Assembly (NCBI GenBank): GCA_016190995.1
Contig: JACPPN010000256.1
Span: 1 to 43,163, forward strand
DNA from: Acidobacteriota bacterium
GTDB taxonomy: Bacteria > Acidobacteriota > Vicinamibacteria > Vicinamibacterales > JACPPN01
Length of the DNA stretch: 43,163 bases
Reading direction: 5' to 3'
The notes under the pieces were generated by a model. That model was given only the letters and a program-made list of their open reading frames with translations. It was not told the DNA's origin and did not search any database. Below, piece by piece: positions 1-43,163 of the stretch (its first letter is position 1; every line of letters starts with the position of its first letter). A program made the position numbers and the translations under genes.

Positions 1-16
1 CGGTAGTCGTTCATAG

Positions 17-163
17 GGCGCACATTCGTGCGCCACCTAGTCCGACGTGCGGGGCTGACCGAAGCAGGCGATCGTATCGGACCTGCTGAAAGCCGACCGC
101 CTGAAAGGCGGTGGGATTAAACCTGGCACGTCGGACTAAACCACTCCGCCACACTCGGCGGAG
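17..163. repeat. Multi-hairpin palindromic intergenic element
   Basis: Four hairpins lie within 147 bases. A perfect 7-bp hairpin sits at 17-23/28-34 with loop ATTC. A perfect 13-bp inverted repeat (38-50 with 126-138, arm TAGTCCGACGTGC) encloses two more: GCAGG+CGAT pairing with ATCG+CCTGC (64-86), and CCGCC-TGAAA-GGCGG (98-112). Outside it is a perfect 7-bp hairpin at 144-150/157-163 (CTCCGCC/GGCGGAG). GGAYTAAACC also occurs twice directly (114-123 and 133-142). This looks like a cluster of REP-type palindromes or a structured RNA. It is not a tRNA: the minus strand carries a D-arm-like stretch but no matching acceptor 3' half. Which strand is used, if any, is unknown, and the element may continue left of the window. 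Confidence 0.5.
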
Positions 164-273
164 CTTACAGCTTTGCGCTCCCCCGGACGGAGAGGCCTTT
201 CTCGCTTGGAAGTCAGCTGTAAAGGCTAAAGCGCGAGGACGTTACGCGCGCCGACACTGTAGCAAGCGTGTCG

Positions 274-293
274 AAACCGTGTCAACGGTTTTT
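274..293 (+). terminator. Weak hairpin with short T-tract
   Basis: AAACCGT (274-280) pairs perfectly with ACGGTTT (285-291) around loop GTCA, and the 3' arm runs into further Ts on the plus strand. The geometry resembles an intrinsic terminator for something transcribed rightwards from off-window or from the hairpin element. The stem has only three G-C pairs and no plus-strand gene is evident, so this is tentative. Confidence 0.2.
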
Positions 294-404
294 CGCAACG
301 CCCGCGCCCGTCGACCGGCTTATCGGACGCCCCGGCAATCAGCGTGAGGCCACGCGGCAGCTCTGGCAGGGCGAGAGTCCCAAGTCGCAGTCGCGTCCGT
401 GAAT

Positions 405-446
405 TCGGGACCAGGGACTCGGGACCAGGGGCTCGGGACTGGGAAT
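405..446. repeat. Heptamer tandem repeat, six units
   Basis: Six consecutive 7-base units read TCGGGAC, CAGGGAC, TCGGGAC, CAGGGGC, TCGGGAC and TGGGAAT. They form three 14-base units. The array abuts the TAA stop of the small membrane-protein gene (446-448). Shorter GGGA-rich heptamer runs also follow the stop codons of the second DUF4159 gene (36688) and the M20 amidohydrolase gene (38464). Confidence 0.75.
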
Positions 447-676
447 TACTCCCGTCGCCATCGGAGGAGCACCCGCGTGAGTCCCCAGCCAACGCCGAAC
501 GCAACCACTCCCAGACCGAAGGTTCGTGGACTGGGACCCAAAGGCCCGGCGGTTACAAGGGCGACGAGGAGGAGCCACATGCCGATGAGCTGGAAGAGGC
601 GACCCGTGTAGTAGAGCGTCGTCCGAAGGGCTGATTTCAAGGGGTGCGGTCGACAGCACCTGTCGTTTTGACGCAT
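446..676 (-). CDS. Small two-helix membrane protein
   Basis: A 76-residue protein of unknown function. It has a short basic N-terminus, an amphipathic stretch (ALRTTLYYTGRLFQLIG), a hydrophobic helix around residues 32-46, a turn rich in Gly/Pro (TAGPLGPSPR) and a second hydrophobic helix ending in LLRWRRE. The ATG at 676 is preferred because GGAGGAA lies nine bases upstream; a TTG at 685 would overlap that ribosome binding site. It sits 73 bp after mutL on the same strand, so it is probably the last gene of the operon. Similar short proteins are remembered from acidobacterial genomes, but no function can be given. It is real rather than a shadow because of its coherent hydrophobic pattern and good RBS. 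Confidence 0.7.
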   Translation of the reverse strand: MRQNDRCCRPHPLKSALRTTLYYTGRLFQLIGMWLLLVALVTAGPLGPSPRTFGLGVVAFGVGWGLTRVLLRWRRE

Positions 677-749
677 TCGGGCCAATTCCTCCGCGTTCTC
701 GCTGCCTCCGCGGTTGAGGCTTTGGATCAGTGGAGTCGCGTGGCCGGCT

Positions 750-2528
750 TCAGATCCGCTGGAAATTTTTTTCGATTTCCCGTCGGGTCAGCTTCAGCAC
801 GACCGGCCGGCCGTGCGGGCAGACGGTCGAGTACGCCGTGCGGCGCAGTTCGTCCAGGATGTAACGCATCTTGTCGGCGGTCAACGGGTCATTCGCCTTG
901 ACTGCGGCATGGCAGGCTGTCGTCGCGGCGATCCGGCGCAGGGCGTCTTCGACCCCGCCACCGCGATCGAGCCCTTCCAGATCCTCAGCAAGCGCCCGCA
1001 CGGCCGCGGCGGCTTCCTCAAGGCCGAGCAGTGCCGGCACGGCGGTCACTCTGATGGTGCCGCCCCCGAATTCCTCCAGCTCGAAGCCCAAGCGGTCGAG
1101 GTCGGCGGCGTGCGTCGCGACGGCTTGACGCTGCCCTGCGGGCATGTCGATGAGCAACGGATGCAGAAGCCGCTGGCTCTCGAGTCGTCCCGCGTTGAGA
1201 CGTTCGAGCACCTGCTCAAACAACACACGCTCGTGCGCAACGTGCTGATCGACGATAGCGACCCCTTCGGCGTCGACCGCGACGATGTAGGTGTCGCGAA
1301 ACTGCCCGAGCGGGATCATCGGCTGAAGGTCCGGCACCTGGGTGCCCGGTGTAGGCTCGGCTGAAGTCGCAGTACCGAGGCTCGCCGGTGACAGGGCATC
1401 CGAAAGCGGCGCGCGGCCGAACGCCTCGGTAACCGTCGTCCAGCGACTGGCTGCAGACATCCCGCCCATGATTCCGGGAATCGCCGGCGCGATCGGGCGG
1501 GCGGCCGCGCGGTCCCCTTCCAACCGAAGCTGCAATTCAGGCGTCCGGCCCTTGCCGAGCGCATCGCCAAGCGCGCGGCGAATCACTTCGTGGACGAGCG
1601 ACTGGTCGAGAAACCGCACCTCAGCCTTGGTGGGATGTACGTTGACGTCCACCCTGTCGGGGGCCAGCTCGATGAACAGGTGGACTTCCGGACTTCGCTC
1701 CTTGATGGTCGCCTGACTGTATGCATCGATGATGGCGTGAGAGACGGTACGGTCTTTCACGATCCGGCGATTCACGAAGATGTTCTGCGGGCCGCGGACC
1801 GGACCCTGGTCGCCCAGCGCCGCCACGAAGCCGAAGACGTCGAGGCCACCACCGTGCCTCCGCACCTCGATGAGATCGGCGCGATCGCCATAAAGCTGGA
1901 AGAATCTCTCTTCGAGCGACCGAGCGGGCGGACACTGCAGCACGGTCCGGCGGGCGCTGACGAGCGTGAAGCCGATTTCAGGATAGCCGAGCGCCAGTTG
2001 CGTCACGGTGCGGGAAATCTGCGCTGACTCGGCCGCGTCCGATTTCAGGAACTTGCGTCGAGCCGGCAGGTTGTAGAACAGGTCGGCGACCTCGACGAGC
2101 GTGCCTTCGGGCGCGCCGACCTCGCGCATCGCGGCGAGCGTCCCGCCGTTCACGCGCAGCTCGGTCGCCGCCACCGTGCCTCGCGCATGCGTGCGCATGA
2201 ACAGATGCGAGACCGACGCGATGCTCGGCAACGCTTCACCACGGAACCCCAGCGTGACGATGCCGGCGAGATCTTCGGGTCGCGCGATCTTGCTCGTGGC
2301 ATGCCGCTCGATGGCGAGGCGCGCATCGTCGGGCTCCATTCCCTCGCCATCGTCCTCCACGCGGATCAGCTTCTTTCCGCCGAATTCGCTCGCCACGGCG
2401 ATGCGTCGCGCACCGGCGTCGATGGCGTTCTCGACGAGCTCCTTGACAACCGAGGCCGGCCGCTCGACGACCTCTCCGGCGGCGATTTGATTCGCAAGAT
2501 CCGGCGGAAGCCGGTGGATGCGTGCCAT
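750..2528 (-). CDS. mutL: DNA mismatch repair protein MutL
   Basis: A 592-residue MutL that couples mismatch recognition by MutS to strand incision. The N-terminal GHKL ATPase shows ENAIDAGA (33-40), DDGEG (59-63) and GFRGEAL (94-100). A linker of about 70 residues follows residue 330. The C-terminal dimerisation and endonuclease domain carries DQHVAHERVLFE (from residue 427), close to the DQHA(X)2E(X)4E nicking motif with Val in place of Ala. ACHAAVK (about 538) and CPHGRP (about 570) complete the metal site. It is therefore predicted to be a nicking MutL, as in organisms without MutH. ATG start, 30 bp after corA. It is unusual to find it at the end of a translation/Mg2+ operon rather than next to mutS. 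Confidence 0.96.
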   Translation of the reverse strand: MARIHRLPPDLANQIAAGEVVERPASVVKELVENAIDAGARRIAVASEFGGKKLIRVEDDGEGMEPDDARLAIERHATSKIARPEDLAGIVTLGFRGEALPSIASVSHLFMRTHARGTVAATELRVNGGTLAAMREVGAPEGTLVEVADLFYNLPARRKFLKSDAAESAQISRTVTQLALGYPEIGFTLVSARRTVLQCPPARSLEERFFQLYGDRADLIEVRRHGGGLDVFGFVAALGDQGPVRGPQNIFVNRRIVKDRTVSHAIIDAYSQATIKERSPEVHLFIELAPDRVDVNVHPTKAEVRFLDQSLVHEVIRRALGDALGKGRTPELQLRLEGDRAAARPIAPAIPGIMGGMSAASRWTTVTEAFGRAPLSDALSPASLGTATSAEPTPGTQVPDLQPMIPLGQFRDTYIVAVDAEGVAIVDQHVAHERVLFEQVLERLNAGRLESQRLLHPLLIDMPAGQRQAVATHAADLDRLGFELEEFGGGTIRVTAVPALLGLEEAAAAVRALAEDLEGLDRGGGVEDALRRIAATTACHAAVKANDPLTADKMRYILDELRRTAYSTVCPHGRPVVLKLTRREIEKNFQRI

Positions 2529-2558
2529 ACAGCGGTGCCGCAGAAGGCCGGCGACCCG

Positions 2559-3527
2559 TCAGAGCCAGCGGTGCCTGCGGAAATAGAGGAGCATGAGGCC
2601 GGACACCGTCAGCATGACGGCGACGACCCACCAGAACTGCGCGAGATCGCCGCCCGGAAACTCGACCAAGTGGACGTTCATCCCGTACAACCCGGTGACG
2701 ACGGTCATGGGCATGAAGATCGTCGAGATGACCGTCAGGACCTTCATCACTTCGTTCAACTGGTTCGACACGTTCGACAGGTGCGCCTCGAGCAGGCCAG
2801 TGATGCGATCCTGAAAGGCCATGGAAAGATCGGCGAGCCGCACGAAGTGATCGTAGACGTCACGAAACCGGTACGTGACGGCCTCCTTGACCTGCGGGAA
2901 CTCGGGGCGTGCCAGCCGGCTGACGACGTCGCGCTGCGGCAGTGTGACGCGCCGGAGCGACGCGACGTCCTTTTTCAACGCCAGGATCGACTTGATGACG
3001 GCCCGCCGCGGCGGCGCCTCGAACACTTCCTTCTCCAGCTCGTCGAGCTTCTCTTCGAGCTTTTCCACCTCCGGCTGATAGTTGTCCACGATCGTATCCA
3101 CGATGTGGTGCATCAAGGCCGACGGGCCCTCGGCGAGGATGTGGTTGTTGCGGACGCAGATGTCGCGCATCCGCGCGACCGATCGACTGTCACCGTCGTG
3201 CACGGTCACCAGGTAGTTCGACCCGAGAAAGAAATCCACGTCATGGGTCGCAAAGCGATGCGCTGATTCCTCCAGGTCGATGCCGTGGAGGATGACGTAG
3301 AGGTAGCCGTCGTAAGTCTCGACCTTCGGGTGATGGATGGCGCTCAGGGCGTCTTCCACGGCGAGCTCGTGAAAGTGAAAGAGGTCACTGAGGATCCGCG
3401 ACTCTTCGCCCGTCGCGCCCGCGAGATCGACCCAGATGGTCGTTCGCGAGTGACCCTGGAGCAGCGCCGGATCGAGCGTGTCGACCCGGCGCGTCTGACC
3501 GTTCGCGTGGACGAAGATGGTGATCAC
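2559..3527 (-). CDS. corA: CorA-family magnesium/cobalt channel
   Basis: A 322-residue inner-membrane divalent cation channel. The soluble N-terminal alpha/beta funnel is followed by a long charged helix (EKLEEKLDELEKEVFEAPPR region, about residues 150-175). Two C-terminal transmembrane helices are separated by the signature YGMNV, which contains the GMN pore motif. The protein ends in a basic tail (YFRRHRWL). GTG start at 3527, 8 bp downstream of the ppdK stop, so the two are co-transcribed and probably coupled. This is the third ion-transport membrane protein of the same operon, after the CorC-like protein and MgtE. Mg2+, Co2+ and Ni2+ selectivity cannot be decided from sequence. Confidence 0.93.
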   Translation of the reverse strand: MITIFVHANGQTRRVDTLDPALLQGHSRTTIWVDLAGATGEESRILSDLFHFHELAVEDALSAIHHPKVETYDGYLYVILHGIDLEESAHRFATHDVDFFLGSNYLVTVHDGDSRSVARMRDICVRNNHILAEGPSALMHHIVDTIVDNYQPEVEKLEEKLDELEKEVFEAPPRRAVIKSILALKKDVASLRRVTLPQRDVVSRLARPEFPQVKEAVTYRFRDVYDHFVRLADLSMAFQDRITGLLEAHLSNVSNQLNEVMKVLTVISTIFMPMTVVTGLYGMNVHLVEFPGGDLAQFWWVVAVMLTVSGLMLLYFRRHRWL

Positions 3528-3535
3528 GCCTGCTC

Positions 3536-6337
3536 TCAGTCCCCCACCCTTACCGACAGCGCCGCCTGCGCCGCCGCCAGACGGGCGACCGGCACACGGT
3601 ACGGCGAGGCGCTGACATAGTCGAGCCCCACGTTCTCGAAGAAGTGAATCGACGCGGGATCGCCGCCATGTTCGCCGCAGACGCCGAGCTTGAGGTCAGG
3701 TCGCGCCCCTCGGCCTTTCTGGACCCCCTCGCGCACCAGCCAGCCGACCCCGACGGTATCGAGCGACGCGAACGGATCGCGCTCGAGAATCTTCTTCTCC
3801 CGGTAGACGCCGAGGAACTTGCCGATGTCGTCACGCGAAAAGCCGAAGGTGAGCTGCGTCAGGTCGTTCGTCCCGAACGAGAAGAACTGCGCTTCGGTCG
3901 CGATTTCGTCCGCCGTCACGGCGCCTCTCGGCACTTCGATCATCGTCCCGACCAGATACTCGACGCGAATCCCCTGCGCGTCCATCACCTCGCGCGCGAC
4001 GCGATCGACGATGACCTTCTGGTCGCGGAGCTCTTTCACGTGGCCGACCAGGGGGATCATGATTTCGGGGACCACCGGAAGGCCATCCTTCGCGAGCCGG
4101 CAGGCGGCTTCGATGATCGCCCGCGTCTGCATCTCGGTGATTTCGGGGTAGGTGATGCCGAGCCGCACCCCGCGGTGGCCGAGCATCGGGTTGAACTCGT
4201 GGAGTTGCTCGACGCGTTGAAGCAGACGTCGCCGCGCCTCAAGCGTTTCGCCGCCCTGGCCTGCCGCCTCCATCTTCGCAATCTCCACCATGAGCTCCTC
4301 CCGTTTCGGCAGAAACTCGTGAAGCGGCGGATCGAGCGTCCTGATCGTGACGGGCGTTCCGTGCATCGCCTTGAAGACCCCGTAGAAGTCCTCCCGCTGG
4401 AGCGGCAAGAGCTTCTCAAGCGCCGCCCGGCGATCCCCCTCGTTGTCGGCGAGGATCATCTGCTGCACGAGCTCGATGCGTCCTTCGCCGAAGAACATGT
4501 GCTCCGTGCGGCACAGCCCGATGCCGCGCGCGCCAAACGCATACGCCGTTTCCGCCTGGTCGGGCAGGTCGGCATTGGCCCGGATGCCGAGGCGCCGGAC
4601 CGAATCGGCCCATCCCAACAGGCGGCTGAACCGCTGATAGATGTCCGACTGCCCCGGAGCGAGCTGCCCGTGAACGACCTGGAGAATCTCGCTCGGTTTC
4701 GTCGCCGCCTGTCCGGTCTTCACTTCACCCGTCAGACCGTCGAACGAAATGAACTCACCTTCCTGGATCGCGTGACCGTGCAGCGAGAAGGCCCGGCCGC
4801 CTTCCTCGATCTGGAGCGCGCCGGCGCCGACGATGGAGGGCTTTCCCATCTGGCGCCCGACGACGGCGGCGTGCGACGTCATGCCGCCGGTCGCGGTGAG
4901 GATGCCCTCGGCGACGAACATGCCGTGAATGTCGTCCGGCACCGTCTCCTTGCGGACCAGGATGACGCGTCTGCCCTGGTTCGTCCATTTCACCGCGTCG
5001 TCGGCGGTGAAGACGACCTGACCGCACGCGGCGCCCGGCGACGCCGGCAGCCCGGTGGTCGCGACCGGCAGCGCCTTCCACTCCTCCGGATCGAACACGG
5101 GCGCGAGCAGCTGCGAGAGCGACTCGGGATCGACGAGCAGCACGGCCTCTCTCGGCGTCACGAGCTTCTCGTCCACGAGGTCGGTCGCAATCACGAGCGC
5201 CGCGAAGCCGGTGCGTTTACCGCTGCGGGTCTGCAGCATGAAGAGACGCTCGTCCTGAATCGTGAACTCGAAGTCCTGCACGTCCTTGTAGTGGCGCTCG
5301 AGCCGCGTCGTAATATCACGCAGCTCGGTGTACGCCTTCGGCATGAGGCGCTCCAGCTCGTGAATCGGCTGCGGCGTGCGGATGCCGGCCACGACGTCTT
5401 CGCCCTGCGCGTTGACGAGAAACTCGCCATAGAAGTCGTGTGCGCCGGTCGCGGGATTGCGCGTGAAGCCGACACCTGTGGCGGATCGATGGCCCGTGTT
5501 GCCGAAGACCATCATCTGCACGTTGACCGCCGTGCCGATGTGATCGGGGATGTCATAGATGCGCCGGTACTCCCTCGCGCGCGGGTTGTTCCATGAGCCG
5601 AAGACCGCATCGCGCGCCATCCGCAGCTGCTCGAGCGGATCTTCCGGAAACGCCCGGCCCGCCCGGGCGCGAGCCACCTTTTTGTAGCGCCGCACGACGT
5701 CGCGGAGCGCCCGTTCGCCGAGGTCGGTGTCAAGCGTCGCGCCCGCGGAGTGTTTAACAGCCTCGAACTCGCGCTCGAACGCGTCCTTGGGAATCTCCAG
5801 AACCACGTTCCCGAACATCTGGATGAAGCGGCGATAGCTGTCGAAGGCGAAGCGTCCGTTCGAGGTCCGTTTCTTGAGGCCTTCCACGGTCGCATCGTTC
5901 AGCCCGAGATTGAGAATCGTGTCCATCATGCCGGGCATCGAAAACTTGGCGCCCGAGCGGACCGAGACCAGAAGCGGATTGTCGCGCGAACCGAGCGTCG
6001 CGCCGGCCGTCTTCTCCAGCTTGCGGAGGTTGGCGATCATCTCGGCGTCGACCGCGGCCGACGTGCGCCGGTGCTGCTCGTAATACCGCGTGCAGGCGCC
6101 GGTGGATATTGTGAATCCCGGCGGCACCGGCAGCCCGGCGTTCGTCATCTCGGCAAGTCCCGATCCCTTCCCGCCGAGCAGGTCCTTCATCGTCCGATCG
6201 CCGTCGGCCTTGCCGTTGCCGAAGAAGTACACGTGTTTCGTCCGAGGGGATCCGCGCCTGGCGGCCTTGGCGGCTCGGCCTTTCCCAATCGGGCGTCGGG
6301 CCGTACGGGTCGCAGCTTTCGATCGTGATCGCGCCAT
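3536..6337 (-). CDS. ppdK: Pyruvate, phosphate dikinase
   Basis: A 933-residue PPDK that interconverts pyruvate, ATP and Pi with PEP, AMP and PPi. The N-terminal ATP-grasp domain begins near residue 34 (KHVYFFGNGK). The central phosphohistidine domain has TGGMTSHA with catalytic His at residue 489. The C-terminal PEP/pyruvate TIM barrel carries the catalytic Cys at residue 887 (VCGEHGGDP). The first 33 residues are an extra Lys/Arg/Ala-rich extension not normal for the family. An upstream GGAG at suitable spacing supports the ATG at 6337. The gene lies between glyS (52 bp gap) and corA. A glyQS-ppdK order is familiar from other bacteria. The enzyme needs Mg2+ and NH4+/K+, which may relate to the adjacent Mg2+ channel gene. 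Confidence 0.96.
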   Translation of the reverse strand: MARSRSKAATRTARRPIGKGRAAKAARRGSPRTKHVYFFGNGKADGDRTMKDLLGGKGSGLAEMTNAGLPVPPGFTISTGACTRYYEQHRRTSAAVDAEMIANLRKLEKTAGATLGSRDNPLLVSVRSGAKFSMPGMMDTILNLGLNDATVEGLKKRTSNGRFAFDSYRRFIQMFGNVVLEIPKDAFEREFEAVKHSAGATLDTDLGERALRDVVRRYKKVARARAGRAFPEDPLEQLRMARDAVFGSWNNPRAREYRRIYDIPDHIGTAVNVQMMVFGNTGHRSATGVGFTRNPATGAHDFYGEFLVNAQGEDVVAGIRTPQPIHELERLMPKAYTELRDITTRLERHYKDVQDFEFTIQDERLFMLQTRSGKRTGFAALVIATDLVDEKLVTPREAVLLVDPESLSQLLAPVFDPEEWKALPVATTGLPASPGAACGQVVFTADDAVKWTNQGRRVILVRKETVPDDIHGMFVAEGILTATGGMTSHAAVVGRQMGKPSIVGAGALQIEEGGRAFSLHGHAIQEGEFISFDGLTGEVKTGQAATKPSEILQVVHGQLAPGQSDIYQRFSRLLGWADSVRRLGIRANADLPDQAETAYAFGARGIGLCRTEHMFFGEGRIELVQQMILADNEGDRRAALEKLLPLQREDFYGVFKAMHGTPVTIRTLDPPLHEFLPKREELMVEIAKMEAAGQGGETLEARRRLLQRVEQLHEFNPMLGHRGVRLGITYPEITEMQTRAIIEAACRLAKDGLPVVPEIMIPLVGHVKELRDQKVIVDRVAREVMDAQGIRVEYLVGTMIEVPRGAVTADEIATEAQFFSFGTNDLTQLTFGFSRDDIGKFLGVYREKKILERDPFASLDTVGVGWLVREGVQKGRGARPDLKLGVCGEHGGDPASIHFFENVGLDYVSASPYRVPVARLAAAQAALSVRVGD

Positions 6338-6389
6338 TCGGTCATCACTCCGTGAAAGCGGAGCGCGTCGGCTCCAGGTTCTTGAAATC

Positions 6390-8630
6390 CTAGGTCGCCT
6401 GCGGTGCGACCTCGGAGATGTCGGCCATCCGGAGAATGAGGTTCCGCAAGCGATTCATCAGGCGCAGGCGCCCTTTCCGCAGGCGCTCGTCCTCGGCCAT
6501 CACCAGTACCTCGACGAAGAAGCGGTCGACGACAGGACGAAGCGCCGCGATTTCCGTGAGCGCGCGCTGGTATGCGTGATGGTCCGGCACCAGGCGTTCG
6601 GTAGCCGATCGCACGCGTGCCACTCCGCGCTCCAGCGCGAGCTCCGCCGGCTCCCTGAGAATGGCCTCGAGCGGTGCGTCGCTCTCCTCCGCCGACGCGA
6701 ACTGGTCGGGCGGCAGTTCACGCGCGATGTTCTTGACGCGCTTGAACAGCACGGCGAGCGCCTCGAGGTCGGTCGAGCCGCGCAACGCGCCGAGCGCGTC
6801 CAGCTTCCACCGCGCCTCCAGCGGACGGATGAGCGGCACGCGTTCATGCGTCACCGCCCGCACCTCGCCGCGCCGGAAATGCCGCTGCTCGAACAGGTAC
6901 CGAAGGCGCTCGAGAATGAAATCGTTCAACCGCGCGAGCGCCGACCTGTCCCAGCCGGGCGTCGGCTTCTGGAGCAGCGCGGCGGCCTGATCGATCAGGG
7001 CACCAATCGCCGGTGCTGCCCGGTTGCTCGCGAGGATCGGCAGATCGATCAGAATCCTCAACGCCCCAAGCGTGAGGCGCCGCAGCCCGAATGGATCGCG
7101 CGAGCCAGTCGGCTCTTCGCCGACGCCGAACAGGCCGACGATCGTATCCAGCTTGTCAGCCAATGCGACTGCAGCCCACGACGTCGCGGCATCGCCGAGA
7201 TCCTGGCTGGAAGGCGGCGCGTCCGGCTCGACCGCGGCGGGCAGGTAGTGATGGTAGATCGCTTTCCAGACCGGTCCGGGCAGCCCTTCCTCTCGCGCGT
7301 AGATCCCGCCCATCACGCCCTGAAGCTCCGTGAACTCGCGCACCATGTCGGTTGCGAGATCCACTTTGGCGAGGCGCCCCGCCTGCTCGGCGGCTTCGGC
7401 GTTCTCCGGGGTGTTCAGGACCTCGCGCGCGATCCAGCCAGCCAGCCGCGCCAGCCGCTCAGCCTTCTCGCGATAGCTGCCGAGGTAGCGATGGAAGAGG
7501 AGCGTGTCGAGCCGCGCGAGCCGTCCTTCCAGGCCGACGTGTCGATCCGATTCCCAAAAGAACCGGGCATCCCGGAGGCGCGCCGTGAGGACCCGCTCGG
7601 CGTTCCGCGCGATGGTGCGGGCATTGTCGGGCTGCGTGTTCACAACGGCCAGAAACGCCGGAAGCAGTCGGCCGGATTCGCTCTCGATCGGAAAGAAATG
7701 CTGATGATGAATCATCGTCGTCGTCAGGACTTCGGCGGGCAGATCGAGAAAATCGACCGGGAACGCGCCGCCGATGACGGATGGATACTCCACCAGGTCG
7801 GGCACTTCCTGGATGAGCCCCGTCATCCCCGGGGCCGACCGGCTCACGCGACCGCCCAGCCGGCGCGCGTGCACATCGAGCTCGCGCGCGATGCGATCGC
7901 TCCGCTCGTGGCGATCGAGGACGACGAAGTGTTCGGAAAGGCGGGCCCGGTAATCCTCGAAGCTCCGCACCTTGATGGTACGGCCGGCGCGACCGCTCGT
8001 CGCGAGGAACCGGTGGCCATACGTCGTCGCGCCCGAACGGACCTCCTGCACCTGCCCGGATTGCGCCACGCCGCTCCGCTTGATGCCGAACGGCACGACG
8101 CGGCCGCCGTAGAGGAACACCAGCCAGCGGATCGGACGCCCGAACGGCAGCTCCCCTCTCCCGTCGTCGAGGAGCGCATCCCAGCGCATCACCCTCGGAA
8201 AGGTCACATCGCGAAGCAACGCCGCGAGCACGTCGGGCAAGACGTCGACGGCGGCTTTGGGGCGGTGGCGTTGCTGGTACGCGAGATAGAGGCCCTTGGG
8301 CGTCAGCACGCGCGCCAGGCCGGCCACCCCGACGCCGTACTTGCGCGCGAATCCCAGGGCCGCGGGAGTTGGGTCGCCGTCCGGCCGGAACGCGGCCGAA
8401 ACCGGCGGGCCCGTGATCGTCTCTTCGAATTCGCTCTGGCGATCGGCGACGCGCGCAATCCGGACGGTCAGGCGTCGCGGCGTGCTGAACGTCTCGATCG
8501 GGGAGGCCACGGCCAGTCGGGTCTCCTTGAGGCGCTCGCCGATGTGCTCACCGATCTGCTCGGTCAGCGACGCCAGCCAGCTCGCCGGAAGCTCCTCGCA
8601 GCCGATCTCCAGCAGCAGCTCACGGTCCAT
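6390..8630 (-). CDS. glyS: Glycyl-tRNA synthetase beta subunit
   Basis: A 746-residue beta subunit of the bacterial alpha2beta2 GlyRS. It starts with the typical LLEIGCEELPA motif and ends in a helical DALR-type anticodon-binding region (residues about 560-740). An HD-like stretch (TTMIHHQHFFPIE, about 290-302) matches the family. It provides tRNA-Gly binding while the alpha subunit catalyses glycyl-adenylate formation. ATG start at 8630, 42 bp after glyQ. Length is slightly over the usual 690-700 residues but no foreign insertion is obvious. Confidence 0.96.
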   Translation of the reverse strand: MDRELLLEIGCEELPASWLASLTEQIGEHIGERLKETRLAVASPIETFSTPRRLTVRIARVADRQSEFEETITGPPVSAAFRPDGDPTPAALGFARKYGVGVAGLARVLTPKGLYLAYQQRHRPKAAVDVLPDVLAALLRDVTFPRVMRWDALLDDGRGELPFGRPIRWLVFLYGGRVVPFGIKRSGVAQSGQVQEVRSGATTYGHRFLATSGRAGRTIKVRSFEDYRARLSEHFVVLDRHERSDRIARELDVHARRLGGRVSRSAPGMTGLIQEVPDLVEYPSVIGGAFPVDFLDLPAEVLTTTMIHHQHFFPIESESGRLLPAFLAVVNTQPDNARTIARNAERVLTARLRDARFFWESDRHVGLEGRLARLDTLLFHRYLGSYREKAERLARLAGWIAREVLNTPENAEAAEQAGRLAKVDLATDMVREFTELQGVMGGIYAREEGLPGPVWKAIYHHYLPAAVEPDAPPSSQDLGDAATSWAAVALADKLDTIVGLFGVGEEPTGSRDPFGLRRLTLGALRILIDLPILASNRAAPAIGALIDQAAALLQKPTPGWDRSALARLNDFILERLRYLFEQRHFRRGEVRAVTHERVPLIRPLEARWKLDALGALRGSTDLEALAVLFKRVKNIARELPPDQFASAEESDAPLEAILREPAELALERGVARVRSATERLVPDHHAYQRALTEIAALRPVVDRFFVEVLVMAEDERLRKGRLRLMNRLRNLILRMADISEVAPQAT

Positions 8631-8672
8631 CTAAGGCTTTTGACGCCGGACTCAGGTTCAAGGCGTGAGTCG

Positions 8673-9551
8673 TCATTCTCCAATCTTGCCTGGGTTCTTC
8701 ACCCCCACGTACGTCCGCGCGATCCCGACCGCAAGCTGCCGGACGCGGAGGATGTATGCGGTCCGCTCCGTCACGCCAATCCCGCCACTCGCATCGAGAA
8801 TGTTGAACACGTGCGAACACTTCAGACAGTATTCGAGCGCCGGCAGAACGAGCCCGGATGCCAGCAGCTTTTCGCCGAACTGGTAGTAGCGGTCGAACAG
8901 ATCCCGATGGAGGGTCGAGAACTCGCCCGGATCAATGTCCACCTGTCCGAACGCATATTTCGATTGTTCGATCTCGTCGGTCAGGCGCACCTCACGGTAC
9001 GTGACGCCCGGCGCCCACTCCAGATCGAAGACGTTGTCAACACGTTGCAGGAACATCGCGAGGCGCTCGAGCCCGTAGGTGATCTCCGTCGAGATCGGCG
9101 CGAGATCCAACCCGCCTGCCTGCTGGAAGTACGTGAACTGGGTAATCTCGAGGCCATCGAGCATCACCTGCCAGCCGATGCCCCAGGCGCCCAGCGTCGG
9201 CGATTCCCAGTTGTCCTCTTCGAATCGCAGATCGTGGATTCGCGGATCGATTCCGCACGCTTCCAGACTCTGCAGATAGATGTGCTGCGCTTCGTCGGGC
9301 GTCGGCTTCAGGACGACCTGAAACTGATGATGCTTTGCGAGGCGGTTGGGATTGGCGCCGAACCGGCCGTCGGCCGGGCGCCGTGACGGCTGGACGTAGG
9401 CGACGTTCCAGTGCTCGGGGCCGAGCACGCGCAGGAATGTCTCGGGATGCATGGTCCCCGCGCCAACCTCGACGTCGAGCGGTTGCTGAATCAGGCAGCC
9501 CCGGGAAGACCAGAACTCAGAGAGCTTGAAGACGAGATCTTGAAACGTCAC
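8673..9551 (-). CDS. glyQ: Glycyl-tRNA synthetase alpha subunit
   Basis: A 292-residue catalytic class II synthetase subunit. It shows the hallmark start [19 protein letters not shown] and the motif 2 region [19 protein letters not shown]. The [10 protein letters not shown] and [16 protein letters not shown] segments are family signatures. It forms the alpha2beta2 enzyme with the product of the next gene. The GTG start at 9551 is the only start that keeps the conserved N-terminus. It lies 16 bp after the recO stop, indicating co-transcription. Confidence 0.96.
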
Positions 9552-9567
9552 GAGGTGTGCATCCGAA

Positions 9568-10314
9568 TCACGCGAGCTCCCGCAGCACGCGCGCCGACTT
9601 CAGCTCCTTCTCGAGATGGGCCGAAATGAGCACGCGGTGCGCCACCTCGAGCTCGCGTTCCGCACGGCGCGGCAGATCGAGGCTCGAGAGGCGATCGGGC
9701 GCCACGCTTGCGGCGGCGCGCAGGAACTCCAACGCTTCGCGCGACAGCCGAGGTCCGCCGGCGGGCCGACCGCAGCCGCAGCAGACGAACACCCGTTCAT
9801 GCAAGGCGATTCGCGCGCCACGATCCGTCAGATCCGAAGCGCAGACATGACACGCGAGCACCGACGGATAGACCCCCTGCAGGCGCAACAGCCAGTACTC
9901 GAAATAGCGCGCAAGCCGATCGACGGGCGCGCCGTTGGCCAGCGCGTCGCCGACCGACACGCCGAGCCGGTACAGCCGCTCGTTCGGATCCGCTTCCGGT
10001 GCCCATTCGTCGATGAGCTCGGCGAAATATGCCAGATGCCCGAGCGCTTCAGCGCCTGCCGGCCAGGCGAGCGGCGAGCTCAGGACCTCGGCGTAGTTCA
10101 GCCGCACGAGCTCGCGCTGTTCCTTTTCGAAGTACGCGACATTGACGCGCGTCAGTGGCTCGAGCGCGCCGCCAAACCGCGAGCGCGTCCGTCGCGCGCC
10201 CTTGGCCACGCCGCGCCTCTTGCCGCGATCCCTCGTCAGGAACACGACAATGCGGTCAGCCTCAGCCAGCTTGTAGGTACGCAGGATCAGCGCCTCGGCT
10301 GTGTGGAGCGGCAT
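9568..10314 (-). CDS. recO: DNA repair protein RecO
   Basis: A 248-residue RecO, the recombination mediator that loads RecA onto SSB-coated single strands with RecR. An N-terminal OB fold begins [21 protein letters not shown] helical domain follows. The C-terminal zinc site has two Cys pairs (CHVC near residue 150 and CCGCG near 175). The frame is open 87 bases further upstream, but the extra residues are non-homologous, so the ATG at 10314 is chosen. Its place between era/mgtE and glyQS follows the common era-recO-glyQS linkage with mgtE inserted. Confidence 0.92.
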
Positions 10315-10336
10315 GAGCCTCGACGGTCGACCTATT

Positions 10337-11710
10337 TTACCCGGCTTGCGGGAAATACCGGAGGAAGAGGGCCGCGAGGCCCAGGAATGAAAAGAAGCCA
10401 CAGACGTCGGTGAAGGTGGTGATGAAGACGGCAGAGGCCAGCGCCGGATCGACCTTGAGCGCCCGCAGGCCGAGCGGAATCAGGGTCCCGGCGGTTGCCG
10501 CGACGAACAGATTGATGACCATCGCCACCGCGAGGAGCACGCCGATTCGCGGGTCACCCATCATCAGCCACGCCACGACCGCCGCGACCATTCCCATCGT
10601 CAGGCCATTCCCCAAACCGACGACGGCCTCTTTCAGAAGGGCCTTTCGGGAATTGCTCCACGTCAGCTCGCCAAGCGCAATGCCGCGCACGATGACGGTC
10701 AAGGTTTGGGTGGCGGCATTGCCGCCCATGCCCGCGACGATGGGCATGAAGACCGCCAGCGCCACCCACTTGCTGATGACCCCCTGAAAGACCGCGACCA
10801 CCGATGCCGCCAGGAAGGCGGTCCCGAGGTTGATGACCAACCACGGCAGACGCTTCCGCAAGGATTCGACGGGCGGTGTGAACACCCGCTCATCGCTGGC
10901 CAGGCCTGCCAGCCGATACAGATCCTCGGTCGCCTCGTCCTTGATGACATCGATCACGTCGTCGACCGTGATGATGCCGACGAGCTTGTTCTCCTCATCG
11001 ACGACTGGAATTGCGAGGAGATTGTACGACGCCACTTGCCGCGCGACTTCTTCCTGATCGGTGTCGACGCGCGCGCTGATGAGGTCGGTGGTCATGATGC
11101 GCTTGAGCGGCGTCTCGGGCGGGACGAGCAGGAGGCGTCGCAGCGAGATCACGCCCACGAGATGCCGCCGGGAATCCACGACGTAGAGATAGAAGACCAT
11201 CTCGACGTCGCGCGAAGTCTGCAGGGCCGTGATGGCTTCGCCCGCCGTCATGTCTTCGGCCAGCGCGAAGACATTGGGGTTCATGATCCGGCCGGCCGTC
11301 TGCTCCGCGTACTCGAGCAGATCCTCGACGCCACCAGTCTGCTTGCGCCGGATCAACTCGAGCACCGCCCCCCGCAATTCTTCGGGCAGGTGTTCGATCA
11401 GCGCCGCGGCATCGTCAGAGGGGATTTCTTGCAGGAATCGCGCGATGTCCTCGGCGGATCGATTGCGGAGCAGCGCGGCGCCCACTTCGGGCCCGAGCTC
11501 CGCAACGGTTTCCATCGCGAGACGGCTGTTGCGCTCGACGAGCACCGTGAAGGTCGCGTACCGGTCTTTTTCCTGGAGCTCCGTGAACACCTGCGCGAGA
11601 TCCGCCGGGTGCTGCTTCTGCAGCAGATTGAGCAGGTTCGACGTCGCACCGAGGCGCAGCAGTCGCTTGACGGAATCGACGACGACGTCTATGCGGCGCT
11701 GCGGCGGCAT
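10337..11710 (-). CDS. mgtE: Magnesium transporter MgtE
   Basis: A 457-residue Mg2+ channel. Residues 1-130 form the acidic superhelical MgtE N domain (HPADLAQVFTELQ, IPSDDAAALIEHLP). Two CBS domains follow (about 135-255; IMNPNVFALAEDMTAGEAI and LISARVDTDQEEVARQVA). A plug helix and five transmembrane helices close the protein, with the pore signature MPIVAGMGGNAATQT around residue 325. Cytosolic Mg2+ binding between the N and CBS domains closes the channel in this family. ATG start at 11710, 107 bp after era and 22 bp before recO. An inverted repeat occupies the era-mgtE gap. Confidence 0.95.
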   Translation of the reverse strand: MPPQRRIDVVVDSVKRLLRLGATSNLLNLLQKQHPADLAQVFTELQEKDRYATFTVLVERNSRLAMETVAELGPEVGAALLRNRSAEDIARFLQEIPSDDAAALIEHLPEELRGAVLELIRRKQTGGVEDLLEYAEQTAGRIMNPNVFALAEDMTAGEAITALQTSRDVEMVFYLYVVDSRRHLVGVISLRRLLLVPPETPLKRIMTTDLISARVDTDQEEVARQVASYNLLAIPVVDEENKLVGIITVDDVIDVIKDEATEDLYRLAGLASDERVFTPPVESLRKRLPWLVINLGTAFLAASVVAVFQGVISKWVALAVFMPIVAGMGGNAATQTLTVIVRGIALGELTWSNSRKALLKEAVVGLGNGLTMGMVAAVVAWLMMGDPRIGVLLAVAMVINLFVAATAGTLIPLGLRALKVDPALASAVFITTFTDVCGFFSFLGLAALFLRYFPQAG

Positions 11711-11747
11711 GCCGTGGGGCTCCTCGAGGCGCGGAGGTCATCGAGAT

Positions 11748-11769
11748 GGAGTACCGCGGACCGTACTCC
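11748..11769. other. Inverted repeat in the era-mgtE gap
   Basis: GGAGTAC (11748-11754) and GTACTCC (11763-11769) form a perfect 7-bp hairpin with an 8-base loop, about 40 bp upstream of the mgtE ATG. No U-tract follows on the minus strand, so it is not a classical terminator. It could be an operator, an RNA processing site or part of an mgtE leader. The gap is too short for a known Mg2+ riboswitch and no such consensus was recognised. Confidence 0.3.
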
Positions 11770-11817
11770 GGTAAGAACCGCTCAATGTAGCACGGCCGCG
11801 CCGACCAGTGCCACAGC

Positions 11818-12723
11818 TTACGCGCGGTCGGTCCGGCGAGTCCGCACGACGCCGACATCGTCGAGCAGGCGGTCGTTGTCGCGCCAGTCCGCCTTCACCT
11901 TCACACGAAGGTCGAGGAAGACCCTCGTCCCGAAGAAGCGCTCGAGCTCGTGGCGGGCCGCAGTTCCGATCGTCTTGATCATCTCGCCGCCGCGGCCGAT
12001 GAGGATTGGCTTCTGTGATTCGTGCTCGACGAGGATCGTGCAATAGAGGCGCAGCAGGCCGCGCGCGCCCGGTTCCTCGAACTTGTCGACCACGACGGCG
12101 CTCGTGAAGGGGATTTCGGCGTGCGTGTGCCGGAGCACCTGTTCGCGGACCATTTCGGCCGCGAAGAATCGCTCCGGCTGGTCCGTGAGGTACTCCGGTG
12201 GATAGAGCGCCGGTCCTTCCGGCAGGCGGTTCAGCAGAAGCGACTCGAGGCGATCGACCCCGTCACCCGTCGCCGCCGAGATTGGAACGATTTCGGCGAA
12301 CTCATGTTCGCGGCTGAACCACTCGATCAAGGGCAGCAGCGTGGGTTTCGAGACGAGATCGATCTTGTTGAGGGCGAGCATGATCGGCTGCGAGATCTTC
12401 TTGACGAGACCGAGGAGATACCGATCGCCCCCTCCAACCCGTTCCGAGGCGTCGATGACGACCGTCACGACGTCGACCTCGCGGAGCGTCTCGACGGCCG
12501 CGTCGACCATGCGGACGTTCATGCGATGCAGCGGACGGTGGATGCCCGGCGTGTCGATGAAGATGATCTGGCCGCCCGGGTACGTCTTGACCCCCAGAAT
12601 CCTGTTCCGCGTCGTCTGGGGCTTGTCGGACACGATGGCCAGCTTGGTGCCGACCATGCGATTGAGCAGCGTGGATTTGCCCGCATTGGGCCGGCCGATG
12701 AGTGAGACGAAGCCGGAGCGCAT
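11818..12723 (-). CDS. era: Ribosome assembly GTPase Era
   Basis: A 301-residue Era, which binds 16S rRNA near its 3' end and the small subunit during maturation. The G1 motif is GRPNAGKST (10-18). The switch region contains KPQTTRNRILG, G3 is DTPGIHRP and G4 is NKID. The C-terminal KH domain includes the conserved ILVEHESQKPILIGRGG stretch. ATG at 12723, 11 bp after the corC-like gene. Together with ybeY and phoH upstream it forms the familiar phoH-ybeY-era ribosome-maturation linkage. Confidence 0.96.
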   Translation of the reverse strand: MRSGFVSLIGRPNAGKSTLLNRMVGTKLAIVSDKPQTTRNRILGVKTYPGGQIIFIDTPGIHRPLHRMNVRMVDAAVETLREVDVVTVVIDASERVGGGDRYLLGLVKKISQPIMLALNKIDLVSKPTLLPLIEWFSREHEFAEIVPISAATGDGVDRLESLLLNRLPEGPALYPPEYLTDQPERFFAAEMVREQVLRHTHAEIPFTSAVVVDKFEEPGARGLLRLYCTILVEHESQKPILIGRGGEMIKTIGTAARHELERFFGTRVFLDLRVKVKADWRDNDRLLDDVGVVRTRRTDRA

Positions 12724-12734
12724 ACCGTGACGCT

Positions 12735-13982
12735 TCAGGCGTGGGGGCTGGCCGACGGGACCAGACTCCCTTGGCGCTGCATCCGCACCTTGTGAATCCG
12801 GCGCCGCTCCGCTTCGAGAACCTTGACCGCGAGACCGTCCACCTCGAACGATTCCCCGACGGCCGGCACGCGACCGATCCTCGACAGGAGATAACCGCCG
12901 ACCGTCTCGAACCCTTCGCGCTCGATGGGCACGCCGAGCCGTTCGGTCACCTCGTCGATGTCCACCTTGGCGCTGAACACATAGGCGCCATTGCCTTCGT
13001 CGACCACCCGCTCCGACTCGACGTCGTATTCGTCTCGAATCTCTCCGACGATCTCTTCCAGCAGATCTTCGAGCGTCACCAGCCCCGCCGTTCCCCCATA
13101 CTCATCGACCACGATCGCGAGCTGCACCTGTTTGAGCTGGAACTCCTTCAGGAGCTCGGCCACCCGCTTGGTTTCCGGGACGAAGTAAGCGGGACGAATG
13201 AGATGCTCGATCCCCGCCTTCGCCGAATCCGTTTCGCCAATGAGATCCTTGACGACCACGATTCCGACGATGGTGTCGAGATTCTCGCCGTACACCGGGA
13301 TGCGCGAGTATTCCTGCTCGCGAAACAGGGCGCGGAGCTCGTCCAGGCTGGCGCCGGCGTGAAGCGCGACGATGTCAGGCCGCGGCGTCATGACCTCGCG
13401 GACCAGCGTGTCACCGAAATCGAAGATTGACTGCAACAACCGCCGCTCCTCGCCCTCGATGAGCCCCTGTTGCTCCCCCACTTCGAGGTACGCCTCCGCA
13501 GCCTCGCCTTCCGGTCTCGCCTCGACGGCGTCGAGGGAGGCAGGCCGATCCCGATGTTTCAACAGCCGAACGAGCGGCCTCGTCACCGGCTGCAGAACGT
13601 GCGCGAACACCTCGAAGACGGGCAACAGCACGTTCATGACGCGCTCGGGATCGCGCCGGACGATCAAAAGCGGAACGACTTCCTCGCACACGAGGATGAA
13701 GGCCGTCATCGAGACGAGCACGACTGCCAGCGAGCGGACCGTGGTCTCGCCCACGATTCGCGCCACCAACACCGTTGCGACGGCGAACAACAGCCCGAGC
13801 AGGAGGCGCGCCGGGACGAAGAGCAGAATCGGATCGTCGAGATACTTGCCAAGACGGTCGGCGCGGCCGTTTCGTTCGGCGAGCAGGCGCAACGAAAGCC
13901 GCAACAGCGCGCTGAACGCGGCCTGCACGGTGCCGACGAAGATCGCCGCACAGCCGGCCAGAAACAGCAGAAGCGGCGTCAT
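12735..13982 (-). CDS. CorC/HlyC-type CBS-domain membrane protein
   Basis: A 415-residue protein of the DUF21-CBS-CorC (CNNM) family. It has three or four N-terminal hydrophobic helices (about residues 1-130), a CBS pair around 195-315 (VREVMTPRPDIVALHAG; IPVYGENLDTIVGIVVVKDLI) and a C-terminal CorC_HlyC domain (EYGGTAGLVTLEDLLEEIVGEI at about 300-320, then GYLLSRIGRVPAVGESFEV). Members act in Mg2+/Co2+ efflux or its regulation. Its ATG overlaps the ybeY stop in ATGA (13979-13982), so translation is coupled. Naming as corC is avoided because E. coli CorC lacks the DUF21 membrane part. Confidence 0.88.
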   Translation of the reverse strand: MTPLLLFLAGCAAIFVGTVQAAFSALLRLSLRLLAERNGRADRLGKYLDDPILLFVPARLLLGLLFAVATVLVARIVGETTVRSLAVVLVSMTAFILVCEEVVPLLIVRRDPERVMNVLLPVFEVFAHVLQPVTRPLVRLLKHRDRPASLDAVEARPEGEAAEAYLEVGEQQGLIEGEERRLLQSIFDFGDTLVREVMTPRPDIVALHAGASLDELRALFREQEYSRIPVYGENLDTIVGIVVVKDLIGETDSAKAGIEHLIRPAYFVPETKRVAELLKEFQLKQVQLAIVVDEYGGTAGLVTLEDLLEEIVGEIRDEYDVESERVVDEGNGAYVFSAKVDIDEVTERLGVPIEREGFETVGGYLLSRIGRVPAVGESFEVDGLAVKVLEAERRRIHKVRMQRQGSLVPSASPHA

Positions 13983-14551
13983 GATCTCACGCGCGTGCGC
14001 TCGATGAGCCCTTCGGGCAATCCAGCCCGGCGACGAAGCCGGCGTTCCAGCCGTGCCATGCGGCCTTCGTCACGCTCGTGATCGTACCCGAGAAGGTGCA
14101 ATAGCCCGTGCAGGGCGAGAATCCGAAGCTCGGTCGCCGCGGCATGTCCCGCCTCGCGCGCTTGGCGTCCCACGGCGGGCACCGCAATCACGACGTCTCC
14201 GAGGAAATCGCCGTCGCCGGGCCGGCGGTCCGCCGCGCGTGGCTTCGAGCTCTGTGCCTCGGTCGCGGGAAACGACAGCACGTCGGTGCCGGAGGCCTTG
14301 CCGCGGAACCGCGCGTTCAACCTGCGGATCACGCCGTCGCTGACGAGCGCGACGCTCACTTCGCCGCGAGCCCACGACGGCGCGTTGCCCGCCAGCCATG
14401 CCGCGAGACCACGTGACGCCGCGCGATAGGGACCGGCGTTGATGCTGACCCGCAACCTGCCCCGGGAGAGCGCCCGGCCGATGCGCGGGTTGGCGACGAG
14501 CGGCGCGTCGGGCCGCCTGATTCTGCGAGCACGATCTCCTGCCTCACGCAT
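13979..14551 (-). CDS. ybeY: Endoribonuclease YbeY
   Basis: A metal-dependent endoribonuclease needed for 16S rRNA 3' end maturation and ribosome quality control. The zinc motif HGLLHLLGYDH is intact, and the upstream segment LGDVVIAVP and GTDVLSFP match the family. The start is uncertain. A GTG at 14578 and the first ATG at 14551 both give a product longer than the usual 150-160 residues. A TTG at 14455 would give about 158 residues beginning just before RVSINAGP, but has no well-spaced RBS. The ATG is used here. The extra N-terminus is Arg-rich and possibly not translated. Coupled to the next gene by ATGA. Confidence 0.88.
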   Translation of the reverse strand: MREAGDRARRIRRPDAPLVANPRIGRALSRGRLRVSINAGPYRAASRGLAAWLAGNAPSWARGEVSVALVSDGVIRRLNARFRGKASGTDVLSFPATEAQSSKPRAADRRPGDGDFLGDVVIAVPAVGRQAREAGHAAATELRILALHGLLHLLGYDHERDEGRMARLERRLRRRAGLPEGLIERTRVRS

Positions 14552-14602
14552 CCTTAAGTGACGGCCACGAGGTCGCACCCGCGCGACCCACCGCCCGCCG
14601 CC

Positions 14603-15550
<948 letters not shown>

Positions 15551-15598
15551 CTCGGGGACGGCGATCTTGCGCGATGACGACGTGGCGATCTGGATTAT

Positions 15599-15635
15599 CT
15601 CCTTTACTTACAGTAAATTACCAACCCCATTACAA
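15599..15635 (-). promoter_or_regulatory. AT-rich promoter-like patch and strong SD before phoH
   Basis: This is the only strongly AT-rich stretch in the neighbourhood. On the minus strand TTGTAA (15635-15630) is followed after 17 bases by TGTAAG (15612-15607), a modest -35/-10 pair. TTTACT-TAC-AGTAAA (15603-15617) is a 6-bp inverted repeat overlapping that -10. AAAGGAG (15605-15599) is a near-perfect Shine-Dalgarno sequence. The promoter and SD overlap too closely to be used together as drawn, so the exact promoter is uncertain. The SD strongly implies that phoH translation starts near 15587-15598. Confidence 0.4.
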
Positions 15636-15653
15636 CAGAACCTGAGGCGCGCG

Positions 15654-17426
15654 TCAAGCCTCGGGCCGGAGGTGGAGCTCGACGAGCTGCCGCCGATCGA
15701 CCTTCGAGGGCGCGCCTGCCATGAGATCGACGGCGGCCGCGGTCTTCGGAAACGCGATGACCTCGCGGATGGAGCTCTCCCCGGCGAGTATCATGACGAG
15801 CCGATCGAGCCCAATCGCAAGGCCGCCGTGCGGGGGCGTCCCGTACTCGAGAGCTTCCAGAAAGAAGCCGAAGCGCAGCCGCGCTTCCTCATCGCTGATC
15901 TTGAGGACGCGGAAGATCCGCCGCTGCAGCTCCGGGGCGTGAATCCGGATGCTGCCGCCGGCGATTTCCGTTCCATTGAGCACCAGATCGTACGCCTTCG
16001 CCCGGACCGACGCGGGATCGATCTCGAGCTTGCCGACGTCCTCGTCGATCGGCGACGTGAACGGATGGTGCATCGAGACGAAGCGTCCCTCGCCGGCGTC
16101 CCATTCGAGCAGCGGGAAATCCACAACCCAGGCCGGCTCGTAACGGTTGGCGTCGAGCAAGCCATCTTTTCGCGCAATGGCGAGCCGAAGCTGCCCGAGC
16201 ACCCTCGAGATGGCGAGCGGTTCGCCTGCCGCCATGAGGAGCAAGTCAGTTTTCTCGCCAGCCGCCCGCTCGAGCGCGGCGCGGACGGTCGGCTCGCCCG
16301 CTGTCTTGAGAATGGAGCTCTGAACGTGAGCGTCAGGCGAGTATCGAGCCCACACGAGTCCCGTCCCCCCGAGCTGCCTCGCCTGCTCGTTCAGGTCGTC
16401 GACCTGCTTGCGGGAGTAAGCCGCGCCGCGTGGAACGGCCAGCGCGCGCACCGTGCCGCCCGATTCAATCGCCTCACGAAACACGTCGAACGACGACCCT
16501 CGGAAGACCTCGGCCAGATCTTCGATGGGCATGCCGCAGCGCAGATCGGGCTTGTCCGATCCGTAGCGGTTCATGGCTTCGTCGTACGGCACCCGCCGGA
16601 ACGGCGCCGCGATCTCGCGTCCGATTTCCCGGAACACGGTCTGGACAAACGGCTCCATCAGGCCGAAGACCAGTTCCTGGGTCGCGAACGACATCTCGAT
16701 ATCGACCTGGGTGAACTCCGGCTGGCGGTCGGCGCGCAGATCCTCGTCCCGGAAACAGCGCACGATCTGGAAGTACCGATCCATCCCCGCAATCATCAGG
16801 ATCTGCTTGAAGATCTGCGGTGACTGCGGCAGCGCGTAGAAGCTGCCGGCGTGCACGCGCGACGGCACGAGATAGTCGCGCGCGCCTTCCGGCGTCGACT
16901 TCGTGAGGATCGGAGTCTCGATCTCGAGAAACCGCTGGCTGTCGAGATACTTGCGGACGGCCAGGGTCACACGATGTCGCAGCTCGAGGTTGGCCTGCAT
17001 CCGACTGCGCCGCAGATCGAGATAGCGATAGCGCAGGCGCGTGTCTTCGGACACCGGTGTTTCGTCGGCAATCTGAAACGGCGGATTCTTCGCCTCGCTG
17101 AGGACGCGGATCTCGGTGGCCATGACCTCGACCTCGCCGGTGGCGAGCTTTGGATTGACCGTGTCCGGCGCCCGCCGTTCCACCCGCCCGAGGACCGCAA
17201 CGACGAACTCGGGCCGCAGGCGCTTGGCCGAGCCGACGAGCGTTTGATCGTCACGCGCGACGATCTGGGTGAGCCCGTAACGGTCCCGGACGTCGACGAA
17301 CACGAGCGCCCCGAAGTCGCGCACGCGATGCACCCATCCGAGCAGCACGACGTCGCGCGCGACATCTCCGACGCGCAGGTCGCCGCAGGTGTGCGTCCGG
17401 GTGAGCTCGCCTAGTTTGTCGACCAC
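15654..17426 (-). CDS. aspS: Aspartyl-tRNA synthetase
   Basis: A 590-residue bacterial-type class II AspRS. The OB-fold anticodon domain begins LGELTRTHTCGDLR and contains the VLLGWVHRVRDFGALVFVDVRDR signature. Catalytic motif 2 is FRDEDLRADRQPEFTQVD. A GAD insertion domain lies in the middle. Motif 3 is GLAIGLDRLVMIL near the C-terminus. GTG at 17426 is chosen: GGGAGGA lies just upstream, and conserved sequence starts immediately after it. An in-frame GTG at 17504 would add 26 Arg-rich residues. Discriminating versus non-discriminating behaviour towards tRNA-Asn was not resolved. hisS ends 82 bp upstream. Confidence 0.95.
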   Translation of the reverse strand: MVDKLGELTRTHTCGDLRVGDVARDVVLLGWVHRVRDFGALVFVDVRDRYGLTQIVARDDQTLVGSAKRLRPEFVVAVLGRVERRAPDTVNPKLATGEVEVMATEIRVLSEAKNPPFQIADETPVSEDTRLRYRYLDLRRSRMQANLELRHRVTLAVRKYLDSQRFLEIETPILTKSTPEGARDYLVPSRVHAGSFYALPQSPQIFKQILMIAGMDRYFQIVRCFRDEDLRADRQPEFTQVDIEMSFATQELVFGLMEPFVQTVFREIGREIAAPFRRVPYDEAMNRYGSDKPDLRCGMPIEDLAEVFRGSSFDVFREAIESGGTVRALAVPRGAAYSRKQVDDLNEQARQLGGTGLVWARYSPDAHVQSSILKTAGEPTVRAALERAAGEKTDLLLMAAGEPLAISRVLGQLRLAIARKDGLLDANRYEPAWVVDFPLLEWDAGEGRFVSMHHPFTSPIDEDVGKLEIDPASVRAKAYDLVLNGTEIAGGSIRIHAPELQRRIFRVLKISDEEARLRFGFFLEALEYGTPPHGGLAIGLDRLVMILAGESSIREVIAFPKTAAAVDLMAGAPSKVDRRQLVELHLRPEA

Positions 17427-17508
17427 ATTCCTCCCGGCCCCCGGTCGTCGTCCGGCTCTAGCCCGGGACCAGCGCCGTGCCAGTTCTCGCCGGACGAGAG
17501 GCACGCCT

Positions 17509-18765
17509 TCAGGCTGCCCCTTCGGCTTCCTTCAGCAACGCGAAGACCTCCTGTCGCCGAACCGGCGCCTGCTGGCCCGTGCGCATGTCTTTGATGGTGA
17601 CCGTCCCGTCCGCCAGCTCGGCGTCCCCGAGCACGAGCACGTGCGTCGCGCCGAGCCGATCGGCGCGCTTGAACTGCGCCTTGATGCTTCGCCCCTCGTA
17701 ATCGATCTCGGCGCGGAAGCCCGCACGACGCAAGTCTCTCACCAGCACGAGCGCCACGTCACGGGCTGCGTCGCCCATCGCCGCGACGAACACGACGAGC
17801 GGCGTTGGGACGCCGGCATCTTCCGGCATGGCCAGCACCAGTCGTTCCAGGCCGGCCGCGAATCCGATGCCGACTCGATCCGGCCCGCCGAGCTCTTTGA
17901 CCAGCCCGTCGTACCGTCCGCCGCCCAGCAGCGCGTTCTGCGCCCCAAGACTCGACGCCAGGATCTCGAACGTCGTCCGCGTGTAGTAGTCGAGGCCGCG
18001 AACGAGACGATGGGACGGACGGAACGGAATGTTGAGCGTCTGGAGATGACGCCGCACCGCGTCGAAATGGGTCCGGCATTCCTCGCAGAGATAGTCGGCC
18101 GAGTGTGGCAATGCGTCGATGATCGGCTGGTCCGCGGGAACCTTGCAGTCAAAGATGCGCAGCGGGTTCGTCGCAGCACGGCGCTGACAATCAGCGCACA
18201 GCCTGGGCAGGTCGTCGCCGAGCGCCGCCAGCAGGGCCGCGTTGAACACCGGACGGCACCGCCGGCATCCCACCGAGTTGATGATGAGCTCGACGCCCTG
18301 GATGCCGAGCTCTTGCACCAACCGCCATGCCAGATCGATCACGTCTGCATCGACCATCGGATCCTTGATCCCGAACACCTCGACGTCGAGTTGATGGAAC
18401 TGCCGATAGCGCCCCTTCTGCGGCCGCTCGTACCGGAACATCGGCCCGATCGAGTAGATCTTTGGCACGCCCATCGCCTGCTCGAGATTGTGCTCGAGGT
18501 AGGCCCGCACGAGGCTGGGCGTCGCTTCGGGGCGCAACGTCACCCGTTCGCCCCCCTTGTCGGTGAACGAGTACATCTCCTTCTGCACGATGTCGGTGGC
18601 CTGACCCGTGCCTTTCTCAAAGAGCTCCTCGCGCTCGATGACGGGTGTCCGCACCTCGGCGCAGCCGTAGCGCTCGCACACCTGACGTGCGATGGCCTCG
18701 AGGTGCTGCCACCGCTCGACTTCGCCCGGAAGGATATCGCGGGTGCCGCGAATGGCTGAAATCAC
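17509..18765 (-). CDS. hisS: Histidyl-tRNA synthetase
   Basis: A 418-residue class II HisRS. It starts with IRGTRDILPGE. Motif 2 is MFRYERPQKGRYRQFHQLD, the HisA motif is RGLDYYTRTTFE and motif 3 is GIGFAAGLERL. The C-terminal alpha/beta anticodon domain starts around residue 325. The insertion between the catalytic halves holds three CxxC pairs (CRRC, CADC, CEEC), a cysteine-rich variant known in several HisRS lineages and possibly metal-binding. The GTG start overlaps the stop of the gamma-carbonic-anhydrase-like gene by four bases (GTGA at 18762-18765), so the two are translationally coupled. Confidence 0.96.
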   Translation of the reverse strand: MISAIRGTRDILPGEVERWQHLEAIARQVCERYGCAEVRTPVIEREELFEKGTGQATDIVQKEMYSFTDKGGERVTLRPEATPSLVRAYLEHNLEQAMGVPKIYSIGPMFRYERPQKGRYRQFHQLDVEVFGIKDPMVDADVIDLAWRLVQELGIQGVELIINSVGCRRCRPVFNAALLAALGDDLPRLCADCQRRAATNPLRIFDCKVPADQPIIDALPHSADYLCEECRTHFDAVRRHLQTLNIPFRPSHRLVRGLDYYTRTTFEILASSLGAQNALLGGGRYDGLVKELGGPDRVGIGFAAGLERLVLAMPEDAGVPTPLVVFVAAMGDAARDVALVLVRDLRRAGFRAEIDYEGRSIKAQFKRADRLGATHVLVLGDAELADGTVTIKDMRTGQQAPVRRQEVFALLKEAEGAA

Positions 18766-19283
18766 CGGTCAGAGCCCTGCGACTGGTAGTCCTTCTTGTA
18801 GCCGACGTACCGCTCTGCGTAAGTGCCAATCTCCTCGACCTCGGCGTCGCCGAGCGCGCGGCGGACTTTCGCCGGACTGCCCATCACCAGCGATCTCGGC
18901 GGGATGACCGTGTCCTCGACGAGCAGGGATCCCGCGGCCACGATCGATCCGGCCCCGACCTTCACCCCATTGAGCAGGATCGCGCCCATGCCAATCAGGC
19001 AGCGGTCCTCGATCGTGCAGCCATGGATGATCGCGCCGTGACCGACCGTTACCTCGTCGCCGATGAAGGTCGAATGCGTCCCGCGCATGACGTGCACGAC
19101 ACAGCCGTCCTGGATGTTGGTCCGGCGACCGATCCTGATGCTGTTCACATCACCGCGGACAACGACCTGCATCCAGATGCTGCTGTCGGCGCCAATCTCG
19201 ACGTCGCCTATCACCTGAGCGCTGTCGTCGACGTACGCGGTGGGATCGACTCGCGGGAAGGCCGAGCGGTACCGCCGGAGCAT
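18762..19283 (-). CDS. Gamma-carbonic-anhydrase-like left-handed beta-helix protein
   Basis: A 173-residue protein of hexapeptide repeats (IGADSSIWMQVVVRGD, IGRRTNIQDGCVVH, IGDEVTVGHGAIIHG, IGMGAILLNG). It forms the left-handed beta-helix of the gamma-CA/PaaY/YrdA family. The three His ligands fit VVHV, VGHGAIIHG. The Arg and Asp of VVRGDV are also conserved, so metal binding is likely; carbonic anhydrase activity is not proven for many members. It is the first gene of a hisS-aspS transcription unit. Its ATG is placed seven bases after a perfect TATAAT, leaving no room for an RBS and suggesting leaderless translation. Confidence 0.9.
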   Translation of the reverse strand: MLRRYRSAFPRVDPTAYVDDSAQVIGDVEIGADSSIWMQVVVRGDVNSIRIGRRTNIQDGCVVHVMRGTHSTFIGDEVTVGHGAIIHGCTIEDRCLIGMGAILLNGVKVGAGSIVAAGSLLVEDTVIPPRSLVMGSPAKVRRALGDAEVEEIGTYAERYVGYKKDYQSQGSDR

Positions 19284-19308
19284 TCAGCTCATTATACTTG
19301 CGCTGAAT
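19282..19308 (-). promoter_or_regulatory. Consensus -10 inside an inverted repeat; probable leaderless promoter
   Basis: On the minus strand a perfect TATAAT (19296-19291) lies seven bases upstream of the ATG at 19283. Transcription would therefore begin at or next to the start codon. ATTCAGC (19282-19288) and GCTGAAT (19302-19308) form a perfect 7-bp inverted repeat around the -10, overlapping the start codon. This is the layout of a repressor operator. No good -35 is visible at 16-18 bases. It would control the gamma-CA-like gene, hisS and probably aspS. Confidence 0.55.
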
Positions 19309-19445
19309 TGCAGCTGGGCAGAGCTGGACCGCGTCCGCCTTTCTGCGGAAAAAGCTGATCGACCGTTTGCCGGTGCGTGATAGCATCGCGCGACTTCGGC
19401 GTTGAAGGCCGGGCAGATTCACGGTCAGGCAGACGAACAGTCGTG

Positions 19446-20645
19446 ATGCTCGCGTCAATGCTTCCGGATGCGGTCCTCCTCGGGCGGCTTGCCATCCTGG
19501 CGGGACTCCTGCCGGCTTGCGCGCTGCTGGCAGGCTACCTCCTCTCCTTGTACGTCCATCGCGAGCCGCCGCTCCCCGAGCAAGCGTCCCATCCGACGCC
19601 TCGCCTGCCCACCGTTGACATCGTCGTGCCGGTCCGCAATGAAGCCGGCTGGATCGAAGAGAAAATTCGGAACCTGACCGCGCTGCGTTACCCGAAGGGA
19701 CTGCTGAAGATCTGGATCGTCGACGGCGACTCGGACGACGGGACTGCCATGACGGCGGCCAGGCACACCAGCGAGGGATTCGTCGAGGTGATTCGCGTCC
19801 CGGTGGCCGACAAGATCCTCCAGCTGAACGCGGGCTTCGCGCGGGCGCACGGTGAATGGATCCTGGTCACTGACGCGGATGCGCGGCTACACCCAGACAC
19901 ACTCGGTACTCTCGTCGCAAGAGCTGCCGGGTGCGACGACGTCGCGGTGATCGGAACATCCGTTGAACCGGCGTTGGCTCACCCACTCGAACGACTGCAC
20001 TGGCAGCTCACCAACCGCGTGCGCAAAGAGGAATGCTCCCGCGCCGGCGCCTCCATCGTCGCGGCACCGTGCTACCTGTTTCGGCGGAGCCTGCTGGGTC
20101 AGTTTCCGCCTGACGTGGTCGCTGATGATGTGCATGTCGCCTTTGTCGCGGCCGCCGCAGGCAAGCGCGTGGCGTTCGTCGAGGCGAACGTGCTCGAGCT
20201 CCGATCGCCGCTCCGACTCGGCGAGCTCTTTCACCACAAACGTCGGAAAGCCGATGCGTACTTGCGTGAGATTCTGAGGTTTCTTCCCGAACGCCGCCGG
20301 ATGCTGCCGCCGGCGCGGCGTCTGTTCGTGTGGCGCGCGGCCCAGATGTTCTTGACGCCAGGCTTGGTCGTCTTCGGGGGAGCCGCGCTTCTCTCCTCGG
20401 TCTCAAGTGGCGGGCTGCCACACCTCCCTCATCTGAGCTCCGGCAGCAGCTGGCTGCTCATCGCGCCGCTCGGTTGGATGGCCCGACGCTACCTCGTCGT
20501 TCTCGCGCAAGCTCTGGCGCTTGCCAGTCTGCTGCTGCTGGTACTGCTTGCCGCACAGGCCGCTTATCCTTTTTCGCGCCAGACGGCCAGCTATCCCAAG
20601 GTGGGCACTCCCCTGAGACGGCGAGGGTGGACCGTGGCGTCATGA
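19446..20645 (+). CDS. Membrane-anchored family 2 glycosyltransferase
   Basis: A 399-residue GT2 enzyme. An N-terminal transmembrane helix (about residues 10-35) precedes the GT-A domain: VDIVVPVRNEAGWIEEKI, WIVDGDSDDGT, then the DxD region VTDADARLHP and the acceptor-side VADDVHVAF. After HHKRRKADAYLREILRF, which stands where processive enzymes have QxxRW, come three C-terminal hydrophobic segments. It probably transfers a sugar from a nucleotide donor to a lipid or polymer acceptor at the inner membrane. Start chosen at the ATG at 19446; a second ATG at 19458 is possible. Its stop overlaps the next gene's ATG (ATGA, 20642-20645), so a shared pathway with the radical SAM enzyme is likely. 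Confidence 0.88.
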   Translation: MLASMLPDAVLLGRLAILAGLLPACALLAGYLLSLYVHREPPLPEQASHPTPRLPTVDIVVPVRNEAGWIEEKIRNLTALRYPKGLLKIWIVDGDSDDGTAMTAARHTSEGFVEVIRVPVADKILQLNAGFARAHGEWILVTDADARLHPDTLGTLVARAAGCDDVAVIGTSVEPALAHPLERLHWQLTNRVRKEECSRAGASIVAAPCYLFRRSLLGQFPPDVVADDVHVAFVAAAAGKRVAFVEANVLELRSPLRLGELFHHKRRKADAYLREILRFLPERRRMLPPARRLFVWRAAQMFLTPGLVVFGGAALLSSVSSGGLPHLPHLSSGSSWLLIAPLGWMARRYLVVLAQALALASLLLLVLLAAQAAYPFSRQTASYPKVGTPLRRRGWTVAS

Positions 20646-21673
20646 ACGCCTCGCAGAAGCTTGTCATCGGCGGGAGGATTCTCGCCTCCCGTCTCACCGC
20701 CACGCCGCGGCCGTTCTTCGTCCAGTATTCGCTCCTCAATGCTTGCAACGCGGCATGTGCGTACTGCAACTCGCCAAATCGCCAGGATCACCCCCTCACG
20801 CTTGCCGAACATCGCCGGGTGCTCCACGAGTTCGCGCGACTCGGCGCGGTCCGAATCAAGTTTCTCGGCGGCGAGCCGTTGCTCTGTCCCGATATCGAGG
20901 AATTGGTGGAGGACGTGCGACGACTCGGAATGCGCAGCGCCATGGTGACCAACGGCTTTCTCATTCCAGAAAAGCTGGCCACCGTGCGTCGTCTCGACGA
21001 GGTGGTGATCTCCCTTGACGGCGACGAGGCGGCGCATGACCGGCAGCGCGGACACGGCACCTGGAAGCGCGTCATGCGCGCCGTCGAGCTTTGCGCGCGC
21101 GAGCGGCTGGATTTTTTTCTCAGCGCCGTCGTCACCCGCCAGAGTGCCGGTGACATCGACTGGCTGCTCACCACCGCTCGTCGCTTCGGCGTGATGGTGA
21201 ACTTTCAGGTTCCGCAGTTCAACGAGGAGATGTACGGACAGAACGCCCGGAACTGGATGCCGCCGCCGGACGAAATCAGATCGATTCTCGCCAAGATCAT
21301 CGCGGCCAAAAAGGCGGGAGCGCCGGTACTGTTCACGGCGCGCTCGTACGAACGGACGCTGAACTGGCCGGACTTCGTCCTCGAGCGCACCGAGCGTCCC
21401 GGCCAGCGGTCGCCGTGCACCGCAGGCCGGTACTTCCTGCAGATGGAGCCGAACGGCGATATCTATCCCTGTGTGCTGCACGTCGGGCGGTTTCAGCCGA
21501 TGAACGCAGTCCGCGACGGTGTGGAGATCGCGTGGCGTCACGCGCAGCATCACTCGTGCTTCGACTGCTATAACACCTGGTTGAATGAGAACCGGGCGAT
21601 TTTCGCGCTCCAGCCTGAAGTCCTTGCAAACTTCTGGAGAAACTACCTGAGGCCGAAGGTGGTCGAAGGTTGA
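20642..21673 (+). CDS. Radical SAM/SPASM-like enzyme
   Basis: A 343-residue radical SAM protein. The [4Fe-4S]/SAM motif is CNAACAYC (Cys 35, 39, 42), followed by LGGEPLL and VVISLDGDEAAHD as in PqqE/SPASM relatives. The C-terminus has an auxiliary-cluster pattern: CTAGRYFLQMEPNGDIYPC, then CFDC. No peptide-precursor gene was found nearby. Translational coupling to a GT2 enzyme suggests a small-molecule, lipid or glycan substrate rather than a RiPP. It converges with the next gene at nine bases, with no terminator visible between them. The substrate cannot be named from sequence. Confidence 0.85.
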   Translation: MNASQKLVIGGRILASRLTATPRPFFVQYSLLNACNAACAYCNSPNRQDHPLTLAEHRRVLHEFARLGAVRIKFLGGEPLLCPDIEELVEDVRRLGMRSAMVTNGFLIPEKLATVRRLDEVVISLDGDEAAHDRQRGHGTWKRVMRAVELCARERLDFFLSAVVTRQSAGDIDWLLTTARRFGVMVNFQVPQFNEEMYGQNARNWMPPPDEIRSILAKIIAAKKAGAPVLFTARSYERTLNWPDFVLERTERPGQRSPCTAGRYFLQMEPNGDIYPCVLHVGRFQPMNAVRDGVEIAWRHAQHHSCFDCYNTWLNENRAIFALQPEVLANFWRNYLRPKVVEG

Positions 21674-21682
21674 AGGTGAGGA

Positions 21683-23056
21683 CTATTCTTTCGGCAGCAC
21701 GAACGAGGTGTCGCCGACCGTCGCCCGATACCAGCTCTTAAGCCGCTCCCTGACGGGGCCCGCTGCTGTCCATCCAACAACGCTGACGCCAAGCATCGCC
21801 GCCGCGGTGACGCAGAACGCACGTCGCCGGTGGCGCCAGAGCGATAACGCGCCGCCCCCAGCAAGCGCAAACAGCAACGGAAGGCCGGCCATGCGATGCC
21901 GCGAGATTCCATGCGTAAAGAACGCCACGGCTGCGAAATAAGTGTACGTGATGGTCAAGACCTGCACCGCAGGCACCTGCCACAGGCGAATGACCGCCAC
22001 GGCTGCGAAAGCGAGAGCCACGACGTACACCGCGTCGAACCCCGGCAGAAAAGGCCAGTGGTAGATGATGACCCGGGTTACCCCCGCCCGCGCATAGGTC
22101 ACGGGGTGCCGGGCGGCCAAGCGAATGCCGTTCAGGAATCGTCGGCGGTCAGTGTCGCGCGACCGCAGCTCGTCGTGAAGATCGGTACGGTTGATCTCCG
22201 CCCCGGTCGGCACGGCGGCAGCTTTGTACACGCCGTGGCCGATCCCTAAAGGCCAGACGTAAGGGCGACCCTCGATGACCCAACCTCGAATCGCGACCGG
22301 GCTCGTCACCACGATGAATCCGATCACCCACGCGAGCATCGCAGAGCCGATGCCGATGGCGGGACTGGGTGCTCCGGTCGGCGCGGTGGCGATACCCGGC
22401 CGATCGGCACGGCTTTCCTGCTCGAGCGTTTGCGTCGCGAGCCTGGCTCGCGCGCGATTGAGCGCCAGGATCGGAAGCAGCACGATCGGCAGAAGCGTCA
22501 CGACCTGACGCACGATCATCGAGGCCGCGATCAAGGCGCCGCTGACCCCCAAGGTGCGCCAGCCTGCGTCGGCTTCCAGACATCGTAGCGTCGCCCAGAT
22601 TGCCGCGCTGAAGACGAAGATGAAGAGCGTCTCCGTCAGCGGCTGCCCCGTATACCTCAGGGGTTGCCAGGCGACCGCCAGGAAGAGAGCGGCGATCGAG
22701 CCGGCCGCCGGGCTCCTGAAAGCACACTGTGCCGCGTGCCCGACAAACATGCAGCTGGCGGCCCCGAGACCCGCCTGCACGAGGTACAACGGCCAGAGCC
22801 CTTCACCAAGTACCGGAATGAGAAGTGCTTGAAACAGCGGATAGCCAAGAGAACGGCGGGAGAGCAGTCCGGCATCCCAGTCTCCGGCGAGCATGGCGTG
22901 GGCAGCGGCACGGTACTCGACAGCGTCGCCTGTGAGCTGCGAATCACCGAGGCCCGCAAGCAGCACGCCGAGACGGCAGCCAAGCGCCAACCCGGCGATG
23001 GCCCAGAGCCTGACCCTCCAGACCCGACCGCGTGTCAGATTCGTGGGCTGTTTCAT
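21683..23056 (-). CDS. GT-C type polytopic glycosyltransferase
   Basis: A 457-residue protein with roughly ten hydrophobic helices and an ArnT/PMT-like (GT39/GT83) architecture. The first periplasmic loop has GDAVEYRAAAHAMLAGDW, the acidic loop typical of polyprenyl-phosphate-sugar-using transferases, followed by RRSLGYPLFQALL. A large periplasmic loop spans about residues 270-330. It probably moves a sugar from a polyprenyl-phosphate donor to lipid, protein or glycan outside the inner membrane. The frame is open 33 codons upstream, but MKQPTNLTRGRVWR at 23056, just before the first helix, is the best start. It converges with the radical SAM gene. The link to the GT2/radical SAM pair is positional only. 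Confidence 0.8.
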   Translation of the reverse strand: MKQPTNLTRGRVWRVRLWAIAGLALGCRLGVLLAGLGDSQLTGDAVEYRAAAHAMLAGDWDAGLLSRRSLGYPLFQALLIPVLGEGLWPLYLVQAGLGAASCMFVGHAAQCAFRSPAAGSIAALFLAVAWQPLRYTGQPLTETLFIFVFSAAIWATLRCLEADAGWRTLGVSGALIAASMIVRQVVTLLPIVLLPILALNRARARLATQTLEQESRADRPGIATAPTGAPSPAIGIGSAMLAWVIGFIVVTSPVAIRGWVIEGRPYVWPLGIGHGVYKAAAVPTGAEINRTDLHDELRSRDTDRRRFLNGIRLAARHPVTYARAGVTRVIIYHWPFLPGFDAVYVVALAFAAVAVIRLWQVPAVQVLTITYTYFAAVAFFTHGISRHRMAGLPLLFALAGGGALSLWRHRRRAFCVTAAAMLGVSVVGWTAAGPVRERLKSWYRATVGDTSFVLPKE

Positions 23057-23380
23057 TCGCCGACGCGGATTTCCGCAAGCGCGTCGTGCATGTTTCATCG
23101 ACCGGGATGATAGCCGTCCTGCCGCCCCGTCCACCAGCCGGCGCACCCCGCCCAATCTGGGCCGGATGATGTCAATGGCAAGTCGCCTCAGGACAACGAG
23201 GCGTATCGAAGATGCGATGTGAGCGCCACAGGGAAGGGAAAGCCTGGCAGTCGTGGCGGCCGAGGAATGCGGGGGCGGCCAGTATCGATCGTGGGTTGCC
23301 GAGGAGCCCTGGCGCGCGCTCGAGGCAATGCGCGGGACGTACGGCAGCGAGGCCCGCTTGAGCGATCACCGGTCAAGGCG
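23057..23380. other. Intergenic, nothing recognised
   Basis: This 324-bp stretch lies between the dCACHE gene stop and the GT-C gene start, both on the minus strand. The ORFs crossing it are Arg-rich shadows. No convincing promoter, terminator hairpin with U-tract, or RNA motif was seen. Confidence 0.5.
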
Positions 23381-24586
23381 CTATCCGGGCAAGGTTGGCT
23401 GAGGGAGCTCCTCTCCTTGCTCCTCTTCCTCATCGATTCGATGGACCTTGGCGTGCTTGACGAGCTCCATGTCGATCTCGAACGGTGGAGCTGCCAGACG
23501 CATCGAAAACCACAGGGCGAACGCCAGCACGGCCACAGCCACCGTGGCAAGGAGCAGGAGGAAGTACCACATTTGGGCGCGCACCGGGGCGAACAGCTCG
23601 TCCTCGGCTTGGTAGACGGCCACGAGCCACTGCAGATCGGAATAGCTCATCCCGAGTTGGGTCGGCGCGACAGCAACCAGCGCCCTCCCTCGATCCGCAG
23701 TCCGCGCGCTGAAGTGGACACGGAACTGCGGATCTCCGGCGCGATCGGTCGCCGCTCTCGTCCGCTGTTCTGCCGGCGCCCCGGCCAGACCAAGGGACTC
23801 GCGTAGCAAGTCCGCCGCGAAGAACTGCGTGCCAGCCTGGACGCCGCGTCGACTGTAGACCAGCGACCCGTCCTTCCGCACGAGCACCGCTTCACCCGTC
23901 CCGCCAAGCTGGAGCCCGCTGACGGCGGCCAGCATCTCACGACTATTCGTGGCCGCCTTTAGCACGCCCATCACCTCGTCCGACCCGGCAGCCAACACAG
24001 GCACGGAGATTTCGATCGCGTAGGTTCGCGTGCTTTCATCCCAGCGCACGTCGCTGACGCTGGTGCGGCGGGTGTTGAACGCCTGCCGCCACCAATCTTC
24101 GTCCGCCTGGAAGTAGTCGGTAGCCACGTCTGAGGCGGCCACGAGCCGGCCCTCGCGATCGGTCAAAAGGAGCTCGCTATAAATCTGATCGCGCTCGGCG
24201 AGGTCACGAAAGAATCGGGAAGTGGCGTTCTCTAGCAGACCGGCCGCGGCCGGGGGCGGTTTCTGCTCGCGCTGCCACTGCTGGTCGATCTGTCGTATGC
24301 GCTCGGCGTCGAGGGGCTCGCGGCTGCCGGCGGCGGCAGTTTCGCGCACCTGCGGGATCCGCGCCAGGAGCGACACGTCGATGACGCGACGGAAGACGTA
24401 AGCGTCGACCGCCGCTGCCGTGCGTTCAGCAAGCTGTTCAAGATGAAGCCCGGACGTCTCGCGCAGCTGCGCTTGGCCGACCCCAAGCGCAACCAACCCC
24501 CCGATCGCGAGCAGGGGCAGGGCGACGAGCATCAAGACGGTCAGGACGCGGTAGTTGATGTGGGGGTGCGAAAATCGAGGAGCCAT
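23381..24586 (-). CDS. dCACHE-type periplasmic sensor lacking an output domain
   Basis: A 401-residue membrane protein. It has an N-terminal transmembrane helix (about residues 13-35), a periplasmic double-Cache sensing region (about 40-335; LLLTDREGRLVAASDVATDYFQADEDWW and GEAVLVRKDGSLVYSRRGV match the two PAS-like halves) and a second transmembrane helix (about 345-365). Only about 35 cytoplasmic residues follow, ending in an acidic tail (IDEEEEQGEELPQPTLPG). Such regions normally drive a histidine kinase, GGDEF or chemoreceptor domain, but none is present here and the stop is clean. ATG at 24586 has the strong RBS AGAGGAGGAGG. It may act through a partner or be a degenerate receptor. Confidence 0.82.
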   Translation of the reverse strand: MAPRFSHPHINYRVLTVLMLVALPLLAIGGLVALGVGQAQLRETSGLHLEQLAERTAAAVDAYVFRRVIDVSLLARIPQVRETAAAGSREPLDAERIRQIDQQWQREQKPPPAAAGLLENATSRFFRDLAERDQIYSELLLTDREGRLVAASDVATDYFQADEDWWRQAFNTRRTSVSDVRWDESTRTYAIEISVPVLAAGSDEVMGVLKAATNSREMLAAVSGLQLGGTGEAVLVRKDGSLVYSRRGVQAGTQFFAADLLRESLGLAGAPAEQRTRAATDRAGDPQFRVHFSARTADRGRALVAVAPTQLGMSYSDLQWLVAVYQAEDELFAPVRAQMWYFLLLLATVAVAVLAFALWFSMRLAAPPFEIDMELVKHAKVHRIDEEEEQGEELPQPTLPG

Positions 24587-24643
24587 GACGTCCTCCTCCT
24601 CTGGTTGAGCGGTGAGGGCAGGACTCCGAGGGGAATTGTTGAC

Positions 24644-24672
24644 AATCTCGTCCGAGAGTCAGCCGCTGTCAA
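24644..24672 (-). promoter_or_regulatory. Promoter-like pair upstream of the dCACHE gene
   Basis: A perfect TTGACA (24672-24667, minus strand) is followed after 17 bases by GAGATT (24649-24644, three of six -10 consensus matches), about 57 bp upstream of the ATG. A second TTGACA on the plus strand at 24639-24644 makes an inverted pair TTGACA...TGTCAA across 24639-24672, which might be an operator. Confidence 0.35.
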
Positions 24673-25113
24673 GGAAGACGCCGCCATTTCTCGACGGAGA
24701 CGCCCTCCTCCACGAGGAGCGCTCGACGGAGCGAAACATCGGGACAGCCGAGCGAAGCGACGCTGCACGCCGATCTCCTTCTGGCTGCCCGGAACAGACA
24801 CATGCTACACCCGCGCCCGCCAGTGGCGGCGAGTTTTTCCTCTCGGGCCATCGATCACCCCGAAACCAAGAGCCGTCGCTCGCCCGATGAGGAGTCAACG
24901 GGCCCGCCCCGCAAGGCGCCAGGAAAGGTCTCATCGTATGAGTCGACGGGACGTGGCGAACGCCGGCGATGGTCTGGGCGCGACCACGTGGTGTCTGCTG
25001 ACGAAGCGCACAGGGCACAGCGTCATCTATTCTGAGGACCTGCGCACGGAGGGCTCGAGCCGACGGTGGCGGTAATCGACAACGTTGGCATCTCTGTCTG
25101 CCCGCGAGGGTTG

Positions 25114-25119
25114 TACAAT
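25114..25119 (+). promoter_or_regulatory. Candidate -10 box of the VWA/MoxR cluster
   Basis: TACAAT (five of six consensus) lies about 38 bp upstream of the GTG at 25157. That gives a 5' UTR of roughly 30 bases holding the GGAGG ribosome binding site. No good -35 at 16-18 bp was found; TTGGCA at 25085 is 23 bases away. It would be the main promoter for five overlapping genes. Confidence 0.4.
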
Positions 25120-25156
25120 CAGCCTCTGGGCATCCCGCAGTCCCGCCGGAGGTTCC

Positions 25157-27445
25157 GTGTTCGAATCGATCTTCCAGCTTCTGTTCGAATATCGGCCCGT
25201 CGTGTTCGAGCAGGGGGAATTCCGCTTCGACACGCTGCCGGAATCGTATGCCACCGCGGCGCTAGGCGCGGTTGTCGTGGCCGTGACCGTTGCGACGTAC
25301 CGCCGCGCGGGGACCCGGGCTCGCAGGCGCGACCGCCTCATTCTCGCGACGCTGCGCCTTGCTGTGCTCGCGATCGTCCTTCTCTGTCTCTTCCGCCCGG
25401 TCCTCGTCGTGAAGGCTGCGGTTCCTCAGCAGAACTTCCTCGGCGTCCTCCTGGATGACTCCCGCAGCATGCAGATCGCGGACGTCCGCGGCGAGCCGCG
25501 AGCCGCGTTCGTGCAGCGAGAGTTCGGCTCCGCCGAGCGGGCACTGATGAAGGCGCTTTCGGATCGCTTCGTCGTGCGAGCGTTCCGTTTCTCGTCGACA
25601 GCGACGCGCCTGGGTTCCGCGAAGGAACTGACGTTTGAAGGTTCCCAGACGCGGCTCGGCGCCGCGCTCGAAAGCGCGAGGCAGGAGCTCGCGGGTCTGC
25701 CCGTCGCCGGCCTGGTTCTGGTCAGTGACGGTGCCGACACGAGCGAGGCCTCGCTGACCAGTTCGTTGCTGGCCCTGAAGGCGGATGGGCTCCCGGTCTT
25801 TACGATCGGGATCGGTCGTGAGACGCTGCCCCGCGACATCCAAATCGATCGCGTCACCACACCGAGAAAGGTGCTCAAAGCCACGTCGCTCCTCGTCGAC
25901 CTCGTCATCACGCACACCGGCTACGCGGGCGAGACGATCACGCTCGATGTCGAGGATGGCGGACGGATTGTCGGGTCGCGGGAGGTGAAGCTGCCTGCGG
26001 ATGGCAGCCCCGCAGCCGTTCAAGTGCGCGCGATGGCTGGAGAGGCGGGACCCCGCGTATTTCGGTTCCGCGTGTCGCGGCAGCCGGGTGAGCTCGTGAC
26101 CGAGAACAACGTCCGCGAAGCGCTCATCGGAGTGGACGACCGGCGAGAGAAGATTCTCTACTTCGAGGGCGAGCCGCGGTTCGAGCTGAAGTTCATCCGT
26201 CGCGCCGTCGCGGATGACAGGAACCTGCAGCTGGTGACGCTGCAACGCACCGCCGACAACAAGTATCTGCGCCTCGATGTCGACAATCCCGACGAGCTCG
26301 TTGGGGGATTTCCGAAAACGCGAGAGGAGCTTTTTGCCTATCGGGGCCTCATCCTGGGCAGCATCGAAGCCGGCGCCTTCACTGGCGATCAGCTCCGCAT
26401 GATCACGGAGTTCGCCGACCGGCGCGGAGGCGGTCTCCTGATGCTCGGTGGCCCACGGACGTTCGGCGAAGGCGGTTACACAGGAACACCGGTGGCCGAC
26501 GCGTTGCCTGTTGTGCTGGAACGGAGCACAGGATCGGGGCAGGCCCGCGCGCTCGCCAGGCTGAGGGTCATGCCCACGCGAGCGGGACAGGCGCACGCGG
26601 TCACGCAGATCGCGGGAAGCGAATCAGCATCGCTCGAACGGTGGACGGAGCTGCCGCAGGTCACGAGCGTCAACGCAGTCGCCGCGGTAAAACCCGGCGG
26701 GGTGGTCCTCCTCAACGGCCTCGACGAGCGCAAGCGAAGCCGCCCGGTGCTCGCGTTCCAGCGATACGGCCGGGGCAAGACCATCGCCTTTTCCATTCAG
26801 GACTCGTGGCTTTGGCAGATGCATGCGAGCATGCCGGTCGACGACCCGACGCACGAGAACTTCTGGCGTCAGCTTCTCCGATGGCTCGTCGACGCCGTGC
26901 CCGGCACCGTTGAGGCCCACACGACAGTGGATCGCGTCGAGCCCGGCGAACCCGTTGCGATCACGGCGGAAATCGTGGACCCGACGTTCGTGGAACTGAA
27001 TGACGCGCAGGCCGTTGCGCACGTGACGCATCCCGACGGTGGCTCGTCGGATGTGCCGCTCGAATGGACCGGCGCGCGCAATGGCGAATACCGCGGCACG
27101 TTCGTCGCCACCGGGCAAGGCTCCTACGAGGTGCAGGTCGAGGCATCGCGCGCCGGAAAGCCCGTGGGCGCGACGGTCGCGCACGTCCGCGCGGCACCCG
27201 GCGATGCCGAGTACTTCGATGCGCGGCTGGACGCGGCACGCCTGCGGCGCATCGCCGACGAAACGGGCGGACGCTTCTACACACCTGAGACCGTAGGCGG
27301 ACTCCCGGAAGATCTCAAGTACGCCGGGCGCGGCGTCACGACCACCGAGCAGCGCGATCTGTGGCACATGCCAATCGTCCTCGCGCTCTTGCTGGCTCTG
27401 ACGTGCGCGGAGTGGGGCTATCGGCGCGCGACGGGGATGGCATGA
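25157..27445 (+). CDS. Membrane VWA protein with glutamine-amidotransferase-like domain
   Basis: A 762-residue envelope protein of unknown function. Two N-terminal transmembrane helices (about 32-48 and 65-86) precede a VWA domain with an intact MIDAS motif (Asp100, Ser102, Ser104). CARDB-like beta-sandwich sequence follows. A class I glutamine-amidotransferase-like fold lies around 340-530 (ILYFEGEPRFELKFIRRA, GGGLLMLGGPRTFGEGGY), apparently without a catalytic Cys triad. A second sandwich region and a C-terminal transmembrane helix (MPIVLALLLALTCAEWGYRRA) close the protein. GTG at 25157 is chosen for its CGGAGG RBS; an upstream GTG would add 24 poor residues. Its stop overlaps the ATG of the DUF4159 gene (ATGA). 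Confidence 0.87.
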   Translation: MFESIFQLLFEYRPVVFEQGEFRFDTLPESYATAALGAVVVAVTVATYRRAGTRARRRDRLILATLRLAVLAIVLLCLFRPVLVVKAAVPQQNFLGVLLDDSRSMQIADVRGEPRAAFVQREFGSAERALMKALSDRFVVRAFRFSSTATRLGSAKELTFEGSQTRLGAALESARQELAGLPVAGLVLVSDGADTSEASLTSSLLALKADGLPVFTIGIGRETLPRDIQIDRVTTPRKVLKATSLLVDLVITHTGYAGETITLDVEDGGRIVGSREVKLPADGSPAAVQVRAMAGEAGPRVFRFRVSRQPGELVTENNVREALIGVDDRREKILYFEGEPRFELKFIRRAVADDRNLQLVTLQRTADNKYLRLDVDNPDELVGGFPKTREELFAYRGLILGSIEAGAFTGDQLRMITEFADRRGGGLLMLGGPRTFGEGGYTGTPVADALPVVLERSTGSGQARALARLRVMPTRAGQAHAVTQIAGSESASLERWTELPQVTSVNAVAAVKPGGVVLLNGLDERKRSRPVLAFQRYGRGKTIAFSIQDSWLWQMHASMPVDDPTHENFWRQLLRWLVDAVPGTVEAHTTVDRVEPGEPVAITAEIVDPTFVELNDAQAVAHVTHPDGGSSDVPLEWTGARNGEYRGTFVATGQGSYEVQVEASRAGKPVGATVAHVRAAPGDAEYFDARLDAARLRRIADETGGRFYTPETVGGLPEDLKYAGRGVTTTEQRDLWHMPIVLALLLALTCAEWGYRRATGMA

Positions 27446-28290
27446 ACGGGTCGACGGCCCGGGACGACAGTCATGACCACGGGCGAAGCCGCATGATGGC
27501 GGGACCGCGAGCCTGTCTTGCGCTCATCATCGCTGTCCTCGCGGCCGGCGGTCTCGCCGCCGCCGCCCTCGCGCAGGAAGGGTGGTTCGGCGGGCGCGGC
27601 CGGGTGGAAGACGCCGAGGCCGAGGGCAACAGCGCGTACGACGGCCGGTTCGTGTTCGTGCGGTTGCGCTACGCCGCGAGTTCCGGCGGCTTGGGGTTCC
27701 GGCGTGGCCGTCTGGCGCCGTGGGCGCACGATTATCCGCGAGCCGACGTGCACTTCATGAAGATCCTCGAGGCGACCACATTCATCGCGCCGCGGATCGA
27801 TGGGTCCAACATCCTGGCCCTCGACGATCCAGCGCTGTTCGCGTTTCCCGTCGCGTACATGTCGGAGCCCGGCTTCTGGCGGCCGTCGGACACGGAAGTG
27901 GACGGTCTGCGGGCGTATTTGACCAAAGGCGGGTTCGTGATTTTCGACGACTTCGACGGCCCGGACCTGGACAACCTCAAAGAGCAGATGCGGCGTGTGC
28001 TGCCCGACGGCCGTTTCGTGGAGCTCGATGGATCGCATCCTATCTTTCACTCCTTCTTCGACATCGATGCGCCGCTCGAGTTCATCCCGCCGTACGGCCA
28101 GGGACAGCCAGTCTTCTATGGGATGTTCGAGGACAACGATCCGGCGAAGCGCCTGATCGCCGTCGCCAACTTCAACAACGACATCGGCGAGTACTGGGAA
28201 TTCTCGGACACGGGACTGGTGCCTATCGACCTGTCGAACGAAGCGTACAAGCTCGGCGTCAACTACGTCGTGTACGCCATGACGCACTGA
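27442..28290 (+). CDS. Exported DUF4159 protein (first paralogue)
   Basis: A 282-residue protein starting with a signal peptide (ACLALIIAVLAAGGLAAAALA, cleavage near residue 44). The DUF4159 domain includes FVRLRYA, the DYPRADVHF element, GLRAYLTKGGFVIFDDFDGP and a C-terminal LGVNYVVYAMTH. The fold is related to the glutamine-amidotransferase-like domains of its neighbours; no enzymatic activity is known. The acidic IFDDFDGPD loop is a plausible metal or ligand site (inference). Start overlaps the previous stop by four bases. A paralogue closes the cluster at 35857, sharing the KGGFV and YAMTH motifs. Confidence 0.88.
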   Translation: MNGSTARDDSHDHGRSRMMAGPRACLALIIAVLAAGGLAAAALAQEGWFGGRGRVEDAEAEGNSAYDGRFVFVRLRYAASSGGLGFRRGRLAPWAHDYPRADVHFMKILEATTFIAPRIDGSNILALDDPALFAFPVAYMSEPGFWRPSDTEVDGLRAYLTKGGFVIFDDFDGPDLDNLKEQMRRVLPDGRFVELDGSHPIFHSFFDIDAPLEFIPPYGQGQPVFYGMFEDNDPAKRLIAVANFNNDIGEYWEFSDTGLVPIDLSNEAYKLGVNYVVYAMTH

Positions 28291-28300
28291 GGGAGGACGC

Positions 28301-29338
<1,038 letters not shown>

Positions 29339-29340
29339 CC

Positions 29341-30258
29341 ATGCCAGCCGTCGGGTCCGGCGCTATTCCGGGCGCGCGCTTCGTCGATCCGGTCGTGCTC
29401 GCCCGCATCGGCAACCTCGAGCTCGTCGCCCGATCGGTTGTCGACGGCTTCATCAACGGCCTGCATCGCGCTCCGTACTTCGGCGCCTCGATCGACTTCG
29501 CGGAGCACCGGGGCTACGTGCCGGGCGACGATGTGCGCCGTGTCGATTGGCGCCTGTACGCACGCACGGATCGCTACTACGTGAAGGAGTACGAAGCGGA
29601 CTCGAACGCCAATTTCTCGGTCGTGCTGGACGTGTCGAAGTCCATGAGCTTCGGGAGCCGCGGCATCTCAAAGCTCGATTACGCGCGGATCCTGTCCGCG
29701 TGTCTGACGTACCTCGTACACCGGCAGCGCGATCGCGTCGGCTTCGTAGCCTTCGATCACGACATCGTCGAGTACGTGCCCCCCTCCGCCAAGCACATGG
29801 ACGTCGTCCTGCACGTCCTCGATCGTGTGACCGCCGGCCGGCCTGGCCGCCTGCGGGAACCGCTCCGGAAGCTGGCCGAGCACTTCGGCCGGCGGGGCAT
29901 CGTGGTGCTCGTGTCGGATCTCTATGAAGAGCCGCAAACGATCGTCGACGCGCTCGCGCCACTACGCTTCCGCGGCCACGACGTCATCGTGTTTCACGTG
30001 CTCGACCCCGCAGAGATCGACTTTACGTTCGCCGCGGCCTCGAGCTTCGAAGATCTCGAAAGCGGCGAGCAGCTGCCGGTCGTTCCGGAGGCGTTCGCCG
30101 AGCAGTACCGCGCACTTGTCCGTTCGCACGTCGGAGCCCTTGCCGCGCGGTTTGCCGAGAGCCGGATCGATTACACGGTGCTCAACACGTCAGCGCCACT
30201 CGATCACGCGCTCTTCAGCTATCTGACGACGCGAGAGCGGCTCATGCGCGTGAGATGA
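29341..30258 (+). CDS. DUF58 VWA-like protein
   Basis: A 305-residue soluble protein. The DUF58 signature is FAEHRGYVPGDDVRRVDWRLYART (split here at residues 53-76) and KEYEADSNANFSVVLDVSKSM, with a VWA MIDAS DxSxS at residues 97-101. No transmembrane helix was seen, so it is probably cytoplasmic at the membrane face, where it can meet MoxR. ATG at 29341 is chosen; the overlapping GTG at 29335 would share bases with the moxR stop. Either start means translational coupling. It ends 13 bases before the BatA-like gene. Confidence 0.9.
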   Translation: MPAVGSGAIPGARFVDPVVLARIGNLELVARSVVDGFINGLHRAPYFGASIDFAEHRGYVPGDDVRRVDWRLYARTDRYYVKEYEADSNANFSVVLDVSKSMSFGSRGISKLDYARILSACLTYLVHRQRDRVGFVAFDHDIVEYVPPSAKHMDVVLHVLDRVTAGRPGRLREPLRKLAEHFGRRGIVVLVSDLYEEPQTIVDALAPLRFRGHDVIVFHVLDPAEIDFTFAAASSFEDLESGEQLPVVPEAFAEQYRALVRSHVGALAARFAESRIDYTVLNTSAPLDHALFSYLTTRERLMRVR

Positions 30259-30271
30259 GGTGAGGGCGGCC

Positions 30272-32308
30272 ATGTGGTTTCTCACGCCACTGTTCTTCGT
30301 CGGGCTCGCCTCGCTGGCAATCCCGATCGTCATTCACCTGATCCAGCGAGAGCGGCGGCGGGTCATCGAGTTCCCATCGCTGATGTTTCTTCGGCGGATT
30401 CCCTACCAGTCCGTCCGCCGCCGCCGGATCCGGAACCGGGCTCTCCTTCTCGTACGCCTGACCGCGCTTGCCGTGATCGTCGCGGCATTTGCGCGACCGT
30501 TCCTGCGGCGAGCGGATGTCGCCGCCGCTCGCTCGTCAGCCGCCCGCGAGATCGTCGTCTTGCTGGATACGTCCTACAGCATGGACTATGGGGATCGCTG
30601 GACGCGCGCGCGCCAGGCGGCGACCAATTCGGTGAACGGACTCGGTCCCACAGACCGCGCGTCGATCGTGCTCTTCTCGTCGGATCCCGAGGTGGCACTG
30701 CGATCGACCGGCGACCGTGGACGATTGCTGGCCGCTATCACAGTGGCGGAAACGACGGCCGGCACCACACGTTACGGCCCCGCCCTCAAGCTCGCCGGCA
30801 GCATCCTGGCCGACTCGCCGCTCCCACGACGCGAAGCCATCCTCATCAGCGATTTTCAACGCCGCGGATGGGCGGGAACCGAAGCCGTGCGGCTGCCAGA
30901 TGGCGCCACCCTGACCGCGGTGCCCGTCAGCGGACGGGACGAGACCGCGAATCTCGCGGTCACCCCCATCTCGCTGCAGCGGTCGCGCTTCTCCGGGCAA
31001 GAGCGCGTGACGGTGGCCGGCGGCGTCATCAATCGCAGCGGACGGGCGATGGCGGACCTCGAGATGACGCTCGAGATCGGCGGCCGGACGATTCAGACAC
31101 AACGGGTCGATGTGGAGGCGCACGGCTCGCGCGCGGTGACGTTCGCGCCATTCACGATCGCCTCAGCCAATACCAGGGGAACGGTCCGAATCGCCGCCGA
31201 CCCCCTCACGCGCGACAACGCCTTCCATTTCGTCGTCTCACCCGCCGTGCCGATTCGGGTGCTCGTCATCGATCGCGGCGGCCCCGCCAGCCTGTACCTC
31301 TCGCGCGCGCTGTCGATTGGCGATGCGCCGCGCTTCGACCTCGCGCTCACGCGGCCCGACGCCTTCACCACCGATCCCCAGCCGAACGTCGACGTGATGG
31401 TGTTGAACGATGTACCGGTCGCGGCGGCCTCGGCCGACCGTCTCGCCCGCTTCGTCGGAGGCGGAGGCGGTCTCCTTGTCGTCGCCGGCGAGCGCGCGGC
31501 CTGGCCTGCCGGTGGTCCCGACATCCTTCCGGGACTGCCCGCGGCATTCGTGGATCGCTCGCGTGACGATGCTGGACGGATGAGCGCTCTCGAGTACTGG
31601 CATCCGGTGTTCGAGCTGTTTCGCGGGCCGCGCAGCGGCGACTTTTCAACCGTTCGCGTCTACGGCTACCGCGCCGTCTCGGCCGCCCCCTCCGCACAGG
31701 TCCTGGCACGATTCGAAGATGGCGGGACGGCGCTGGCGGAACGGAAGACCGGGAATGGGCGCGTGTTGATCTGGACCTCGTCACTGGACCTCCTGTGGAA
31801 CGACCTCGCGTTGAAGCCCGTGTTCCTGCCGTTCGTGCACCGAATGGTCCGTCATCTGGCCGCTTACACCGAGCCGACGCCATGGCTCACGATTGGACAG
31901 GTGCTGGAACCGTCCCCGACGACCGCGCGCGCTCCGACCACGGGGCGCGTGGCCCTGACGCCGTCGGGGCACCGCATTGCACTCGATGACGAAGGACCGG
32001 ACGTCCTCGAGCTGGCCGAGCAGGGCTTCTACGAGATTCGCGCACAGGGACGGGGTTCGGCGCCGCCCGTGACCGTCGCGTCGAACGTGGACCTGTCGGA
32101 GTCGGACCTGACGTCCATGGATCCACGCGAGGTGGTCGCAATGGTCGCCGGTCACTCCAGCTCGGCTCGAATGGCTGGCCGAGCGATCGAGCTGACGCCC
32201 GAAGCCGAGGAGCGCGCGCAGCACGTGTGGTGGTATCTGCTGGTTGTCGGGCTCATGCTGCTGGGGGTCGAGACGGTGCTGTCGAACCGCCTTTCCGGGA
32301 TGCCGTGA
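30272..32308 (+). CDS. BatA-like membrane VWA protein
   Basis: A 678-residue protein with an N-terminal BatA domain (MWFLTPLFFVGLASLAIPIVIHL, then RRVIEFPSLMFLRRIPYQ), a second transmembrane helix (about 57-77) and a VWA domain with MIDAS DTSYS (99-103). Beta-sandwich sequence follows. A glutamine-amidotransferase-like segment lies around 320-420 (IRVLVIDRG, FVGGGGGLLVVAGERAAW). A single C-terminal helix (WWYLLVVGLMLLGVETVL) ends the protein. Most of it should be periplasmic. It is a relative of the BatA/BatB aerotolerance proteins, although a role in oxygen tolerance is not supported here. ATG at 30272 is preferred over the GTG at 30260. Confidence 0.88.
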   Translation: MWFLTPLFFVGLASLAIPIVIHLIQRERRRVIEFPSLMFLRRIPYQSVRRRRIRNRALLLVRLTALAVIVAAFARPFLRRADVAAARSSAAREIVVLLDTSYSMDYGDRWTRARQAATNSVNGLGPTDRASIVLFSSDPEVALRSTGDRGRLLAAITVAETTAGTTRYGPALKLAGSILADSPLPRREAILISDFQRRGWAGTEAVRLPDGATLTAVPVSGRDETANLAVTPISLQRSRFSGQERVTVAGGVINRSGRAMADLEMTLEIGGRTIQTQRVDVEAHGSRAVTFAPFTIASANTRGTVRIAADPLTRDNAFHFVVSPAVPIRVLVIDRGGPASLYLSRALSIGDAPRFDLALTRPDAFTTDPQPNVDVMVLNDVPVAAASADRLARFVGGGGGLLVVAGERAAWPAGGPDILPGLPAAFVDRSRDDAGRMSALEYWHPVFELFRGPRSGDFSTVRVYGYRAVSAAPSAQVLARFEDGGTALAERKTGNGRVLIWTSSLDLLWNDLALKPVFLPFVHRMVRHLAAYTEPTPWLTIGQVLEPSPTTARAPTTGRVALTPSGHRIALDDEGPDVLELAEQGFYEIRAQGRGSAPPVTVASNVDLSESDLTSMDPREVVAMVAGHSSSARMAGRAIELTPEAEERAQHVWWYLLVVGLMLLGVETVLSNRLSGMP

Positions 32309-32330
32309 AGAGCTCAGGGTTGCAATCCGG

Positions 32331-32360
32331 CGGACATGAAGGGGTACGGCCTGACATAAT
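32331..32360 (+). promoter_or_regulatory. Candidate internal promoter before DUF4175
   Basis: CGGACA (32331-32336) and CATAAT (32355-32360) are separated by 18 bases. The -10 is preceded by TGA, giving an extended -10 (TGACATAAT). The predicted transcript would start near 32367 and the DUF4175 ATG at 32384 has GAGG in reach. The 75-bp gap here is the only sizeable break in the cluster, so the last two genes may be separately expressed. Confidence 0.4.
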
Positions 32361-32383
32361 CTGACGAAGACTCGAGGACGTAC

Positions 32384-35300
32384 ATGGTGAAGACGCTGGG
32401 GCGTTCGGATCCGCGGTGGGAGCTCGTGGAGCTCATTCGGCGGGTGCGGCGAAGATGGCGCCTGAAGCTGGCGCTTCGCGGAGCGGCAACGCTGCTGGCG
32501 ACCGGCTTGGTGGTGTTGCTGGCTGCCGCGTGGGGCCTCGAGTCGGCGCGCTTCAGCCCGCGCGCGATCGTGGCCCTCCGGATGCTCGTGTCGGCGACTG
32601 TTCTCGTCTTGGCCGTGCGGCTGCTCGTGCGACCGTTGTTGCGCCGCGTCACCGACGAGCAGGTTGCGCTGTATCTCGAGGAGCACGAGCCATCACTGCA
32701 GGCGGAGATCGTGAGCGCGGTGGATGCGAGCCGCGCATCGGCGCCCGACAGCTCGCGGCATTCGGCGGCGCTCGTTGAGCGTCTCGTCGAGTGCGCCGTC
32801 GAGACGTGTGCGGCGATCGATGGCGGACGCCGCATCGAGCGTGCGTCCGTCCGCCGCGACGCCGCGGCGATCGGCCTCGTCGCCATCACCGCGACGGCGG
32901 TGTTCCTGCTCGGCCCCGCGTACCTGCGCCATGCGCTCTCGGCGCTTCTGCTGGTGTCGCGCAGCGTCGAGGCCGCGGCGCCCTATCGGATTGACGTCAC
33001 GCCTGGCGATGCCACGGTCCCGCGCGGGGCGGATCTGACGATCAGCGCGCGCCTCCGCGGCTTCGAGGCGGACCAGGCGGTCCTGATGGTGCGGAAGGGG
33101 GAGACGAAGCTGTTCCAGACGCTGCCGCTCGTTCGCGGCGCCGCCGGCCAGTACGACGGCATGCTGTTCGATCTTGCCGCCTCAGTCGAGTACTTCGTCG
33201 AAGCTGCGGGCGTGCGCTCGCGTGTCTTCAAGCTTCACACCGTCGATCTCCCGTACGTCGAGCGCCTCGAGCTCGAATATCGCTTCCCGGTCTACACGGG
33301 TCTGTCGCCGGTAAAGGTGGAGGACGGCGGCGACATTGCGGTGCTCGGCGGCACCGAGGTCGGCGTGCGCGTCATCTCCACCATCCCCACGCGTGGCGGT
33401 CGAATCGTCCTCCACGACAAGACGTCCGTGCCGCTGGAGGCAGCCGGCAACGTGTTGACCGCCCGCTTCACTGCAGATCGCGATGGGTTCTACCGTATCG
33501 AGCTCGATGCGCCGAGCGGCGAGCGTGTCGCCGCGTCGCCGCAGTACACCATCGACGTGCTGTCGGATCAGCCGCCCTTCGTGTCGTTCTCGAGACCGGG
33601 ACGCGACACGACCGCGTCGCCGCTCGACGAGGTGTTCCTCGAGGTGCGCGCGGAAGACGATTACGGCGTGCGCGATCTCGAGCTCGTGTACTCGGTGAAT
33701 GGCCAGGCGGAGCAAATCGTCAAGCTGTTCGACGGCCGCAGCCGGCGTGCGGAGATCTCCGCCGGCCACACGTTGTATCTCGAGAACATCAACGTGCAGC
33801 CTGGCGACTCCATCTCCTACTACGCCCGCGCGGCCGACAACGACACGGTGCAGGGGGCCAAGCGCGCGACGAGCGACCTCTACTTCCTGCGCGTGCGACC
33901 GTTCCACAAGGAATTTCGCCGCGCCGAGTCGCAGGCGGGGGGCGGAGGCGGCGCGGGACAGGTCGATGCGCTCTCCGAGCAGCAGCGTCAGATCATCGCG
34001 GCCACCTTCAACGTGCAGCGCGACCGCAAGACCTACACGCCGGAAAAGCTGCGTGAGAGCACGGTCCTCGTCGCCCTCGCGCAAGCGCGACTCCGCGAGC
34101 AGGTCGAAGGCCTCGTCACCCGGATGACCAGCCGGCTGGTGGAGCCCGATCCCGCATTCGAGAACATCGCGAGCCTGCTGCCGCGGGCGGTGACCGAGAT
34201 GAAGGCCGCCGAGACGAAGCTGCAGGCTGTCAGCCCCGAAGGCGCGCTGCCACCCGAAAACCGCGCACTGCAGTTCCTGCAGAAGGCCGAAGAGGAGTAC
34301 GAGCTGCAGGTGAGCGTCAGCCGGAACGGCTCGGGCGGCGGCAGTGGATCGATGGCCGAGGATCTCGCCGACCTCTTCGAGCTCGATCTCGATCGTATGG
34401 CCAATCAGTACGAGACGATCGACCGCGGTTCCCCTCAGAACCCGGATCGTCAGCTCGACGCGCTCATGGAAAAGCTGAAAGAGCTCGCACGCCGGCAGGA
34501 ACAGGAAGCGGAGCGTCAGCGCCGCCGCGCCGCGGCCGGACAAGGGTCGGCGGGCGGAGGGGCCCAGCAGCGCGCGCTCGCCGAGCAGGTCGAGGAGGCT
34601 GCGCGGCGCCTCGAACGACTGTCGCGCGACGAGAACAGACCGGAGTTGACCGAGCCGGCGCGACGGCTGCGCGAGGCCGCCAACGCCATGCGGCGAGCCG
34701 CCGGCGGCGGGGATCCTGGCGCGGCGGCACAGGCATCCGCCGCGCTCGGTCGGCTGCGCGAGGCCGAGCGTCAGCTCCGGCGGTCGCGTTCGGAGCGCCT
34801 GCAGGGCGACGTCGACGAAGCGCGGCGTCGGGCCGAGGAGCTGTCGCGGGAGCAGACCGAGATCTCGGAGGACGTGCGCGGCCTCCCGGCGGCGGGCAAC
34901 GGACGCGAGGACCGGGCGCGCCGGCTCGCAGCACGAAAGGATGCGCTCGACTCGAAGGTCGCGGCGCTCGAGAAAGAGCTCGATCGAATCGCCTCCGACG
35001 CCAGCGCGGACGAACGCGACGCGTCGCGCAAGCTGGCGCAGGCAGCGGGCACGATCCGGGACAAGCGGATCCGGGACAAGATCCGCTACGCGAAGCGCAT
35101 GGTGGAGAGCGGCCTGCCGCCCGAATCGGTCCAGGCTCTGGAGACGGACATCGGGGCGAATCTCGAGGCGCTCAAGGACAAGATCGGAGACGCCGCGTCT
35201 GCGCTCGGCCGAACCAAACCCGATTCCATGGCCGAAGCGCTCGAGAAGGCGCGTCGACTCGCACGCGGCCTCGATTCGCTCGATCAGCGGGTGCGCGAGC

Positions 35301-35854
35301 GCGTCGGACGCCAGGGGCGCGAATCGACGGGCAGCGATCGAGGCGGGCAGGACCCGCAAGATCAGCGGGGGCGCGCCGGTGAGCAGGCCGGCAGCGATCG
35401 CGCCCGGACGGCCGATGGGCAGCGCGGGGAAGGCGACACGTCCGGTCAGTGGTCGAACGGGTACGGCTTCGGGGATCGAAGACCCGGCCGGCTCTCGCAT
35501 GACGACATCCGGCAGTTTCGCGGAGAGGTTCGCCAGTGGAGCCACGAGGCACAGGAACTGCGGCGGCTGCTTCGCGAACAAGACATTGATCCGAAGGAGC
35601 TCGATGCGATCTTGCGCGCCCTGCGCACGCTGGAAGATGAACGCGTGTATCAGGACGTCGCGGAGCTCGAGCGGCTGCAGACGTTCGTGACCGAAGGCTT
35701 GAAGCGTTTCGAGTACGGGCTGCGACGCCGCGCCGAGGCTCGCGGAACTGAGATCGTGCTGTCCGGCACCGACGAAGTGCCAGAGCAGTTCCGCAAGCTG
35801 GTGGAGGAGTACTACCGCTCGCTCTCGAAAAGCTCCCCGAAGATCCCGCGCTGA
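32384..35854 (+). CDS. Large DUF4175 membrane protein with coiled-coil region
   Basis: A 1156-residue protein. It has three N-terminal transmembrane helices (about 30-50, 65-85 and 165-185), then a long periplasmic beta-rich region of immunoglobulin-like modules (about 200-510; SRPGRDTTASPLDEVFLEVRAEDDYGV). The second half is highly charged alpha-helix and coiled coil (about 640-930) rich in Glu, Arg and Ala. It contains low-complexity linkers of Gly/Ser/Gln and Asp/Arg (about 985-1030) and ends in RKLVEEYYRSLSKSSPKIPR. DUF4175 proteins recur beside MoxR/VWA clusters but have no assigned function. The shape suggests a scaffold or tether spanning the periplasm. Three bases separate it from the final DUF4159 gene. 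Confidence 0.88.
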   Translation: MVKTLGRSDPRWELVELIRRVRRRWRLKLALRGAATLLATGLVVLLAAAWGLESARFSPRAIVALRMLVSATVLVLAVRLLVRPLLRRVTDEQVALYLEEHEPSLQAEIVSAVDASRASAPDSSRHSAALVERLVECAVETCAAIDGGRRIERASVRRDAAAIGLVAITATAVFLLGPAYLRHALSALLLVSRSVEAAAPYRIDVTPGDATVPRGADLTISARLRGFEADQAVLMVRKGETKLFQTLPLVRGAAGQYDGMLFDLAASVEYFVEAAGVRSRVFKLHTVDLPYVERLELEYRFPVYTGLSPVKVEDGGDIAVLGGTEVGVRVISTIPTRGGRIVLHDKTSVPLEAAGNVLTARFTADRDGFYRIELDAPSGERVAASPQYTIDVLSDQPPFVSFSRPGRDTTASPLDEVFLEVRAEDDYGVRDLELVYSVNGQAEQIVKLFDGRSRRAEISAGHTLYLENINVQPGDSISYYARAADNDTVQGAKRATSDLYFLRVRPFHKEFRRAESQAGGGGGAGQVDALSEQQRQIIAATFNVQRDRKTYTPEKLRESTVLVALAQARLREQVEGLVTRMTSRLVEPDPAFENIASLLPRAVTEMKAAETKLQAVSPEGALPPENRALQFLQKAEEEYELQVSVSRNGSGGGSGSMAEDLADLFELDLDRMANQYETIDRGSPQNPDRQLDALMEKLKELARRQEQEAERQRRRAAAGQGSAGGGAQQRALAEQVEEAARRLERLSRDENRPELTEPARRLREAANAMRRAAGGGDPGAAAQASAALGRLREAERQLRRSRSERLQGDVDEARRRAEELSREQTEISEDVRGLPAAGNGREDRARRLAARKDALDSKVAALEKELDRIASDASADERDASRKLAQAAGTIRDKRIRDKIRYAKRMVESGLPPESVQALETDIGANLEALKDKIGDAASALGRTKPDSMAEALEKARRLARGLDSLDQRVRERVGRQGRESTGSDRGGQDPQDQRGRAGEQAGSDRARTADGQRGEGDTSGQWSNGYGFGDRRPGRLSHDDIRQFRGEVRQWSHEAQELRRLLREQDIDPKELDAILRALRTLEDERVYQDVAELERLQTFVTEGLKRFEYGLRRRAEARGTEIVLSGTDEVPEQFRKLVEEYYRSLSKSSPKIPR

Positions 35855-35856
35855 AC

Positions 35857-36684
35857 ATGCGTGTCACTCCGCTGCTCGTCGTGGGGCTCGCTGCCGTGGC
35901 GGCTGCGGCCGGCGCGCAGGACTGGTGGGATCGCGGGTGGGGAGGCTTTCGGCGCGTGCCGCCTCGTTTTGCCAGCGCGGAGAGCTTCGACGGCGCGTTC
36001 AACTTCTGCCGCATCATGTACCAGAGCGGCCGGCGCGAGGCCGGCGGCCAGGGCTGGCGCACTGACTATCCCGACGCAGACGTGAACTTCTCCATCCGGC
36101 TCTCCGAGCTGACGAAGACGCGCGTGAGCCGGCAGCTCTCGGGCGAGCCCAATCATCTCGTCGTCCGATTGACCGACGCGGCGCTGTTCCAGTGCCCGTT
36201 TGCGATCCTCGAAGACGCCGGCACGGCGTCGCTGAGCGATCCGGAAATCGCGAATCTCCGCGCGTACCTGGTCAAGGGCGGCTTCGTCTGGGTGGACGAC
36301 TTCTGGGGCACGCGGGCGTGGGATTCCTGGGTCTCCGAGCTCGCGCGCGTGCTCCCGCCGGCCGAGTACCCCATCCAGAACCTGCCGCCTGATCACCCGA
36401 TCTTCCGGACGATGTTCGAGGTCCAGGCGGTGCCGCAGATTCCTTCGATTCAGTTCTGGCGCATGAGCGGCGGGGGCACCTCCGAGCGCGGTCCGGAGAG
36501 CGCCGAGCCCGACATCCGCGGCATCAGCGATCGCCACCGCCGCCTCATGGTCCTGATGACGCACGATACCGACATCGCCGATGCCTGGGAGCGGGAGGGC
36601 GAGGATCCGAGGTTCTTCTACAGCTTCTCGCCGGATGGTTACGCCGTGGGCATCAACGTCCTCATGTACGCGATGACGCACTGA
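35857..36684 (+). CDS. Exported DUF4159 protein (second paralogue)
   Basis: A 275-residue exported protein with signal peptide MRVTPLLVVGLAAVAAAAGA. The DUF4159 core includes NFCRIMYQSG, TDYPDADVNFSIRL, NLRAYLVKGGFVWVDDFWGT and the C-terminal INVLMYAMTH. Compared with the first paralogue it has an aromatic-rich N-terminus (QDWWDRGWGGF) and a differing loop after residue 190 (SGGGTSERGPESAEPD). The two share the DYPxADV and KGGFV(I/W)xDDF motifs and presumably the fold, so they may form a heteromer or act at two steps. It is the last gene of the cluster and is followed by a GGGA-rich repeat. Confidence 0.88.
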   Translation: MRVTPLLVVGLAAVAAAAGAQDWWDRGWGGFRRVPPRFASAESFDGAFNFCRIMYQSGRREAGGQGWRTDYPDADVNFSIRLSELTKTRVSRQLSGEPNHLVVRLTDAALFQCPFAILEDAGTASLSDPEIANLRAYLVKGGFVWVDDFWGTRAWDSWVSELARVLPPAEYPIQNLPPDHPIFRTMFEVQAVPQIPSIQFWRMSGGGTSERGPESAEPDIRGISDRHRRLMVLMTHDTDIADAWEREGEDPRFFYSFSPDGYAVGINVLMYAMTH

Positions 36685-36687
36685 TCC

Positions 36688-36719
36688 GGGATGAGGGTAG
36701 GGATCAGGGATCGATCCCT
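36688..36719. repeat. GGGA-rich heptamer run ending in a 14-bp palindrome
   Basis: GGGA/GGGT words start at 36688, 36695, 36700 and 36707, spaced 7, 5 and 7 bases, directly after the DUF4159 stop. The last is part of AGGGATCGATCCCT (36706-36719), a perfect 14-bp palindrome. It may fold as a 5-bp hairpin and weakly terminate the cluster, but no U-tract follows. Confidence 0.45.
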
Positions 36720-36884
36720 AAAGCTGAGTTGTCTCGATGATGTCACGGCTGGGTCTGCCCGGCGACAGAATCGCCGCGACATTGTCAACTCCAGCGATCC
36801 CTGGGAATAGTGGCGCGCCGTGACGCGGCGAGGGACCACCCAGCAGCAGGACACCCCCTCGAAGGGCCTGGCCCACTCCGGCGG

Positions 36885-38072
36885 TTACTGTATTGTCTGC
36901 GGCGAAATCGGGATCGGGTTGATAGCAAACGGGTCCGTGGTGAGCGCAATGGGACCGGTATCGGCCTCATTGCAATCGCCGCCGGTTCGGTCCGCGGGGT
37001 CAGGACCGGGTCCGCTGCTAGAACCCCAGAAACTGCCGCTCGCCAGTACCGTGAAAGTATGGGCGGCATCGCCGTTGTAGAGCGTCAGGCCGCAATTCGC
37101 TCCCGCCCATGGCAGCGGCGCGCCGCCGTTGCCAAAAATGTTGCTCTTGTCGATCGTGACCGTTGCCGGCCCTGAGCTCACGGCGAACCGCAGGCCACCG
37201 TATCCGTTGCCCAACGCGGTATTCTTGCTGAAGCCAGCCGGCAGGCCCGTACCGACCGCGAAGCCGAAGTGCTTGTTGTTGACGGCAACGTTGTCGGTGA
37301 CCGCCGCTCCGATGCTGTCGATCAGGAAGCCCTCCCGGCCGTTGTTCTGGGCCAGGTTGCCGGTCAGCGCGATTCCAGTTCCGGAGTAAGAGTAGATGAA
37401 GAAGCCATCCGTTCCGTTGTTGGTGGCTTTGTTGCTCTTCACGACCGCGCCAGGGGCCTCCTGAATATTGAAACCCACGCTGTCACTGTTCTCGGCAATG
37501 TTGCCCTCCACACTGACTCCACTCACTCCGGTTGGCCCTCCGACGACGAATAGGCCGAAAGTCCCGTTTCTGAGCGTAAACCCCTGGCCAGGCTTGCCCA
37601 GCACGGCGCCGCTCGCACCGGATGTCATGATGCAGACCGGGCTCAGGATCGTCCCACCCGCGTCCAGCACTGTGGCACCGGCCCCGTATTGCGACACGAT
37701 CGTCAGCGGGATCTTGATGTCGATCATGCAGCCATAAACGGCCGGTGTCTCTTTTTCCTCGCCGGGAGAATCGCCAACCGTGCCGCTACCATCGAGGTCG
37801 CCGTACGTGCCGGGACCGACCTGTATGGTGTCGCTAGCCACGGCATTGGCTTTCGCCGCGGTGATCGAGCGGCAAGGTGCGGCCTTGGTGCCGCATGAAG
37901 GACCATCCACCCCGTCGTTGGCGGCGTACCATTTGCTCGCGTACGCCGGATCCGCCTGGATGATCGCGACCATAGCCAGCGCAAGCGCAACCCTGGCGAG
38001 CGCCCGCCAGAGGAGTGGAGCGACGCCTCGTTGCGGCTGCCTGGAACGCGTTGAGCGTGAGAACGTCCGCAT
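36885..38072 (-). CDS. Secreted right-handed beta-helix protein
   Basis: A 395-residue protein with a long Arg-rich signal peptide (hydrophobic core ARVALALAMVAIIQADPAYA). The mature start is KWYAANDGVDGPSCGTKAAPCRSI, a pectate-lyase-like/NosD-type opening. Repeated rungs follow, such as GVSVEGNIAENSDSVGFNI, VVKSNKATNNGTDGFFI, IALTGNLAQNNGREGFLI and VTDNVAVNNKHFGFAV, each about 23 residues, forming a parallel beta-helix. Asn-rich turns suggest an exported adhesin-like or polysaccharide-binding protein. No catalytic residues can be assigned. ATG at 38072 follows AGGAAAGGAG at good spacing; an upstream in-frame start would place extra residues before the signal peptide. Asn/Thr/Ser-rich composition differs from its neighbours. 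Confidence 0.85.
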   Translation of the reverse strand: MRTFSRSTRSRQPQRGVAPLLWRALARVALALAMVAIIQADPAYASKWYAANDGVDGPSCGTKAAPCRSITAAKANAVASDTIQVGPGTYGDLDGSGTVGDSPGEEKETPAVYGCMIDIKIPLTIVSQYGAGATVLDAGGTILSPVCIMTSGASGAVLGKPGQGFTLRNGTFGLFVVGGPTGVSGVSVEGNIAENSDSVGFNIQEAPGAVVKSNKATNNGTDGFFIYSYSGTGIALTGNLAQNNGREGFLIDSIGAAVTDNVAVNNKHFGFAVGTGLPAGFSKNTALGNGYGGLRFAVSSGPATVTIDKSNIFGNGGAPLPWAGANCGLTLYNGDAAHTFTVLASGSFWGSSSGPGPDPADRTGGDCNEADTGPIALTTDPFAINPIPISPQTIQ

Positions 38073-38117
38073 GGAAGAAGCTCCTTTCCTACAAACCCCC
38101 GGCTGCTCCAATAGTTC

Positions 38118-38169
38118 ATTGACTCATTGATCTGGCAGGCGAACGACTCGCCGACTAATAAGTCAATGG
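38118..38169 (-). promoter_or_regulatory. Nested inverted repeats upstream of the beta-helix gene
   Basis: CATTGACT (38118-38125) and AGTCAATG (38162-38169) are perfect 8-bp inverted arms separated by 36 bases. Between them GGCGA-ACGAC-TCGCC (38139-38153) forms a second inverted repeat. The element ends about 45 bp before the beta-helix ATG. It may be an operator or a structured 5' leader. The outer arm contains a TTGACT that resembles a -35, but no -10 fits at 17 bases. Confidence 0.4.
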
Positions 38170-38423
38170 AAACTTGGATATCGACGGTGTTAATGAGGAG
38201 TGTCGCGAGATAACAGAGCTCGCGTCATCAGACTCCAGGACGAACACGATCCGCCCCAAGATCACGCCAAACGGGACAGAGCTTAGCAGAATCCGACGAG
38301 CAGGTATGTCCCGAAAATGCACTCCCGCCTCGGACAGGCGGCCCCGCACCGGAATGTGGTGTCTGGGCCTCGAGAGAACGTCGCCGCAATCGCGGGTTGG
38401 ACGCGCGAGTGGGTCAGTCGGGG

Positions 38424-38453
38424 ATCAGGACCGACCGGAGGGCCGGCCCTGAT
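38424..38453 (-). terminator. Hairpin downstream of the M20 amidohydrolase gene
   Basis: ATCAGG (38424-38429) pairs with CCTGAT (38448-38453). After one mismatch a further CCG/CGG pairs inside. The loop is about ten bases. It lies about 30 bases past the M20 stop on the minus strand. No T-run follows, so it may be only a 3'-end stabilising hairpin. Confidence 0.3.
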
Positions 38454-38463
38454 GGGGACGCCG

Positions 38464-38480
38464 CCGAGTCCCGATTCCCG
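38464..38480 (-). repeat. Short GGGA heptamer repeat after the M20 stop
   Basis: On the minus strand CGGGAATCGGGACTCGG holds two 7-base-spaced GGGA words immediately after the TAA at 38485-38483. The word family is the same as in the arrays at 405-446 and 36688. Confidence 0.45.
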
Positions 38481-38482
38481 CC

Positions 38483-40126
38483 TTAATCCGTCGCCCCCCG
38501 GACCGTCGGGTACTTGATGCCAAGCTGCTCGAGATACGTCTTGTGCTTCGTCGGATCGAAATAGAGCTTCTTCATCTCCGCGCGGTACTTGTCGAGCGTG
38601 TCCTTGTTCAGCCAGATCGCCGGCTTGTCCTCGGGTCGGATGAGCGGCGTGTACTTCATGTCCTTGGTCTGCACGTTGGTGAAGTAGTCCCACGCGTCCT
38701 TGAGGAGCGCCGGTTTCAGCAGCAGGTCGATCAGCATCATGGCGTGCGCCTTCGCGCCGGCGGTCGCCCCCTTGTGGGCGATCGGGGTGGCCATCGCGAT
38801 GGCGTTCGACCAGTTGTGCCCCGGCAGATTCGGGATGTTCGAGGGAAAGCGCAACGTGATGGTCGGGACGTTCCACGAGATGTCACCGATGTCGTCTGAC
38901 CCGCCGCCGCGCTTGTCCTCTTCCGGAATCGGGCCTTCGAGCTTGTCGAGCTCGGTCGCGAGCCCTTTGTCGGCCACCTTGAGCTCGCGCTGCAGCGCCT
39001 TCGCCAGCCGCTGATCGTCCTCGCTCCACTCGGGCAGCCCGACCTTCTTGATGTTTTCGGTCATCGCCTCGGCGAGCGGCTTGCTGAAGTGCCCCGGCCA
39101 GGCCGAACCCAGGACTTCGCTCGAGGCCAGCGTGGTCCCGGTCATCAGGGCGGCGGCCTTGGCGATGGTTTCGCCGGTGTCCCAGAGCTCCTTGACGCGC
39201 GGGTAGTCGGTCTCGCGGAAGAAGTACCAGACCGACGCGCGCGGCGGAACGACGTTCGGTTGATCGCCTCCGACCGGGATGACGTAGTGCGACCGGTGTT
39301 GGATCCTCAGGTGCTCGCGGCGGAAGTTCCAGCCGATGTCCATCAGCTCCACGGCGTCGAGGGCGCTGCGGCCGCGCCACGGATTGCCGGCGCTGTGGGC
39401 ACTCTCCCCCTGGAAGTTGAAGCGCACCGAGACGAGCCCGTTGCCCGACGTCGAGCCCCACGCGGTCGACAGATTGTTGCCGACGTGGGTGAAGAGCACG
39501 GCGTCCACGTCCTTGAAGTAGCCTGCTCGCACGAAATACGCCTTCGTGCCGACCAGCTCCTCGGCCACACCCGGCCACACCTTGATCGTTCCGGAAATCT
39601 TCTCGCGCTCCATCAGCTTCTTGATCGCGAGAATCGCCGTGACGTTCACCGCCTGCCCGGCGCTATGGCCTTCGCCGTGGCCCGGCGCGCCTTCAATGAG
39701 CGGGTCGTGATAGGCGACCCCCGGCTTTTGTGACGACTGCGGAATGCCGTCGATATCGGCGCCCAGCGCAATCACCGGTTTGCCGGAGCCCCATGTGGCC
39801 ATCCAGGCGGTCGGAATCCCGGCGATGCCATGCTCGACGGTGAATCCGTTCTTCTCGAGGATGCCGGTCACATACTTCGACGTCTCGAATTCCTGGAATC
39901 CGAGCTCGCCGTAGCTGAAGATCTGATCCACCATCTGCTGCGTGAAATCTCTCATCGCCTCGACTTCCGCAACCGCGTCCTTCTTGAGCGCCTCGACGCG
40001 CGCCCCCTCTCTCGAGACCGTGCCGGCTGTCGTTTTCGCCTTGGTCTTCTGCTGAGGCGCCGCCATGAGCGCGCCGCCCAGGACCGCGATCACGCCGAGC
40101 GTGCCAATCACCCGTCTTGCGCGCAT
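38483..40126 (-). CDS. Exported M20-family amidohydrolase (AbgB-like)
   Basis: A 547-residue protein with a signal peptide (RVIGTLGVIAVLGGALMAAPQQ). The M20 catalytic region spans about residues 55-215 (FSYGELGFQEFETSKYV, ALGADIDGIPQSSQ, GHGEGHSAGQAVNVTA, GVAEELVGTKAYFVRAG). The lid/dimerisation domain has FQGESAHSAGNPWRGRSALDAVELM. A C-terminal extension of about 60 residues (DMKYTPLIRPEDKPAIW onward) is Lys-rich. It should cleave an acyl or aminobenzoyl amide bond in the periplasm, resembling AbgB and aminoacylases. The expected Cys in the metal motif (HGCGH-type) is Glu here. ATG at 40126 has GGAGGA at good spacing; upstream TTGGACA/TAGGCT may be its promoter (40200-40170, weak). Confidence 0.88.
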   Translation of the reverse strand: MRARRVIGTLGVIAVLGGALMAAPQQKTKAKTTAGTVSREGARVEALKKDAVAEVEAMRDFTQQMVDQIFSYGELGFQEFETSKYVTGILEKNGFTVEHGIAGIPTAWMATWGSGKPVIALGADIDGIPQSSQKPGVAYHDPLIEGAPGHGEGHSAGQAVNVTAILAIKKLMEREKISGTIKVWPGVAEELVGTKAYFVRAGYFKDVDAVLFTHVGNNLSTAWGSTSGNGLVSVRFNFQGESAHSAGNPWRGRSALDAVELMDIGWNFRREHLRIQHRSHYVIPVGGDQPNVVPPRASVWYFFRETDYPRVKELWDTGETIAKAAALMTGTTLASSEVLGSAWPGHFSKPLAEAMTENIKKVGLPEWSEDDQRLAKALQRELKVADKGLATELDKLEGPIPEEDKRGGGSDDIGDISWNVPTITLRFPSNIPNLPGHNWSNAIAMATPIAHKGATAGAKAHAMMLIDLLLKPALLKDAWDYFTNVQTKDMKYTPLIRPEDKPAIWLNKDTLDKYRAEMKKLYFDPTKHKTYLEQLGIKYPTVRGATD

Positions 40127-40223
40127 GTCTTCCTCCGATGTCGATGAGGCAAGTGTGAAGAGAGCACGCAGCCTACCAGACAATGCGCGGTTCTGTCCAA
40201 GCCACGGCCGCCGCTCCGGTGAA

Positions 40224-40232
40224 TGGCATAAT
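40224..40232 (+). promoter_or_regulatory. Extended -10 promoter, probable leaderless start of moaA
   Basis: TGGCATAAT (TG at 40224-40225, hexamer CATAAT at 40227-40232) lies seven bases upstream of the moaA ATG (40240). Transcription would start within a base or two of the ATG, giving a leaderless mRNA. No Shine-Dalgarno sequence is present before the ATG. No clear -35 is visible, as tolerated for extended -10 promoters. Confidence 0.4.
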
Positions 40233-40239
40233 AGACGCC

Positions 40240-41265
40240 ATGGCCCTTCAGCTCGATCGGTTGGGCCGGCCGCTTCGCAGCCTCCGGCTGTCCGTGACGG
40301 ACCGCTGCAATATCCGCTGTTCTTACTGCATGCCGGAGGCGGATTACGTGTGGCTGCCGCGCCAGGACATCCTGACGTTCGAGGAGATCGTTCGGCTCGT
40401 CGACGTCTTCATCGACCTTGGTGTCGATCGCGTCCGGCTCACCGGCGGCGAGCCGCTGATTCGCAAGAATCTCCCGCACCTGGTCGAGTTGCTTGCCGAG
40501 CGATCCGCTCTGAGCGAGATCGCGCTTACGACAAACGGCATCCTCCTCCCGGACCACGCTGCCGATCTCAAGCGTGCGGGCCTCGACCGGGTCACCGTCA
40601 GCCTCGACACCTTGAGACCCGATCGGTTTCGTGCGCTGACGCGATACGACGAACACGCGCGCGTGCTCCGCGGGATCGATGCCGCCATCGAAGCCGGCTT
40701 TCGCGGACTGAAGCTCGACGCCGTCATCCTTCGCGGGGTGAACGACGATGAGCTGGTACGTCTGCTGGAATATGGAACGCAGATTCAGGCGGAAGTGCGG
40801 TTCATCGAGTACATGGACGTAGGTGGCGCGACGCGCTGGGCCTGGCAGGATGTCGTCTCGCGGCGCGAAATGCTCGATCGTCTCGAGCGTCACTACGGCC
40901 CCGTCACACCCGTCGTCGAGGACACGTCAGCGCCCGCCGCTCGATTCACGCTGCCGGACGGAACGACATTTGGGGTCATTTCCTCCACGACCGAGCCGTT
41001 CTGCCGACGATGCGATCGCAGCCGCCTGACAGCCGATGGACTCTGGTACCTCTGCCTGTATGCAACCGAGGGGATCGATCTGCGCGCGCCGCTCCGCGGC
41101 GGGATGAGCCGCGCGGCCGTGCGTGATCTGATCGCGTCACGCTGGCAGGCGCGCGTCGATCGCGGGGCGGAGGAACGCCTGCAGTCGAAGGATCGGCATG
41201 CCTTCATCACGGTTGGCCGTCTCAAGAAAGACGCGCATCTCGAGATGCACACGCGCGGCGGCTAG
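40240..41265 (+). CDS. moaA: GTP 3',8-cyclase MoaA
   Basis: A 341-residue MoaA, which converts GTP to 3',8-cyclo-GTP in the first step of molybdenum cofactor synthesis with MoaC. The radical SAM cluster is CNIRCSYC (Cys 23, 27, 30). RLTGGEPL and TTNGILL follow. The second cluster uses CRRCDRSRLTADGLWYLC near residue 255. The C-terminal Gly-Gly (HTRGG) needed for activity in the family is present. ATG at 40240 is favoured because homology starts there; a more upstream GTG would add 19 unrelated residues. No other moa/moe genes are in the window. It converges with the following radical SAM gene across 146 bp containing a small hairpin CGCGG-CCTT-CCGCG (41322-41335). Confidence 0.95.
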   Translation: MALQLDRLGRPLRSLRLSVTDRCNIRCSYCMPEADYVWLPRQDILTFEEIVRLVDVFIDLGVDRVRLTGGEPLIRKNLPHLVELLAERSALSEIALTTNGILLPDHAADLKRAGLDRVTVSLDTLRPDRFRALTRYDEHARVLRGIDAAIEAGFRGLKLDAVILRGVNDDELVRLLEYGTQIQAEVRFIEYMDVGGATRWAWQDVVSRREMLDRLERHYGPVTPVVEDTSAPAARFTLPDGTTFGVISSTTEPFCRRCDRSRLTADGLWYLCLYATEGIDLRAPLRGGMSRAAVRDLIASRWQARVDRGAEERLQSKDRHAFITVGRLKKDAHLEMHTRGG

Positions 41266-41411
41266 ACATCTCCTAAGGCCTGAATCTGAACAAATGGGGT
41301 TAGCTGATGCCTCTGTGCTCTCGCGGCCTTCCGCGGGTCAGGCGCTACCTCGATGAGAGCCATCGATCGACCTGAATCGGGTCAAGGCATCGTTCTTCTC
41401 GATTGAGTGCC

Positions 41412-43163
41412 TCACACGACCGGCTCCGGCGTCTCCTCCCTGGACTTCTTCAATCCCTGAATCTGGATGACGGGCCGGGCCTCTTCCTTCAGCACGACCT
41501 GGCGATAGAGCGCGGCCATCCGCGCGTTCTCCTGCTGCTGCTTCAGCCGCTCGGCCCGCGCGCGCAGCTTCTCTTCGCGCGCATTCCTGGCAATCCCCGC
41601 CGCGTCGAGATCCGTCTGGCGGCCCGCCGCGACCGCGACCGGATTGAGCACGAGGTGATGCTCGATCGAGTCGAGCTGCACGCTCCTGCCGCCCGCGAAG
41701 ATCTCATGACGGCCATGTTCTTCGTACCACCGAGTAAGCGTGGCGGTCATGTGCATCTTCTCGATGATCTGCCGCCAGCCGATGCCGGTGTTGTACGCGC
41801 AGAAGGAGATCTCCCCTTCCTCGGTCGCGTACGGGATGATGCAGCGCTCGGTGCGGCGGAAGTCGTAGTTGAAGAGATCCTGGAACCACATGCCCGCGAT
41901 GAACAGGAAGTTCCAGCGGTCCGACCGGCGCTTCTCGATGTCCTCCAACGTGCGCTCGCCGTCTACCCGCCCGTACGCGCCGCGCTGCGCCTTCTTGGTC
42001 GCGCCGAAGGTCTTGTCGAACTTCGTCATCAAGTCGAGCAGCCTGAAATGGGTCGGCGCCTTGAATGGGTCGTAGTTCCGCATCAGCGAGAGCGCCATCC
42101 CGAAAATCGAGAAGACCCTGCCGCGCGCGGCGTCGTTGATCTTCGCGATGTCCTTGGCAAGCCGCCCGGCGTCGACGAACGCGGTGAAGGGCACGGCCTC
42201 CTTGGTCTCCTTGTCGATCATCACGGCCATGCCGACGCCGCAGTTCGGATGACAGCCGCAGTTCAGCTGCCCCCACTCCGCCCGCGGTCCATGCACCAGG
42301 TCGGACCAGTCGGTGAAGGTCCCCATGAAGGAAATCGGGAACCAGTCGCGCGCCGGCTCGCCGATGCCGGTCTGTTTCTTCACGTCGTAGGCCAGGTGGG
42401 ACAGCGTGTACCGCTGGGCATGCCGCCGCTCGTCGGTGATCTCCTCGTCGCGACCGGTAAACGACACCGGCTGGAACGAAAGGAAGTTGATCTTCTTCGG
42501 ATTGTCGAGCGCGAACTGAATGATCCGTCCGACCTGCTCGTTGTTGATCCCGTTGACGATCGTGACGACGGGAACGATGTCGACGCCATTGTTGTGCAGG
42601 TTCTCGATGGCGCGCAGCTTGACGTCGAACAGGTTGCCGACCATCCGGTGCGCGTTCGCGGCGTTGCCGATACCGTCGAACTGCAGATAGACGTAACGCA
42701 GTCCGGCTTCCGCGGCGGCGCGACAGAACTGTGGACTCTTGGCGAACTCGATTCCATTGGTCGCCGCCTGCACGCTGTTGTACCCGACTTGGCGGGCATA
42801 GCGGACCGCATCGAGGAAGTACGGCGAGATGGTCGGCTCGCCGCCCGAGAACTGCACCGACAGCTGACGCTTCGGCTTGATGGAGATCGCGTTGTCCAGC
42901 AGCGTCTTGATCTCCTCCCAGCTCAATTCGTGCACGAACCCGACCTGGTTCGCGTCCATGAAGCACGGATCGCACATCATGTTGCAGCGGTTGGTCAGGT
43001 CGACCGTCAGGACCGCGCCGCGCCCGTACTTGATGGTGCTGCTGCCGTGGTGGTGCAGCTTCTCGTCGCTGTGCGCGCGAATGTCGCTGCCGGGAAAGCT
43101 CTCTTCGAGATGGCGGAAGAAGGCGGTGTCGATCGCCATCACGTCCTCGAAGTGCCCGTGGAC
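41412..43163 (-). CDS. Tes/MJ0619-like radical SAM enzyme (5' end open)
   Basis: At least 575 residues. From the ATG at 43139 the radical SAM motif is CNMMCDPC (Cys 52, 56, 59), followed by QFSGGEPTISPYF, AATNGIEFAKS and YLQFDGIGN. CGCHPNC (294-300) is an extra cysteine motif. More Cys occur around 430 (CIIPY, FCAYNTG). The C-terminal 80 residues are charged and coiled-coil-like. The domain order resembles archaeal tetraether lipid synthase (MJ0619) and bacterial relatives; the rubredoxin-like N-terminus of the archaeal enzyme is not seen. The frame stays open to the window edge with coding-like sequence (HGHFEDV) and all G/C third positions, so the true start is probably off-window. Function as a lipid C-C coupling enzyme is inferred, not shown. 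Confidence 0.82.
   Translation of the reverse strand, partial: VHGHFEDVMAIDTAFFRHLEESFPGSDIRAHSDEKLHHHGSSTIKYGRGAVLTVDLTNRCNMMCDPCFMDANQVGFVHELSWEEIKTLLDNAISIKPKRQLSVQFSGGEPTISPYFLDAVRYARQVGYNSVQAATNGIEFAKSPQFCRAAAEAGLRYVYLQFDGIGNAANAHRMVGNLFDVKLRAIENLHNNGVDIVPVVTIVNGINNEQVGRIIQFALDNPKKINFLSFQPVSFTGRDEEITDERRHAQRYTLSHLAYDVKKQTGIGEPARDWFPISFMGTFTDWSDLVHGPRAEWGQLNCGCHPNCGVGMAVMIDKETKEAVPFTAFVDAGRLAKDIAKINDAARGRVFSIFGMALSLMRNYDPFKAPTHFRLLDLMTKFDKTFGATKKAQRGAYGRVDGERTLEDIEKRRSDRWNFLFIAGMWFQDLFNYDFRRTERCIIPYATEEGEISFCAYNTGIGWRQIIEKMHMTATLTRWYEEHGRHEIFAGGRSVQLDSIEHHLVLNPVAVAAGRQTDLDAAGIARNAREEKLRARAERLKQQQENARMAALYRQVVLKEEARPVIQIQGLKKSREETPEPVV

Follow-up and report, generated by a model that had tools for sequence, protein, structure and literature searches.

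Soil and lake palaeothermometers in wide use are based on brGDGTs, whose building block is iso-diabolic acid; publications up to 2025 still describe the enzyme that forms it in Acidobacteriota as unknown or unconfirmed (PMC10087280, PMC11868695). The locus considered here raises the question of whether a radical SAM gene at the edge of an acidobacterial contig could encode such an enzyme. The original prediction had taken the gene for a candidate membrane-spanning lipid synthase related to archaeal Tes (GDGT-MAS; MJ0619, PDB 7TOL and 7TOM), with a radical SAM core, a CGCHPNC motif and further cysteines, a long charged C-terminus and an apparent lack of the rubredoxin-like start. The general hypothesis was already published in 2022 (Zeng; Halamka; PMC8941075, PMC10087280); what is new here is a separate subfamily, its cofactor change and its phyletic match.

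The window, meaning the whole stretch of DNA that was analysed, is the entire contig G000:C207, 43,163 bp long, and belongs to a draft assembly of 3.82 Mb in 400 contigs with a completeness of 86%. The features of the gene are listed below, with conservation counted over its clade of 158 sequences, 157 of them full-length.

41412..43163, minus strand: Tes-like radical SAM gene, truncated at its 5′ side by the contig end; one open frame, with orthologues reaching about 110 codons further upstream.
43158..43160, minus strand: residue 2, the His of CPxHG in a rubredoxin-like site (MJ0619 H36 equivalent); His in 158 of 158, the three Cys lying beyond the contig end.
43047..43055, minus strand: HxH (H37, H39) at the Tes [Fe4S4]N cysteine site; the C77 position is His in 158 of 158, and H37 is kept in 157 of 158.
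42963..42986, minus strand: radical SAM motif CX3CX2C (C60/C64/C67); cysteines in 158 of 158.
42240..42260, minus strand: CGCHPNC, comprising C302, C304 and C308 (equivalent to MJ0619 C338).
41886..41891, minus strand: Met-Trp; M425 is the equivalent of Met439, a labile cluster ligand according to PMC9433317, and W426 stands where Tes has His440.
41799..41843, minus strand: C441 (41841-41843), Y445 and C455 (41799-41801), equivalent to C455, Tyr459 and C470 of MJ0619, in the region of the putative C-terminal catalytic cluster.
41415..41723, minus strand: charged, partly helical C-terminal extension, specific to the clade and absent from MJ0619.

The gene is real and under purifying selection. 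The closest orthologues share 82–84% protein identity, and the differences from the copy at L004, counted as 71/63/187 over the three codon positions, fall mostly at the third, as in a conserved protein gene. Of about 695 codons 583 are present, running from a frame that is open at the contig end to the TGA stop at 41412-41414. Orthologues from the same order (n = 27; 684–716 aa) begin about 110 codons upstream of the window copy, so the GTG at 43140-43142 was rejected as the real start. Their N-terminus is an amphipathic helix (moment 0.42–0.58 in four orthologues) followed by C-P-x-C...C-P-x-H-G, and a rubredoxin-like C..C...C..H arrangement, equivalent to C9, C12 and C33 with the His, is carried by all 157 full-length clade sequences. 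These positions correspond to the rubredoxin iron ligands of MJ0619, namely C9, C12, C33 and H36 in Lloyd et al. (PMC9433317), and the Pfam model PF23545 (cut-off 27) scores 51.4 in the orthologue L015 and 54.6 in a second full-length clade member. Since residue 2 of the window copy is the His of CPxHG and the full-length relatives carry the complete Cys3-His set, the absence of a rubredoxin domain was rejected as an artefact of the contig edge, and that part of the original prediction falls.

The charged C-terminus, by contrast with the rubredoxin claim, was correctly described: the extension of 103 residues holds 12 Arg, 5 Lys and 13 Glu, and together with the N-terminal amphipathic helix it distinguishes the clade from MJ0619. 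In two clade members (L072:5918-7732 in family f56 and L073:5987-7783 in f32) a Cys-rich GCGCH tail replaces the long charged extension.

The radical SAM core was recovered by Pfam (PF04055, E 5.9e-19), and the resemblance to MJ0619 was borne out by a phmmer match to 7TOL at E 2e-55. The profile built from the clade (A1) matches 7TOL at E 4.4e-86 among solved structures, with the next structure at 1.1e-6. NCBI's model of Tes (NF045702 in NCBIfam) sets its cut-off at 450 bits, below which lie the window protein (281.9) and the full-length clade members scanned (310.9–328); identity to MJ0619, whose sequence was read off a printed alignment and checked against residue numbers in the paper, is 30–35% for the clade and 41–47% for true Tes. 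The second-best family is the radical SAM (seleno)protein TrsS (NF045646), which shares the radical SAM core and scores the clade at 192.7–213.6 bits against a cut-off of 490.

In a tree of 72 rows a branch of support 100 splits off the clade, which joins bacterial Tes and MJ0619 and is set apart from TrsS, which forms its own group, from a TrsS-like group X, and from AhbC/NirJ and MoaA. This was a quick, midpoint-rooted tree with long-branch warnings and one archaeal sequence, and the branching order inside the Tes group is not fixed by it. On tree and scores together, TrsS, AhbC/NirJ and MoaA were rejected as the closest family, and the clade did not group with any of the non-lipid radical SAM enzymes sampled. 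By these comparisons the clade is a Tes-type subfamily in its own right that NCBI's model does not count as Tes, and we propose that it is a distinct acidobacterial sister clade of Tes, largely inherited vertically. A second, deep-branching clade copy is found in an f35 genome (L070:5847-7796), with 50% identity to L015, and many f35 genomes have two matches. Members of group X (L199, L203; also G149:C1 and G149:C2) keep a CPxDCGLC motif, and genomes of the two-chromosome, Chloracidobacterium-like type have comparable matches; one TrsS gene (L194, G139:C89:18776-20071) is interrupted in frame by a TGA that may encode selenocysteine.

The metal sites reveal both what the clade shares with Tes and what separates it. 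All 158 sequences retain the equivalents of C338, M439, C455, C470 and Tyr459, as well as those of F106, G145, Y195, D199, V236, Q268, S271, T273 and R275. Judged by conservation, C338, C455 and C470 would be ligands of the C-terminal cluster, with Met439 named as a cluster ligand of MJ0619 in PMC9433317. On the other side, the cysteines C73, C77 and C80, which together with a His ligate [Fe4S4]N in Tes and are kept by 14 of 14 acidobacterial Tes, are replaced throughout the clade by a gap, His, and Ser or Ala, respectively (158/158); the His440 column is Trp in all 158 sequences, and the Arg210 column has no conservation among them. C302 is invariant in the clade and absent from the Tes sampled, while C304 is common to the clade and 11 of 14 acidobacterial Tes. 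The clade keeps the site at which MJ0619 forms its carbon–sulfur intermediate and loses a surface cluster, and the missing [Fe4S4]N ligands, the His440 to Trp exchange and the unconserved Arg210 suggest that its chemistry may differ. The cofactor difference from Tes is not in the rubredoxin site; it lies in a real loss of the [Fe4S4]N ligands which, if the reading below is true, would reveal what cofactors of Tes are needed for coupling.

An AlphaFold2 model of the L015 orthologue (pLDDT 76, pTM 0.83) superimposes on 7TOM over 477 of 498 residues, using model residues 57-595, with a VIA Z of 32.9 and an rmsd of 3.9, and Foldseek matches it to GDGT-MAS at E 9.9e-32. The next-best fold match is MoaA, at a VIA Z of 17.2 over 265 residues. 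With this predicted match along the whole length, the clade has in common with MJ0619 the helical cap that there encloses the lipid pockets; in the MJ0619 crystals these pockets are occupied by bacterial phosphatidic acid (PMC9433317). As a sequence proxy, hydrophobic positions between C338 and M439 coincide with those of MJ0619 at 32 sites against 21.3 expected, a value reached in 0 of 5,000 shuffles.

The distribution of the clade within the phylum was compared with published lipid data. When 297 Acidobacteriota genomes were searched with the Tes model, 295 gave some match and the scores were two-peaked, with true Tes (above the cut-off) in only 34 and a much larger set, peaking near 315–350 bits, that corresponds to the clade. 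The clade profile was run on 396 genomes at least 90% complete, and family counts were made by hand over the genomes of the Tes scan. Every genome of families f23 (30/30), f35 (18/18) and f44 (5/5; two-chromosome, Chloracidobacterium-like) has the clade gene, as do 25 of 30 genomes of the window's own order, the other five being without a full gene, while the clade profile search found it in none of the genomes of f37 (0/26), f55 (0/12) and f16 (0/2). True Tes occurs in three of the 30 f23 genomes and in none of those of f35, f44 or the same order. Titles of the clade loci name Bryobacteraceae, Acidobacteriaceae, Terriglobia, Vicinamibacteria, Luteitalea and Chloracidobacterium, and L148 is Acidipila rosea. 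Of seven subdivisions surveyed, 1, 3, 4 and 6 are reported to contain iso-diabolic acid (PMC13274423), as is Chloracidobacterium (PMC12816986). The distribution of the clade parallels these lineages suggestively, with the names of f35, f37 and f55 inferred; since the agreement is at the level of lineages, the same pattern could arise for any gene that was already present in the ancestor of these classes.

Taken together, these data point to the clade gene encoding a probably membrane-associated radical SAM enzyme that most likely couples two iso-C15 tails through their terminal carbons to give membrane-spanning iso-diabolic acid lipids, a reading to which we assign a probability of roughly 0.6. 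Counting against it are the changes at the [Fe4S4]N, His440 and Arg210 positions, the 20 neighbourhoods in which a lipid-gene operon was sought and not found, the five same-order genomes without a full gene, and Solibacter usitatus, which makes brGDGTs and has two Tes homologues but yielded no iso-diabolic acid (PMC10087280). Of the lipid synthase originally predicted, the kinship with Tes is upheld by sequence, tree and fold; a role in iso-diabolic acid formation is backed by the phyletic match, not by chemistry. For this candidate iso-diabolic acid synthase we infer substrate, product and membrane association, and the mechanism would follow by analogy with MJ0619. The substrates would be the iso-branched (iso-C15) acyl tails of preformed glycerolipids; iso-C15 and phytanyl tails end in the same iso-branched group (PMC8941075). 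Cleavage of SAM at the radical SAM cluster would yield a 5′-deoxyadenosyl radical that abstracts hydrogen from the terminal methyl of one tail, and a sulfide of the C-terminal [Fe4S4] cluster would hold the resulting carbon radical. A further round of SAM cleavage would then activate the other tail, which would displace the cluster and form the C–C bond. Electrons would reach the cluster without [Fe4S4]N, possibly via the rubredoxin-like site or a partner protein.

An alternative, which we regard as distinctly less probable, is that the enzyme acts on lipid tails by radical chemistry without being the iso-diabolic acid synthase: it might crosslink, cyclise or otherwise modify membrane lipids, or couple diether tails for brGDGTs, leaving iso-diabolic acid to Mss or another enzyme. 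The cofactor and active-site changes relative to Tes would agree with this, as would three f23 genomes (L063, L064 and L065; G128:C24, G300:C7 and G172:C21) that have true Tes only a few kb away from the clade gene, which hints at separate tasks for the two in a single lipid pathway, and a report that 11 of 97 acidobacterial MAGs from the Black Sea have Mss homologues (PMC11868695). Against it, nearly every genome of the families that correspond to lineages with iso-diabolic acid has the clade gene, and most of them lack true Tes; moreover, all putative ligands of the cluster that forms the C–S bond are retained. A small gene, cl3, is common to L063, L064 and L065, adjoining or near Tes.

Rather unlikely, in our judgement, is a non-lipid radical SAM enzyme for peptide, cofactor or RNA maturation that has retained a Tes-like fold. 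The score below the Tes cut-off, with TrsS as the second-best family, is compatible with such a role, and a comparison of 20 neighbourhoods brought up no lipid genes in a conserved operon, save true Tes near the clade gene in the three genomes above. Yet the tree and the whole-length fold place the clade with Tes, the cap region retains the hydrophobic pattern, and no conserved partner, such as a precursor peptide, was seen adjoining the clade gene in those same 20 neighbourhoods. Least probable, for all the sequence similarity of the gene to Tes, is direct orthology with archaeal Tes or with Mss, the synthase of Thermotoga and Bacillota. Its 282–328 bits stand against a cut-off of 450, and true Tes is present as a separate protein in the same phylum, close by in three genomes: these acidobacterial Tes (L033-L062) form a neighbouring tree group, score 472–619 bits and, unlike the clade, keep all four metal sites with an intact [Fe4S4]N. 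Mss is likened to the clade by its proposed tail-to-tail coupling of fatty acids and by an architecture reported as Tes-like (PMC13274423); however, no protein of Thermotoga maritima, the source of Mss, matches the Tes model at 1e-40, whereas the truncated window gene does so at 9e-70, and it is by this search, not by the Mss sequence, that the two are set apart.

Published strains allow the reading of the clade as an iso-diabolic acid synthase to be placed beside lipid profiles. Edaphobacter aggregans makes iso-diabolic acid and brGDGT-Ia and has one Tes homologue, with 32% identity to the query MA_1486 (Zeng et al., PMC8941075), a value within the 30–35% of the clade and not the 41–47% of true Tes, so it is probably a clade member. 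With the same query, the homologues of Koribacter and Solibacter gave 42% and 40% identity (PMC8941075) and are probably true Tes, the type to which the acidobacterial Tes sampled here probably belong. In Solibacter usitatus brGDGTs are made, iso-diabolic acid was undetected and there are two Tes homologues (PMC10087280), which would fit one true Tes and one clade enzyme. A broader scenario, which we put forward tentatively as somewhat short of an even chance, is that Acidobacteriota possess a dedicated Tes-related iso-diabolic acid synthase with no [Fe4S4]N and an altered catalytic-cluster environment, that it is the source of most acidobacterial membrane-spanning lipids, and that the rarer true Tes makes brGDGTs from diethers. 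Such a division of labour would explain the lipid difference between Edaphobacter, probably with the clade enzyme only, and Solibacter, probably with both.

Two further observations concern the surrounding genome. In the window a MoaA-like gene (40183-41265, plus strand) is convergent with the Tes-like gene, and several same-order genomes have a MoaA-like match on the same contig within tens of kb. Elsewhere in the window's own genome, L214:4781-8533 (G000:C218, minus strand) encodes a protein of 1251 aa that contains DUF2229 as well as two BcrAD_BadFG stretches and resembles the PlsA/Ger ester-to-ether enzymes; PF09989 is found in 10 of 40 same-order genomes. Two such activation domains are associated with Ger (PMC13274423), and the protein may therefore allow ether formation.
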